NCBI GenBank assembly: GCA_017456845.1
Contig: JAFTIP010000019.1
Span: 1-53,056 of the forward strand
Origin: Ruminococcus sp.
GTDB taxonomy: Bacteria; Bacillota; Clostridia; Oscillospirales; Acutalibacteraceae
DNA: 53,056 bases
Reading direction: 5' to 3'
The notes below the pieces were generated by a model. That model was not told the DNA's origin, did not search any database, and saw nothing but the letters and a program-made list of their open reading frames with translations. Each line of letters begins with the position of its first letter. Position 1 is the stretch's first letter. Of the stretch, positions 1 to 53,056 are shown piece after piece. A program made the position numbers and the translations under genes.

Positions 1-626
1 TAAGCTGATGCAAAACCAAAAAGCACAGCTTTTCCAGAGCGGGTTATATAGATATTAGAAGGAGAAACGGCATAGTGGCCGTATCCGTTTTTATGTAAGG
101 TTTCAAGCAAGGATATAACCGGCATAAACAGAGGACGTGCATCCTCCCACTCTATGTGGCCACCTTTATGAGAGGTATACTCTTCAAAAGAAATAACCTC
201 TTCACATTTTTCAACCTCATAACAGGTATTGTTAGCACGGAATATACTGATTATCTCATTCATAGCAGACATATCCGAAATTGTAGAAAGGAAGGTAAAC
301 ATCTGCTCAAAATCATTCATGAGCTTCTCATATATATCAGTACGTGCGGGGTCAACGTTAACTTTTGCTTTCATTGGCTCGCGCGAAATATAACCTGCGG
401 GTAAAAACTCTCTGATATAAACGCGGTCAGCTTTTTCACGGTCAAAGGCGATATATCGTGTGCTTTCGCTGTTGATTTCTACTTCTTTGCCGATAATGTA
501 ACGCTTTTCAATCACAGTGCCGTAAGGAAGCAAAGGTGAAGATTGCTGCTTGGTATTATCAAATGAACAATGAGGACATATAACGTTATCTGCGATTTCA
601 CGCATACAACCGATACATAATGACAC
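1..626 (-). CDS. Zinc-ribbon Ser/Thr pseudokinase (partial, C-terminus beyond window)
   Basis: The reading frame opens at a GTG (624-626) with an AGGAGATG Shine-Dalgarno and runs off the left edge, so about 208 residues are visible. The N-terminus has a CxxC-x9-CxxC zinc ribbon (Cys 4, 7, 17, 20). Next comes a segment that aligns by eye with the start of bacterial Hanks-type kinases (LPYGTVIEKRYIIGKE, then VYIREFLPAG). The glycine-rich loop is replaced by EINSESTRY, the VAIK lysine is arginine, the HRDxxxxN loop reads HYAVSPSN, and DFG reads FGF within VLFGFASA. These are the family's catalytic and metal-binding positions, so I infer a non-catalytic pseudokinase, perhaps a sensor or scaffold. 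The rest of the protein, including any membrane segment, is not visible. It has its own promoter and follows the GNAT gene on the same strand. Confidence 0.72.
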   Translation of the reverse strand, partial: MSLCIGCMREIADNVICPHCSFDNTKQQSSPLLPYGTVIEKRYIIGKEVEINSESTRYIAFDREKADRVYIREFLPAGYISREPMKAKVNVDPARTDIYEKLMNDFEQMFTFLSTISDMSAMNEIISIFRANNTCYEVEKCEEVISFEEYTSHKGGHIEWEDARPLFMPVISLLETLHKNGYGHYAVSPSNIYITRSGKAVLFGFASA

Positions 627-673
627 TCAAATCATCTCCTGTCAATTTACAATAAGACATAATAATTTATATT

Positions 674-703
674 AGTATACCACCTATCCCCTGTACATTG
701 CAA
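674..703 (-). promoter_or_regulatory. Sigma-A-type promoter for the pseudokinase gene
   Basis: On the minus strand a TTGCAA -35 box (698-703) is followed after 18 bases by a TATACT -10 box (674-679), about 50 bases upstream of the GTG start. Confidence 0.55.
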
Positions 704-735
704 GTATCTTGATGTTACTTTAGTTTACAGTTTTG

Positions 736-1347
736 TTATAAAAGACTGTTAACTTCCGACAAAATCCGTAAAGCTTCATCTAAAATTTCAGGAAACGGAA
801 TAAAATCAGGTACAGGTGCTTTTGGCTCTATTATAAGCTTTTCCATCCATATCATGTCATAGAATCTTCCGAATTTATAACCTGAAGCGTTAAACCTGCC
901 AACATATCTATAACCCATTTTGCTATGAAACATCATAGAGTTGTTGTTTAAGGTTTCGTCAGGGATATCAGCACAGGCAATGCATGCATTTAAGCTTATA
1001 ACATTCTGCAGACTCAAAAGCTTTTCCAAAGCAAGATACAAGCTTCTTCCTATCCCGTTGCCATTAAAGCCATCTTTAATATAAACTGTAGTTTCCACCG
1101 AATGCTTATACGCAGGCCTTGGCATAAACTGAGATGCATAACAATACCCTGCAACTTTACCGTTATATTCTGCTACAATAAAAGGATATTCTTTAATTTT
1201 TTCTTCAATACGCTTAATGAATTCATCCTTATCAGGCGGGGTGTATTCAAACGATACCGCGGTATTTTCAACGTAAGGTTTATAAATCAGAGATATAACC
1301 TCTGCATCTTCGGGTTTTGCCAAGCGTAAAAAAAGCTTATTACTCAT
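736..1347 (-). CDS. GNAT N-acetyltransferase, phosphinothricin acetyltransferase (PAT)-like
   Basis: This is a 203-residue cytosolic acetyl-CoA-dependent N-acetyltransferase of the PAT subfamily. Family-like segments are the N-terminal LRLAKPEDAEVISLIYKPYV, the beta4 stretch VAGYCYASQFMPRPAY and the acetyl-CoA loop GFNGNGIGRSLY near residue 95. A late segment, MMFHSKMGYRYVGRF, matches the usual HxxxGF region. It is about 25 residues longer than typical PAT proteins, mostly as a C-terminal tail. The substrate cannot be read from the sequence; family members acetylate phosphinothricin, methionine sulfoximine or other amines. The ATG has an AGGTGG four bases upstream, and that site lies directly after the U-tract of the cdaR terminator. 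Expression therefore probably depends on read-through or an unseen promoter. Confidence 0.8.
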   Translation of the reverse strand: MSNKLFLRLAKPEDAEVISLIYKPYVENTAVSFEYTPPDKDEFIKRIEEKIKEYPFIVAEYNGKVAGYCYASQFMPRPAYKHSVETTVYIKDGFNGNGIGRSLYLALEKLLSLQNVISLNACIACADIPDETLNNNSMMFHSKMGYRYVGRFNASGYKFGRFYDMIWMEKLIIEPKAPVPDFIPFPEILDEALRILSEVNSLL

Positions 1348-1357
1348 AATACCACCT

Positions 1358-1390
1358 AAAAAGCCACAGACCCAAAAGGTGCTGTGGCTT
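1358..1390 (-). terminator. Rho-independent terminator after cdaR
   Basis: On the minus strand the stem AAGCCACAG / CTGTGGCTT closes a 12-base loop and is followed by TTTTT. It starts six bases after the second in-frame stop of the YbbR reading frame (1396-1398). This supports that distal stop as the gene's natural end. Confidence 0.85.
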
Positions 1391-1395
1391 AATGA

Positions 1396-1704
1396 TTAAT
1401 TAGCAGACAAACGCACGCTTGATGTGCTGGATTGTCTGTATGCCCAACAAAAGCCCTCAACATTAAGGTTGATGGTAACAGGCACATCTACATATTTATT
1501 TTCGTCCAAGGGTTTATCCGCAAGATTTACTGATTCAAAATCGAATATTATATCTACCTTTTCGGGGTCAATTTCAGCAAGAGCAACCTTTGTTCCTACT
1601 ACAACAATACTGAAATTATCGGGAATATCACAATTATACCCAGATGGAAGATTTTCAACAGCGCAACGTTCTGCAGGAACCTCAAAGGTTTCGGTATTTA
1701 AGGA
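1396..1704 (-). pseudogene. In-frame C-terminal continuation of the YbbR/CdaR gene beyond an internal TAA
   Basis: After the TAA at 1705-1707 the same frame stays open for 102 codons to a TAA at 1396-1398. It encodes SLNTETFEVPAERC, then NLPSGYNC and VVVGTKVALAEIDPEKVDI, ending RLSAN. The pattern of a phrase like TETFEVPA followed by LP-x-GY is what YbbR repeats show, so this is the last YbbR repeat. It begins exactly where the upstream product stops. The terminator sits immediately after it. I read it as the severed end of one 426-codon gene, not a separate gene. A nonsense mutation, a sequencing error or stop-codon read-through would each explain it. Confidence 0.8.
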
Positions 1705-2676
1705 TTAAAAATCAAGCCTATATCTGATTTTTTCTATACCGTCACTTTTATTAATCATATCAGAGCCTAAAACGTCAGCAACGTCAGCAGTAAAGTTATA
1801 ACTCTCGTTTTTATACTGTGAAATTCTGCCTATATCAAGAGGCAACGATAAAAACTCACCGTTATTGTCGAGTGATGATTCAGGAATTGCAACGTTAAGA
1901 CTTGTAGGACTTGTTGAAAAATAATTATCGCTTATTAAAATACCTTCATCATTAACAACACTGAAAGGTACGCTTTCCTTTAGCAACAGATATTTAAATG
2001 TTACGTCAACGTTACTGTAGCTAAGCTTTATATACTCATTATCAATAATTTTAGCGTCAGGACTCTGAGGGTCCTCGTTATCATAAAGAGTGATTTTGTA
2101 GTTATTTGTAACCGTATCAGAGTTTCTCGAAGTAACATTGCCGCCGATATAAGCACATTTAACCTGATTTACATAGCTTTCCGGGCCGCTAACCTCTACA
2201 GTTTCGGGCACGTTATTATCTACATAATAGCCTACGGGGGAATAAGTAAAATTATACTTAACCTCTACCGTTTTAGTCATAGGTCTGTCTATCATAAGGG
2301 TTATATTGGACGGCTCAACTCTGGTAATATCGAGATTTAAGTTTTCAGAACATTTAACGTTAACATTAAAGCTTTTCTCACCAGACTCACTAACACCGGA
2401 AAGGTCAACCGTAGCATTGAAATTTTCGGCACTTAAAGCATCAACGGCAACACGTTTGCCGTCTACTGTTACGGAGACAAAATCGTTACTGGAGCTGAAA
2501 ATCTCAAACTCCTGAGAAACCGACTCAGGCAAATTATACTTTACGGGAACATCTATGAATGTTTTTGTGATGTTATCAGCAGTAAGAATCCAAAAAATGA
2601 AAGCAAAAACCAACGATGCAATGAAAAGAACCTTTTTGTTAGTTAAAAATCGGCTGAAGAGAGACTTATTTTTCAT
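1705..2676 (-). CDS. cdaR: YbbR-domain protein, regulator of CdaA (truncated by in-frame TAA)
   Basis: In Firmicutes this membrane-anchored extracellular protein binds and modulates the diadenylate cyclase CdaA. One N-terminal membrane segment (residues 17-34, VLFIASLVFAFIFWIL) precedes tandem YbbR repeats, recognisable from phrases such as DVPVKYNLPES and VEVSGPESYVNQVK. The chosen ATG at 2674-2676 has AGGAGG ten bases upstream. A start at 2700 is possible in frame but has no Shine-Dalgarno. The start overlaps the end of cdaA by 11 bases, as expected for the conserved cdaA-cdaR operon. The product stops at 323 residues, whereas the frame continues for another 102 codons, so the last YbbR repeat is lost unless the TAA is read through or is an error. 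Confidence 0.85.
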   Translation of the reverse strand: MKNKSLFSRFLTNKKVLFIASLVFAFIFWILTADNITKTFIDVPVKYNLPESVSQEFEIFSSSNDFVSVTVDGKRVAVDALSAENFNATVDLSGVSESGEKSFNVNVKCSENLNLDITRVEPSNITLMIDRPMTKTVEVKYNFTYSPVGYYVDNNVPETVEVSGPESYVNQVKCAYIGGNVTSRNSDTVTNNYKITLYDNEDPQSPDAKIIDNEYIKLSYSNVDVTFKYLLLKESVPFSVVNDEGILISDNYFSTSPTSLNVAIPESSLDNNGEFLSLPLDIGRISQYKNESYNFTADVADVLGSDMINKSDGIEKIRYRLDF

Positions 2677-3553
2677 CTTTCTTTGACCTCCTTTTAGCAA
2701 CTCTCTTTAATCTGTCGGCAGGCTTATCAGGCTCTTCGGGAATTAAAAGTTTCTGCAAATCAGATACAAGCTGGTCACGCTCTAAATTGCGTTTAAGAAC
2801 ACCGTCCACCGCCATAGATATAATGCCCGTTTCTTCTGAAACTACAACTACCACAGCATCTGACACTTCAGAAACGCCTAAGGCGGCTCTGTGGCGTGTG
2901 CCTACACCTGTGTAGCGGATTTCATTGCTGTTTAGAGGAAGAATACAGCCTGCGGCATAAACTTTTCCCTGACGGATAATACAGGCACCGTCATGAAGAG
3001 GAGCTTTGTTGAAAAACAGGTTTCCGAAAATTGCAGTTGAGGTCTGAGCGTTAAGCTCAGTACCTGTGGCAGCAATATCAGTAAGATGAGTTTCTCTTTC
3101 GAAAACGAAGAGAGCTCCTGTTTTAGTGTGGCTGAAAAGAATGGCGGAATCAGCCACATCAACAATGGATTTATAAATATCCTCTCTCTCAGCGTCGGAC
3201 AATAACCCGCCCTGAAAAATCATTTTATAGGTTTTTGCAAACTTACTTCTGCCCAATTGCTCAAGAGCCTTACGGATTTCAGGCTGGAATACAATAACAA
3301 TAAGCACTACTGCCGATTCAAAAACTACTTTAATAATGGTTGTAACCATCATTAAATCAAGAATCATCGCAAAAACGTAGATTACAAAAATAAACAAAAG
3401 ACCCTTTAAAAGCTGTTCGGCTCTGGTGTCTCTGATAAGCTTTAATACACTGTAGATGAGTAACGAAATAAGCAAAATATCAATAAGGTCATTGAACCTG
3501 AAGGTACTCATCAAAGCTATGAAATTATTAAACCATTCAGCAATAATCTGCAT
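2666..3553 (-). CDS. cdaA: Diadenylate cyclase CdaA
   Basis: This enzyme makes cyclic di-AMP from two ATP. It is membrane-bound and controls osmolyte transport and cell-wall homeostasis in Firmicutes. Three N-terminal hydrophobic helices lie within residues 10-90. The DAC domain follows, with the diagnostic DGA motif in FNKAPLHDGACIIRQGK and the RHR motif in GTRHRAALG. Length (295 residues) is near the family norm. The ATG at 3551-3553 has GGAGG seven bases upstream. A start nine codons earlier is in frame but lacks a ribosome-binding site. It has its own promoter and is co-transcribed with cdaR. The usual third partner, glmM, is not seen next to it. Confidence 0.95.
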   Translation of the reverse strand: MQIIAEWFNNFIALMSTFRFNDLIDILLISLLIYSVLKLIRDTRAEQLLKGLLFIFVIYVFAMILDLMMVTTIIKVVFESAVVLIVIVFQPEIRKALEQLGRSKFAKTYKMIFQGGLLSDAEREDIYKSIVDVADSAILFSHTKTGALFVFERETHLTDIAATGTELNAQTSTAIFGNLFFNKAPLHDGACIIRQGKVYAAGCILPLNSNEIRYTGVGTRHRAALGVSEVSDAVVVVVSEETGIISMAVDGVLKRNLERDQLVSDLQKLLIPEEPDKPADRLKRVAKRRSKKDEK

Positions 3554-3584
3554 ACAACTTCCTCCACAATACTTATACATATTT

Positions 3585-3613
3585 AGTGTATCATTTTAGA
3601 GAAAGTTTTGCAA
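3585..3613 (-). promoter_or_regulatory. Sigma-A-type promoter for cdaA-cdaR
   Basis: A TTGCAA -35 box (3608-3613), a 17-base spacer and a TACACT -10 box (3585-3590) lie on the minus strand about 30 bases upstream of the cdaA start. Confidence 0.6.
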
Positions 3614-3623
3614 TATTAATTTG

Positions 3624-4775
3624 TTATTTTTTGCTGATTGAAATATTATATACGGCATTAATAAGAATATCAGCATCTCTTTCTGAGGTAAAAGCCGAAG
3701 GACACACTCTTACAGTACCGCTTTCGCCTGTGTTCATATATTTATGAGCCAGAGGACTGCAATGAAATCCTGAGCGAACACAAATTCCATATTTACGGTC
3801 TAATATTTCTGCCACTTTTGCAGGGTCTTTGCCTTTTACATTAAATGACATAAGCGGAACGAAGTTTTCTTTATCGGGCATATCGGTGTATAGCTCTACG
3901 TTTTTCATCGGTTTAAGCTTTGCGTATATTTTTCTTATAAGCTTCATTTCGTGATCGGCAATTCGACCAACAGATTTTAAGTTTACAAAATCTATACCTT
4001 TTGCAAGACTTGCAAAACCTGGGAAATTTAAAGTTCCCGACTCAAATTTATCAGGGAGTAAATCAGGCTCTTTAAAATCAAGCGACGAAGAACCTGTCCC
4101 ACCCTGATAAAGTGACTCAGGTATTTTATCAGTATTAATCAGTAAAAGTCCTGTGCCCATCGGGCCATATAAGCCTTTATGACCGGGAACACAAATAAAG
4201 TCAGCTCCTATATCGTTAATATCAATGGGAACCACACCTGCACTCTGTGCGGCATCAATGCAAAACAAAACTCCGTAATACTTACATAAAGCGGCTATCC
4301 TCTTTACAGGAAGCTTCATACCGAAAACATTAGAAGCATGGGTACAGATTACAAGTTTGGTTTTATCATTCATACATCTGCGAAACGAGTCAACCGTTTT
4401 ATCTGCGTCAGACTCGAAAACTTCGGCAACGTCGTAGGTTATGGTACCCATATCAAAAAGCTTCTGAATCGGCCTTAAAACAGAATTATGCTCAAGAGAT
4501 GAGATAACTACATGACAGCCTTTTTTCAATGATCCGTAAATAACAGTATTTAATGCCACTGTGCAGGATGGAACTAAAATACAGTTTTCTACGTTGGAAA
4601 GTCCAAAAAAATCTGCCGCCTTTTGCCTGCAATCGAAGATTTTTTCTGACGCAAGCATTGCAGATTTATATCCAGACCTACCGGGATTTGCCGATAGTTT
4701 AACTGCATCATTTACTGCACGTACAACACTTATTGGTTTGGGGTAGGTTGTTGCGGCATTATCAAAATAAATCAA
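3624..4775 (-). CDS. Class V aminotransferase, cysteine desulfurase-like
   Basis: This 383-residue PLP enzyme has the NifS/SufS fold. It begins IYFDNAATTYPKP, carries the cofactor-binding HAS and DAAQS segments, and has the Schiff-base lysine in CVPGHKGLYGP near residue 199. A cysteine in GFHCSPLAH near residue 340 is where desulfurases hold the catalytic cysteine. The family would release sulfur (or selenium) from cysteine (or selenocysteine) as a protein persulfide. It overlaps the upstream DUF3343 gene by four bases, so the two are probably translated together. No IscU or SufU scaffold is nearby, so its role in Fe-S assembly is unproven. A selenium or tRNA-thiolation role is possible. Confidence 0.85.
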   Translation of the reverse strand: MIYFDNAATTYPKPISVVRAVNDAVKLSANPGRSGYKSAMLASEKIFDCRQKAADFFGLSNVENCILVPSCTVALNTVIYGSLKKGCHVVISSLEHNSVLRPIQKLFDMGTITYDVAEVFESDADKTVDSFRRCMNDKTKLVICTHASNVFGMKLPVKRIAALCKYYGVLFCIDAAQSAGVVPIDINDIGADFICVPGHKGLYGPMGTGLLLINTDKIPESLYQGGTGSSSLDFKEPDLLPDKFESGTLNFPGFASLAKGIDFVNLKSVGRIADHEMKLIRKIYAKLKPMKNVELYTDMPDKENFVPLMSFNVKGKDPAKVAEILDRKYGICVRSGFHCSPLAHKYMNTGESGTVRVCPSAFTSERDADILINAVYNISISKK

Positions 4776-5002
4776 AGAGGTTCACCCTCCCCTATACCTG
4801 ATATTTTAAATCCATTTGTAATCAGAATATCTAAAGCGGCATCTGCTTTATAGGGGACCGATAAACTATAGCCGCAGGTGCTCAGCCCAGCCATTTTGGG
4901 AGTTTTCACAACATCAGAGTGAATACCGTACTTCAAAAGAAGATTTCTCGCTTTAGTTGCGTAAGTTATGCTTTGCAACATAATAATTTTACTTTCGTTC
5001 AT
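4772..5002 (-). CDS. DUF3343 small protein
   Basis: This 76-residue protein resembles the DUF3343 family, small proteins often encoded beside class V aminotransferases and proposed to carry sulfur or selenium. Its characteristic stretch is SITYATKARNLLLKYGI, with a cysteine in the following GLSTCGYSLSVP loop. I chose the ATG at 5000-5002 because GAGGTG lies seven bases upstream; two earlier ATGs in frame lack such a site. That Shine-Dalgarno is inside the 3' arm of a long hairpin, so translation may be occluded. The gene overlaps the aminotransferase by four bases. The carrier function is inference from context. Confidence 0.72.
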   Translation of the reverse strand: MNESKIIMLQSITYATKARNLLLKYGIHSDVVKTPKMAGLSTCGYSLSVPYKADAALDILITNGFKISGIGEGEPL

Positions 5003-5007
5003 ATAAA

Positions 5008-5065
5008 AACACCTCATAATTTTAGACTTAGTCAATACATACTATGCCTTTAATTATGAGGTGTT
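5008..5065 (-). terminator. 14-bp perfect inverted repeat: terminator whose 3' arm holds the DUF3343 Shine-Dalgarno
   Basis: The arms AACACCTCATAATT (5052-5065 on the minus strand) and AATTATGAGGTGTT (5008-5021) are perfectly complementary around a 30-base loop. The 3' arm runs into TTTTT. It lies 15 bases after the dapB stop, so it looks like a dapB terminator. GAGGTG in its 3' arm is the ribosome-binding site of the next gene. The loop also contains a small GACT-T-AGTC palindrome. Confidence 0.7.
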
Positions 5066-5080
5066 AAATCATTTGTTATT

Positions 5081-5833
5081 TTATGCAAGCATATCGCTCA
5101 TAGAATACATTTTAGGCTCTTTACCGCAAACAAATTTTGCGGCACTTACTGCACCAGTAGCAAAGAGAGACTTGCTCTGAGCCTGATGAGTAAGAGTGAG
5201 AACTTCATCATTACCGGCAAAAATAACTGAGTGCTCGCCTACAATTGTACCGCCGCGAACTGCGTGAATACCGATTTCGTTTGACTTTCTCTTAGCTCTG
5301 TAAGAATGTCTGTCATATACGTACTGAGGCTCTTCTTCCATAACGGTTGAAATTGCATCAGCAATCATAAGAGCTGTACCTGATGGTGCATCAATCTTCT
5401 GGTTATGGTGCTTCTCTACAATCTCAATATCAAAAGCAGAACCGAAAACGGCAGTAGCTTTCTTTGAAAGCTCTATAAGAAGATTTACACCCAAAGACAT
5501 ATTGCCTGAATAGAAAACAGGAACAAACTTTGAAAGTTCATTAATTTTCTCAACCTGCTCTGCTGAAAAACCTGTTGTACATATAACTGCAGGAACAGAG
5601 TTCTTAACACAGAAATCGTACATAGAATCAAGATTTACGGGATTTGAAAAATCCACAACAACATCAGGAATATCCTTTACATCCTCAAAGGATCTATATT
5701 CTGTAAAGCTTAATTCACCTTTTGAAAAAGCATCTACACCACAGATAACTTCAACATTCTCTGTACGCTCAATTGCCTCAAAAACCGCTTTACCCATTTT
5801 GCCTGAGCTGCCGCAAATGAGAATTTTCGTCAT
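5081..5833 (-). CDS. dapB: 4-hydroxy-tetrahydrodipicolinate reductase
   Basis: DapB reduces 4-hydroxy-tetrahydrodipicolinate with NAD(P)H in the lysine and meso-diaminopimelate pathway, supplying peptidoglycan cross-links. The N-terminal nucleotide-binding loop is GSSGKMG (residues 8-14). The catalytic segment EKHHNQKIDAPSGTA carries the His-His, Lys and substrate-binding Gly-Thr of the family. The 250-residue length is normal. It is the last gene of asd-dapA-dapB. A hairpin separates it from dapA, and a strong inverted repeat follows it. Confidence 0.96.
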   Translation of the reverse strand: MTKILICGSSGKMGKAVFEAIERTENVEVICGVDAFSKGELSFTEYRSFEDVKDIPDVVVDFSNPVNLDSMYDFCVKNSVPAVICTTGFSAEQVEKINELSKFVPVFYSGNMSLGVNLLIELSKKATAVFGSAFDIEIVEKHHNQKIDAPSGTALMIADAISTVMEEEPQYVYDRHSYRAKRKSNEIGIHAVRGGTIVGEHSVIFAGNDEVLTLTHQAQSKSLFATGAVSAAKFVCGKEPKMYSMSDMLA

Positions 5834-5858
5834 TTTTTACACTCCTTATTAAAACTAA

Positions 5859-5890
5859 AGCGTGCTAAGGTACACCCCTGCACGCTTTAA
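5859..5890 (-). terminator. Hairpin between dapA and dapB
   Basis: A nine-base-pair stem AAAGCGTGC / GCACGCTTT encloses a 14-base loop, followed on the minus strand by AGTTTTAATAAGG. The U-run is imperfect, so it may act as a partial terminator or as an mRNA processing or stability element that lowers dapB relative to dapA. Confidence 0.5.
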
Positions 5891-5903
5891 CTTATAAATC
5901 AAA

Positions 5904-6806
5904 TTATTTCTTGTACTTACCGATAAGGTCGTACTTATTGAGGCAGTCCTTTAAGTCATGGTAACCATGGTAACTCATAGGTACCAAAGGAAGTCTGCAC
6001 TCACCGCACTCAAAGCCAAAGAGATTCATTGCTGTTTTAACAGGGATGGGGTTAACATCACTGAAGAGCATATCCATAAGCTCAATGTATTTGAAGTTGA
6101 GCTTTGAAGCCTCTCTGAAGTTATTATCAAGACAAAGCTGACAGATATCATGCATCTGCTGAGGGCAGATATTGGCAAATACAGAAATAACGCCAAGAGC
6201 ACCTAAGGACATAAAAGGAACCGTCTGATCATCGTTACCTGAATAAACAGCAAGGTTATCTCCGCAAAGAGAAAGAGTCTTAGAAACGGAGGAAATGTCG
6301 CCGTTTGCTTCCTTGGTAGCAACAATATTATCATGCTTACTAAGCTCTGCATAAGTTTCGGGCTTGATGTTGCAGCCTGTGCGTGAAGGAACGTTATACA
6401 GAATAACGGGAATATCAACGCTGTCTGCAATAGTCATAAAGTGACGAACTAATCCTGCCTGTGAAGTCTTATTGTAATAAGGAGTTACAGAAAGGATAGC
6501 ATCTGCACCATAGCTCTGAGCAGCCTTTGAAAGAGCAATAGCAGTGGCTGTGTCGTTACTGCCTGCACCTGCGATAACGGGAATCCTGCCGTTTACACGC
6601 TTTGATACATGCTCTAAAACCTCGCAATGCTCCTTTTCAGAGAGAGTTGCAGACTCACCTGTAGTACCGCAAGCAATAATTGCGTCTGTACCGTTTGCAA
6701 TCTGAAACTCAATAAGCTCATCAAACACATTATAATTAACGCTTCCGTCAGAGTTCATAGGAGTTACAATAGCAACACCTGAACCTGTGAAAATAGGAGT
6801 TTTCAT
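5904..6806 (-). CDS. dapA: 4-hydroxy-tetrahydrodipicolinate synthase
   Basis: DapA condenses pyruvate with aspartate semialdehyde, the first committed step to diaminopimelate and lysine. It is a 300-residue TIM barrel. It shows the pyruvate-binding GTTGES near residue 49, the catalytic tyrosine in LYNVPSRTG near residue 137 and the Schiff-base lysine in VATKEAN near residue 165. It lies 44 bases downstream of asd, which makes its second substrate, so co-transcription is expected. Confidence 0.97.
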   Translation of the reverse strand: MKTPIFTGSGVAIVTPMNSDGSVNYNVFDELIEFQIANGTDAIIACGTTGESATLSEKEHCEVLEHVSKRVNGRIPVIAGAGSNDTATAIALSKAAQSYGADAILSVTPYYNKTSQAGLVRHFMTIADSVDIPVILYNVPSRTGCNIKPETYAELSKHDNIVATKEANGDISSVSKTLSLCGDNLAVYSGNDDQTVPFMSLGALGVISVFANICPQQMHDICQLCLDNNFREASKLNFKYIELMDMLFSDVNPIPVKTAMNLFGFECGECRLPLVPMSYHGYHDLKDCLNKYDLIGKYKK

Positions 6807-6850
6807 ACTAATTACCTCCGTTAATAAATATGTGGAAATTCTAAAAAATA

Positions 6851-7936
6851 TTAGTCAAAGTAACCCTTTGCAGCTAAAAGCTCAGCAAGAAGCACGCCGC
6901 CGCCTGCTGCACCACGAAGAGTATTGTGAGACATACAAACAAACTTGTAGTCATACTGGCTATCCTCACGGAGTCTGCCGATGGAGATTGCCATACCATT
7001 CTCGAGAGTTCTTGCGGACTTAATCTGAGGCTGGTCTGGTTCCTCAAAGTAATGTAAGAACTGCTTGGGAGCTGAGGGAAGCTCTAACTTCTGAGCAGCA
7101 CCTGCATACTCAGCCCAAACCTTCTTGATTTCTTCGATAGAAGGCTTATTATCAGCATCCTTGAAAGATACGAAAACAGCAGCTGTGTGACCGTCAGAAA
7201 CGGGAACACGGAAGCACTGAGATGTGATCTTAACATCATCTGTGGGAACGATTTTGCCGTCAACTACCTTACCCCAGATTTTAAGAGGCTCGATTTCAGA
7301 CTTCTCTTCTTCGCCGCCGATGTAAGGAATAAGGTTATCTACCATTTCGGGCCAACGCTCAAATGTTTTACCTGCACCGGAAATAGCCTGATATGTGCAA
7401 GCAAGAACTTTATCAACACCGAACTGCATTAAGGGATGAATAGCAGGAACATAGCTCTGGAGAGAGCAGTTAGACTTAACTGCGATAAATCCGCGTTTTG
7501 TACCGAGACGCTTTTTCTGAGCTTCGATAATCTCAGCGTGGTCGTCGTTAATCTCAGGAATAATCATAGGAATATCATCAACGAGACGGTTAGCAGAGTT
7601 GTTAGAGATAATAGGACACTCAGCCTTAGCGTAAGCTTCCTCTAAAGCACGGATCTCGTCCTTTTTCATATCAACAGCGCAGAAACAGAAATCAACCTGA
7701 GAAGCAACTTCCTCAACCTTGGAAGCATCCATAATTACCATATCAGCAATTTTCTCAGGGATAGGAGATGTCATAACCCAACGCTCACCAACGCACTCAG
7801 CATAAGCTTTGCCTGCACTTCTGGGGCTGGCAGCTAAGCAAACAACATCAAACCAGGGGTGGTCTGCAAGCAAGAGAATGAATCTCTGGCCAACCATACC
7901 TGTTGCACCGATAATACCAACTTTGTATTTCTTCAT
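6851..7936 (-). CDS. asd: Aspartate-semialdehyde dehydrogenase
   Basis: Asd reduces aspartyl phosphate to aspartate semialdehyde, the branch point to lysine/DAP, threonine and methionine. The 361-residue protein has the NADP-binding [10 protein letters not shown] at its start, the active-site cysteine in SNCSLQS near residue 157 and the substrate-binding GRLRED near the C-terminus. Length and motifs fit the archaeal/fungal-type branch (HOM2-like), not the shorter E. coli branch. It is first in asd-dapA-dapB, with a good promoter and a leader of about 100 bases. Confidence 0.95.
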
Positions 7937-8041
7937 AATATCCTCCTAATAAGTGAAGAAAACCTTGTGTTTTTCTTCGAAATATTATATTATAGTGTTG
8001 TTGGGCGAAAATAAAAACAAATTTTTACCCACTATTCTAAT

Positions 8042-8070
8042 AATATATCATTTTAATAGGCTCTTGTCAA
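8042..8070 (-). promoter_or_regulatory. Promoter for asd-dapA-dapB
   Basis: A perfect TTGACA (8065-8070), a 17-base spacer and TATATT (8042-8047) read leftward to asd. The leader before asd contains a GAAGAAAA / TTTTCTTC hairpin close to the AGGAGG. I see no lysine riboswitch consensus in this short leader. Confidence 0.75.
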
Positions 8071-8129
8071 ATATAGAGAGCAAAAAATAACATATTTTTT
8101 TAATAAATATATTTGGAGAAGTATTTTTT

Positions 8130-9152
8130 ATGAAAAAAAGCGAATTTTACTACGATTTACCTGAAAGACTCATAGCCCAGACTCCTCTTGAGCGTCGTGA
8201 CAGTTCAAAAATGCTTGTTATGAATAGAGCAACAGGCGAAATCAAGCATCAACATTTCTTTGATATCTGCGATTTTTTAAAAGAAGGCGACCTTCTTGTT
8301 ATGAATGACTCAAGAGTTATTCCTGCAAGAATCTTCGGCAAGAAAGTTGATACAGGAGCTGAGGTTGAGTTTCTACTATTAAAACAAGTAGAAAACAATT
8401 GCTGGGAAACCTTGGTTAAACCCGGTAAGAAAGCAAAAATCGGCACACACTTTGATTTTGCAGGAATTATGCAGGGTGAAATAACCGACATTATTGATGA
8501 GGGTATAAGAATAATCAGATTTGAAAGTGATGAGAATATTTATTCGGCTCTTGATAAAATCGGTCAGATGCCTCTTCCCCCTTATATTACAGAAAAGTTA
8601 GAGGATAAAGAAAGATATCAGACAGTTTACTCTAACGAAGTTGGTTCTGCGGCTGCTCCTACCGCAGGTCTGCATTTCACATTAGAGCTTCTTGAAAAAG
8701 TAAGAGCTATGGGCGTGGATACAGCTTACGTTACACTTCACGTTGGCCTCGGCACATTCAGACCTGTTAAGGAAGATATAATTACCGACCACAAGATGCA
8801 TAAGGAGTTTTACGAGCTTACACAGGAAACCGTTGATAAAATCAAAGCCTGCAAAGAAAGAGGCGGCAGAGTTATTGCAGTTGGTACAACTACCTGTCGA
8901 ACCCTTGAAAGTGTTGCCGCAAAATACGGCGAGCTTAAAGCAACCAGCGAGAGCACTGAAATTTTCATCTATCCCCCATATAATTTTAAGGTACTTGACG
9001 GATTGGTTACAAACTTCCACCTTCCTGAAAGCACGCTTATTATGCTTGTTTCGGCCTTTGCAGGTTACGATAACACAATGAACGCATATAAAACTGCCGT
9101 TGAAAAAGAATACAGATTTTTCAGCTTTGGCGACAGTATGATGATTATATAA
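8130..9152 (+). CDS. queA: S-adenosylmethionine:tRNA ribosyltransferase-isomerase
   Basis: QueA transfers ribose from SAM to preQ1 at tRNA position 34, giving epoxyqueuosine. The 340-residue protein begins [20 protein letters not shown] and contains the family segments [21 protein letters not shown] and [10 protein letters not shown]. Its start has GGAGAAG eight bases upstream. It is divergent from asd with about 190 bases between them. Tgt, the preceding enzyme in queuosine formation, follows at 10011, after an XRE regulator on the opposite strand. Confidence 0.96.
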
Positions 9153-9156
9153 AAAT

Positions 9157-9195
9157 AACGCCTGAAAGGATTAAAGCATTTCCTCTCAGGCGTTT
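9157..9195. terminator. Bidirectional terminator between queA and the XRE gene
   Basis: The stem AACGCCTGA / TCAGGCGTT is extended by AGGA / TCCT after a mismatch and is followed by TTTATTTTT on the plus strand. It sits between the two convergent stop codons (9152 and 9200). Confidence 0.85.
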
Positions 9196-9199
9196 ATTT

Positions 9200-9808
9200 T
9201 TACTTAGATATTACTTTTTTCTGCCAGTTCTTTTTGCCGCACTTAGGACACTTAATGTATCTTGTTCTGCCCATATGCATAGACCAAAGCACACTGCCAA
9301 AAGTAGGTACGTGTTTATGTCCGCACTCGGCACACTCATAGTAGCCTGCTGTTTGTTCGATTCTTACAGCATAAGCTATTCCTACTGCAAAAACTATAAA
9401 ACCAACTGCTATAAGCACTATTCTCAGCCAATCTGCCATTTGCACAAAAGCGGCAACAAACACCAGCGAAAACAAAATCAAAGATACTAATACTCCTATG
9501 AATATTTCCATAGATAGAAGCTGTTTGTCGGCTTTTTCTTTTTCTTTAACCATTGATATTAAATTCTTTTCTAATTTTTCATTGTAATTACTCATTGTAA
9601 CTACCTCCCCTGATAATAAATCGTTTACTGTTATACCGAGCATTTCGCAAAGCTCAAGCATAATTGAGGAATCCGGCAACGATTTGCCTGTTTCCCATTT
9701 TGAAATTGCTCTGTCTGTGATTCCTAACTTTTCTGCAAGTTGCATTTGTGTTAAGCTGTTTTCTTTCCGGCACTTTGCAATAAATTTGCCGATTTTGATT
9801 TGGTCCAT
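9200..9808 (-). CDS. XRE-family regulator with two membrane helices and a C-terminal zinc ribbon
   Basis: The first 65 residues form a Cro/C1-type helix-turn-helix (LTQMQLAEKLGITDRAISKW). A linker with a short Lys/Glu-rich helix follows. Two membrane segments then occupy about residues 102-150 (FIGVLVSLILFSLVFVAAF and IVLIAVGFIVFAVGIAYAV). The C-terminal half has CAECGH and CPKCGK, a CxxC/CxxC zinc ribbon. This arrangement suggests a membrane-tethered DNA-binding protein; the signal is unknown. An inverted repeat overlapping its 5' untranslated region is a candidate self-operator. A TATAAT promoter lies just upstream. Confidence 0.8.
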   Translation of the reverse strand: MDQIKIGKFIAKCRKENSLTQMQLAEKLGITDRAISKWETGKSLPDSSIMLELCEMLGITVNDLLSGEVVTMSNYNEKLEKNLISMVKEKEKADKQLLSMEIFIGVLVSLILFSLVFVAAFVQMADWLRIVLIAVGFIVFAVGIAYAVRIEQTAGYYECAECGHKHVPTFGSVLWSMHMGRTRYIKCPKCGKKNWQKKVISK

Positions 9809-9860
9809 AGGAACCCTCCTTTCGCCTTAAATATAGGCTTTTCAGATGCAAAAATCCACA

Positions 9861-9897
9861 TACCAACAGTTGAATGGGGAGATTTCTACCGTTGGTA
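9861..9897. repeat. Inverted repeat TACCAACaGT / ACcGTTGGTA, candidate operator of the XRE gene
   Basis: Ten-base arms at 9861-9870 and 9888-9897 match at nine positions. The promoter-proximal arm is also part of a local palindrome CTACC-AAC-GGTAG that begins just downstream of the -10 box. That position suits repressor binding. Because the element is transcribed it could instead act as a hairpin. Confidence 0.45.
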
Positions 9898-9905
9898 GAG
9901 TAAAT

Positions 9906-9933
9906 ATTATATCAAATCACGGTTTAAAGTCAA
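9906..9933 (-). promoter_or_regulatory. Promoter of the XRE gene
   Basis: TTGACT (9928-9933), a 16-base spacer and a consensus TATAAT (9906-9911) on the minus strand, about 100 bases upstream of the ATG. Confidence 0.7.
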
Positions 9934-9950
9934 TTTATATATATTAATTA

Positions 9951-9979
9951 TTGAATTTTTCTTCTCTTTCATATATACT
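9951..9979 (+). promoter_or_regulatory. Promoter of tgt
   Basis: TTGAAT (9951-9956), a 17-base spacer and TATACT (9974-9979), 31 bases before the tgt ATG, which has an AAAGAGG ribosome-binding site. Confidence 0.6.
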
Positions 9980-10010
9980 GAAGTAGTAATTCTAATTTAA
10001 AGAGGTTAAT

Positions 10011-11141
10011 ATGTTTAAAGTATTAAAGACTGAGGGCACGGCGAGACGCGGTGAGTTTACTACAGTTCACGGAACTGTGCAGACTCCGTGCTTCATGAAC
10101 GTTGCCACAGCAGGTGCAATTAAGGGTGGTTTATCATCCCTTGACTTAAAAGATATCGGCTGTCAGATTCAGCTTTGCAACACTTATCATCTGCACGTAC
10201 GCCCGGGTGATACTGTGGTAAGGGATATGGGCGGACTTCATAAGTTCACAAAGTTTACAGGCCCTATTCTTACAGATAGCGGCGGTTTTCAGGTGTTTTC
10301 TCTGGCAAAGCTCAGAAACATTACTGAGGAAGGTGTTACGTTCTCATCTCACATTGACGGCAGAAAGATTTTTATGGGTCCCGAGGAAAGTATGCGGATT
10401 CAGTCAAACCTTGCCTCTACCATAGCAATGGCTTTTGATGAATGCGTAGAAAACCCTGCAGCTTACGATTATGCCAAAGATTCTGCAAAAAGAACCGTAA
10501 GGTGGCTTCACAGATGTATAGCTGAGATGGACAGGCTTAATTCGTTGGACGAAACTATTAATAAAAAGCAAATGCTGTTCGGAATTAATCAGGGTAGTAC
10601 GTATCTCGATTTAAGAGTTGAGCATATGAAGGAAATTGCCGAGCTCGACCTTCCCGGCTACGCTATAGGCGGTCTTGCAGTTGGAGAAGAAGCTGAAGTT
10701 ATGTATGAGGTTATTGAGGCGGTTGAACCCAATATGCCAAAAGATAAACCGAGATATTTAATGGGAGTTGGAACTCCAATTAATATTTTGGAAGGTGTAC
10801 GCAGAGGAGTAGATTTGTTTGACTGTGTAATGCCCAGTAGAAATGCAAGGCATGGTCACCTCTTTACAAGTCAGGGTATTATTAATATTTCCAATGCAAA
10901 ATATATTCTGGATGAATCCCCCATTGACCCCGACTGCGACTGCCCTGTGTGCAGAAACTTCAGCCGATCGTATATAAGACATCTTTTAAAAGCTCAGGAA
11001 GCTTTAGGACTAAGACTTGCGGTTATGCATAATCTTTACTTTTACAATAAGCTTGCCGAGGATATAAGAAAAGCTCTTGACGAGGGAAGATTTGAAGATT
11101 TTTATAATTCCAAAAAAGATATTTACGGCAAACGAATTTAG
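10011..11141 (+). CDS. tgt: tRNA-guanine(34) transglycosylase
   Basis: Tgt exchanges G34 of GUN-anticodon tRNAs for preQ1. The 376-residue barrel shows the nucleophile region ILTDSGGFQVFSL near residue 90, the general-base region DLFDCVMPSRNARHG near 265 and the zinc site DCDCPVC followed by the histidine of AVMHNLYF. It works just before QueA in the same pathway. A separate promoter lies before yajC, so the two need not be one operon. Confidence 0.97.
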   Translation: MFKVLKTEGTARRGEFTTVHGTVQTPCFMNVATAGAIKGGLSSLDLKDIGCQIQLCNTYHLHVRPGDTVVRDMGGLHKFTKFTGPILTDSGGFQVFSLAKLRNITEEGVTFSSHIDGRKIFMGPEESMRIQSNLASTIAMAFDECVENPAAYDYAKDSAKRTVRWLHRCIAEMDRLNSLDETINKKQMLFGINQGSTYLDLRVEHMKEIAELDLPGYAIGGLAVGEEAEVMYEVIEAVEPNMPKDKPRYLMGVGTPINILEGVRRGVDLFDCVMPSRNARHGHLFTSQGIINISNAKYILDESPIDPDCDCPVCRNFSRSYIRHLLKAQEALGLRLAVMHNLYFYNKLAEDIRKALDEGRFEDFYNSKKDIYGKRI

Positions 11142-11157
11142 TTAATAAATTATTTAC

Positions 11158-11186
11158 TTGATTTATAAGCCAATAACTGATATAAT
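11158..11186 (+). promoter_or_regulatory. Promoter of yajC
   Basis: TTGATT (11158-11163), 17 bases and TATAAT (11181-11186), starting 16 bases after the tgt stop codon. Confidence 0.65.
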
Positions 11187-11210
11187 CAATTCATTGTACT
11201 GAAAGGACAG

Positions 11211-11669
11211 ATGAAAATGAATTTTATTACACCTATTATGAATTTAGCTGATGCTACACAGGCTGCAACCGGTGCAGGCACACAGGGCGGTGCCGCAGGA
11301 TGCCTCGGTTCAGGCGGCTTTGGTATGCTTGCTATTTACGTATTGATTTTCGCAGCTCTTTATTTCTTTATGATAAGACCCAACAACAAAAAGAAAAAGG
11401 CTGAAGAAGAGCTTAAGAAAAACATCAACATTGGCGACGATATTACAACAATCGGCGGTATTACAGGTAAGGTTGTTGCCGTTAAGGATGAGGCTGACGA
11501 AATCGTTATTGAAACAGGCTCTGACAGAGTAAAGCTTCGCTTCAAGAAATGGTGTGTATATGCTAACGAAACAGCACTTGCCGCCGCAGAAGAGGAAAAG
11601 AAGCGTTTAGCTGAAGAAAAAGCTAAAGCAAAGGCTGAGAAAAAAGCAAAGAAGTATAAAGATCAGTAA
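11211..11669 (+). CDS. yajC: Preprotein translocase subunit YajC
   Basis: YajC is the small auxiliary subunit of the SecDF-YajC complex. One membrane helix (about residues 40-56, MLAIYVLIFAALYFFM) is followed at once by the family signature IRPNNKKKKAEEEL and the KNINIGDDITTIGGITGKV core. The roughly 40-residue glycine/alanine-rich leader and the long Lys/Ala/Glu C-terminal tail make it longer (152 residues) than E. coli YajC. ATG codons at 11211 and 11217 are both possible. The tgt-yajC neighbourhood is widely conserved; secD/secF are not in the window. Confidence 0.92.
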   Translation: MKMNFITPIMNLADATQAATGAGTQGGAAGCLGSGGFGMLAIYVLIFAALYFFMIRPNNKKKKAEEELKKNINIGDDITTIGGITGKVVAVKDEADEIVIETGSDRVKLRFKKWCVYANETALAAAEEEKKRLAEEKAKAKAEKKAKKYKDQ

Positions 11670-11679
11670 TAATTAAAAG

Positions 11680-11723
11680 AACCCTTGAATATAATCTCAC
11701 AGAGACTTATATTCAGGGGTTTT
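11680..11723 (+). terminator. Terminator after yajC, 3' arm contains the next gene's Shine-Dalgarno
   Basis: A 15-pair stem (11680-11694 with 11707-11721, one G-U) closes a 12-base loop and runs into TTTTATTT. The next ATG is only at 11728, and its sole ribosome-binding candidate AGGGG (11715-11719) is in the 3' arm. Confidence 0.85.
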
Positions 11724-11727
11724 ATTT

Positions 11728-12144
11728 ATGAAAGCTGTAAAAATAAGTATGAACGAAGCTAAAACGTCTAAACAGCTTAAAGCAGTTATTGCAGGTACCT
11801 TAATAAATGCATTAATTACTTTAACGGCAACTATTGTGTTAACCTTATTTATGAGCATCGCAGGTAATCTGTTTGAAGATTTTGCAAAATATCTTATGCT
11901 TTTACCGTTGGTGTTAGGCGGATATATCGGCGGATTTATTAGTGCAAGAATAAACGGAGCTAACGGCTTGCTTTTAGGAGTCATAAGCGGTGCAGCAATA
12001 CTTATTATCTTACTAATTATAGGTTTTACGGTTTATAACACAGATATAACATATATGATTTTACTTAAGGTCCTTTGCGTACTTCTGCCTGCAGCAATGG
12101 GAGGAGTAAAAGGGGTTAATAAAAAAGAAAAGTTTAAGATATAA
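11728..12144 (+). CDS. TIGR04086-like small membrane protein
   Basis: This 138-residue protein has four hydrophobic segments (about residues 21-43, 55-72, 80-103 and 113-128) and a basic tail. Its content (LPLVLGGYIGGFISARINGANG) and its place directly after yajC fit the clostridial family TIGR04086, whose function is unknown. The start codon abuts the U-tract of the yajC terminator, so most transcripts may end before it, and its ribosome-binding site would be paired in the hairpin. Confidence 0.7.
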   Translation: MKAVKISMNEAKTSKQLKAVIAGTLINALITLTATIVLTLFMSIAGNLFEDFAKYLMLLPLVLGGYIGGFISARINGANGLLLGVISGAAILIILLIIGFTVYNTDITYMILLKVLCVLLPAAMGGVKGVNKKEKFKI

Positions 12145-12178
12145 AAAAATGCGTCTGTTTAGCTACAGACGCATTTTT
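12145..12178. terminator. Bidirectional terminator
   Basis: AAAATGCGTCTGT pairs with ACAGACGCATTTT around a six-base loop, with A- and T-runs on both sides. It separates the convergent TIGR04086-like gene and the pseudouridine synthase gene. Confidence 0.9.
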
Positions 12179-12179
12179 A

Positions 12180-13043
12180 TTAGAAATCCAAAACAGTTTT
12201 CATATCCGTCGGAAGGTCGGCGGTAAGCTCTACATACTCATTTGAAATAGGATGCATAAAAGAAATATACCCACAATGAAGAGCATGACGACTGATTTTA
12301 TCTAAACTTCCGCCGTAAAGGTCATCACCTAAAAGAGGATGACCCATGTATGACATATGACATCGAATCTGATGCGTTCTGCCTGTTTCAAGAACAAGTT
12401 TTAAAACTGTAAAGCTGCCTTTATATTCCAATGGCTCGTAATGAGTTACCGAAGCTTTGCCAGTATCACTAACTACACGGACAATCTTACTATCAGGAGA
12501 TAATGCAATTGGAGCATTTACGGTACCTTTCTCGGCAATTTTTCCATGTACAAATGCAGTATAATGCTTTGTAATGTTACTTTGTGACATTACCGAGGCT
12601 GTGTGTCTGTCTTTGGCAACAATTACAAGCCCTGAAGTATTTCTGTCTAAACGGTTTACAGCGTGAAAGGTGTAATGCTCTCCCCTGTTTTCAGCATAAA
12701 AACTAAGGGCGTTTGCCAATGTATCTTCCTGATGGATCTTTGTTGGATGAACCGGCATAAACGGCGGTTTGTTAAGAACAATAAGGTACTTATCCTCGTA
12801 AACTACATCTACGGGAATATCAAAAGAAGTTACGCCTTCAGAACTTCCTGAGGGTATTTCGATAGTAATTCTATCGCCAAATTTTGCAATATCTACAGCT
12901 CTGGCAGGTTTACCGTTTAAAAGTATTGCACCCTCAATCCGCTTTAGCTTTGCAAGAGTGCGAGCCGAAACTAAACAGTAAGTTCTCAAATATCTGCCTA
13001 CTGTAAGCTTTTCAAAATTTATATCAACAACAAATTCAAGCAT
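12180..13043 (-). CDS. RluD-type 23S rRNA/tRNA pseudouridine synthase
   Basis: The 287-residue protein has an N-terminal S4-like segment (VGRYLRTYCLVSARTLAKLK) followed by the RluA/RluC/RluD catalytic domain. Motif II reads HAVNRLDRNTSGL, with the catalytic aspartate near residue 136. The C-terminal ETGRTHQIRCHM is also diagnostic. The exact uridine target cannot be told from sequence. The ATG at 13041-13043 was chosen for GGTG six bases upstream; it overlaps the DUF1294 stop by eight bases, implying translational coupling. A GTG three codons upstream is an alternative. Confidence 0.9.
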   Translation of the reverse strand: MLEFVVDINFEKLTVGRYLRTYCLVSARTLAKLKRIEGAILLNGKPARAVDIAKFGDRITIEIPSGSSEGVTSFDIPVDVVYEDKYLIVLNKPPFMPVHPTKIHQEDTLANALSFYAENRGEHYTFHAVNRLDRNTSGLVIVAKDRHTASVMSQSNITKHYTAFVHGKIAEKGTVNAPIALSPDSKIVRVVSDTGKASVTHYEPLEYKGSFTVLKLVLETGRTHQIRCHMSYMGHPLLGDDLYGGSLDKISRHALHCGYISFMHPISNEYVELTADLPTDMKTVLDF

Positions 13044-13320
13044 ATAAAGCACCGCTTATAAATTTAAAAGCAATAACAGCCGCTGCCTGCACGAGTATTA
13101 TAGTTGGAAGCCCCAGCATAAACTTAATATGGCGGGTTTTGTGACGAATAACAAGCATCGTTACAAGCTCAGCCACAGCTCCACCAAACAAACCGCACAG
13201 AATAAGAGTAGCTTCGCTTATACGAAACGCCCTCTTTTTTGCGGAAACTTTATCGTAAACCGTAAGAATTACGGTAACTATACTTACTATAATTATATAA
13301 ACATAAAATATTTTTTCCAT
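13036..13320 (-). CDS. DUF1294 membrane protein
   Basis: The 94-residue protein matches the DUF1294 pattern: hydrophobic N-terminus, then DKVSAKKRAFRISEATL, a GLFGGAVAELVTML helix, the conserved RHKTRHIKFMLGLP and a last helix. Function is unknown. The ATG at 13318-13320 has GAGG six bases upstream; an earlier in-frame ATG at 13353 would overlap the divergent hydrolase gene. Only 21 bases separate it from that gene's start. Confidence 0.8.
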   Translation of the reverse strand: MEKIFYVYIIIVSIVTVILTVYDKVSAKKRAFRISEATLILCGLFGGAVAELVTMLVIRHKTRHIKFMLGLPTIILVQAAAVIAFKFISGALYA

Positions 13321-13341
13321 TTTAAACCTCGGAGGAATGAT

Positions 13342-14541
13342 ATGAAAAAGCACATAAGCTTAACGGTAATTCTCACCTTAATATTAGCTATAGCCTCAAT
13401 AATTATAAGTGCTAATCACAACAAAAGTATAAAAGAAAAATCACAGCCCGCACTTAACACCAGCGTCGCTACAAACGACGAAGCTGAAATGCGTGGGTTA
13501 TGGGTAAGTTATATCTCGCTAAATATGAACGGCACAGATTACTCTGAAAAATCTTTCAGAGATAAGTTTGAGGATATTGTAAATAAAGCTAAAGAAACAG
13601 GTTGCAACGCTCTGTTTGTGCACGTAAGGGCATTTTGCGACGCATTTTACGAATCCGAAATATATCCAAGTTCACATATCCTATGGGGTGAGCAAGGTAA
13701 AAAACCGACTTACGATGCGTTAAGCATAATGTGCGAAATCTGCGAAAAGGAAAAACTTGAGATTCACGCGTGGATTAACCCTTATAGGATTATGACAAAA
13801 GCAGCCAACTTTACCCTTTCTGAGAATAATCCCTACATAATTGATAGCACCTTAGGCATTGAATACGAAGGCGGGATTTACCTTAACCCGGCAAAAAAAG
13901 ACGTAAGGGAACTTATAATAAAAGGAGTTAAAGAAATCCTCGAAAATTATAAGGTAGACGGTATACATTTTGATGATTACTTTTACCCTACAATGGATGA
14001 GGATTTTGATAAAGCCCAGTATAATCAATACCTGAAGGCATTTGCATCAGAAAAAGACGCAATGCCACTTTCAGAGTGGAGAAAAAATAACGTTAATATG
14101 CTTATAGCTGAAGTTTACAGATTAGTAAAAAGCTATGATACCAACATAGACTTTGGCATTTCGCCTCAGGGAAATATTGAGAACGACCTTAACATGGGAG
14201 CTGACGTTAAGTCTTGGTGTGAATGTATAGGGTATGTTGATTACATCTGCCCTCAGCTTTATTACTCCTTAGAAAACCCTGCCCTTAAATTTGAAGCAGG
14301 TCTTAATAAATGGCTTAGCTTCGAATCCCACCAAAAGTTAAAACTTTATGCAGGACTGGCAGTATATAAAGCTGGTACCGACGCAGACGAAGGTACTTGG
14401 AAACCTTACGACGACGTATTGTCAAAAGAGCTTGAAATTATACGGAAGAAAAAGCTCGACGGTTTTATACTATATGACTTTGAAGCATTAAAATCTTACG
14501 AAGCAGAAGCTGAGATAGAGAATTTCAAAAATCACTTATAA
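13342..14541 (+). CDS. GHL10-type (DUF187) glycosyl-hydrolase-like lipo- or secreted protein
   Basis: The 399-residue protein starts with a basic residue pair and a hydrophobic segment (KKHISLTVILTLILAIASI), a signal peptide or membrane anchor. The glycosyl-hydrolase-like 10 domain follows from MRGLWVSYISLN (about residue 50), with CNALFVHVRAFCDAFYESE, INPYRI, and the barrel motif VDGIHFDDYFYP holding candidate acidic catalytic residues. FGISPQGN and YICPQLYYS are also typical. Related proteins (YngK type) probably act on cell-wall or surface glycans; the substrate is unknown. The ATG at 13342 has GGAGG seven bases upstream. The longer upstream open frame is antisense to DUF1294 and rejected. 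The last six bases overlap mtaB tail to tail. Confidence 0.85.
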   Translation: MKKHISLTVILTLILAIASIIISANHNKSIKEKSQPALNTSVATNDEAEMRGLWVSYISLNMNGTDYSEKSFRDKFEDIVNKAKETGCNALFVHVRAFCDAFYESEIYPSSHILWGEQGKKPTYDALSIMCEICEKEKLEIHAWINPYRIMTKAANFTLSENNPYIIDSTLGIEYEGGIYLNPAKKDVRELIIKGVKEILENYKVDGIHFDDYFYPTMDEDFDKAQYNQYLKAFASEKDAMPLSEWRKNNVNMLIAEVYRLVKSYDTNIDFGISPQGNIENDLNMGADVKSWCECIGYVDYICPQLYYSLENPALKFEAGLNKWLSFESHQKLKLYAGLAVYKAGTDADEGTWKPYDDVLSKELEIIRKKKLDGFILYDFEALKSYEAEAEIENFKNHL

Positions 14542-15825
14542 TAGCTCACCTATACACATTTCGCCTTTGATATCAATAATTTTAACAGCAAGAATTTCGC
14601 CGCGGATATCTTCTTCTGAAACAACCGAAACAGGAGTATAATTTTCAGTTAAGCCGAAATATTTTTTGTCAGATACAGTTTCAAAAAGCACCTTATTAAT
14701 GGTGTTAAGCTGAGTATCCATAAAGCTTTTGCGACTTTTTTCCACCGCTTCACCCATTAAAGCAGCACGCTGGGTTTTAACAGCATTAGTAAGATGACCG
14801 CTCATATCCCACGCTTTGGTGCCTTCACGCTTTGAATAGGGAAAAACGTGAACTTTTGCAAATCCTATTGAAGTTACAAAATTAAGAGAAGACTTAAAAT
14901 CTTCTTCTGTTTCTCCTGCGAAGCCTACCATTACGTCAGTAGTTATGGAAGGATTATCCCAGAACCTGCGGATATTTCTTACTATTACTGCATACTCGTT
15001 TGACGTATAATTTCGGTTCATATCCTTAAGAGTTTTGTCGCAACCGCTTTGTAAGGAAAGATGAAACTGAGGACAAAATTCCTTAATCTGTGATAGTCTT
15101 CTGAGAACGTTTTCGTCAAGATACTCAGGTTCCAGTGAACCTAAACGAATACGCTCTATCCCCTCTGCCTTTGCAACAGCTTCTACGGCTTCGCAAAGAT
15201 TTGAGTTGATATCAGTACCATAAAGGGAAAGATTTATACCTGTAAGAACAATCTCTTTATATCCGCTTTCGGCAATAAGCTCAGCCTCATCTTTGATATC
15301 ATCAATAGATTTTGAACGGACTCTGCCGCGGGCATAAGGGATTATACAGTAAGAACAGAAGCGGCTACAGCCGTCCTCGATTTTTATATAAGCTCTTGTA
15401 CGCTCAGAAAAGCGGCTGACCTTGCATTTTTCGAAAGGCTCCTTTTCCCTGTCGTGCTCATTAACGTCTATAATCTGCTTTCCGTATTTAATAAACTCTG
15501 AAATATACTGAGAAATTACAGTATGGTCGGTATTACCGATTACAATATTGCACTGGGAAAAATCATTGATTTTATCAGGATGAGCCTGTGACATACAACC
15601 GCAAAGAAGGATAATAGCCTTTTCATTCTGACGCCTGAGCTTATGAATGAGCTGACGGCATTTTTTATCACTTACGGCGGTAACTGTGCAGGAATTAATG
15701 ATAAAAATTCCACACTGAGACTCATCCTCATTATATTCATATCCGGCATCAAGTAAAAGATGCCGGATATATTCTGATTCATATTGATTAACCTTACAAC
15801 CAAAGGTGAAAATTTTAAAGAACAT
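14536..15825 (-). CDS. mtaB: tRNA t6A37 methylthiotransferase MtaB
   Basis: MtaB is a radical SAM enzyme that converts t6A37 to ms2t6A in tRNA. It has an N-terminal methylthiotransferase domain starting FFKIFTFGCKVNQYES, with cysteines at about residues 9, 46 and 76. The radical SAM motif CSRFCSYC lies near residue 153, and a C-terminal TRAM-like segment ends the 429 residues. The GCKVNQ start distinguishes MtaB from MiaB and RimO. It begins two bases after the AI-2E permease gene and is probably the last gene of the long minus-strand operon. Confidence 0.94.
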   Translation of the reverse strand: MFFKIFTFGCKVNQYESEYIRHLLLDAGYEYNEDESQCGIFIINSCTVTAVSDKKCRQLIHKLRRQNEKAIILLCGCMSQAHPDKINDFSQCNIVIGNTDHTVISQYISEFIKYGKQIIDVNEHDREKEPFEKCKVSRFSERTRAYIKIEDGCSRFCSYCIIPYARGRVRSKSIDDIKDEAELIAESGYKEIVLTGINLSLYGTDINSNLCEAVEAVAKAEGIERIRLGSLEPEYLDENVLRRLSQIKEFCPQFHLSLQSGCDKTLKDMNRNYTSNEYAVIVRNIRRFWDNPSITTDVMVGFAGETEEDFKSSLNFVTSIGFAKVHVFPYSKREGTKAWDMSGHLTNAVKTQRAALMGEAVEKSRKSFMDTQLNTINKVLFETVSDKKYFGLTENYTPVSVVSEEDIRGEILAVKIIDIKGEMCIGELL

Positions 15826-15827
15826 AA

Positions 15828-17027
15828 TTAATCTGCCTTTATATCAGAAGTTAATTTCTTTTTGTTGCTAAGCTTACTGTTTACAGCCTTACCTAAAAGT
15901 GTGTAAATAACCGCACACACAGGAACACCGAACACCATGCCTGCAAAACCGAAAAGTCCGCCGCCTACAGTAACACCAACCAGTACCCATATACCTGATA
16001 TTCCGATTCTGTCACCAAGAATTTTGGGGCCGATAAGGTTGCCGTCGAGCTGCTGAAGCCCGAAAATAAAGATAATAAACCATAAGCAATCCCAAGGGTC
16101 AACAAGCAAGAGCAAAAGTGCACAAGGAACAGCACCGATAAACGGGCCGAAGAAAGGAATAATATTGGTAATTCCTACAACAACGGAAATAAGCACAGCA
16201 TAATCAATACCGATAATCTTAAGACCTATAAAACAAAGCACTCCGATTATGGCAGAATCTATGATTTTGCCGATAATAAACTTACCGCATATGTTATAGC
16301 TTTCGTACTTAACATCCTTGATAAAATTGTGAAACTTTTTAGGAACATAAGCGATAGTAAGCTTTCGTGTCTGGCGGAGGAGCTTGTCTTTAGTTCCTAT
16401 AACGTATACAGAAACAATTATAGCAATAAGTGCATTATAAATTCCGTACAAAAAGTCCCATATAGAGTTGAGAGCAATATTTAGCAGATGTGAAGTGGAA
16501 ATAAGACTTGCGTTTTCACCCAAGAAAAGCTTGCTTGCAAATTCCTCGATAGCTTTAGTATCTGTAAGGTCAACCGAGAAAGTGTTGTTAATCCAGTCGG
16601 TTACATGTGTAAATACTAAAGAAAAATGAGTAATATACACAGGAAGCTCATCAATAAAAGAGTTTATACTATCCACAACCTGCGGAATAAGTATTGCAAC
16701 CAAAAACGCAATTACTACAGCTAAAAACACATAGGTTGTAACAATAGACAATACCTTGCGAACGGTAATCAGTTTAGGCCTTTTGGTACCGATTTTTTTG
16801 TACAGCTTACTGTAGCAAAACTCATAAGGGTAATTGATGATAAATGCAAGCATAAGTCCATACACTAAAGGTGAAACGATTTTTATGATTGTAGAAAGAA
16901 CGTTCCAAGTCCATGGATTAAAGAGCGCAAACACCAACAACACAACTGCTGAAACAGAAAGGGTTACTACTTTACCTATAGTTTTAACTTTATAGGCAAA
17001 GCCGTTTGTATCGTTATATTTTTTCAT
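15828..17027 (-). CDS. AI-2E family transporter (PerM/YtvI type)
   Basis: The 399-residue protein has about eight hydrophobic segments. The conserved C-terminal half reads GITNIIPFFGPFIGAVPCALL, then LQQLDGNLIGPKILGDRIG and GLFGFAGMVFGVPVCAVIY. The large extracytoplasmic loop after the third helix is typical of the superfamily. Members export diverse solutes or ions, and the AI-2 name should not be taken literally. It lies 30 bases after polC with an AGGAGG site and directly before mtaB. Confidence 0.9.
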   Translation of the reverse strand: MKKYNDTNGFAYKVKTIGKVVTLSVSAVVLLVFALFNPWTWNVLSTIIKIVSPLVYGLMLAFIINYPYEFCYSKLYKKIGTKRPKLITVRKVLSIVTTYVFLAVVIAFLVAILIPQVVDSINSFIDELPVYITHFSLVFTHVTDWINNTFSVDLTDTKAIEEFASKLFLGENASLISTSHLLNIALNSIWDFLYGIYNALIAIIVSVYVIGTKDKLLRQTRKLTIAYVPKKFHNFIKDVKYESYNICGKFIIGKIIDSAIIGVLCFIGLKIIGIDYAVLISVVVGITNIIPFFGPFIGAVPCALLLLLVDPWDCLWFIIFIFGLQQLDGNLIGPKILGDRIGISGIWVLVGVTVGGGLFGFAGMVFGVPVCAVIYTLLGKAVNSKLSNKKKLTSDIKAD

Positions 17028-17057
17028 ATCTTCATATACCTCCTAATAAATAAGGTA

Positions 17058-20000
17058 TCAGAAATCACCGAAAAGCGACATTTGAGAGCTTTCGGGGATT
17101 CCCTTTAAGGCTCCGATTTCTCTTAAAGATTCAATAACAGCTTTGGTTACCTTTGTTTTTTGCTGCATTTCTTCAATAGAGAAATATTCGCCCTGTTTGC
17201 CGCATTCTGCAAGAGAAATAGCAGCGGCTTCGCCAATACCGGGGATAGTCATAAAAGGAAGCCTTAGTTTGCCGTCTTCTACAACAAACTTTTTAGCCTC
17301 AGATTTATAGACGTCAATGGGCAAAAGCTCAATTCCTCTTGCCTGCATTTCGTTGATAATCTGAAGAGTTGCAATTTCCGATTGCTCCTTGGCACTTGCC
17401 TCGTTGCCTTTAGCTTTAATTGAAGCAATTTTTTCTAAAACTGCATGCCTGCCTTTGCCTGCTGTAAGACCGTCGAAGTTGTCGCCGCGAACAGTAAAAT
17501 ATGCGGCGTAGTACTCAAGGGGCTTATGCACCTTATACCAGCCAAGACGTAAAGCAGCAATCATATAAGCCGCGGCGTGAGCCTTTGGGAACATATACTT
17601 GATTTTCATACATGAATCAATGTACCAATCGGGAACGTTGTTGTCCTTCATAGCTTTGATATGTTCCTCCGTCAGAAGCTTGGTTGCCTTACCTTTACGA
17701 ACGATTTCCATAATCTGGAACGCCATTTTAGGCTCTAAACCCTTATGCATAAGGTAAGTCATAATACTGTCTCGCGTACCGATAACCTCAGAAATTGTAC
17801 ACACTCCGTCACGGATAAGGTCAGCAGCGTTGCCAATCCATACGTCAGTACCATGAGAAAGACCTGAAATCTGTAATAAGTCGGTAAATGTTTTAGGTTG
17901 AGCATCCACAAGCATCTGACGTACAAAGGGAGTTCCAAGCTCAGGAAGTGAATATGTTCCTGTAACAGAATCGATATCCTCAGGGGTTACACCCAAAGCT
18001 TCAGTTGAGGTAAACAGCGACATAACCTCAGGGTCGCTCATAGAAACTTCCATAACAGGTATACCTGTAAATTCCTCAAGGTAATGATAAATTGTAGGAA
18101 CATCATGGCCAAGCTCATCAAGCTTACATATAGTGTCGTGGATAGAATGGAAATCGAAGTGAGTTGTGATACTGTCAGAGTTAACATCGTTTGCAGGATG
18201 CTGAACAGGACAGAAATCGAAAACCTCCATACCCTTTGGAACAACAACCATTCCGCCGGGATGCTGACCAGTGGTACGTTTAACACCCGTGCAACCTATA
18301 GCAAGTCGGGTTTCTTCGGCTTTTCCTAAGGTAAGCTCACGCTCGCCTTCAAACTTTTTAACGTAGCCAAAGGCTGTTTTATCAGCAACAGTCGCAATTG
18401 TTCCGGCTTTGAAAACGTTATCTTTACCGAAAAGCTCTTCGGTATATCGGTGAGAGCTGGACTGATACTCACCCGAGAAGTTAAGGTCAATATCAGGTAC
18501 CTTGTCGCCTTCAAAACCAAGGAAGGTTTCAAAGGGGATTTCGTGGCCGTCCTGAATAAGGTGAGTTCCGCAGTTGGGACAATCCTTAGGAGGCATATCA
18601 AAACCTGAGCCATAGCTACCGTCTGTAATAAACTCGGTATATTTACACTCAGGGCATACGTAATGTGGGCACAAAGGATTAACCTCAGAAATACCCGACA
18701 TTGTGGCAACGAAGCTTGAGCCTACACTGCCACGCGAACCAACAAGGTAACCGTGTGCCTCAGAGTTGGCAACCAGCTTCTGGGCGGTCATATAAAGCAC
18801 CGAGAAGCCGTATTTTGTAATAGAGTTTAGCTCTTTATCAAGTCTTGCTTTAACAATATCAGGCAAGGGATCGCCGTACATTTTTTTAGCTCTTTCCCAA
18901 GTAATTGAGATAAGCTGTTCCTCTGCACCTTCAATAAAGGGCGGGAAGTTGCCGGGAGGAATAGGCAGAATTTCCTCGCACATATCGGCTATAAGGTTGG
19001 TATTTTCTACTACTACCTCATAAGCTTTCTGCTCACCTAAATACTCAAACTCCTTAAGCATCTCAGCTGTTGTTCTGAGGTAAAGCGGAGCCTGATTATC
19101 TGCATCGCTAAAGCCCTGACCTGCCATAAGAATACGTCTGAACTCAGAGTCGTGAGGGTCAAGGAAGTGAACGTCGCAGGTTGCTACAACAGGTTTGCCA
19201 AGCTTTTCGGCAACAGCAATAATCTTGCGGTTAATATCGTGAAGTTCTTCATTGGATTTAAGAGTACCGTTGGCAAGTAAGAAATGGTTATTTCCGTCGG
19301 GCTGAATTTCAAGATAATCGTGATATGCCGCAATTTCTTCAATTTCCTGATCACTTTTACCTGCCATAATAGCACGGAAAAGCTGACCAGCCTCACAGGC
19401 TGAGCCGATAATAAGCCCCTCGCGGTGCTTATCAAGAACAGAACGGAGAATTCTGGGACGTTTATAGAAATAATCAAGATGACCGTAAGAAATAAGCTTA
19501 TAAAGATTCTTAAGTCCTGCCTGATTTTTGACTAAAATAATCTGATGGTATGAGGGAAGCTTCTTAAAGTCGCCGCCTGCAATTTTAGTGTTAATTTCGC
19601 CTGTGGTTTTAATATCAAAGTCATCCTGAAGCCTTAAAATAAGCTGCAAGAAAATATGAGCAAGGATATTGGCATCGTCACAGGCTCTGTGATGATTAAA
19701 ATCGGGAAGTCGTAAAAATTTTGCAACAGTATCAAGCTTGCAGTTTTTTATATCCTTTAAAATACTTCGGCAAATTGCTACTGTATCTATAGACGTAAAG
19801 GAATACTCCCTGCCCATTTTAGAGCAAACTTCGCGAATGAAGGAGGTGTCAAAGGGAGCATTATGAGCAACCAATACAGCATCACCGCAGAAATCAAGGA
19901 AGTCTGCAACAGCATCAACATCTGAAGGTGCATCTTCTACCATTGCGTCAGTAATACCTGTGAGCTCGGTAATTTTTGCAGGGATTGGTCTTTCGGGATT

Positions 20001-21404
20001 AACAAAGGTTGAGAAAGTGTCAGTAATTACACCGTTTTGAATTTTAACGGCACCTATCTCTGTTATCCTGTCCTTTTTAGCAGAAAAGCCGGTAGTCTCT
20101 AAGTCAAAACAAATGAATGTGCTGTTAAAATCAACATTTTTTGAGCCTACAACAGCAGAAACAAGGTCATCAACAAAATACGCCTCTGTGCCATAGATTA
20201 CCTTGATAGGTGTACCTGCTTTTGCAAGAGATTTGGCTGTATTCATAGCTTCGGGAAAAGCCTGAGCTACACCGTGGTCGGTAATAGCAACAGCACTATG
20301 ACCCCATTTGGCAGATCGTGTAATAAGGCTTTCGGCAGATGATACACCGTCAAGCTGAGACATATTTGTATGCAGATGTAGCTCAACACGCTTTTTCTCT
20401 GCCCTATCATCTACTTTAATTTTTGATGCTGTGGCAATAGAGCGTGCGTTAACAACGTAAGATTTAATAAAAGGGTCAAATTCATAGTCGCCGCGGACTA
20501 AAATTGTCATACCCTTTTTAATTACTTCAAGGGGTTTGCACTCATTAATGGGAGCAAAAACCTTTACAATTGTAGAACCTGAATAGTCTGTAATATAAAG
20601 CTGAATAATACTTTTGTCACCTGATTTGGTAACCTTAGTTTCCATTTCAAAAACATCACCCCATACCACAACTTTACCTGAATCAAAGGAAAGTGAGCTT
20701 ATGGGAACAGGCTTGGATTTAATAGAATTACCCCACAACGACTTAACAGAGGGCAAAAACACCTGAGGAAGCAAAGATTCTTTTTCTCTTATTTCAATAA
20801 TGTCTTTAGCTTTTTCGGTTTTAAATTCAGAGGGAGTGTCTTCCTCAGCGGCACGAAGGAGCTCTTCGCGTCGTAAGGTCTCTTCAATATGGCTTTGTTG
20901 CTGAATATAAGCTTCATCGTCAATATTGAATTCTCTGATACCCGAAAAAGTTACGTCAATATCGTAAAGTGAAAACTCTTGAGCCATAAGAGACTTGAAG
21001 TTATCTACAAAACCCATACCCTTAAGAAGCATTTCACCGCCATGGAAAAGCTCAATATCGAAGCGATTTCCGTCAACCCTCAGCTTACTATCGGTTAAAG
21101 TACCGTTAAGAGCAGGCATAAGACGTTTGAGTTCAAGAATAAGCTGAGGATAGTACTCAGCGTTAAAGCTTCCTTCAGGAAAAGCAGGATGAATCTTACA
21201 GGACTTAAGCTGTAAAGCAGATGTAAGATTCTTTTCAGCAATAAAAAGCTCTTCTCTGTTCACAAGAACATCAAAGCCTAAAGAAGCTTCTAAAACTCTT
21301 GCCTCTTTGTTTACACAAAGCTTAATAAGCTGTGCGTTTTGCACAGCTTCGCTGAGTCTTGATTTATCTATGTATTTTGCGAAATAAGAAATAAAAGTAT
21401 TCAT
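17058..21404 (-). CDS. polC: DNA polymerase III PolC-type alpha subunit
   Basis: This is the Gram-positive replicative polymerase with built-in proofreading, 1448 residues, close to the family norm. Order: N-terminal domain (1-220), OB fold (about 230-335), PHP domain starting HLHTNMSQLDG (about 345), DEDDh exonuclease inserted in the PHP domain from FDLETTG (about 437), palm with catalytic PDIDLNFSG (about 985), the CPEC...CPNC zinc site just before it, and fingers (LGVTPEDIDSVTGTYSLPE). The final MSLFGDF resembles a beta-clamp-binding peptide. It sits ten bases after ispG, the usual clostridial order. Confidence 0.97.
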   Translation of the reverse strand: MNTFISYFAKYIDKSRLSEAVQNAQLIKLCVNKEARVLEASLGFDVLVNREELFIAEKNLTSALQLKSCKIHPAFPEGSFNAEYYPQLILELKRLMPALNGTLTDSKLRVDGNRFDIELFHGGEMLLKGMGFVDNFKSLMAQEFSLYDIDVTFSGIREFNIDDEAYIQQQSHIEETLRREELLRAAEEDTPSEFKTEKAKDIIEIREKESLLPQVFLPSVKSLWGNSIKSKPVPISSLSFDSGKVVVWGDVFEMETKVTKSGDKSIIQLYITDYSGSTIVKVFAPINECKPLEVIKKGMTILVRGDYEFDPFIKSYVVNARSIATASKIKVDDRAEKKRVELHLHTNMSQLDGVSSAESLITRSAKWGHSAVAITDHGVAQAFPEAMNTAKSLAKAGTPIKVIYGTEAYFVDDLVSAVVGSKNVDFNSTFICFDLETTGFSAKKDRITEIGAVKIQNGVITDTFSTFVNPERPIPAKITELTGITDAMVEDAPSDVDAVADFLDFCGDAVLVAHNAPFDTSFIREVCSKMGREYSFTSIDTVAICRSILKDIKNCKLDTVAKFLRLPDFNHHRACDDANILAHIFLQLILRLQDDFDIKTTGEINTKIAGGDFKKLPSYHQIILVKNQAGLKNLYKLISYGHLDYFYKRPRILRSVLDKHREGLIIGSACEAGQLFRAIMAGKSDQEIEEIAAYHDYLEIQPDGNNHFLLANGTLKSNEELHDINRKIIAVAEKLGKPVVATCDVHFLDPHDSEFRRILMAGQGFSDADNQAPLYLRTTAEMLKEFEYLGEQKAYEVVVENTNLIADMCEEILPIPPGNFPPFIEGAEEQLISITWERAKKMYGDPLPDIVKARLDKELNSITKYGFSVLYMTAQKLVANSEAHGYLVGSRGSVGSSFVATMSGISEVNPLCPHYVCPECKYTEFITDGSYGSGFDMPPKDCPNCGTHLIQDGHEIPFETFLGFEGDKVPDIDLNFSGEYQSSSHRYTEELFGKDNVFKAGTIATVADKTAFGYVKKFEGERELTLGKAEETRLAIGCTGVKRTTGQHPGGMVVVPKGMEVFDFCPVQHPANDVNSDSITTHFDFHSIHDTICKLDELGHDVPTIYHYLEEFTGIPVMEVSMSDPEVMSLFTSTEALGVTPEDIDSVTGTYSLPELGTPFVRQMLVDAQPKTFTDLLQISGLSHGTDVWIGNAADLIRDGVCTISEVIGTRDSIMTYLMHKGLEPKMAFQIMEIVRKGKATKLLTEEHIKAMKDNNVPDWYIDSCMKIKYMFPKAHAAAYMIAALRLGWYKVHKPLEYYAAYFTVRGDNFDGLTAGKGRHAVLEKIASIKAKGNEASAKEQSEIATLQIINEMQARGIELLPIDVYKSEAKKFVVEDGKLRLPFMTIPGIGEAAAISLAECGKQGEYFSIEEMQQKTKVTKAVIESLREIGALKGIPESSQMSLFGDF

Positions 21405-21414
21405 CTGAACCTCG

Positions 21415-22458
21415 TCAGAGCTTTTCTATTTCCTTTAAAAGCTCTTCAATAATCTTATCCTCAGGAACCTTTCTGAGAATTTCACCCTTTTTGAAAATAA
21501 GGGCACAGCCGTCACCGCCTGCAATGCCGATGTCAGCTTCTTTTGCTTCGCCGGGGCCGTTTACAACACAGCCCATTACGGCAACTTTTATGTGTTTATT
21601 AATACCGCTCAGGCTTTCCTGAACTTTATTTGCAAGAGAAATAAGGTCAATCTTAGTTCTCCCACAAGTAGGGCAAGAAACAAACTCTACACCATCATTT
21701 CGAAGGCCTACTGAGCGTAAAAGCTCCTTAGCAGCTACAACCTCACGCACAGGATCAGCGGTTAAGGAAATTCTTATTGTATCACCGATGCCGTGCAATA
21801 AAAGTGAACCGATACCAGCACTTGATTTAATAATACCGCCATACTCGGTGCCTGTTTCGGTAACACCAAGGTGCAAAGGATAATCGGTTTTTGCTGCTGC
21901 AAGCTCATAAGCCTTAACTGTTGTAGCAACAGTTGAAGATTTCATAGAAAGAACAATGTCGTTAAAATCAAACTTTTCTAAAAGCGAAGCGTGGTAAAGG
22001 GCACTTTCGCAAAGAGCCTCAGCGGTAGGATGACCGTATTTTTCCAAGATGCTTTTTTCAAGAGAACCTGAGTTAACACCAATACGGATAGGAACTCCAG
22101 CATTTTTACAAGCATCTGCAACCGCCTTTACCCTATCGTCTGAGCCGATGTTGCCGGGATTAATTCGGATTTTATCAACACCTGCCGCTACGCATTCAAG
22201 AGCAATTTTATAATCAAAATGAATATCGGCTACAACAGGAACGTTAACCGCTTCTTTTAAGGCATAAATAAGACTTACAGAATCGCGGGTTGGCACCGCA
22301 GCACGGATAATCTCACAGCCTGCTTCTTCCAGACGTTTTGCCTGCGAAACACTTGCTTCAATATCCTGGGCAGGAGTATTAAGCATAGACTGAATAGTTA
22401 CAGGAGCGTCGCCGCCGATATAAATATTTCCCACTTTAACTTTATTTTTAGAATTCAT
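21415..22458 (-). CDS. ispG: (E)-4-hydroxy-3-methylbut-2-enyl-diphosphate synthase
   Basis: IspG is the [4Fe-4S] enzyme of the penultimate MEP-pathway step to isoprenoids. The 347-residue protein begins with the barrel segment GGDAPVTIQSMLNTPAQDIEA. The C-terminal cluster-binding cysteines are in SCPTCGRT and AVMGCVVNGPGEAKEADIGI. The ATG at 22456-22458 has GAGG six bases upstream and lies just after the rseP stop; an ATG four codons earlier overlaps rseP. It shares the operon with dxr, also of the MEP pathway. Confidence 0.96.
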   Translation of the reverse strand: MNSKNKVKVGNIYIGGDAPVTIQSMLNTPAQDIEASVSQAKRLEEAGCEIIRAAVPTRDSVSLIYALKEAVNVPVVADIHFDYKIALECVAAGVDKIRINPGNIGSDDRVKAVADACKNAGVPIRIGVNSGSLEKSILEKYGHPTAEALCESALYHASLLEKFDFNDIVLSMKSSTVATTVKAYELAAAKTDYPLHLGVTETGTEYGGIIKSSAGIGSLLLHGIGDTIRISLTADPVREVVAAKELLRSVGLRNDGVEFVSCPTCGRTKIDLISLANKVQESLSGINKHIKVAVMGCVVNGPGEAKEADIGIAGGDGCALIFKKGEILRKVPEDKIIEELLKEIEKL

Positions 22459-22466
22459 ATTAAACC

Positions 22467-23828
22467 TCACACAAAGAGTTTGAATATATCCTTAAAAGTT
22501 ATTACTACTATTAGCAAGAGTAAAAGTGCTAAACCAACGCCGTTTACAATTGCTTCAAATTTTCTGGGTACAGGCTTACGGAATATTGCTTCAATAAGCA
22601 GGAATACGAATCTGCCGCCGTCAAGAGCCGGGAAAGGAAGCATATTGACAATACCTAAATTTACGGTAATCACCATCATAATGTAAAGGATATTACGAAC
22701 AGCGTCACCAAAGCCTGTTTCTAAGCCAACCTGAGCCATTTCAACGGTTACAGAAGCAATGCCAACAGGACCTGAAAGGTCATTAAAACCATACTCACCC
22801 TTAATAAGACCGAAAAGTGAATCGTAAACCATACGAACTACAGAAACCGTCTGGCTGCCAGTTTCACCTAAAAGATTAAAAAAGTTATTGTCTTTTCCTT
22901 CAAGGTAAAAATCCACTGCAAGCTTGGGTGTATCATCGTCAGCAGTTGTATAAGTGAAGAAGTCTACATTTTCTAAAGTAAGCTTTTCACCCTGACGCTC
23001 AACCTCAAGGTTTGTTCTGAAACGCTGACGGGTTTCTTTAACTTCAATTGCTTCTATAGTTATTGATTCATTTGGCACAGCCTTACTTAAATCTATAACA
23101 CCCTGCTGTAAAGCTTCGTAAGCCTCTTTATTGCTGTTAGTTGCATTAATACTGCGTGCTCCCTGGCACACCGCATTAAAAGCTATGTTATTCATATCAT
23201 CACTTGTAATTTTACCTGCCTGTACAAGCTCTGCGTAGGCATCATAAAGGGTATTGCAGCAATCCTGCTTATAAATCTGGAGCTCGTCACCCTCTACCTC
23301 AGACACCTTAACAGTTGAAAGAGCATAAGATAAGTCCATAGAATTATAGACCTTATATCCGTCAACAGAAAGCACCTTATCGCCAATCTGAAGACCTGAG
23401 TTTGCACTATACGCCTTGGGGCTGAAATCGGTGATTGTAGTTGTAGTAAAATAAGGTGAAGGTGCTAAAAGTATGCCCATAAAAATCAGACCTAAGATTA
23501 CGTTCATTAAAGCACCGGCAATAATTACAATCATTCGCTTATAAATTTTAGCGTTATTAAAAGCATGAGGATTATCGGAATCTTCGTCCTCGCCTTCCAT
23601 AGCACAAAAACCGCCTATAGGAAAAAGACGCAAAGAATAAACTGTTTCTTTGCGTTTAAAAGAAAAGATTTTAGGGCCCATACCCAAGGCAAATTCGTTA
23701 ACCTTTATACCCGAAAGCTTTGCAGTTAAAAAATGGCCGCCTTCGTGGAAAAAGATAATAAGCTCAAAAAGAAGAACTGCAATCACAATAAGACCGACAG
23801 TAGTAAGTATGTTAGTAAAAACGGTCAA
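22467..23828 (-). CDS. rseP: RIP metalloprotease RseP (site-2 protease) with an enlarged PDZ region
   Basis: This is an intramembrane zinc protease that cleaves membrane-bound anti-sigma factors and signal-peptide remnants. The first helix contains HEGGH (HExxH zinc site, near residue 28), and the last third has MLPFPALDGGRF with the third zinc ligand. The PDZ domain starts at LQIGDKVLSVDGYKVYN. It is interrupted by about 90 polar residues containing CC and several Asn/Gln-rich turns before resuming at NLEVERQGEKLTL. At 453 residues it is long for a Firmicute RseP. Neighbours dxr, cdsA and uppS are the conserved operon. Confidence 0.93.
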   Translation of the reverse strand: MTVFTNILTTVGLIVIAVLLFELIIFFHEGGHFLTAKLSGIKVNEFALGMGPKIFSFKRKETVYSLRLFPIGGFCAMEGEDEDSDNPHAFNNAKIYKRMIVIIAGALMNVILGLIFMGILLAPSPYFTTTTITDFSPKAYSANSGLQIGDKVLSVDGYKVYNSMDLSYALSTVKVSEVEGDELQIYKQDCCNTLYDAYAELVQAGKITSDDMNNIAFNAVCQGARSINATNSNKEAYEALQQGVIDLSKAVPNESITIEAIEVKETRQRFRTNLEVERQGEKLTLENVDFFTYTTADDDTPKLAVDFYLEGKDNNFFNLLGETGSQTVSVVRMVYDSLFGLIKGEYGFNDLSGPVGIASVTVEMAQVGLETGFGDAVRNILYIMMVITVNLGIVNMLPFPALDGGRFVFLLIEAIFRKPVPRKFEAIVNGVGLALLLLLIVVITFKDIFKLFV

Positions 23829-23853
23829 TGGGGGTCATCTCCGATAGTTAAAA

Positions 23854-24999
23854 TTATACTCTGCTTAATACAAAGTCACGGGCTGCTTTGTCAGCCTCTA
23901 ATACATCTTCAACCTTTACAATAGGTGTTGAATTGATTAATTTGATTGAATCTGAAACCAGCTCACCAATCTGCAGAAATTTGAGCTTTCCGTTTCTGAA
24001 AAGCTCATTGGCGGCTTCATTGGCACCGTTTGCAATAGCAGGAGCAGTTCCGCCGATTTTAAGTGCATCCTTACAAGCTGTAAGGCATTTAAAAGTTTCA
24101 TAATCAGGTTTATCGAAAGTAAGAGTACCTACCTCCCACAGATTAAGAGAACTTACAGGTGACTCAAACCTGTTGGGGTAAGTAAGAGCGTACTGTATAG
24201 GAATACGCATATCGGGAAGTCCAAGCTGAGCAAGGACGGAATTATCTACAAATTCAATAAGAGAATGAATAATGCTCTGGCGATGAACAACAACGTCAAT
24301 ATTATCTGCATCAACATCAAAAAGCCAGCGTGCCTCAATAATCTCAAGGCCTTTATTCATCATAGATGCGGAGTCCACGGTGATTTTAGCACCCATGCTC
24401 CAATTAGGATGGTTTAAAGCTTCGGCAACGGTTACATTTTTAAGCTCATCTTCCCTTTTGCCGAAGAAAGGGCCGCCTGAGGCAGTTAAGATAAGCTTTT
24501 TAAGCAAACTTTCCTTAGGGCATCCCTGTAGGCACTGAAAAATAGCACTATGCTCTGAATCTACAGGCAAAAGCTTAACACCATTTTCCTTAACTGTACG
24601 CATTACAAGGTCGCCGCCAGCAACTAAAGTCTCTTTATTGGCAAGGGCTATATTTTTCTTAGCTTTTGCAGCTGTTAAGGTTGGCAATAAGCCAATCATA
24701 CCAACCAAAGAGTTAAGCACGGTGTCAGCGGTTTCCATATAAGAAGCCTCTAAGAGTCCTTCCATACCGCTTGATACCTTTGTGTCAGTATCAGCTACGG
24801 CTATTCTGAGAGCTTTAGCAGAAGCTTCGTCATACATTACTGCAAGCTCCGGCTTTAAAAGCCTGATTTGCTCTTCAATAACCTTAACATTGATATTGGC
24901 AGTAAGAGCAGTTACCTTCATATTAAGTTTCTGAGCAACATCGATTGCCTGAGTGCCAATTGAGCCTGTGGAGCCTAAAATTGAAAGTGAATTAGTCAT
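23854..24999 (-). CDS. dxr: 1-deoxy-D-xylulose 5-phosphate reductoisomerase
   Basis: Dxr makes 2-C-methyl-D-erythritol 4-phosphate with NADPH, the first committed MEP step. The 381 residues open with the nucleotide-binding LGSTGSIGTQAIDV. VDSEHSAIFQCLQG (near 150), LTASGGPF and the metal/substrate segment MGAKITVDSASMMNKGLE follow. HRQSIIHSLIEFVD is also typical. IspG lies two genes downstream, so isoprenoid synthesis is co-regulated with UppS and CdsA. Confidence 0.97.
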   Translation of the reverse strand: MTNSLSILGSTGSIGTQAIDVAQKLNMKVTALTANINVKVIEEQIRLLKPELAVMYDEASAKALRIAVADTDTKVSSGMEGLLEASYMETADTVLNSLVGMIGLLPTLTAAKAKKNIALANKETLVAGGDLVMRTVKENGVKLLPVDSEHSAIFQCLQGCPKESLLKKLILTASGGPFFGKREDELKNVTVAEALNHPNWSMGAKITVDSASMMNKGLEIIEARWLFDVDADNIDVVVHRQSIIHSLIEFVDNSVLAQLGLPDMRIPIQYALTYPNRFESPVSSLNLWEVGTLTFDKPDYETFKCLTACKDALKIGGTAPAIANGANEAANELFRNGKLKFLQIGELVSDSIKLINSTPIVKVEDVLEADKAARDFVLSRV

Positions 25000-25041
25000 A
25001 ATATCTTCCTTATTATAGCCTTTTTAGAAGTAAGCTAAACA

Positions 25042-25866
25042 TTATACCTGCCAAATAAGCCCCATTGTATAGGAAATAAAAAGTGCAAAAGGCACGGTAA
25101 ACACAACAGAATCGAAACGGTCAAGCATTCCGCCGTGACCGGGCATAATTGAGCCGTAATCCTTGATTTTACATTCACGCTTAATAAGAGAAAATGTGAG
25201 GTCACCAACAACAGAAATTACTGCACTATACATGCCGATTAAAAGAAGAGCAGGGTAATTAATAAGCACGTCTCGGTAGAAAATAAACTGATATACAAGA
25301 CCTAAAAGCTGAGAGCCGACTATAGATGCGATTGCACCGCCTATAGCACCCTCTACAGTCTTTTTGGGGCTTATTACAGGGCAAAGTTTGTGCTTACCTA
25401 TTGCCGAACCTGTAAAGTAAGCTGCACTGTCTGCAAACCAAGGCGGAACAAGAGCAACACACACAAAAAAGCTTGTAAACTGCCACTGCATACACACAAG
25501 ACGAGCCAAACAAAGAAGAGATAACCCGATAAACAAAGTACCTGCATAAACGAATAAAACATCGGTTATGGAATGTTTTTCATGGCGGAGAATTTGCGAA
25601 AAAAGTAAAGCCACAGTATAAACATACATAGGTACAAACCAAAAATTAGTAGTAGACACAAGCACAGAGGATACAACAAAAAGAATGCTTAATATTAAAA
25701 TAAACCAATCTTTATGAAAGCTCTTGGCTGTTAAAAACTCAAATTCCATCATACAGGCAATAACACATAATGCAACAAAAATTATCCATGGGATAAATTC
25801 GCTGGCAATCATAATGCCGATAGCAATTGCCGCGGCAATACCTGCAGTAATTAATCTTGTCTTCAC
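25042..25866 (-). CDS. cdsA: Phosphatidate cytidylyltransferase
   Basis: CdsA makes CDP-diacylglycerol from CTP and phosphatidate for phospholipid synthesis. The 274-residue protein has about eight membrane helices. The C-terminal signature reads SVVGDLTFSLIKRECKIKDYGSIMPGHGGMLDRFDS across about residues 205-245 (shown here in abbreviated form as SLIKRECKIKDYG, PGHGGMLDR). I chose the GTG at 25864-25866 because TAGGAGG lies upstream at good spacing. A start 29 codons earlier would overlap uppS by 53 bases and adds unrelated sequence. Confidence 0.94.
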   Translation of the reverse strand: MKTRLITAGIAAAIAIGIMIASEFIPWIIFVALCVIACMMEFEFLTAKSFHKDWFILILSILFVVSSVLVSTTNFWFVPMYVYTVALLFSQILRHEKHSITDVLFVYAGTLFIGLSLLCLARLVCMQWQFTSFFVCVALVPPWFADSAAYFTGSAIGKHKLCPVISPKKTVEGAIGGAIASIVGSQLLGLVYQFIFYRDVLINYPALLLIGMYSAVISVVGDLTFSLIKRECKIKDYGSIMPGHGGMLDRFDSVVFTVPFALFISYTMGLIWQV

Positions 25867-25900
25867 AAAAAAGCCTCCTAACACAGTACAGGGCGGTGTA

Positions 25901-26644
25901 TTAAACACCGCCGTATCTGCGATTTCGTGTAGAAAATTCAGCGATTGCCTCATCTAAATCGTCAGTTGTAAAATCAGGCCATAATTTATCGCTGATGTAA
26001 TATTCGGCATATGCCGATTGCCACAAGAGAAAGTTGGAAATTCTGAACTCACCGCTTGGACGGATTATAAGGTCTGGGTCAGGCTGACCTGCAGTATAAA
26101 TTGAATCAGAAATAAGCTCTGCATTAATATCATCAACAGAAAGCTCACCGTTTTTAACCTTTTCGGCAATCTTCTTGGTAGCAGTAACAAGCTCATCTCT
26201 GCCGCCATAATTCATGGCGATATTTAAAACCATACCTTCCCTATCCTTAGACTCTTCTTCATTTTCATTAATAAGAGCCTGAAGCTTTGGGGAAAATGCA
26301 GTTCTGTCGCCTAAGAATTTAACAACGATTGTGTCATCTTTAAAATCCCTTAAAGCTTCGTTGAGGTATTCCTCAAAGAGCTTCATAAGGGCATCTACCT
26401 CTTCCTGGGGGCGACGCCAGTTTTCGGTAGAGAAGGCATAAACCGTAAGATGCCTGATGCCGATATCGGAACAATAACGTGCAATTTTACGAAACGTTTG
26501 TGCACCGGCAGAGTGACCCATACTGCGTGGCAATGCACGCTTTTTAGCCCAACGGCCATTACCATCCATTATAATTCCGATATGAGCAGGCAAGTTTTGG
26601 GGCAATACCTGCTCTTTATCCTTTTTTTTCGAAAACAAAGCCAT
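25901..26644 (-). CDS. uppS: Isoprenyl transferase (undecaprenyl diphosphate synthase)
   Basis: This cis-prenyltransferase extends farnesyl diphosphate to the undecaprenyl carrier used for peptidoglycan and teichoic acids. The 247-residue protein shows HIGIIMDGNGRWAKKR near residue 22 (catalytic Asp), then TVYAFSTENWRRP and DLIIRPSGEFRISNFLLWQ. The gene starts one base after the frr stop codon, so translation of uppS is probably coupled to frr. That makes the internal stop in frr relevant here as well. Confidence 0.96.
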   Translation of the reverse strand: MALFSKKKDKEQVLPQNLPAHIGIIMDGNGRWAKKRALPRSMGHSAGAQTFRKIARYCSDIGIRHLTVYAFSTENWRRPQEEVDALMKLFEEYLNEALRDFKDDTIVVKFLGDRTAFSPKLQALINENEEESKDREGMVLNIAMNYGGRDELVTATKKIAEKVKNGELSVDDINAELISDSIYTAGQPDPDLIIRPSGEFRISNFLLWQSAYAEYYISDKLWPDFTTDDLDEAIAEFSTRNRRYGGV

Positions 26645-26645
26645 A

Positions 26646-27200
26646 TCAGATAGCCATTACTTCCTTCTGCTTTTCAGCACAAATTTCATCAATCTTCTTT
26701 GTAAATTTGTCTGTAAGCTTCTGGATTTTTTCCTGACCGTTCTCAAGGTCATCTTCTGTAATCTCGGAGTTTTTCTTCATCTTCTTAAGCTTTTCGATAG
26801 CATCTCTACGCTCGTTACGAACCTGAACCTTGCTATCTTCAGCCTGCTTGGATACATCCTTAACGATTTCCTTACGCTTATCCTCAGTAAGAGGAGGGAA
26901 AGTAAGACGGATGATTTTGCCGTCATTCTGAGGATTACTGCCGATATCAGATGTCTGGATAGCTTTTTCTATAGCTCTTAATACCGATGCGTCGTAAGGC
27001 TGAATAGAAAGTGTGCGAGCCTCTGTTACTGAAACAGCGGCAAGCTGCTTAACGGGAGTGGGAGCTCCGTAATAATCTACAACAAGCTTATCAAGAACAG
27101 CAGGGTTTGCTCTGCCTGCTCTGATTCTTGCTTATTCGCTTTCAAGATGATTTATGCGTCTCTGCATAGATTCTTCAGCATTTTTAATAACTGTATTCAT
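26646..27200 (-). pseudogene. frr: Ribosome recycling factor with in-frame TAA at codon 23
   Basis: The frame from the ATG at 27198-27200 (AAGGAG upstream) to the TGA at 26646-26648 spans 185 codons, the exact family length. After the first 22 codons (ending HLESE) it has TAA at 27132-27134, then continues as a perfect RRF: ARIRAGRANPAVLDKLVVDY, YGAPTPVKQLA, RLTFPPLTEDKRKE, and a tail ending KQKEVMAI. RRF splits post-termination ribosomes with EF-G and is essential in bacteria tested. Position 23 is usually Leu, Tyr or Phe in relatives, and the stop would break the first helix of the three-helix bundle. Neighbours pyrH and uppS are at normal spacing. Sequencing error, a real nonsense mutation or recoding are the options. 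Confidence 0.93.
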
Positions 27201-27218
27201 TAGTAAATCTCCTTAACC

Positions 27219-27932
27219 TTAGTTTTTATTAGTTACGAGTGTGCCCACAGGCAAACCACAAACAGCTTCGTAAATATTCATAGGATTCTCGATGGAAAGA
27301 ACCATAATATCAATATCGTTTTCTCTGCACATTGTAGCGGCTGTGCCGTCCATAACTGCAAGCTGCTTTTCTACAACCTCGTCAAATGTAAGCTGATCAT
27401 ACTTAACAGCATTAGGATTCTTCTTCGGATCACAATCATAAACACCATCAACCATTGTGGCTTTAACGATAATATCAGCCTCAATCTCGGCGGCACGAAG
27501 AGCTGCTGCTGTATCAGTTGAAAAGAAGGGGTTACCTGTACCGCAACCGAAAACAACCACTCTTCCCTTTTCTAAATGCCTAATAGCCTTGCCGCGGATA
27601 TAAGGCTCGGCAATTTCACGCATTGAAATGGCAGTCTGAACGCGGGTATCAACGCCTAACTGCTCTAAAGCATCGCAAACGCCTAAAGCATTAATAGAAG
27701 TAGCAAGCATACCCATATGGTCGGCCCTTGTTCTATCCATGTTACCTGAGCTTCTTCCTCTCCAGAAGTTACCGCCGCCCACTACAATGCCGATTTCAAC
27801 ACCTAACTCAACACACTTCTTTATAGGCTCGCAGATTTTAAGTACTGTATCAAAATCGATACCTGTTTTTTGTTCACCTGCAAGGGACTCGCCCGAAAGC
27901 TTAAGCAAAATACGCTTATATTTAGCCTGCAT
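27219..27932 (-). CDS. pyrH: UMP kinase
   Basis: PyrH phosphorylates UMP to UDP and is hexameric, of the amino-acid kinase fold. The 237-residue protein has [12 protein letters not shown] at its start, [11 protein letters not shown] near residue 52, [11 protein letters not shown] and the [16 protein letters not shown] loop near 137. ATG at 27930-27932 is preferred, with GAGGTG six bases upstream; a GTG three codons earlier overlaps that site. It is the first gene of the pyrH-frr-uppS-cdsA-dxr-rseP-ispG-polC run and has its own promoter. Confidence 0.97.
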
Positions 27933-27968
27933 AGTAATCACCTCGTAAACTTATATTTAATCACATTA

Positions 27969-27997
27969 ATAATACTACATTTTGTAAGTTTTGTAAA
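27969..27997 (-). promoter_or_regulatory. Promoter of the pyrH-frr-uppS operon
   Basis: TTTACA (27992-27997), a 17-base spacer and TATTAT (27969-27974), located between the tsf terminator and pyrH. It separates this operon from rpsB-tsf. Confidence 0.65.
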
Positions 27998-28045
27998 GGA
28001 ATTATAAGGCTAATTTTTAAAAGTTTAATAATTCTTTACAATAAA

Positions 28046-28078
28046 GATAAAAAAAGCGTCGGACAAAAGTCCGACGCT
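28046..28078 (-). terminator. Terminator after tsf
   Basis: A perfect ten-pair stem AGCGTCGGAC / GTCCGACGCT with a TTTT loop, followed by seven or more T residues on the minus strand. Confidence 0.95.
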
Positions 28079-28094
28079 AAAAACTAACGTTAAA

Positions 28095-29006
28095 TTATTT
28101 AACCATGGATGCAACTTCTGCTGCGAAGTCGTCCTGACGCTTCTCGATGCCCTCGCCCTTTTCGTAGCGAACGAAGCCTGTGATAGCGATAGAACCGCCA
28201 AGCTCCTTAGCAACACCGTCAACGTACTTTTTGATTGTAAGGTCATTGTTCTTAACGAACTCCTGATCTACAAGGCAGTTCTCCTTGTAGTACTTCTGAA
28301 CCTTACCTAAGAGAATCTTCTCAATAATCTGCTCGGGCTTACCCTCGTTGAGGAGCTGCTCGCGCATAATCTTCTTCTCGTGCTCAAGAACCTCAGCAGG
28401 AACTGCCTCAGCATTGAGGAACTGTGTGTTGAGAGCAGCAATCTGCATTGCTACGTCCTTACCGCAAGCTACAAAAGCATCGCTTGCTGTGTCAACGTCT
28501 GTATCAAAAGTAACGATAACGCCGATTTTGCCGCCAGCGTGAACATAGCCAACGCAGGGAGCCTCAAAACGAGCAAATCTTCTGATCTGGAGATTCTCGC
28601 CGATTGTGAGAACCTTCTCCTGTAAAAGCTCAGCAACTGTCATCTCTGTGCCCTCTGCCTTGCACTCCTTAAGAGCGTCAACGTCAGCAGGATTCTGAGC
28701 CATAACTGTCTTTGCGCAAATATCAACGAAGTTCTTGAAATCATCGTTCTTGGCAACGAAGTCAGTCTCGGAGTTAACCTCGATAACTACGCCGCATGTG
28801 TTTGTATCGTTAGTGAGAGCGTATGCAATACCCTCTGCAGCAATTCTGGAAGCCTTTTTAGCCTGCTTTGCAAGACCCTGCTCACGGAGGAAGTCAACAG
28901 CGGCATCCATGTCGCCGCCTGCCTCTGTAAGAGCCTTTTTGCAGTCCATCATACCGCAGCCTGTTTTCTCTCTGAGTGCTTTTACGTCCTGTGCTGTAAA
29001 ACTCAT
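28095..29006 (-). CDS. tsf: Elongation factor Ts
   Basis: EF-Ts is the nucleotide exchange factor of EF-Tu. The 303-residue protein has the UBA-like N-terminus with VKALREKTGCGMMDCKKAL, then a QAKKASRIAAEG linker and the Ts domains (VVIEVNSETDFVAKNDDF near residue 74, IAALNTQFLNAEAVP). It lies 48 bases after rpsB, the usual pair, and is followed by a strong terminator. Confidence 0.98.
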   Translation of the reverse strand: MSFTAQDVKALREKTGCGMMDCKKALTEAGGDMDAAVDFLREQGLAKQAKKASRIAAEGIAYALTNDTNTCGVVIEVNSETDFVAKNDDFKNFVDICAKTVMAQNPADVDALKECKAEGTEMTVAELLQEKVLTIGENLQIRRFARFEAPCVGYVHAGGKIGVIVTFDTDVDTASDAFVACGKDVAMQIAALNTQFLNAEAVPAEVLEHEKKIMREQLLNEGKPEQIIEKILLGKVQKYYKENCLVDQEFVKNNDLTIKKYVDGVAKELGGSIAITGFVRYEKGEGIEKRQDDFAAEVASMVK

Positions 29007-29054
29007 AATCTAAAATCCTCTCTGTATATTTAGTTTAAAACGAATTTATAGAGA

Positions 29055-29792
29055 TTAAGCCTCTGCCTCAGCTTCTGCCTCTTCCTCAACAACAGCAGCA
29101 GCGCCCATCTGGCCCTCTCTGCCCTCGATGATAGCGGAAGCCATTGCACCTGTGATAAGCTTAACAGCACGGATAGCATCATCGTTGCCGGGGATTACAT
29201 AGTCAATCTCATCAGGGTCACAGTTTGTATCAACAATAGCAACTACGGGGATACCGAGCTTCTTTGCTTCTGCAACTGCAATCTTTTCTTTTCTGGGGTC
29301 TACGATGAAGAGTGCACCGGGCATCTTCTCCATATCCTTGATACCGCCGAGGAACTTCTCAAGCTTTTCAATCTCAAGCTTGAGCTTGATAACTTCCTTC
29401 TTGGGAAGCATATCGAATGTGCCGTCAGCCTCCATAGCCTTAAGCTGGTTGAGTCTGCCGATTCTGCGACGGATAGTTGTAAAGTTTGTGAGCATACCGC
29501 CGAGCCAACGTGCGTTTACATAGTAAGCACCTGCACGCTCTGCCTCTTCCTTAACGCTGTCCATAGCCTGCTTCTTTGTACCAACAAAGAGAACGGACTT
29601 GCCTTCAACGGAAAGGTCACGGATAAAGTTGTAAGCTTCTTCAAGCTTCTTTACTGTCTTCTGAAGGTCGATGATGTAGATACCATTTCTCTCTGTGAAA
29701 ATGTACTCTGCCATCTTAGGGTTCCATCTTCTTGTCTGGTGACCGAAGTGAACACCTGCTTCGAGAAGCTGCTTCATAGATACTACTGACAT
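29055..29792 (-). CDS. rpsB: 30S ribosomal protein S2
   Basis: S2 (uS2) binds the head-body junction of the small subunit. The 245-residue protein starts [20 protein letters not shown] and includes [33 protein letters not shown] and [19 protein letters not shown]. It ends in an acidic [10 protein letters not shown] tail. A strong promoter and a leader of about 110 bases precede it. The Shine-Dalgarno is AAGGAGG. Confidence 0.98.
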
Positions 29793-29905
29793 TTTATTTT
29801 CCTCCTTAGGTTAAAACCTCCGCCGAGCTTTGAAATTTACCCTGTATATAATCCAAACGTCACAGATTACACCTTGAGAGCATACCCGGCGTGCGTAATG
29901 CCTAA
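29793..29905 (-). promoter_or_regulatory. rpsB 5' leader, possible autoregulatory hairpin
   Basis: Between the -10 box and rpsB lies a leader of about 110 bases. The segment ATTACGC can pair with GTGTAAT (one G-U) around about 22 bases containing CGCCGGG. This could be an S2-binding regulatory site like those known upstream of rpsB in other bacteria, but it matches no leader class I can name. Confidence 0.3.
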
Positions 29906-29907
29906 GT

Positions 29908-29936
29908 ATGATACCAAAAAACACAGATAAAGTCAA
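29908..29936 (-). promoter_or_regulatory. Promoter of rpsB-tsf
   Basis: TTGACT (29931-29936), an ideal 17-base spacer with a T-run and TATCAT (29908-29913). It is among the best promoter matches in the window, as expected for a ribosomal protein gene. Confidence 0.8.
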
Positions 29937-29972
29937 GGGTTTTTGCGGATTTTTTTGACATTTTTATGATGT

Positions 29973-30011
29973 AAAAGAAGAAACGCTCTTCCCTTTTGAG
30001 AAGAGCGTTTC
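29973..30011 (-). terminator. Terminator after the SleB-like gene
   Basis: The stem GAAACGCTCTTC / GAAGAGCGTTTC (29980-29991 with 30000-30011) has an eight-base loop and is followed on the minus strand by TTCTTTTAC. Confidence 0.85.
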
Positions 30012-30038
30012 AGGATTGATTGGTGATATAAGAAAAAT

Positions 30039-30770
30039 TTACCATCTGTCAAAGAATTTGTGGCCGCCGTGGGTAACAACATAATTCTGTGACTCGTGGA
30101 ATGCGCTTTCGCATACGTTAGGTGCGTAGAAGTAGATTATCCTATGCTGAACTGCGGCACCACCGTTATCGAATACAAACTCGATAGCGTCTAATACATC
30201 TTGGTTGGGAACATTATCAAGGGAAGCGGCATAGCCATTGCCTACTCGAACTGCGTCTACTGAAGGGTAGCCGTCAGTAATCATTGTGTCTTTGATTGCC
30301 TGAGCAACAAGACAGCAACCGATAAAGCCCTGTCCGCCTGCTTCACCCATTACAAGGTGCTCAAGAACATCTCTGTCATAGTCAGAGAGCTCTACGCTAT
30401 AGCTTACATAGGATGAGTCAGGGTTATCAATCAGAAGCAGAAAATCCTCACTCTCTGTCGCACAGAGAACTGCTTCGCCTGACTCTTTTTTCTCCTCAAG
30501 CTCAGTTACTGCTTTTGCGGTTGCCTTTTTTGCAAGGTCAAACGCCTGAGCTCTGGAGAAGGACTCGTCGTCCTGCTTTGCTGAAAGAATCTGGTCTTCC
30601 TTATAAGTCTTGGTTACAAGCTGAATGCTTCCTTCGGGTCGGGTGCTTACATCGTTAGCTGCAGCCTCTACGTTGTTGTTAGCAAGAACGCAGATAAGGC
30701 AAGGTGTAATTGCAATTGCCATTACTAAAGCTAAAGATAAAACAGCGGTCGATCTTTTGAATGCTTTAAT
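30039..30770 (-). CDS. SleB-type cell wall hydrolase with signal peptide and apparent ATT start
   Basis: The C-terminal 115 residues form a Hydrolase_2 (SleB/CwlJ-like) domain: DYDRDVLEHLVMGEAGGQGF with the catalytic-type Glu, then VAQAIKDTM, YPSVDAV and the closing IIYFYAP...HGGHKFFDRW. Such enzymes cleave peptidoglycan, in spores or vegetative wall. The AAGGAGG Shine-Dalgarno is nine bases before an ATT (30768-30770), from which a classic signal peptide reads KAFKRSTAVLSLALVMAIAI. A TAG precedes that ATT in frame. The first in-frame ATG is only at 30722, has no ribosome-binding site and cuts off the basic n-region. So either ATT initiates or an ATG has changed. A structured leader of about 200 bases precedes the gene. 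Confidence 0.8.
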   Translation of the reverse strand: MKAFKRSTAVLSLALVMAIAITPCLICVLANNNVEAAANDVSTRPEGSIQLVTKTYKEDQILSAKQDDESFSRAQAFDLAKKATAKAVTELEEKKESGEAVLCATESEDFLLLIDNPDSSYVSYSVELSDYDRDVLEHLVMGEAGGQGFIGCCLVAQAIKDTMITDGYPSVDAVRVGNGYAASLDNVPNQDVLDAIEFVFDNGGAAVQHRIIYFYAPNVCESAFHESQNYVVTHGGHKFFDRW

Positions 30771-30979
30771 CTAATTTGTCCTCCTTATTCCGGGCACATA
30801 CAAAGGAAATCTGTGCATACCGCCTGTGGCGGCTGAAGTGCCCTAAGACAAGGCCTTATTGAATTGTCACACAGTGCTCTGCCTCAAGTTTCAAGATTGA
30901 AATTTTATTTTGAAGCTTTGCAAAGATTCATTTAAGGTCTTGTGTAAGCAGTAAAATTTTTGCTTGATCACACAATCCG
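30771..30979 (-). promoter_or_regulatory. Long structured leader upstream of the SleB-like gene; class not recognised
   Basis: This holds most of a gene-free stretch of about 390 bases (30771-31161). Transcription from the promoter at 30986-31014 gives about 205 bases of leader. Minus-strand pairings visible by eye are TTGTGT / ACACAA enclosing AAGCA / TGCTT, then TTTCAA / TTGAAA, and near the gene GGGCAC / GTGCCC enclosing CCGCC-ACA-GGCGG. The last closes five to six bases before AAGGAGG. I looked for ydaO/c-di-AMP, c-di-GMP-I and c-di-GMP-II consensus blocks and found none. The remaining part, 31015-31161, is AT-rich with nothing further I can name. Confidence 0.45.
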
Positions 30980-30985
30980 AGGTGT

Positions 30986-31014
30986 ATTATGGCATACTTT
31001 TTAAGAATTTGCAA
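30986..31014 (-). promoter_or_regulatory. Promoter of the SleB-like gene
   Basis: TTGCAA (31009-31014), 17 bases and CATAAT (30986-30991) with an upstream TG (extended -10) on the minus strand. Confidence 0.6.
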
Positions 31015-31161
31015 AAATTCACTAACCTATTCATTTTTCTGTTATAGAATTATATTTTAAGTATTATTCTCTTTAAGAATTATCGTTCGTCAATATTAAC
31101 AATAATTTTGATTATTATTTAGTTGTATTGCTAATTGGCACAAACTTTCGAGTCCGTCATT

Positions 31162-31443
31162 TTAACGAAAGAGCTTAGTGCCTCTTATGGTTTTTTGTTT
31201 ATTTTTTATATTTGTTGTAATAAGTACCGTATCTTCGCCTATTAACGTAATATCGCTCCAGGGGATTATAACATCCTCAGATTTGCCTAAAAGGCCGAAA
31301 AAACGCGGTCTTCCAAAGACAACCACAGACCTTATGTTTGCAGTTAAAGTGTCTATTTCTATATCATCTATAAAGCCTACACGTGAACCGCTGAGGCTGT
31401 CTATTACCTCCTTACGTCTTAGCTCTGCTACTCTGCTTATCAT
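31162..31443 (-). CDS. YlmC/YmxH family PRC-barrel protein
   Basis: The 93-residue protein fits the YlmC/YmxH family, PRC-barrel proteins widespread in spore formers. It begins ISRVAELRRKEVIDSLSG, followed by RVGFIDDIEID, SVVVFGRPRFFGLLG and the IPWSDITLIGEDTVLI core. The molecular role is unknown; sporulation links come from expression of relatives. The ATG has AGGGGAG upstream. Upstream sequence TGAATA-N16-CATATATA loosely resembles a forespore sigma-F/G promoter. Confidence 0.85.
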   Translation of the reverse strand: MISRVAELRRKEVIDSLSGSRVGFIDDIEIDTLTANIRSVVVFGRPRFFGLLGKSEDVIIPWSDITLIGEDTVLITTNIKNKQKTIRGTKLFR

Positions 31444-31537
31444 TTAATCTCCCCTTTGCCCTATATATATGTAAAAGCTATTCTTAATATTCACGATTAT
31501 AATAAGTGAGGCTTTTATGAAATTTTAGCCATTACTA

Positions 31538-31565
31538 TTGAAAAAAACTATATTTATGTTAAAAT
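31538..31565 (+). promoter_or_regulatory. Promoter of the membrane-protein pair
   Basis: TTGAAA (31538-31543), 16 bases and TAAAAT (31560-31565) with TG one base upstream, 26 bases before the ATG at 31592. Confidence 0.55.
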
Positions 31566-31591
31566 AGATATTATTTGTTTGGAGGGATTCG

Positions 31592-32281
31592 ATGAAATCT
31601 TTTAAAATAGCTTTTCCTTTAGTGCATAAAAAGTCTGCAATGCCAACTTTAGGTGCTTTTTTAGGAATAATAGCCGCTATACCCATATTAATGGTAATGT
31701 GGGTAGCTTTGTGCTCTCAGTTTACAAGAGTTGAGGGAACAAATGGAACAGCACTATATAACGTGTATGTATGTGTAAGAGCCTTGTTTGCCATAGCGTT
31801 GGTTGCAGGTGCAGTGGTATACGATATGAGGCGTGCAAGCGTTGCTTTGCTTCCTGCGTCTGCTCTGGACTTATTAAGCGGAATAATGAAGCTTATAATC
31901 AGCGTATCTACTTACGCAGAAAAGAAAGCTTTAGCTGATGCAATGTCTATTCACTCAAGCTATACTCAGAATTTTATAGATATCTCTGAAGCTGCATTAC
32001 TTTCACTAACCGCTTTGCTTTTGCTTATTTATTTATTAGGTTTACTTAAAACGCCTTTTCCTGTTATTTTAGCCGCTGTCGTTAGCTTTATAGTTGTGCT
32101 TTACTCGGTAATTTCTTACTCAACAACGTATCAGGCAAGTGAATTTACTATTTTAAGCCGTGCTTACTCAACTCCTCTTTCCTTAGGTGTTATTCTTTTC
32201 TGCATATCTTCAAAGTCAAAAGCTCAGATTGAAGGTAAGGTTAAAAAAGAAAAATATGTTCCAAGGAGAATGAGAGCATGA
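31592..32281 (+). CDS. Unrecognised polytopic membrane protein (229 aa)
   Basis: I do not recognise a family. The protein has about six hydrophobic segments: roughly residues 20-42, 62-80, 86-112, 130-152, 158-178 and 190-210. A short soluble stretch (SIHSSYTQNF) lies in the middle and the tail is basic (KVKKEKYVPRRMRA). GGAGGG precedes the ATG. Its stop overlaps the start of the next membrane protein gene by four bases (ATGA). The two are therefore probably made together and may form one complex. The promoter just upstream is divergent from YlmC/YmxH. Confidence 0.7.
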   Translation: MKSFKIAFPLVHKKSAMPTLGAFLGIIAAIPILMVMWVALCSQFTRVEGTNGTALYNVYVCVRALFAIALVAGAVVYDMRRASVALLPASALDLLSGIMKLIISVSTYAEKKALADAMSIHSSYTQNFIDISEAALLSLTALLLLIYLLGLLKTPFPVILAAVVSFIVVLYSVISYSTTYQASEFTILSRAYSTPLSLGVILFCISSKSKAQIEGKVKKEKYVPRRMRA

Positions 32282-32868
32282 AAAAAATCAGAGCCGTTGA
32301 ATTAAAAGAAAACAAAACTCTGTCGATAGTTATTATTGCTATTGCTGTTATGATGCTTATTTTTTCGATTGTAAGAATTGATATTACAACTCAGGGCATT
32401 TCAATAGGTTTCAGCAGTTTGGCATCAATAATTTCTATAATTCCGCTGACCATCGGCACAGCTGCTATTATGCTGATAAAAACAAAGAAACCCGCTTTTG
32501 GCGAGTTTCCTTGTTACATAATTTCTGTATTTATTGTAATGGCATTTGTGTTGCTTTTCTTATTTAAGCTTCTTTATGGTCTTGAGATTTTAGGCTTTGC
32601 ACTTTGCGTACTTATGGTTTATCCATACATAATTGCAGGCCTTACAGTAAGAGGTTGTATGTACAACAAGGTTTTTGCTTTAGGCTTTGCAGGACTTCTT
32701 ATACTGCTTTCTATTATCGGAATTATTATTGCCTCTATACTCGTAGGATTCAGCTTCACTTATCTTGTGCTTCCTCTGATGTATGCTGAGCTATTACTAA
32801 ATCTTTTGCTTTTTGAATTAAAGCCATTAAAAAAGAATAACGACAATTACAAAAGTATTATAGACTGA
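32278..32868 (+). CDS. Unrecognised polytopic membrane protein (196 aa)
   Basis: This second member of the pair is 196 residues with about six hydrophobic segments (about residues 17-36, 42-66, 79-99, 103-124, 131-152 and 155-180). It has a basic N-terminus (KKIRAVELKENK) and a polar lysine/asparagine-rich tail. Its hydropathy layout mirrors the upstream protein, but I see no convincing sequence similarity between them by eye. A strong bidirectional terminator follows at once, so these two genes form a complete transcription unit. Function unknown. Confidence 0.7.
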   Translation: MKKIRAVELKENKTLSIVIIAIAVMMLIFSIVRIDITTQGISIGFSSLASIISIIPLTIGTAAIMLIKTKKPAFGEFPCYIISVFIVMAFVLLFLFKLLYGLEILGFALCVLMVYPYIIAGLTVRGCMYNKVFALGFAGLLILLSIIGIIIASILVGFSFTYLVLPLMYAELLLNLLLFELKPLKKNNDNYKSIID

Positions 32869-32872
32869 CAGC

Positions 32873-32903
32873 AACGCCGCAACTCTTATGAGCTGCGGCG
32901 TTT
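32873..32903. terminator. Bidirectional terminator
   Basis: AACGCCGCA / TGCGGCGTT with inner CTC / GAG and a TTAT tetraloop, five bases after one stop and ten bases from the convergent LCP stop. Confidence 0.85.
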
Positions 32904-32913
32904 AATGTTAATA

Positions 32914-34032
32914 TTAATAAGAGTAAGTATCTGCAACTGAGTCTTCATAGATAAACTTTGCGAGGTCATAGCGTGCTTTGTACCAGTCGTTTACAAGGAT
33001 AACTGAACCTGCCTCGTTATAACCATAGCTCCAAGTTCCGTCTGTAGGCATTGAAAGCTGTTCTATATCATAATTAAGATAAGTTAACGCACCTGAAACA
33101 AGGGTTGTAATCTCGCTATTCTTAAGATTTGTTGTAATATTGGGACCTACCGAGTTTACAATCTGAACTATCTCAGTAAGGGATGCACCCTTAAGCTCGT
33201 CAATAACAGCATTTAAGAAGTTACGCTGACGCTCAACTCTATCCCAGTCGGAACCGCCATATTCAGTGCCGTTAATGTATCCGCCGCGGTTTCTGGCGTA
33301 CCATAAAGACTGCTGGCCGTTTAAGTGTACCATACCGGGCTGGGTATCATAAGGTAGATATTCAGCTTGGCCATTCTGGGCAATCTGGTCGTTTATATAC
33401 CAGATTTCCTCCTGTGTAAGTTCTACGTCAACACCACCCATAATGTCGACAATCTCTTTAAAAGTTTCAAAATTAACTATGGCGTAGCGGTCCACCTGCA
33501 CACCGTAGTTTGCCTCGATAGTTGCTATAGAAAGCTCTGCACCGCCTAATGAATAAGCGGCATTAAGCTTAGTGGCATAATAACCTGGAATTGAAATGTA
33601 GGTATCTCTTAAAAAAGAGGTCATCTTAATCTTTTCGTGGCGGTTATCAATAGAAAGCAAAATCATTGTATCGCTTAAGCCTTGATTACCGTACTGGTCG
33701 GCACCGAAAAGCATAATATTCAGAATGTAAGGGTCGCTTAAAAGCTCGCCTGTTTCATCATCAAAAATAAGCAAATCGGGGTCTGTAGGGTCCGTTGAAG
33801 AGTTACTGCCTGCCGGCTTAACACTCGGCTTATTAATATCTTTATAATTAAACTTATTAATAGTACCATAGTAAATTATGGAAGCAGAGCCGGTTAAAAG
33901 AAAAACCAGCGACAAAACCGCACATATAATTTTAATAATTATTAGCTTATTCTTAGACTTTTCGCGGGAGTTTAAGCTTGAATCAGCCGACGAGCTGATA
34001 TCCACAAACTCCTGATCATTTCTTTCAGACAT
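32914..34032 (-). CDS. LCP (LytR-CpsA-Psr) family cell-envelope ligase
   Basis: LCP enzymes transfer anionic glycopolymers such as teichoic acid from the undecaprenyl carrier to peptidoglycan. After a 30-residue cytosolic tail, a membrane helix (about 32-54, IIKIICAVLSLVFLLTGSA) anchors the protein. The LCP domain starts at DTMILLSIDN and includes MTSFLRDTYISIPGY with a conserved Arg-Asp, KLNAAYSLGG, and DIMGGVDVEL. A late RNRGGYINGTEYGGSDWDR fits the conserved basic and aspartate substrate site. I chose the ATG at 34030-34032 (AAAGGGG seven bases upstream) over one two codons earlier. LicD and GT2 genes nearby suggest glycopolymer synthesis. Confidence 0.93.
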   Translation of the reverse strand: MSERNDQEFVDISSSADSSLNSREKSKNKLIIIKIICAVLSLVFLLTGSASIIYYGTINKFNYKDINKPSVKPAGSNSSTDPTDPDLLIFDDETGELLSDPYILNIMLFGADQYGNQGLSDTMILLSIDNRHEKIKMTSFLRDTYISIPGYYATKLNAAYSLGGAELSIATIEANYGVQVDRYAIVNFETFKEIVDIMGGVDVELTQEEIWYINDQIAQNGQAEYLPYDTQPGMVHLNGQQSLWYARNRGGYINGTEYGGSDWDRVERQRNFLNAVIDELKGASLTEIVQIVNSVGPNITTNLKNSEITTLVSGALTYLNYDIEQLSMPTDGTWSYGYNEAGSVILVNDWYKARYDLAKFIYEDSVADTYSY

Positions 34033-34162
34033 AACCATTCCCCTTTCTAAAGCCTTATACGAAACAATTATAATGGTTGAAATAAAATTATATTTCTCTA
34101 ATAGAATTATACAAAGAAATCGTCAAACTTTCACAAAAACTTCAGAATAATGCAGAGTTTTG

Positions 34163-34747
34163 TCAATCAAGCTCATCAAGAGTAAGGGTAAACGAAGGAA
34201 GAAATTCTTCCATAAACACATTCAAGGCAGGCAGGTTCATATTATTCAAAGATTCCAAGGTACTGCGTTCTGCCTTTAAAAACTCTACGTTACCCATTTT
34301 GAGCTCCTCGCGACATTTGCAAAGTGCCGATAGTTTATCTGCGGCTTTGACATAAATGTGAAGCTTTTTATCTGAAAGCTCAGAATCCACTAAAGGTGCA
34401 TACTCATCAGCAAGATAATCAGGAAGCATAGAAAGAAGCTTTTGCTCGCTTAAATGCTCAATGTTCTTATATGCCTCTTTGATTTTAGGGTCGAAGTACT
34501 TTATGGGAGTAGGTAAATCTCCTGTTATAATCTCGCTGGCATCATGAAAAAGGCCCATAAGGGCGGCTCTGTCGGCATTAAGGTTCTCGCCAAAGCGTTT
34601 GTTAGCAATACATACAAGAGCGTGAGCAAAAATTGCGACGTCCAGACTGTGTTCACCAATGTTTTCTTCTCTTGTATTGTTCATAAGTCCCCAGCGATTT
34701 ATATATTTCATTCTGGAAAGCATTGCAAAAAAATTGTAATTTGCCAT
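34163..34747 (-). CDS. HD-domain 5'-deoxynucleotidase, YfbR-like
   Basis: The 194-residue HD phosphohydrolase resembles YfbR, which dephosphorylates deoxyribonucleoside 5'-monophosphates. Metal-binding motifs are EHSLDVAIFAHALV (His near residue 33), GLFHDASEIITGDLPTPIKY (His-Asp near 68-69) and the late Asp in KAADKLSALCKC (near 137). An AAGGAGA site precedes the ATG. It is divergent from the dipeptidase gene with about 135 AT-rich bases between, containing possible overlapping promoters that I cannot assign. Confidence 0.88.
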   Translation of the reverse strand: MANYNFFAMLSRMKYINRWGLMNNTREENIGEHSLDVAIFAHALVCIANKRFGENLNADRAALMGLFHDASEIITGDLPTPIKYFDPKIKEAYKNIEHLSEQKLLSMLPDYLADEYAPLVDSELSDKKLHIYVKAADKLSALCKCREELKMGNVEFLKAERSTLESLNNMNLPALNVFMEEFLPSFTLTLDELD

Positions 34748-34881
34748 AAAATCTCCTTATTTCAAAAAAACATAGTGCATTTTTTGATTATATATGTTAT
34801 AATACTTAATTATGATTATATACTATTATACTTTGGAGGTAAAGTATTTTTTATAACTCCAAATTATTTTGAGGTGATTTT

Positions 34882-36240
34882 ATGTCATTCGGTGAAAAAT
34901 TTCTTAATTATAAAGAAGAGCTTCTCAAGGACCTTGCTGAGCTTATTAGCATAGAATCTGTATCTGCAGAGCATCCCGAAAAATGCACAGAGGCTCTTAA
35001 TTGGATGCTTCAAAAAGCCCAGAGCTTCGGACTTATTACCAAAAACATTGATAACAAGGCAGGTCACGCACAGCTTGGTGAAGGCGGGCTTTTATGTGCT
35101 ACTCTTACCCATCTTGACGTTGTGCCTGCTTCCTCCGGTTGGGACACAAATCCCTTTGAATTAACAAGAAAAGACGGCAGACTTTTAGGCAGAGGAGTTG
35201 CTGACGACAAAGGTGCCGCCTTGATTACGCTTTACTGCTTAAGAATTCTTAAAGAAGAAGGCGTTGAGGGCAAAAATACAATACGAGCAATTTTCGGCAC
35301 AGACGAAGAAGTAGGTATGACAGATGTAGCCGCATATTTCTCCAAAGAAGATATGCCTGATATGTCATTTACTCCTGACGCTGATTACGGTATTTGCAGA
35401 GCTGAAAAGGGTATTTTACAACTTGAGCTTACCTGCAAACGCGGTGACGCCGCTGTACTTACGGAATTCAAGGGCGGAACAGTAGTTAACGCTGTTGCCG
35501 ACACAGCCTATGCGGTAATCAACTGTAACGAAAACGACGACCACCAGCTTATGAGACTTGCCGACGCAAAAAGCGGTGAATTTGACTTTATGTATACTCC
35601 CGATGGTATGCTGATAAAATCAAAAGGCAGAGCAGCACACGCTTGTGAGCCTCAGAAAGGCCACAACGCTATACTTGACCTTATTGATTTGCTTTCTGCT
35701 AATTTCAGTCTTTCTTCTTTAGGTAATCTTTGCTCTTTCATTTCAACTCACATAAGGCTTGAAAGTGACGGTACATCCCTTGGTATGAAAATGAGAGATT
35801 CTCAGTCGGGAGAGCTTACAGTTTGCGTTTCTACCATTGAAATCAACGAAAGCAATGAGCGAGCTACTCTTGACATCCGCTATCCCGTAACCTTTGGCGG
35901 CAAGGAGCTTATCAGAAGAGTTAAAAAAGCTGCTGATTTTGAAAACATAGAGGTTAACGTGCTCAGCCACGCAAAGCCCCTTTATCTTGATGATACACGA
36001 CCTGTTATTGCGATTCTTAAGGAATCCTATGAAGAGATCATGGGTGAAGCACCTGAAATGTACGCAACAGGTGGCGGAACCTATGCCAGAAAGCTCGGGG
36101 GCAACGGCGTTGCTTTTGGCCCTGTGTTTAAAGGTGACCCTTCAAACCTTCATACTGACAATGAAGGTTTGAACGAAGAAAACTTTATGAAGCACGCACA
36201 GATTTGCTTAGAGGCTATGTACAGAATGTATATTGCCTGA
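34882..36240 (+). CDS. Sapep-type M20 Mn2+-dependent dipeptidase (PepV-like)
   Basis: This cytosolic metallo-dipeptidase has 452 residues. The M20 metal site shows LTHLDVVPASSGWDTNPFE near residue 75, the bridging aspartate in GRGVADDKGAA near 110, and the Glu-Glu pair in FGTDEEVGMTD near 140. The dimerisation lid and the C-terminal GGGTYARK with its metal ligand complete the fold. It probably cleaves dipeptides, including D-Ala or wall-derived ones. GAGGTG precedes the ATG. It heads a tight plus-strand run with a DUF975-like protein, GT2 and LicD. Confidence 0.9.
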   Translation: MSFGEKFLNYKEELLKDLAELISIESVSAEHPEKCTEALNWMLQKAQSFGLITKNIDNKAGHAQLGEGGLLCATLTHLDVVPASSGWDTNPFELTRKDGRLLGRGVADDKGAALITLYCLRILKEEGVEGKNTIRAIFGTDEEVGMTDVAAYFSKEDMPDMSFTPDADYGICRAEKGILQLELTCKRGDAAVLTEFKGGTVVNAVADTAYAVINCNENDDHQLMRLADAKSGEFDFMYTPDGMLIKSKGRAAHACEPQKGHNAILDLIDLLSANFSLSSLGNLCSFISTHIRLESDGTSLGMKMRDSQSGELTVCVSTIEINESNERATLDIRYPVTFGGKELIRRVKKAADFENIEVNVLSHAKPLYLDDTRPVIAILKESYEEIMGEAPEMYATGGGTYARKLGGNGVAFGPVFKGDPSNLHTDNEGLNEENFMKHAQICLEAMYRMYIA

Positions 36241-36255
36241 GGAGGATAAAGGTAT

Positions 36256-37092
36256 ATGAATGCTGAACGAAGAATAAAAAACGAAGCTAAAAGCCTGCTT
36301 TCAAAAGGAAACTGGAGCACTGCTCTTGGTGTTTTCTTTATACTCTTTGCAGGAGTTCTTCTTATACTTTTCATACAAAGTATTATTGTACTTGGAATTC
36401 AGGTAGTTTTTACTCCTCTTTTTAACGTTTTAGCCGAGGTTGAGCCTTTGTTTTCTTTAGAAACAGAAGACTCCTTAGGAAACTCTATTATTTTACTGCT
36501 ATCAGGCACAGGCGGATACCTTGCATACGCATTGGGGTTTGTGTTCTTATTTCCCCTTTACTGCGGTGTAAGACGATATTTCTACTTAATTTCCAATGGT
36601 GAAGAGGCTGGAATCGCTGATGTGTTTTACTATCTGACAAAAAAGCTTAAAAGCTGCTTATTATTCGGCTTGAGATACGGACTTATCTGCATTTTAAAGC
36701 TTTTGCCCTGTATTGCCCCTGCTTATTTAATTGTTACTGCAATTATCAGCAATGAATTGAGTACTGTGGCAAACTCCTTGCTTACACTCTGCGTATTTAT
36801 CACAGGCATTGCAGGTATTTCTTTATGGGTTTTGTGGACCTCACGGCAGTCATTGAGCATGTATTTATTTATTGAAGACGACACAAAGCCTGCAGGCTTT
36901 TATGTTAAAGAGTCTGAAAGAATCACAAACGGTCCTCTCAACAAATCCGTAAGAAAACTTACGTACTCTTTTGGCGGTTGGTTTTTGCTTGCACTTACAG
37001 GTGTTGGTATGTTATACTTTGTACCGTATTTTGAGATGTCGGTGGCTACATCGGCAAAATGGATAATTAAACTCAGTAAGGAAGTGTACTGA
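36256..37092 (+). CDS. DUF975-like polytopic membrane protein
   Basis: The 278-residue protein resembles DUF975 membrane proteins, although I rate this as family-level only. The N-terminal RIKNEAKSLLSKGNWSTALG, the internal RRYFYLISNGEEAGIADVFYYL and the closing YSFGGWFLLALTGVGMLYFVPY are the matching features. It has about six membrane segments. Function is unknown. It lies 15 bases after the dipeptidase and two bases before the GT2 gene, so translation is probably coupled and a role in envelope glycan work is plausible but unproven. Confidence 0.65.
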   Translation: MNAERRIKNEAKSLLSKGNWSTALGVFFILFAGVLLILFIQSIIVLGIQVVFTPLFNVLAEVEPLFSLETEDSLGNSIILLLSGTGGYLAYALGFVFLFPLYCGVRRYFYLISNGEEAGIADVFYYLTKKLKSCLLFGLRYGLICILKLLPCIAPAYLIVTAIISNELSTVANSLLTLCVFITGIAGISLWVLWTSRQSLSMYLFIEDDTKPAGFYVKESERITNGPLNKSVRKLTYSFGGWFLLALTGVGMLYFVPYFEMSVATSAKWIIKLSKEVY

Positions 37093-37094
37093 TT

Positions 37095-38189
37095 ATGTTG
37101 GTTTCACTTTGTGTAATTGCATATAACGAAGAGAAGGTACTTAACGGACTTTTCAGAAATATAGCAGACCAGACATATCCTCACGATAAAATTGAGGTAG
37201 TTCTTGTAGACAGCAACTCTAAAGATAACACTCTTGCAATGATGGAAGACTTTAAAGCAACTGATTACGGATTTAAAGACGTTTTAATTACAAGCAGTGA
37301 TAAAGGTAGTCAGGCTGCCTCTTGGAATGCCGCACTTTGTAAAGCCACAGGCGACGTAATCATAAGAATTGATGCACACGCATCTATTCCCAGAAACTTT
37401 ATTGCACGTTGTATTTACAATATGGAAGAATTCGGAGAAACTATTGTTGGCGGCGGAAGGCCAAATATTGTTGATAATGAAACCTCATGGAAGCTTACCC
37501 TTTTAGCGGCTGAAGAAAGTCTTTTCGGCAGTTCTATTGCCAATTACAGACGCCCTACAGGAAAGCAGGAGTACCACGACAGCCTCTTTCATGCTGCTTA
37601 TAAACGCGAGGTATTTGAAAAAGTCGGCGGCTTCAACGAAGCTTTAGGCAGAACCGAAGATAATGAGCTTCATTACAGAATTCGCGAAGCAGGATATAAG
37701 ATGTGCAGTTTTCCTGACATTATATCCTTTCAGCACACAAGAAGCACTTTACGCCATATGATAAAACAGAAATTCGGCAACGGATTATGGATAGGTCTTA
37801 CAACTGGTGTATGTCCGGGGTGTCTTTCATATTTCCATTTTGCACCCTTTGTATTCCTTTTAATGCTTGTTATTTTCACGGTGTTTGCCGCATTGGGTTA
37901 TATTTATCCCTTGCTTTACACAGTGCTTGCGTATCTTATGTTTGACTTTGTTAATACGGTAGTTTGCTTTATTACACGCAAGGTTAAACCTCAGTTTTTG
38001 CTTCTTCCCTTCCTTTTCCCTATTCTTCATATTGCTTATGGTGTAGGAACACTTTGCGGGCTTGTTAAGATGCCTTTTTGGCGTAAAAAACTTGGCACAA
38101 TGCCTTTTGACAGAATTAAAGAAGTACAGGAAGAGGTTATTAGGAATAACCGACATAACACAAAAGAAAGCAGTGAAAAATCAATTTGA
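37095..38189 (+). CDS. Family 2 glycosyltransferase, ExoA-like
   Basis: The 364-residue enzyme has a GT-A domain (SLCVIAYNEEKVLNGL at the start, VVLVDSNSKDNT near residue 38, an IRIDAHASI metal/nucleotide DxD-like site near 93, and GRTEDNELHYRIREAGY as the acceptor/ED motif near 180). Three or four membrane helices follow in the last 130 residues. Relatives include succinoglycan ExoA. The sugar and acceptor are unknown. It overlaps licD by four bases. Confidence 0.9.
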   Translation: MLVSLCVIAYNEEKVLNGLFRNIADQTYPHDKIEVVLVDSNSKDNTLAMMEDFKATDYGFKDVLITSSDKGSQAASWNAALCKATGDVIIRIDAHASIPRNFIARCIYNMEEFGETIVGGGRPNIVDNETSWKLTLLAAEESLFGSSIANYRRPTGKQEYHDSLFHAAYKREVFEKVGGFNEALGRTEDNELHYRIREAGYKMCSFPDIISFQHTRSTLRHMIKQKFGNGLWIGLTTGVCPGCLSYFHFAPFVFLLMLVIFTVFAALGYIYPLLYTVLAYLMFDFVNTVVCFITRKVKPQFLLLPFLFPILHIAYGVGTLCGLVKMPFWRKKLGTMPFDRIKEVQEEVIRNNRHNTKESSEKSI

Positions 38190-39022
38190 GTATTCAGCTT
38201 GACGGTAAAAAGCTCAGAGAACTACAAATAGCAGAGCTCGACGGACTAAACTTCTTTGATGATTTCTGCAGAAGCCACGGGCTTACATACTACCTTTGCG
38301 GCGGTTGCCTTATAGGTTCTATTAGAAATAAAGGCTTTGTTCCTTGGGACGACGATATTGACGTTCTGATGCCAAGACCTGATTACGAACAGTTCTTGAA
38401 GCTTTATAAAAAAGAAAACCCCAGTGAGCGTTTTAAACTTTTAGATGCAGACAAAGAAAGAACCTACGGCAATATTTTTGCTGTGATTGCTGATACGAAC
38501 CACACGCTTGTTAAAGAATACCAGAAAGATATGGATATGCCCCATGGTATTCCCCTTGATATTTTCCCTATAGACGGCTTGGCAAGCGGTAAAATGGCTC
38601 GATACGTTCAATATATGTGGACTATGGTTTACTCGCTGTTTCGCTCCGGCATTGTTCCTAAAAATCAGGGCGGTATACTTAGCCTTGGCTCTAAGGTGCT
38701 TTTAGGAATTTTCAGGGGTAAGAATGTAAGATATAAAATCTGGAGATTTGCCCAAAAAAGAATGAGCCGCTACAGTTTTGAGACTTCCGAAAACGTTGCA
38801 GAGCTTTGTGCGGGATTTTACTTTATGAAAAAAGTATATCCCAGAAGCATTTACGACGGAATTTGTGAAGTTGAGTTTGAAGGCAGGAATTACCTTGCAA
38901 TGAAAAACTATGACGAATACCTGCAAATACCCTTTGGTAACTATATGGAGCTTCCTCCTGAAGAAAAAAGGGTAGCTCATCATGACATAATTGAGCTTAA
39001 ACTTAACGTTAAGGCAAGATAA
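38186..39022 (+). CDS. LicD family phosphotransferase
   Basis: LicD proteins are nucleotidyltransferase-fold enzymes that attach phosphocholine or similar phospho-groups to surface glycans. The signature YLCGGCLIGSIRNKGFVPWD with the following DDIDVLMPRPDYEQF lies near residues 32-70. The 278-residue length fits. I place the start at TTG (38186-38188), which overlaps the upstream TGA in TTGA. The Shine-Dalgarno is weak, so expression likely relies on coupling to the GT2 gene. With LCP nearby this suggests decoration of a wall polymer; I infer this from context only. Confidence 0.88.
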   Translation: MSIQLDGKKLRELQIAELDGLNFFDDFCRSHGLTYYLCGGCLIGSIRNKGFVPWDDDIDVLMPRPDYEQFLKLYKKENPSERFKLLDADKERTYGNIFAVIADTNHTLVKEYQKDMDMPHGIPLDIFPIDGLASGKMARYVQYMWTMVYSLFRSGIVPKNQGGILSLGSKVLLGIFRGKNVRYKIWRFAQKRMSRYSFETSENVAELCAGFYFMKKVYPRSIYDGICEVEFEGRNYLAMKNYDEYLQIPFGNYMELPPEEKRVAHHDIIELKLNVKAR

Positions 39023-39027
39023 TCCAC

Positions 39028-39056
39028 TTGACAATTTAGCTTTATAGTAATAGAAT
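39028..39056 (+). promoter_or_regulatory. Promoter of the FMN riboswitch-ribU unit
   Basis: Perfect TTGACA (39028-39033), a 17-base spacer and TAGAAT (39051-39056), just before the RFN element. Confidence 0.75.
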
Positions 39057-39065
39057 ACTTATGAA

Positions 39066-39170
39066 ATCTTTGGGGCGGGGTGCAATTCCCCACCGGTGGT
39101 AAAGCCCACGAGCCTTGTGCTGAACAGGTGAAATTCCTGTGCCGACGGTAAAGTCCGGATGAAAAAAGAT
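39066..39170 (+). promoter_or_regulatory. FMN riboswitch (RFN element)
   Basis: The RFN core blocks are present in order: GGGGCGGGGTGCAATTCCCC, ACCGGTGGTAAAGCCC, then GAACAGGTGAAATTCCTG and GCCGACGGTAAAGTCCGGATG. The P1 stem ATCTTT / AAAGAT closes the aptamer. FMN binding should promote termination at the following hairpin and lower ribU expression. Confidence 0.97.
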
Positions 39171-39194
39171 GTCAATATATTTATGTATTGTCAC

Positions 39195-39223
39195 GCTCCG
39201 CTGTTTGCGGAGCTTTTATTTTT
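39195..39223 (+). terminator. Riboswitch terminator before ribU
   Basis: GCTCCGC / GCGGAGC with a TGTTT loop followed by TTTTATTTTT. It lies 24 bases after the aptamer, the position of an RFN expression platform. Confidence 0.9.
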
Positions 39224-39249
39224 CCCCATACCATGGAGGTATTTATTAA

Positions 39250-39942
39250 ATGAACAACACTTTATCACGAAATAACGACAGAAGTTCTCACCTGAAAATG
39301 CTGGCTACCCTCGGTATGCTTGCAGCTATGGCATACGTAATAACCTTTTTATGCAGAGTTCCAATTATACCCGCCGTGCCCTTTTTAGATCTTGAATTTA
39401 AAAGTGCAGTTATATTGATTGGAGGCTTTATTTACGGTCCGCTGCCTGCTTTTGCTGTTACGGTTGTTGTATGCTTTCTTGAAATGCTAACGTTCAGCTC
39501 TACGGGCTTTATAGGCTTTATTATGAACGTACTCGCAACGTCAGCCTTTGTTTGCCCTGCGGCTTTTATTTATAAAAAGAAAAAGAAGCTTACCGGTGCA
39601 ATAATAGGACTTGCTGCAGGCACTTTGCTTATGACAGGTGTTATGCTTTTATGGAACTACCTTGTAACACCGATTTATATGCACATTTCCAGAGAAATGA
39701 TTATGCCACTCTTAATCCCTGCTTTTCTTCCTTTTAATCTGATTAAAGGAGCGTTAAATTCAAGTGCTACGCTTATATTATATAAATTTGTAGTAACAGC
39801 TTTAAGAAAAGCAAAGCTTTTGCCAAGGGCAGGAGAAGAAAGCAAAAAGAAAACATCCACGTTTATTTCTTCCCTTGTACTTTCAATTGTTGTGATTACA
39901 ACTTGTGTGTTAGTAATATTAGCATTTAACGGAATATTATAA
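39250..39942 (+). CDS. ribU: Riboflavin ECF transporter S component RibU
   Basis: RibU is the substrate-binding membrane subunit that imports riboflavin with the shared EcfA/A'/T module, which is not in this window. The 230-residue protein has six membrane segments. MLAAMAYVITFLCRVPI in helix 1, DLEFKSAVILIGGFIYGPLPA in the loop and helix 2 region, and NYLVTPIY further on are typical of RibU. Identification is reinforced by the FMN riboswitch and its terminator directly upstream. GGAGG precedes the ATG. Confidence 0.95.
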   Translation: MNNTLSRNNDRSSHLKMLATLGMLAAMAYVITFLCRVPIIPAVPFLDLEFKSAVILIGGFIYGPLPAFAVTVVVCFLEMLTFSSTGFIGFIMNVLATSAFVCPAAFIYKKKKKLTGAIIGLAAGTLLMTGVMLLWNYLVTPIYMHISREMIMPLLIPAFLPFNLIKGALNSSATLILYKFVVTALRKAKLLPRAGEESKKKTSTFISSLVLSIVVITTCVLVILAFNGIL

Positions 39943-39971
39943 TTGACAAAATTCAATAATAGGTATATTAT
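39943..39971 (+). promoter_or_regulatory. Promoter of the THF riboswitch-folT unit
   Basis: TTGACA (39943-39948) begins at the base after the ribU stop codon, followed by 17 bases and TATTAT (39966-39971). Confidence 0.7.
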
Positions 39972-39980
39972 TATAAAAAA

Positions 39981-40078
39981 CAGAGTAGAGCCTTGTGCGT
40001 AAAGTGCCGCTTGGACGGGGAGTTGCCAAGAGGACGAAGAGTTAATCTCGCGGTGTAAGGCTTGCATCCCGCTGAAAA
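39981..40078 (+). promoter_or_regulatory. Tetrahydrofolate (THF) riboswitch
   Basis: The conserved 5' block AGAGTAG and 3' block CGCGGTGTAAGGCTTGCATC with CCGC match the THF-II-free, classic THF aptamer found upstream of folT. TAGAGCCTT pairs with the late AAGGCTTGC region. Folate binding is expected to reduce folT expression through the hairpin that follows. Confidence 0.9.
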
Positions 40079-40089
40079 TCAGAACTATT

Positions 40090-40135
40090 GGCGGAACTGT
40101 GCGTTTTTTAATGCGGTTTCGCCTTTCTCTTTTTC
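40090..40135 (+). terminator. Putative terminator in the folT leader
   Basis: GGCGGAAC / GTTTCGCC (one G-U) encloses a loop and is followed by TTTCTCTTTTTC. It lies between the THF aptamer and the folT ribosome-binding site and is the likely expression platform. Confidence 0.65.
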
Positions 40136-40160
40136 TGCGGCAAACACAGGAGGTTTGCAC

Positions 40161-40727
40161 GTGAATATCATTGGAGAAAAATTTATTAAATCAGCCCGGC
40201 TTTTAAGAAAGCCTCAGAACCTTGCCGTGTGCGGCATGCTTTTGGCGTTGAGAATTGTTATCGGTTATTTTTCTAACCTTACCCTTGCAATTTCGCCGGA
40301 TATCAAAATCGGCTTTTCCTTTTTGCCGATTGCCATTGCAGGAATACTTTGCGGCCCTGTAGCTTCAGGTATAATCGGTGCACTGGGCGATTTATTCTGC
40401 TTTATTTTGGCGCCTATGGGAGCGTACTTCCCCGGATGGACAATAAATGGATTACTTGTAGGTTTGCTATACGGCTTATTTTTGTTTGAATGTAAGCGGT
40501 TTATACCTTCCTTAGTGATTTGTGAGATTGTAACCGGAGTTTTTGTTGAAATAATATTAGGCTCGTTATGGCTTTACATTCAGTTTTCAAAGGCTTTCTG
40601 GATAACTGCAGGAGTAAGAGGCATAAAAACTCTGATAGCAATACCTATTGAAACAGCACTTATCATAATTTTTGAAAAGGCTATAATTATCAGACTTGAT
40701 AAGCTCATAAAAAGGAGACGAAACTAA
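40161..40727 (+). CDS. folT: Folate ECF transporter S component FolT
   Basis: FolT is the folate-binding membrane subunit of an energy-coupling factor transporter. The 188-residue protein has about six helices. LAVCGMLLALRIVIGYF at the start of helix 1, SPDIKIGFSFLPIAIAGILC and PGWTINGLLVGLLYG are family-like. The GTG start (40161) follows AGGAGG at good spacing; the longer ATG-initiated open frame runs through the riboswitch and is rejected. The ribosome-binding site lies in the loop of a small GCAAAC / GTTTGC hairpin. The THF riboswitch upstream supports the substrate call. Confidence 0.94.
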   Translation: MNIIGEKFIKSARLLRKPQNLAVCGMLLALRIVIGYFSNLTLAISPDIKIGFSFLPIAIAGILCGPVASGIIGALGDLFCFILAPMGAYFPGWTINGLLVGLLYGLFLFECKRFIPSLVICEIVTGVFVEIILGSLWLYIQFSKAFWITAGVRGIKTLIAIPIETALIIIFEKAIIIRLDKLIKRRRN

Positions 40728-40728
40728 C

Positions 40729-41676
40729 GTGAAAATTACTGTTCTTGACAAAAGTACCCTTGGAGAAGATATTGACCTTTCCCCTATTTATGCGTTGGGC
40801 GAGGTTGAAGAATTTGAAACTACTGCACCTGATGAGATTTCTGATAGAATAAGCAACAGCGATGTAGTTATTATTAATAAAATCAAGCTTAACGAAAGCA
40901 ACCTCAGCAAAGCATCAAATCTTAAGCTTATCTGTGTTGCAGCTACAGGCTATGATAATATTGACACCGTTTACTGCAAAAAAGCAAATATCGCCCTTTA
41001 TAATGTTCCCGGCTACTCAACTGACAGCGTTGCACAGGTTACTCTCTCTATGGTGTTGAGTCTTGTTACTCATCTTAAGGAGTACGAATCCTTTGTTAAC
41101 AGCGGTGAATACTCAAAATCTGGTATTGCTAACAAGCTAACACCTGTATATCATGAACTTTCAAACCTTACGTGGGGCGTTGTTGGCGGCGGCGGAATCG
41201 GAACAAAGGTTGCCGAGATTGCAGATGCGATAGGCTGCAAAGTGATGATTTGCAGAAGAAAAAACGAGGGAAAATTCCCTGTGGTGGATATTGACGAACT
41301 TTGCACTGAATGTGACGTTATTTCTCTGCATGTTCCTTTAAGTGACGAAACGCGAAACCTTATAAACGCTGAAAGAATCGCAAAAATGAAGAAAAACGCC
41401 ATCGTGGTAAATACTGCACGCGGTGCAGTAACTGACGAAAAAGCTTTGGCTAACGCTATAAAAGAGAATAGAATCGGTGGTTTAGGCGTAGACGTTTATT
41501 CTGTTGAGCCTTTCCCTGAAAATCATCCTTACACAGATATTTTAGGATATGATAATGTAGTGTTTACACCTCATATGGCTTGGGGCTCATATGAAGCACG
41601 TAACAGATGCGTAAAAATTATGGGCGAAAACATCAAAAGCTTTTATGGCGGAGATACTAAAAACAGAATATTTTAA
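40729..41676 (+). CDS. D-isomer-specific 2-hydroxyacid dehydrogenase (glycerate dehydrogenase-like)
   Basis: This is a 315-residue NAD-dependent reductase. It shows the catalytic-domain VAATGYDNID, the GVVGGGGIGTKVAEIADAIG nucleotide-binding motif near residue 148, the arginine in VVNTARGAVTDEKAL near 228, the glutamate in DVYSVEPFPENHP near 256 and the histidine in FTPHMAWGSYEAR near 283. Glycerate or hydroxypyruvate is the likeliest substrate, but lactate- or phosphoglycerate-type activity cannot be excluded. The GTG start has AAAGGAG upstream and lies one base after folT, so it should share the folate-responsive transcript. Confidence 0.9.
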   Translation: MKITVLDKSTLGEDIDLSPIYALGEVEEFETTAPDEISDRISNSDVVIINKIKLNESNLSKASNLKLICVAATGYDNIDTVYCKKANIALYNVPGYSTDSVAQVTLSMVLSLVTHLKEYESFVNSGEYSKSGIANKLTPVYHELSNLTWGVVGGGGIGTKVAEIADAIGCKVMICRRKNEGKFPVVDIDELCTECDVISLHVPLSDETRNLINAERIAKMKKNAIVVNTARGAVTDEKALANAIKENRIGGLGVDVYSVEPFPENHPYTDILGYDNVVFTPHMAWGSYEARNRCVKIMGENIKSFYGGDTKNRIF

Positions 41677-41690
41677 TTTTTTACATAAGT

Positions 41691-41727
41691 AAACCTCCCT
41701 GAGAAAAATCTCAGGGAGGTTTTTATA
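41691..41727. terminator. Strong bidirectional terminator
   Basis: AAACCTCCCTGAGA pairs perfectly with TCTCAGGGAGGTTT around AAAA, with T-runs on either strand. It separates the convergent dehydrogenase and pullulanase genes. Confidence 0.95.
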
Positions 41728-41754
41728 TATCAGAAAACTGATTATTTAATGGAA

Positions 41755-44700
41755 TTATTCAGCAGGAACTACCTCTGCACGAAGAGCGTCCATATCGGGC
41801 TTCTCTGTGTAGATTGTGATGAACTCGCCCTTGTCGATGATGTTATAGTCATCGATAACAATCCAGATTTCCTCAGCTGTGTTACCCATCATATCTGCAG
41901 TCTGGGGTGAGCCGTTTGCATTGATGATGATACCGTATTCACAACCCTCGGGAAGTGCTGCGTCGATTGTGTACCAGCCGTCGCCCTCTTCCATCATAGG
42001 AACGCCGGGCCAAGAGCCGAATGCGTTAACACCGCCGATGGGATCCCAAGCCCAGAGGTAAGGTACCCAAGTTGCCTCAGGATCGAGGTGGATTGCGTGA
42101 ACCTTAATGCCGCTTGCAGAGTAATTATAGATGTAATCAACTGTAGTTGTACCAACAGCTACAACACCCTCAGCGTTTTCAGGAAGCTCATCGCTTAATG
42201 TGTAAAGCTCAACGGAAACAGCCTCTGTCTTATACTCTGAACCAACCTTTAACTGCTTCTCAACAGAAGGAGCAATCTTAACCTTCTCGCCCTCTTCGTT
42301 GATGCAGTAGAAGTTTGTTACAACTGTACCGATGCTGATGTTGAAGTTAGCAATGTGCTTCTGAAGTGCTGTTGCGTCCTTAACGTTTACTTTGCCATTG
42401 TAGTCATAGTCAGCAAGAGCTACAAGCTCGTCTGATAAAACTTCAATCTTAGCAAGGTGCTTCTGAACTGCTGTAGCGTCCTTAATGTTAACCTTGCCGT
42501 CGTTTGTAATGTCGTTGTTCTTAAATGCAGGAGCAACATAGTAGTTGTAATAGTAAGTAACAGTCTGGTCTTCCTCTGTAAATGTGCCCTTAGCATTGCC
42601 CTCTACGCGGTCAAGCTCATACTCAAGGCTTAAGGAAGAATCCTGAGCTGTCTCGTAACCGGAACCGATAGCACCTGTGATTGTCTGAGTTGTGATAACC
42701 TGATTATTCTTAGCGTTTACGTGGTTAACTGTAACCTTAGAATCGTCAGACTCAAGACCTACTGCATCAAAGCTCTCCTTATCAACAGCAATAATGGAAC
42801 CTGAAGGTGCAACTGTAATAGTGTTGCCCTTTACTGTTCTGATTTCAGAAACGCCTGCGCTGTTTTCGTCAGCAATGATAACCCACTCGTCAACGCCTAC
42901 GTCGGGAAGTGTAACTTCCTGAGACTCCTTAATCATGGAGTTAGCAATAACTGCAACCTTGTCCCACTGGCCCTCTACGTCGTTATCTACAACATAGCCG
43001 AGATAGCTTTCAACGCCGGAGATAGAGGCAGCAAATGTGTACTTATCAGCATATTTGCCTGTGCCGTCTGTGAAAGGAGCAAAGTTCTTTCTGATATCGA
43101 TAAGGCCTCTGTAGTAAGAAACGAGGTCTGCATTGGAAACTGCAAGGTTCCAGTCGATTTCGTTAACCTCTACAGGAGAGGAGTAAGAGTTGTGGTCGCC
43201 ATCCTTAGAACGAGCAAGCTCTTCACCTGCTACGAAGAAGGAAGTACCCTGTGAAGTAAGAATAATTGTAGCAGACATCTTATTCATTTCGATAAGGTCA
43301 GCATATCTTACTCTGTAATCGGCATCCTCGCCACGTGTTGAAGCAACGAGTCTGTCGTAAAGTGTGTGGTTATCGTGGCAAGATACATATGTAACACACT
43401 GCTCAGGAGTCTGAGGAGTCCATGTACCGCCCTTACCTACTGTGTTAGCACGAACACCGTAGGAAATACCTTCGTAAGAAGTTTTGGAACCCTGTAAGTA
43501 ACCTGTAGCTGTGTTGGAGAATACGTTACCCTTAAGAGCATCACGAATCTGGTCGTTAAACATACCGATTCTGGAATCAACAACAGCAGCGTTTCTCTGT
43601 GAACAACCAACTGTAGCTGTACCTGCACATGTTACGGGGTCAAATGTGGAAGTCATGTTCCAGCCTTCACCGTACATAATAAGGTCAGGATTGATTGTAT
43701 CAAGGTCAGCTCTGATAAGGTTCATTGTTTCTGCATCATGGAGACCCATAAGGTCGAAACGGAAACCATCGATGTGATACTCCTCTACCCAATAACGGCA
43801 GGAGTCAAGCATAAACTTTCTGAACATTGCACGCTCGGAAGCTGTGTCGTTACCGCAGCCTGAGCCTGCAGACCAACCGCCTGTTGCATTGAAGCGGTAG
43901 TAATAGTTAGGAACTGTAAGCTGGAAGAAAGATGTATCGGAAGCGTATGTATGGTTGTAAACAACGTCCATAATTACGCCGATGCCTGCATCGTGAAGAG
44001 CCTGAATCATCTGCTTACACTCAGTAATTCTAACGTTACCGTCAAAGGGGTTAGAAGAATAGCTACCCTCGGGAACGTTATAGTTCTTGGGGTCATAACC
44101 CCAGTTGTACTGGTGCTCTAAGCTCTTATCTTCCTGAATGGAAGCAAAGTCGTAGAAGGGGTTAATCTGAACGTGAGTTACGCCAAGCTCCTTAAGGTAG
44201 TCAACGCAAGTAGCAATGTTGCCCTCACCGTTAACTGTTGTGCCTTCTTCTGTGAAAGCAAGGAACTTACCGCGGTTCTCTTCAGAAACGCCTGAAGACT
44301 CGTGGTTGGAGAAGTCACGAACTACAACTTCCCAGATAATAGCATCAGACTGTTCGTCAACGAGAACATACTCGTCGTTTTCCCAACCCTCGGGGTCGGT
44401 GGAGTCGAGGTCTACTACCATTGCACGGTTACCGTTAACGCCTACAGCTTTTGCGTAGATGTCACAAACCTCAGAAGTTTTCTTAGCGCCAGTAACGAGA
44501 GCTACTGTAGAAACTTCGTATGTGTAGTAAACGTTGAGAAGATCCCCTTCAACTGTTACAGACCATACGCCTGTAGTCTCGTCAAGAGTCATCTCGTGCT
44601 CGCCAAGGTCCTCTGCACCCTCCTCAGCGTCGCTACCTGTAGCATAAAGCTTAAGGGTAACTGCCTCAGATGTAGGTGACCATACCTTAAATGTGGTTGC

Positions 44701-44886
44701 TTCGGGAGTATAAGTACTACCAAGGTCGTCGCCATCGTAAGCATAAAGCTCGTCAAGCTCCATAGCAGCAACCGAATAAGGGTTGTTGTTTGTTACCTCA
44801 GATTCTGCAGAAGCGGTAACAATGGCAAATGTACTTAATACCATCATAACTGCAAGCAAAACCGCAAGGATTTTTCTGAGTTTCAT
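41755..44886 (-). CDS. Secreted type I pullulanase with internal dockerin and CBM26-like module
   Basis: The 1043-residue enzyme hydrolyses alpha-1,6 branches of pullulan or starch. A signal peptide (KLRKILAVLLAVMMVLSTFA, cleavage after SAES/ASA region) is followed by a CBM48-like domain (FKVWSPTSEAVTLKLYATG). The GH13_14 barrel shows YNWGYDPKNYNVPEGSY, the nucleophile in DGFRFDLMGLHD, acid in MYGEGWNM and CHDNHTLYD. A MucBP-like stretch follows at about 715-785. Two dockerin type I repeats lie near 795-853 (DITNDGKVNIKDATAVQKHL and DYDYNGKVNVKDATALQKHI). A second MucBP-like stretch leads to a CBM26-like domain (WAWDPIGGVNAFGSWPGVPM) at about 925-1030. The dockerin implies attachment to a cohesin scaffold, as in R. 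bromii amylosomes; no scaffoldin is in this window. Confidence 0.95.
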   Translation of the reverse strand: MKLRKILAVLLAVMMVLSTFAIVTASAESEVTNNNPYSVAAMELDELYAYDGDDLGSTYTPEATTFKVWSPTSEAVTLKLYATGSDAEEGAEDLGEHEMTLDETTGVWSVTVEGDLLNVYYTYEVSTVALVTGAKKTSEVCDIYAKAVGVNGNRAMVVDLDSTDPEGWENDEYVLVDEQSDAIIWEVVVRDFSNHESSGVSEENRGKFLAFTEEGTTVNGEGNIATCVDYLKELGVTHVQINPFYDFASIQEDKSLEHQYNWGYDPKNYNVPEGSYSSNPFDGNVRITECKQMIQALHDAGIGVIMDVVYNHTYASDTSFFQLTVPNYYYRFNATGGWSAGSGCGNDTASERAMFRKFMLDSCRYWVEEYHIDGFRFDLMGLHDAETMNLIRADLDTINPDLIMYGEGWNMTSTFDPVTCAGTATVGCSQRNAAVVDSRIGMFNDQIRDALKGNVFSNTATGYLQGSKTSYEGISYGVRANTVGKGGTWTPQTPEQCVTYVSCHDNHTLYDRLVASTRGEDADYRVRYADLIEMNKMSATIILTSQGTSFFVAGEELARSKDGDHNSYSSPVEVNEIDWNLAVSNADLVSYYRGLIDIRKNFAPFTDGTGKYADKYTFAASISGVESYLGYVVDNDVEGQWDKVAVIANSMIKESQEVTLPDVGVDEWVIIADENSAGVSEIRTVKGNTITVAPSGSIIAVDKESFDAVGLESDDSKVTVNHVNAKNNQVITTQTITGAIGSGYETAQDSSLSLEYELDRVEGNAKGTFTEEDQTVTYYYNYYVAPAFKNNDITNDGKVNIKDATAVQKHLAKIEVLSDELVALADYDYNGKVNVKDATALQKHIANFNISIGTVVTNFYCINEEGEKVKIAPSVEKQLKVGSEYKTEAVSVELYTLSDELPENAEGVVAVGTTTVDYIYNYSASGIKVHAIHLDPEATWVPYLWAWDPIGGVNAFGSWPGVPMMEEGDGWYTIDAALPEGCEYGIIINANGSPQTADMMGNTAEEIWIVIDDYNIIDKGEFITIYTEKPDMDALRAEVVPAE

Positions 44887-44944
44887 AGAATTACCTCCTA
44901 TTAAATTGAATAATGTAAATCTGCTTTATCTCAAAAGCAGAGAA

Positions 44945-46951
44945 TTACCTTTTAAAAATTGCCTTGTAAGCCTTTTCGTCAATAAGAACTAACGCACTTT
45001 TACTTTCTATAAGAGCAAGTTCGGAAATCGCCATAAGCGGTGCAGTACCTGCACTATGCTTATTAACAACTGCAATCCACTTAGTATCTTTAGGAAGACC
45101 TGTATCAGCCAGATTCAAGCGGACGTCATAATCGCAGGGATTAAGAGCAACAAAGACATGGCCTTCAGTATCGTTATCTTTAAAATCAACGGTATAAGAT
45201 ACACAAGGCATAGCTGAATTAACAAAATTAAGCTTGGCATTGTCAGAAATCTTGTTGGCACCTCTTAAGGCAGAAAGCTTCTTTCTTAAGCGGATTAAGC
45301 CTTGATAGTAAAGGATAAGGTCAGCATAATGACCTGTGTTTTCCCAGTCAATCTGGTTAACCTCAGCGGAAGAACAGTAGCTGTTTTCGTCGCCGAATTT
45401 GGTACGGCAAAGCTCCTCGCCTGCAAGGAAGAAAGGAATGCCCTGAGACAAAAGAACAATTGCGGCAGAAAGCTTAGTCATAGAAACTAAACTATCAAAA
45501 CGCTCAGCATAGCCGGTACCGCCGCGTTCGCTTAAAATAAGCTTATCATAAAGAGCGTAATTATCGTGACAGGATGCGTAGTTAACGCATTGAGAAGCCT
45601 TACCTGCCCAACTGCCTGTTTCGCCTGCTATACCGCTTTTAATTCTCTCAGCACATGCACCGCACTGAACAAAACCTTTATCATAAGCGCCAAACACGCT
45701 ACCCTTAATTGCGTCGCGGATATTATCGTTAAACGCACCAACACCGGGCATAGAGCGAATTGCCCCCTGATTTGCCATTTCGGTGCCGTTTGCACAAGCT
45801 GTACCCATATGCCAGCCTTCGCCGTAAAGAATGATGTTATCCTTACCGAATTCTTCATCACAAGCTTTGCGGATAAGACGCATAGTCTGAGCATCGTGAA
45901 GACCCATAAGGTCAAACCTAAAGCCGTCAATATGATATTCCTTTGCCCAGTAAAGCACAGAATCAATCATAAACTTTCTGTACATAAGATGCTCTGAAGC
46001 TGTGTCGTTGGAGCAACCTGAACCATTTGACCAAGAGCCGTCCTTGTGATAGCGATAGTAGTAACCGGGAACACATCTGTCAAAAAACGAGCCTTGTGCC
46101 TGATATGTGTGATTATAAACAACATCCATAATAACACCGATGCCGGCATCGTGGAGAGCCTGAATCATCTGCTTGCACTCGGTTATTCTTACATTGCCGT
46201 CGAAGGGATTGGTAGAATAACTGCCCTCGGGAACGTTATAGTTTTTAGGGTCATAGCCCCAGTTATAGCTGTCATCCTGAGCAGCCTCGTTTACAGAGCC
46301 GAAATCATAAAAAGGAGTAATCTGAACATGTGTAACACCTAAATTTTTAAGGTAATCAACACAGGTAGGAACTATACCTTCGCCATAAAGTGTGCTGTGC
46401 TCGGTAAAGGCAAGGTACTTTCCCCTATGCTCTGCTGTAATACCTGAAGAAGGAGAATGAGAAAAGTCCTTAACGTGAACCTCCCATACAATAGCATCTG
46501 TAGGAGTTTCAACAAAAATATGCTTGTCATCGTTCCAACCCTCAGGGTCAGTAGATTTAAGGTCAACTATCATACCTCTTTCACCGTTAACGCCTGCCGC
46601 TTTTGCGTAGATATCAACGGTTTCAACTCTTTTATCCTTGAAATCTATTACATAGGTGTAGTACTCGTTTTTGTGGTCGCCTGCATATTCTGCACGCCAA
46701 ACATTTTCAAAGGTTTTGCTCATGGGAAGGTCAGCAATAAACTTAGCCCCCTCCTCTTTGTCGCTACCCTTAGTAAAAAGTCTGACGGTAACATTTAAAG
46801 CTTCAGGAGACCAAAATGTGAATACGGTTTTATCCTCAGCATAAACGGCACCTAAATCGTTGCCGAAATATGCAAATTCATCAAGCTTATGAACGGGCTT
46901 GCCTAAAGGAGTTTCGGCATCCCATAATTTAGCGTTTGTTGCGTTATTCAT
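44945..46951 (-). CDS. pulA: Type I pullulanase, intracellular paralog
   Basis: The 668-residue protein has no signal peptide and lacks dockerin and CBM26, so it probably debranches imported maltodextrins. Order: CBM48-like domain (FTFWSPEALNVTVRLFTKG), GH13_14 barrel with the same YNWGYDPKNYNVPEGSY, DGFRFDLMGLHD, LYGEGWHMG and CHDNYALYD motifs, then a C-terminal beta domain. It is 58 bases upstream of the secreted paralog on the same strand, with a CTGCTTT / AAAGCAG hairpin between them but no U-tract. The ATG at 46949-46951 was chosen with GGTG upstream; an ATG four codons earlier is possible. A TGG-TATATT extended -10 sequence upstream is a likely promoter. Confidence 0.94.
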   Translation of the reverse strand: MNNATNAKLWDAETPLGKPVHKLDEFAYFGNDLGAVYAEDKTVFTFWSPEALNVTVRLFTKGSDKEEGAKFIADLPMSKTFENVWRAEYAGDHKNEYYTYVIDFKDKRVETVDIYAKAAGVNGERGMIVDLKSTDPEGWNDDKHIFVETPTDAIVWEVHVKDFSHSPSSGITAEHRGKYLAFTEHSTLYGEGIVPTCVDYLKNLGVTHVQITPFYDFGSVNEAAQDDSYNWGYDPKNYNVPEGSYSTNPFDGNVRITECKQMIQALHDAGIGVIMDVVYNHTYQAQGSFFDRCVPGYYYRYHKDGSWSNGSGCSNDTASEHLMYRKFMIDSVLYWAKEYHIDGFRFDLMGLHDAQTMRLIRKACDEEFGKDNIILYGEGWHMGTACANGTEMANQGAIRSMPGVGAFNDNIRDAIKGSVFGAYDKGFVQCGACAERIKSGIAGETGSWAGKASQCVNYASCHDNYALYDKLILSERGGTGYAERFDSLVSMTKLSAAIVLLSQGIPFFLAGEELCRTKFGDENSYCSSAEVNQIDWENTGHYADLILYYQGLIRLRKKLSALRGANKISDNAKLNFVNSAMPCVSYTVDFKDNDTEGHVFVALNPCDYDVRLNLADTGLPKDTKWIAVVNKHSAGTAPLMAISELALIESKSALVLIDEKAYKAIFKR

Positions 46952-47033
46952 AAAAATCACCATTTCGCAGGAGCGTTACTGCTCCATAATATAATACAAA
47001 GATAATATACCATAAAACAAGATTAAAATAAAG

Positions 47034-47064
47034 ACGGAAACCGTACTAAAGGCACGATTTCCGT
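47034..47064 (-). terminator. Terminator after enolase
   Basis: ACGGAAA / TTTCCGT with an inner CGT / ACG pair, followed on the minus strand by CTTTATTTTAAT. It separates eno from the pullulanase genes. Confidence 0.75.
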
Positions 47065-47110
47065 GTAGAATTTTTCGGCAATTTTTCGTTAATTTTGCCA
47101 TATTGCTTTT

Positions 47111-48370
47111 TTATTTCATAGAGTAAACTGCCGAATTGCCCAATTCCTGCTCTATTTTTAAGAGTCGGTTGTACTTTGCAACACGCTCGCTTCTGCAGGG
47201 TGCACCGGTTTTAATCTGACCTGCATTTACAGCTACGGCTATATCTGCAATAGTTGTGTCCTCGGTTTCGCCGCTGCGGTGAGAAATAACCGTTGTATAA
47301 CCTGCTCGGTGGGCGGTTTCAATAGCACGAAAAGTTTCTGAAAGGGTACCAATCTGATTAACCTTTATAAGGATTGAGTTTGCGGCACCTTCGTTAATAC
47401 CTTTTTCAAGACGTTTATAGTTTGTAACAAACAAGTCGTCACCTACTATCTGAAGACTTCCCTTTGCTGTGGCAGTAAACTCTTTCCATGAATCCCAGTC
47501 GTCTTCTGCCAAGGGGTCTTCGATTGAAATTATAGGGTGTTTTTCTTTCAGAGAATTAAAGTATGATACAAGTTCTTTGCCTGTATACTGTGTACTGCGT
47601 TTAGGAAGGGTATAAACACCGTTTTCATACCATTCGGAAGACGCTGCATCAAGGGCGAGTTTAATTTCACCGTTTTTAAACCCCGCTCTGTTAATTGCTT
47701 CTAAAATACACTCAATGGCTTCTTCGTCACTGTTAAGATTTGGTGCGAAGCCGCCCTCGTCCCCTACTGCAGTTGAAAGATTGTTTTCTTTTAACAGAAT
47801 ACCAAGAGTATGATAAACCTCACAAGCTGCACGCAAACCCTCAGAAAAGGAGCGAAATCCCACGGGCATTATCATAAATTCCTGAATATCAATATTGTTT
47901 GAAGCGTGAGCACCGCCGTTTAAAATGTTCATCATAGGTACAGGCAAGCGATGAGTATAAATATTGCCCAAATACCTGTAAAGCGGCAGCTTAACTGCCT
48001 TTGCCGCCGCCTTTGCCACCGCCATTGATACAGAAAGCAACGCATTAGCACCAAGCTTTGATTTATTTTCTGTTGAGTCAAGAGTGGTAAGCACCGAATC
48101 GATAGAAAGCTGATTTGTAGCTTTTTGCCCTAAAAGTGCCGGAGCGATTATTGTGTTAACGTTGGACACTGCCTTTTTTACGCCTTTGCCCATATAGCGT
48201 GCGTCCTTATCTCTCAGCTCAACGGCTTCGTGCTCGCCTGTTGAAGCTCCTGAAGGCACAGCCGCAGAAGCACAGGCTCCGTTTTCAAGCATAACCTCAC
48301 ACTCAACCGTGGGAAAACCGCGGGAATCAAGAATTTCTCTGGCTGTAACACTTTTAATTTTACTCTCCAT
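47111..48370 (-). CDS. eno: Enolase
   Basis: Enolase interconverts 2-phosphoglycerate and phosphoenolpyruvate. The 419-residue protein shows [17 protein letters not shown] at the start, [34 protein letters not shown] near residue 147, the metal ligand in [13 protein letters not shown], the catalytic lysine in [10 protein letters not shown] near 330 and [18 protein letters not shown]. It is transcribed alone, divergent from the LysM gene, with a terminator after it. Confidence 0.97.
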
Positions 48371-48475
48371 AAATTTACCTCCTGATTTTTATATATTATA
48401 TACACTTAAAAACCAAATATTCCGCACCAAAAGCAGATGAGCCGAATATATTACTAACAGAAGGGAGGTAATGTT

Positions 48476-48787
48476 TTGGACTATACTTTATATACAGTTA
48501 TGCCCGGCAACACCCTTTGGGGAATCGCCAACTTTTTTGGGACCACGGTAGACGATATTGTAAGAGAAAACGACATTGAAAACCCCGAATTCATCATACC
48601 GGGAATTGTTCTTAAAATTCCTGCAAAAGTGCCGCCTGATATGCCGGCAGTTTATATAGTAAGGCCCGGCGATACTGTTTGGGGCATTGCAAGAAGATAC
48701 GGTATTTCAGCAAACGATATTATTTCATACAATAACTTAAACAATCCCAACACTATTTATCCCGGACAAAAACTTAGGCTTAAGTAA
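48476..48787 (+). CDS. Double LysM protein without signal peptide
   Basis: The 103-residue protein consists of two LysM repeats (YTVMPGNTLWGIANFFGTTV and YIVRPGDTVWGIARRYGISA) joined by a proline-rich linker. LysM binds N-acetylglucosamine polymers such as peptidoglycan. There is no signal peptide or catalytic domain. In spore formers such proteins can be assembled into the spore coat or cortex interface from the mother cell; I infer that possibility only from architecture. The TTG start has AAGGGAGG seven bases upstream; the ATG at 48471 is out of frame. A bidirectional terminator follows. Confidence 0.8.
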   Translation: MDYTLYTVMPGNTLWGIANFFGTTVDDIVRENDIENPEFIIPGIVLKIPAKVPPDMPAVYIVRPGDTVWGIARRYGISANDIISYNNLNNPNTIYPGQKLRLK

Positions 48788-48791
48788 TATA

Positions 48792-48829
48792 AAAGACCGC
48801 AAGGCTAAAAGTTCTGCCTTGCGGTCTTT
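48792..48829. terminator. Bidirectional terminator
   Basis: AAAGACCGCAAGGC pairs with GCCTTGCGGTCTTT around a ten-base loop, between the convergent LysM and metallopeptidase genes. Confidence 0.9.
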
Positions 48830-48831
48830 GA

Positions 48832-49206
48832 TTATAGTTTATTTTTTCTTCTGAGGTAGTTGCCGATTTGCTCGTTATCATAAAGCACCAAGTCATCGAC
48901 TCCTGCCAAATATTCGTTATGATGCCTTACCTCATGGGCAAGCACTTTTTTAAGGCGTTTATAGTATTCTTCTTTGGGAAGATTACCATAAACCCGATTA
49001 AGACTTCCGTAGTAAAATACTATGTATCTGCCAAGGGAATTTCGCTTATACTCACCTAATATAAAAAGGTCATTATTAACAGCTTTTGGGTGAACCTTAA
49101 TCTGAGGCAGCAGACTCATACCGCCGTTAAGCTCACGATAAAGCTCAAAAGGCATTGAGTCGGCGATTTCGTCAAGCATCTCAGCGCATTCTTCAAAGCT
49201 AATCAT
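48832..49206 (-). CDS. Zincin-like metallopeptidase family protein
   Basis: The 124-residue protein has an HExxH zinc motif in VLAHEVRHHNEYL near residue 93 and resembles the minimal 'metallopeptidase family' (PF06262-like) proteins. The supporting features are LPQIKVHPKAVNNDLFILGEY with its beta strands and a preceding YYKRLKKV helix. Substrate unknown. Its ATG overlaps the rpoD stop by one base (TAATG), so it is probably translated by re-initiation after rpoD. It ends the rpoD operon at a strong terminator. Confidence 0.75.
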   Translation of the reverse strand: MISFEECAEMLDEIADSMPFELYRELNGGMSLLPQIKVHPKAVNNDLFILGEYKRNSLGRYIVFYYGSLNRVYGNLPKEEYYKRLKKVLAHEVRHHNEYLAGVDDLVLYDNEQIGNYLRRKNKL

Positions 49207-50309
49207 TAGTCTAAGAAATCCTTAAGCTTCTTGCTTCTGGAAGGATGACGAAGCTTACGAAGGGCTTTTGCCTCAATCTGACGGATACGCTCACGGGTAA
49301 CGTTAAACTCCTTACCTACCTCTTCAAGAGTACGGCTTCTGCCATCCTCAAGACCAAAACGAAGACGAAGAACTTTTTCTTCTCTGGGGGTAAGAGTGTC
49401 AAGAACCTCTACAAGCTGCTCTCTTAAAAGTGTGTGGGATGCCGCATCAGCAGGAGCAGGAGCATCATCATCGGGAATAAAGTCGCCAAGATGGCTGTCT
49501 TCCTCTTCGCCGATAGGTGTTTCCAAGGATACAGGCTCCTGAGCAACACGCATAATTTCGCGGACTTTATCTACAGACATATCAAGCTCTTCTGCAATTT
49601 CGTCAGCAGTAGGCTCATGACCATTTTGGTGGAGAAGCTGGCTTGATACTTTTTTTACCTTATTAATGGTTTCTACCATATGTACAGGAATACGGATAGT
49701 ACGGGCTTGATCGGCAATTGCACGGGTAATAGCCTGACGAATCCACCATGTAGCGTATGTTGAAAATTTAAAGCCTTTGGTATAATCAAACTTTTCAACA
49801 GCCTTGATAAGACCTAAGTTACCCTCCTGAATCAAATCCAAAAACTGCATTCCACGGCCAAGATAACGCTTTGCAATACTAACAACAAGACGTAAGTTTG
49901 CCTCAGAAAGACGCTGTTTTGCCTGAACGTCACCTTCGTTGATACGGATAGCAAGCTCAATTTCTTCCTCTTGAGAAAGAAGAGGAACACGGCCGATTTC
50001 CTTAAGATAAACCTTAACAGGGTCATCAATAGCAATAATTTCTGAACCGTCAGACTCACCCAAAGGATTACCCTCAGCGGCATTTATAGCAACCTCTAAA
50101 TCAGCAAATTGCTGTAAATCGTCGTTATCCTCAACAATTTCAATACCCATGCTCTCTAAGTTGTCATAGAGTTTTTCAAGCTGCTCCGGGTCGAAGTCAA
50201 TTTCGCCGATTGCATCTAAAATATCCTTATTGGTAAGCTGACCTTTGGCTTTGCCTAACTCTGTAATTTCTTTAATAATCGCTTTTTTGTCCTGAATTGA
50301 ACCTGCCAT
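49206..50309 (-). CDS. rpoD: RNA polymerase housekeeping sigma factor
   Basis: This 367-residue protein is SigA. Region 1.1 is followed by region 1.2 ([20 protein letters not shown]), region 2 ([20 protein letters not shown], then [17 protein letters not shown], the -10 reader), region 3 ([13 protein letters not shown]) and region 4.2 with the -35 helix-turn-helix ([20 protein letters not shown]). It lies 18 bases after dnaG, the standard dnaG-rpoD arrangement. Confidence 0.98.
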
Positions 50310-50327
50310 TTTTATTTCTCCATTCTG

Positions 50328-52088
50328 TTAATTCTTGGGTTTCTTTTTAAAGCTTTGCATAATTTCCTCAGGAGACATCTGAGAATAATCTGCTTTGGTT
50401 AATTTTTCTTTTTCAAAAATAATAGTATCTATATATTCCTTCATAGCGTTTAATGTAGCCGTTTGGGAATTATACGAATTTATTATTGAGTAAAACTTAG
50501 AAACTTCCTGAGGTGTAAAGTCCTCTGATATCTTAAGGTCAGGCGGTAATCCTGCCCTGATTTTATCTGTAATATATTTGTAAAAACCTGCGTTAAATTC
50601 CGTTACAAATTTATCGGGCGATATAAGCTCCTCTGCTCTTTTAAGCATATCGGGATTATGAAAAATATAAGAAATAAGCATTTCTTCAGCTTTGGCACCA
50701 CGCATATTATCTTTACGCTGAAGATTAAGCTTTTCGTCTCTGCCCAAAAGCTCAGCGGTTACTTTTCTATACTCTTTTTTAGCATAGTCTCTGCGTTTGG
50801 CGGATTTAATACGGTTTAAATCTTCAATTATTGCATCCTTACGGACATTAAGCTCTTCTGAAAGCCGTGAGCAATAAATATCCTGCTCAACAAAACTATC
50901 AAGATTTGCTATTATCTGCAAGGCTTCTTTCATATATGCCGCCTTGGAGTCAGGGCGGTTAAAATCATGGACAAGACGTAATTTTGAGAGTCTGTACTCA
51001 ACGTCATCACCGCTGCTTTCCAAAAGATTTTTAAAAGCGGCTTGTCCTTTATCTCCGTTTTTTCTGATGAATTCATCGGGATCTTTGCCATCGGGAATCG
51101 TAAGAACTCTTATAACAAGTCCTGCGTTTCTCAGGATATCGATAGCTTTTGCAGTTGCTTTCTGCCCTGCTTCGTCTGCATCGTAGCAAATTACAACCTC
51201 GTCGGCATATCGCTTCATTAACAGAGCTTGCTCAGGCGTTAATGCAGTACCCAAAGTTGCAACAGCATTGTGAAAACCTGCCGCGTTAAGGGCAATAACA
51301 TCCATATATCCTTCGCACAGAATAAGAGTACGCAGTCCTGTATTCTTGGCATTGTTAAGCGAAAAAAGATTTGAGCTTTTCTTAAACGCTAAAGTATCGG
51401 AAGTGTTAAGGTATTTTGGCTTCTGGTCGGTAAGTATACGGCCGCCGAAAGCAATTACATTTCCTCTTAAGTCTATAATCGGAAACATAACGCGGTCTAA
51501 AAATCTGTCAACAATTCCTTTACCTGAGGATTTTTTAAACGCCAAGTTAGCGGCAACAATTTCTTCGTCTTTAAAGCCTTTTTTGCGAAGATGGTCACTT
51601 AAAGCAAACCTGTTAGAAGGTGCGTAGCCCAGTCCAAACCTGACAACAGTCTGACGGCTTAAAGCTCTGCCTATTAAATATTCCTGAGCAGACTTACCGG
51701 CCTCAGACATCAATTGTGCATGGAAAAAGCGGGCAGCCTCGCGGTTTGCTTCTAAAATCCTGCCTTTAAGTTTAGCTACGCCATCGTCATACGACTCTTC
51801 GGGCATATTAAGCCCTGCACGTGTAGCCAAAAACTTAACAGCCTCAATATAATCAAGATTTTCAATCTTCATTATAAAGGTAATAACGTCGCCGCCTACA
51901 CCGCAACCAAAGCAGTAGAAGCTACCGTTTTCAGGATAAATATTAAAAGAAGGCGTTTTTTCGCTATGAAATGGACAAAGCCCTATCATATTACGCCCTC
52001 TTCTTTTTAAATTAACGTAAGAGGAAACTATGTCGGTAATATCTGAACGTAATTTAAGCTCACTAAGAAAACTGCTTGGCAACGCCAT
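50328..52088 (-). CDS. dnaG: DNA primase
   Basis: DnaG makes RNA primers at the replication fork. The 586-residue protein has a CHC2 zinc finger (CPFHSEKTPSF, then FYCFGCG) near residues 38-65. The RNA polymerase domain and TOPRIM fold follow (LILCEGYMDVIALNAAGF near 262, VVICYDADEAGQKA near 312). The C-terminal helicase-binding domain is shorter and less conserved. It is the first gene before rpoD; AGGAGG precedes the ATG. Confidence 0.97.
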   Translation of the reverse strand: MALPSSFLSELKLRSDITDIVSSYVNLKRRGRNMIGLCPFHSEKTPSFNIYPENGSFYCFGCGVGGDVITFIMKIENLDYIEAVKFLATRAGLNMPEESYDDGVAKLKGRILEANREAARFFHAQLMSEAGKSAQEYLIGRALSRQTVVRFGLGYAPSNRFALSDHLRKKGFKDEEIVAANLAFKKSSGKGIVDRFLDRVMFPIIDLRGNVIAFGGRILTDQKPKYLNTSDTLAFKKSSNLFSLNNAKNTGLRTLILCEGYMDVIALNAAGFHNAVATLGTALTPEQALLMKRYADEVVICYDADEAGQKATAKAIDILRNAGLVIRVLTIPDGKDPDEFIRKNGDKGQAAFKNLLESSGDDVEYRLSKLRLVHDFNRPDSKAAYMKEALQIIANLDSFVEQDIYCSRLSEELNVRKDAIIEDLNRIKSAKRRDYAKKEYRKVTAELLGRDEKLNLQRKDNMRGAKAEEMLISYIFHNPDMLKRAEELISPDKFVTEFNAGFYKYITDKIRAGLPPDLKISEDFTPQEVSKFYSIINSYNSQTATLNAMKEYIDTIIFEKEKLTKADYSQMSPEEIMQSFKKKPKN

Positions 52089-52168
52089 AAATCCGACCTC
52101 CTCTTAGAATTAAAATTCAATATTATATACGACAAATATTTTATTTTTCCTGCTTTTTTATATTTTTT

Positions 52169-52792
52169 CTAATAGGAATAGTATTTTTCTTCGATTATCT
52201 CAACCTCACAGGTGCCGCCTGTGGCATCAGCCACCTTTTTATTAAGAGCACCTATATCATTTACAGGAATATGAAAACAAAGGGTTACGTTATCCTCGAA
52301 GATAGTATCATCAAGAGTTGCTCCGTTTTCTGGCAAAAGCGAACCTAATTTACCGTACTGGCTATAGGAGCAGGTGATTTTTCCTTCGTAGCAGGTTATC
52401 ATCTCACGTCTGCCTGCGGCGGCAAGACCAATCGACGCACCGTGAGAATAAGCACGCACCAATCCCCCAGCCCCAAGAAGCACTCCGCCAAAATAACGGG
52501 TTACTACAACGCATACGTCAGTTAAACCTGATTTTCGTATAACGTCGAGAACAGGAACACCGGCTGTTCCCTGCGGTTCATGGTCATCGCTGTAACGGCA
52601 AAGGTTTTGTTCACGGATAACGTAGGCGTAAACGTTATGGGTAGCATCCCAATGACGAGTACGTATTTCGTTTATAAAGCCTAAGGCTTCTTCCTCGGTA
52701 GTAACAGGCTTAACATAACCTATAAACTTAGAGCGACGCTCTACAAATTCATCCTGTGCCTGCTTTTCTACAGTAACGTAATCCTTCGACAA
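52169..52792 (-). CDS. YigZ/IMPACT family protein
   Basis: The 207-residue protein belongs to the YigZ/IMPACT family, whose members affect translation or bind nucleic acid. The conserved segment is ERRSKFIGYVKPV, then ATHNVYAYVI, the core EPQGTAGVPVLDVI and TRYFGGVLLGAGGLVRAYSHGA, followed by a C-terminal ferredoxin-like domain (LPENGATLDD onward). The start is TTG (52790-52792) with GAGGTG nine bases upstream. Precise function is unknown. It follows rpmE and its terminator. Confidence 0.88.
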   Translation of the reverse strand: MSKDYVTVEKQAQDEFVERRSKFIGYVKPVTTEEEALGFINEIRTRHWDATHNVYAYVIREQNLCRYSDDHEPQGTAGVPVLDVIRKSGLTDVCVVVTRYFGGVLLGAGGLVRAYSHGASIGLAAAGRREMITCYEGKITCSYSQYGKLGSLLPENGATLDDTIFEDNVTLCFHIPVNDIGALNKKVADATGGTCEVEIIEEKYYSY

Positions 52793-52814
52793 AATCTTTC
52801 ACCTCACACTTGTT

Positions 52815-52851
52815 AAAAAAATCAGGCGGTGCTTCTAATGGAAGTACCGCC
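52815..52851 (-). terminator. Terminator after rpmE
   Basis: GGCGGT / ACCGCC with inner CTTC / GAAG and a CATTA loop, followed by seven T residues on the minus strand. Confidence 0.88.
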
Positions 52852-52869
52852 CAAAAATTCTTAGATAGA

Positions 52870-53056
52870 TTACTTATCGATGCCGTAACGCTTCTTAAAT
52901 CTGTCAACACGGCCGCCTGTATCAACGAGCTTCTGCTTGCCAGTGAAGAAAGGATGGCACTTGGAACAGATTTCAACACGCTGGTTGGGCTTTGTAGAAC
53001 CTGTCTCGATAACATTACCACATGCACATGTGATAGTAGTCTGCTGATAGTTAGGA
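52870..53056 (-). CDS. rpmE: 50S ribosomal protein L31 (N-terminus beyond window)
   Basis: bL31 sits at the central protuberance. The visible 62 residues read [34 protein letters not shown] and [20 protein letters not shown], ending IDK. The CxC and CxxC pairs show the zinc-containing form, not the zinc-independent YkgM/L31B form. About five to seven N-terminal residues (family start M-K-x-x-I-H) are cut off by the window edge. Confidence 0.96.

Follow-up and report, generated by a model that had tools for sequence, protein, structure and literature searches.

prfB carries an early in-frame stop codon and is expressed through programmed frameshifting. The frr gene considered here, which encodes ribosome recycling factor (RRF), resembles it in that it, too, belongs to the termination and recycling machinery and has a stop early in its frame, but differs in that no frame shift is needed or seen and in that the stop is not conserved. 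In family score, pyrH-frr-uppS gene order, purifying selection and match to RRF structures, the gene is like ordinary bacterial frr/RRF (PF01765, TIGR00496), from which it departs by a TAA at codon 23 that occurs, among the loci examined, in the present assembly only. RRF is termed essential in two reports (PMC10192219, PMC4404585). A further report (PMC6785717) treats isolated gene breaks as a sign of assembly error; there, as here, a conserved gene is cut short while its remainder is intact, but that case concerns indels of long-read assemblies, whereas the present one concerns single-base differences.

The window, that is, the whole stretch of 53,056 nucleotides analyzed, lies in a draft genome (G000) that totals 1,787,063 bases over 62 contigs, with a completeness of 93.03% and a contamination of 2.64%, and that is probably metagenome-assembled. 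The gene, its stop and its neighbors are located as follows:

26646..27200, minus strand: frr, ribosome recycling factor, 185 codons counting both stops, broken at codon 23
27132..27134, minus strand: in-frame TAA, frr codon 23, TAT (Tyr) in the two nearest species
27219..27941, minus strand: pyrH, intact neighbor of frr (TIGR02075, 304.9 bits)
25901..26644, minus strand: uppS, intact neighbor of frr (PRK14830, 329.6 bits)

The first-pass annotation had described an in-frame TAA at codon 23 of a 185-codon frame that is intact on both sides, between a normal pyrH and a normal uppS. In the sequence as given, the TAA is indeed present at 27134..27132, the codon count is correct when both stops are included, and the profile scores of the two neighbors indicate intact genes. 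The ATG of frr (27200..27198, minus strand) is preceded by AAGGAGA, and past codon 23 the frame stays open until a TGA at 26648..26646. Against the whole gene, the PF01765 profile scored 223.2 bits and aligned over positions 2-164 of its 164, spanning one TAA, so that a full-length family match goes together with an interrupted reading frame. The portion 3′ of the TAA scored 221 bits on its own against the Pfam RRF family (E 1e-65) and 209.2 bits against NCBIfam TIGR00496 frr (cut-off 149.1), and it matched solved RRF structures from about residue 26 of those chains. Since the 22 residues ahead of the stop are also conserved in the nearest relatives, the TAA does not merely lie 5′ of the true start. 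A product ending at codon 23 would comprise these 22 residues. Rescue by an internal restart was rejected: in a search with ATG, GTG and TTG starts, the longest in-frame open reading frame past the TAA spanned 44 amino acids and was the sole one of at least 20.

The remainder of the gene is well preserved. With codon 23 excluded, dN/dS between the window's frr and that of the nearest species, G086, was 0.041, which shows strong purifying selection on frr and bears out the earlier statement that the gene shows no decay elsewhere. Either the stop arose very recently or it is not real.

We then compared codon 23 across relatives. Among 161 genomes of the genus (own included), the closest by DNA over the pyrH-frr region were G086 (86%) and G070 (83%), both with TAT at codon 23, one base from the TAA of the window. 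A frr match was obtained in 144 of the 161 genomes, and the 30 best loci from this search were examined at codon 23. In total 141 loci were examined, two of them the window itself; the other 139, in which some genomes are represented twice, all carry a sense codon (Tyr 60, Phe 71, Leu 7, Met 1). Sense codons in relatives are what the first-pass annotation had said would speak against the stop, and this is what was found at 139 of 139 loci, the result extending to these loci. The TAA is thus unique to the present assembly among the loci examined, and the conservation expected of programmed recoding is not seen. Besides the window's row, the protein alignment held 118 distinct rows, and two residues of the window's row occur in no other: the stop and Ser 88. 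Relatives by frr included strains of R. bromii at 74 or 75% protein identity. No conspecific copy was recognized in the best 80 of 310 named loci, nor in viral contigs, where in both cases records of the present genome or of one very near it may be omitted; plasmid records yielded one frr, a distant one from Monoglobus.

A search for comparable breaks elsewhere in the assembly covered 437,656 bases, made up of the window and 20 further stretches, which were scanned for adjacent open stretches in the same frame. Stops were verified by family searches of the pieces and by comparison with relatives, and at least four further isolated in-frame stops in conserved genes were identified:

1705..1707, minus strand: in-frame TAA in a YbbR-domain gene (about 2706..1399), Ser in the nearest relative; homologues uninterrupted in both nearest species
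L184:80-82, plus strand: stop in an M29 peptidase gene running off the contig end, Glu in the nearest relative
L192:5696-5698, plus strand: stop in a glycerophosphotransferase-like gene, Tyr in the nearest relative
L197:10038-10040, minus strand: stop in proB, Glu in the nearest relative

Each of the four lies one base from the codon of the nearest relative. The in-frame scan had returned 14 candidates, and the 12 examined by family comprised four broken genes, seven pairs of different genes and one candidate (L185) with a family on neither side. The sensitivity of the scan is limited, since frr itself was missed by it. Similar isolated breaks, at least four in the 437,656 bases, are present elsewhere in the assembly, as would be expected of consensus error. 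A similar scan of G086 (277,780 bases) and G070 (211,018 bases; 488,798 in total) gave no verified stop and one possible one. For this control, candidates were considered when the first start lay at least nine codons past the stop, which left 8 of 26 in G000, 2 of 22 in G086 and 1 of 6 in G070. The eight from G000 included four broken genes and one pair of different genes; of the two from G086, one proved to be a pair of different genes, and position alone led to the other being read as two genes; the one from G070 consists of DUF4364 followed by 80 codons without a family, and may or may not be a broken gene. Compared with the controls, the assembly shows a modest excess of stops (4 versus 0; a hand calculation based on the number of bases scanned gives p of about 0.05). 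When the window's genes were compared directly with those of G086 and G070, only frr and the YbbR-domain gene had internal stops. In all three genomes, stops in the first 44 codons of other open reading frames look like the product of wrongly extended starts, and long open reading frames with many stops appear to lie opposite real genes.

Substitution patterns were examined as a further line of evidence. G:C to T:A changes account for four of the five stops, where a share of 0.25 to 0.34 would be expected, which is a weak hint of error; all five are transversions, an outcome that random substitution yields with a probability of 0.13 to 0.55. G:C to T:A changes also accounted for 17.4% of the private non-synonymous changes of a single base in the window's lineage (n = 161), compared with 11.6% in G086 (n = 181) and 11.2% in G070 (n = 285), again a weak hint only. 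Private non-synonymous change was not raised over 42 genes and 14,929 codons, N/S being 0.174 in the window's lineage versus 0.201 in G086 and 0.328 in G070. If all five stops were random errors, the rate would be 3 to 5 substitutions per 10,000 bases, and a rate of a few per 10,000 would hardly be visible in N/S. Three private stops were counted in the window's lineage: those of frr and the YbbR-domain gene, and a third that presumably belongs to a pair of stops near the starts of open reading frames.

Taken together, we consider it likely that the frr TAA results from one wrong base in the draft consensus. The base would then have arisen in sequencing or assembly rather than by mutation, and the cell itself would carry a sense codon at this site and make an ordinary RRF. 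Random consensus error fits because the stops are isolated, scattered in conserved genes of which one is essential, stand for differing amino acids and are absent from the relatives examined. Genuine pseudogenes could account for the other four stops, but hardly for that of frr. Error is the best explanation rather than a proven one, since the excess of stops is modest, N/S is not raised, and G070, with a contig title bearing cov_1.99, yielded no verified stop, so that thin coverage alone need not produce such stops. The TAA is accordingly most likely an artefact and possibly a real one-off mutation.

The latter reading, which we regard as unlikely though not negligible, holds that a very recent nonsense mutation arose in the strain or in part of its population, where it would be lethal unless made tolerable by a second frr or a suppressor tRNA encoded outside the assembled sequence, or by leaky read-through with a near-cognate tRNA. 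Rescue by another frr copy had been raised by the first-pass annotation and is disfavored: a profile search of the genome itself, which is 93.03% complete, gave one match only, and a second copy was rejected as a candidate on this basis. Related genomes point the same way, with one match free of internal stops in 54 of 58, no match in the other four, and hence a single match in each frr-bearing relative. The tRNA genes called at 30 loci include none with a UUA anticodon, and a suppressor tRNA was thus not found within a set that is itself incomplete, tRNAs for Cys, Ile, Phe and Trp being missing too. The lack of called tRNAs for these four amino acids in G000 is consistent with an incomplete draft. 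That same incompleteness leaves room for a second frr or a suppressor in the missing part, the other four stops could be ordinary pseudogenes, and N/S gives no sign of widespread error, all of which speak for a real mutation; against it stand the essentiality of RRF where tested, as stated in PMC10192219 and PMC4404585, and the undecayed state of the rest of frr. A wrong consensus base remains the preferred reading.

Programmed or regulated read-through of the UAA, akin to prfB autoregulation, is compatible with a frame intact on either side of the stop and with the place of frr in the termination and recycling machinery, but is very improbable, since the stop is absent from all 139 other loci, including those of the two nearest species, so that the likeness to prfB fails; no UUA-anticodon tRNA was found in the incomplete set, the RNA following the stop folds no better than its shuffles, and the five stops of the assembly correspond to Tyr, Ser, Glu, Tyr and Glu codons in the nearest relative. 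The 95 bases from the TAA onward gave a fold z of -1.15, with 20 of 200 shuffles equal or better, and a stimulating RNA structure was accordingly not seen in them. Because three different amino acids are involved, no single reassignment of a stop codon fits either. Among the papers listed in literature searches, none has a title that points to recoding in bacterial frr. The first-pass annotation had likewise seen no frameshift site and nothing that singles out programmed read-through, and both judgments stand: no frame shift is needed or seen at the TAA, and conservation, tRNA (within the incomplete set), fold and restart all give read-through no support. For comparison, the CTTTGAC motif was not found in three prfB-like loci, from which nothing can be inferred, as two of the three run to a contig end. 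In G000, prfB is split over two contig ends, L228 (G000:C6:3-491) covering profile positions 191-353 and L229 (G000:C45:1-573) covering 4-194.

When a single draft shows a lone stop in an essential gene, the number of such stops elsewhere in the assembly needs to be taken into account. It is scarcely credible that the TAA is real and fixed in the species, with RRF made only by regulated or leaky UAA read-through and recycling capacity feeding back on frr via termination efficiency. Should the TAA prove real and fixed, the production of an essential recycling factor across a stop codon would offer a striking example of feedback on translation.
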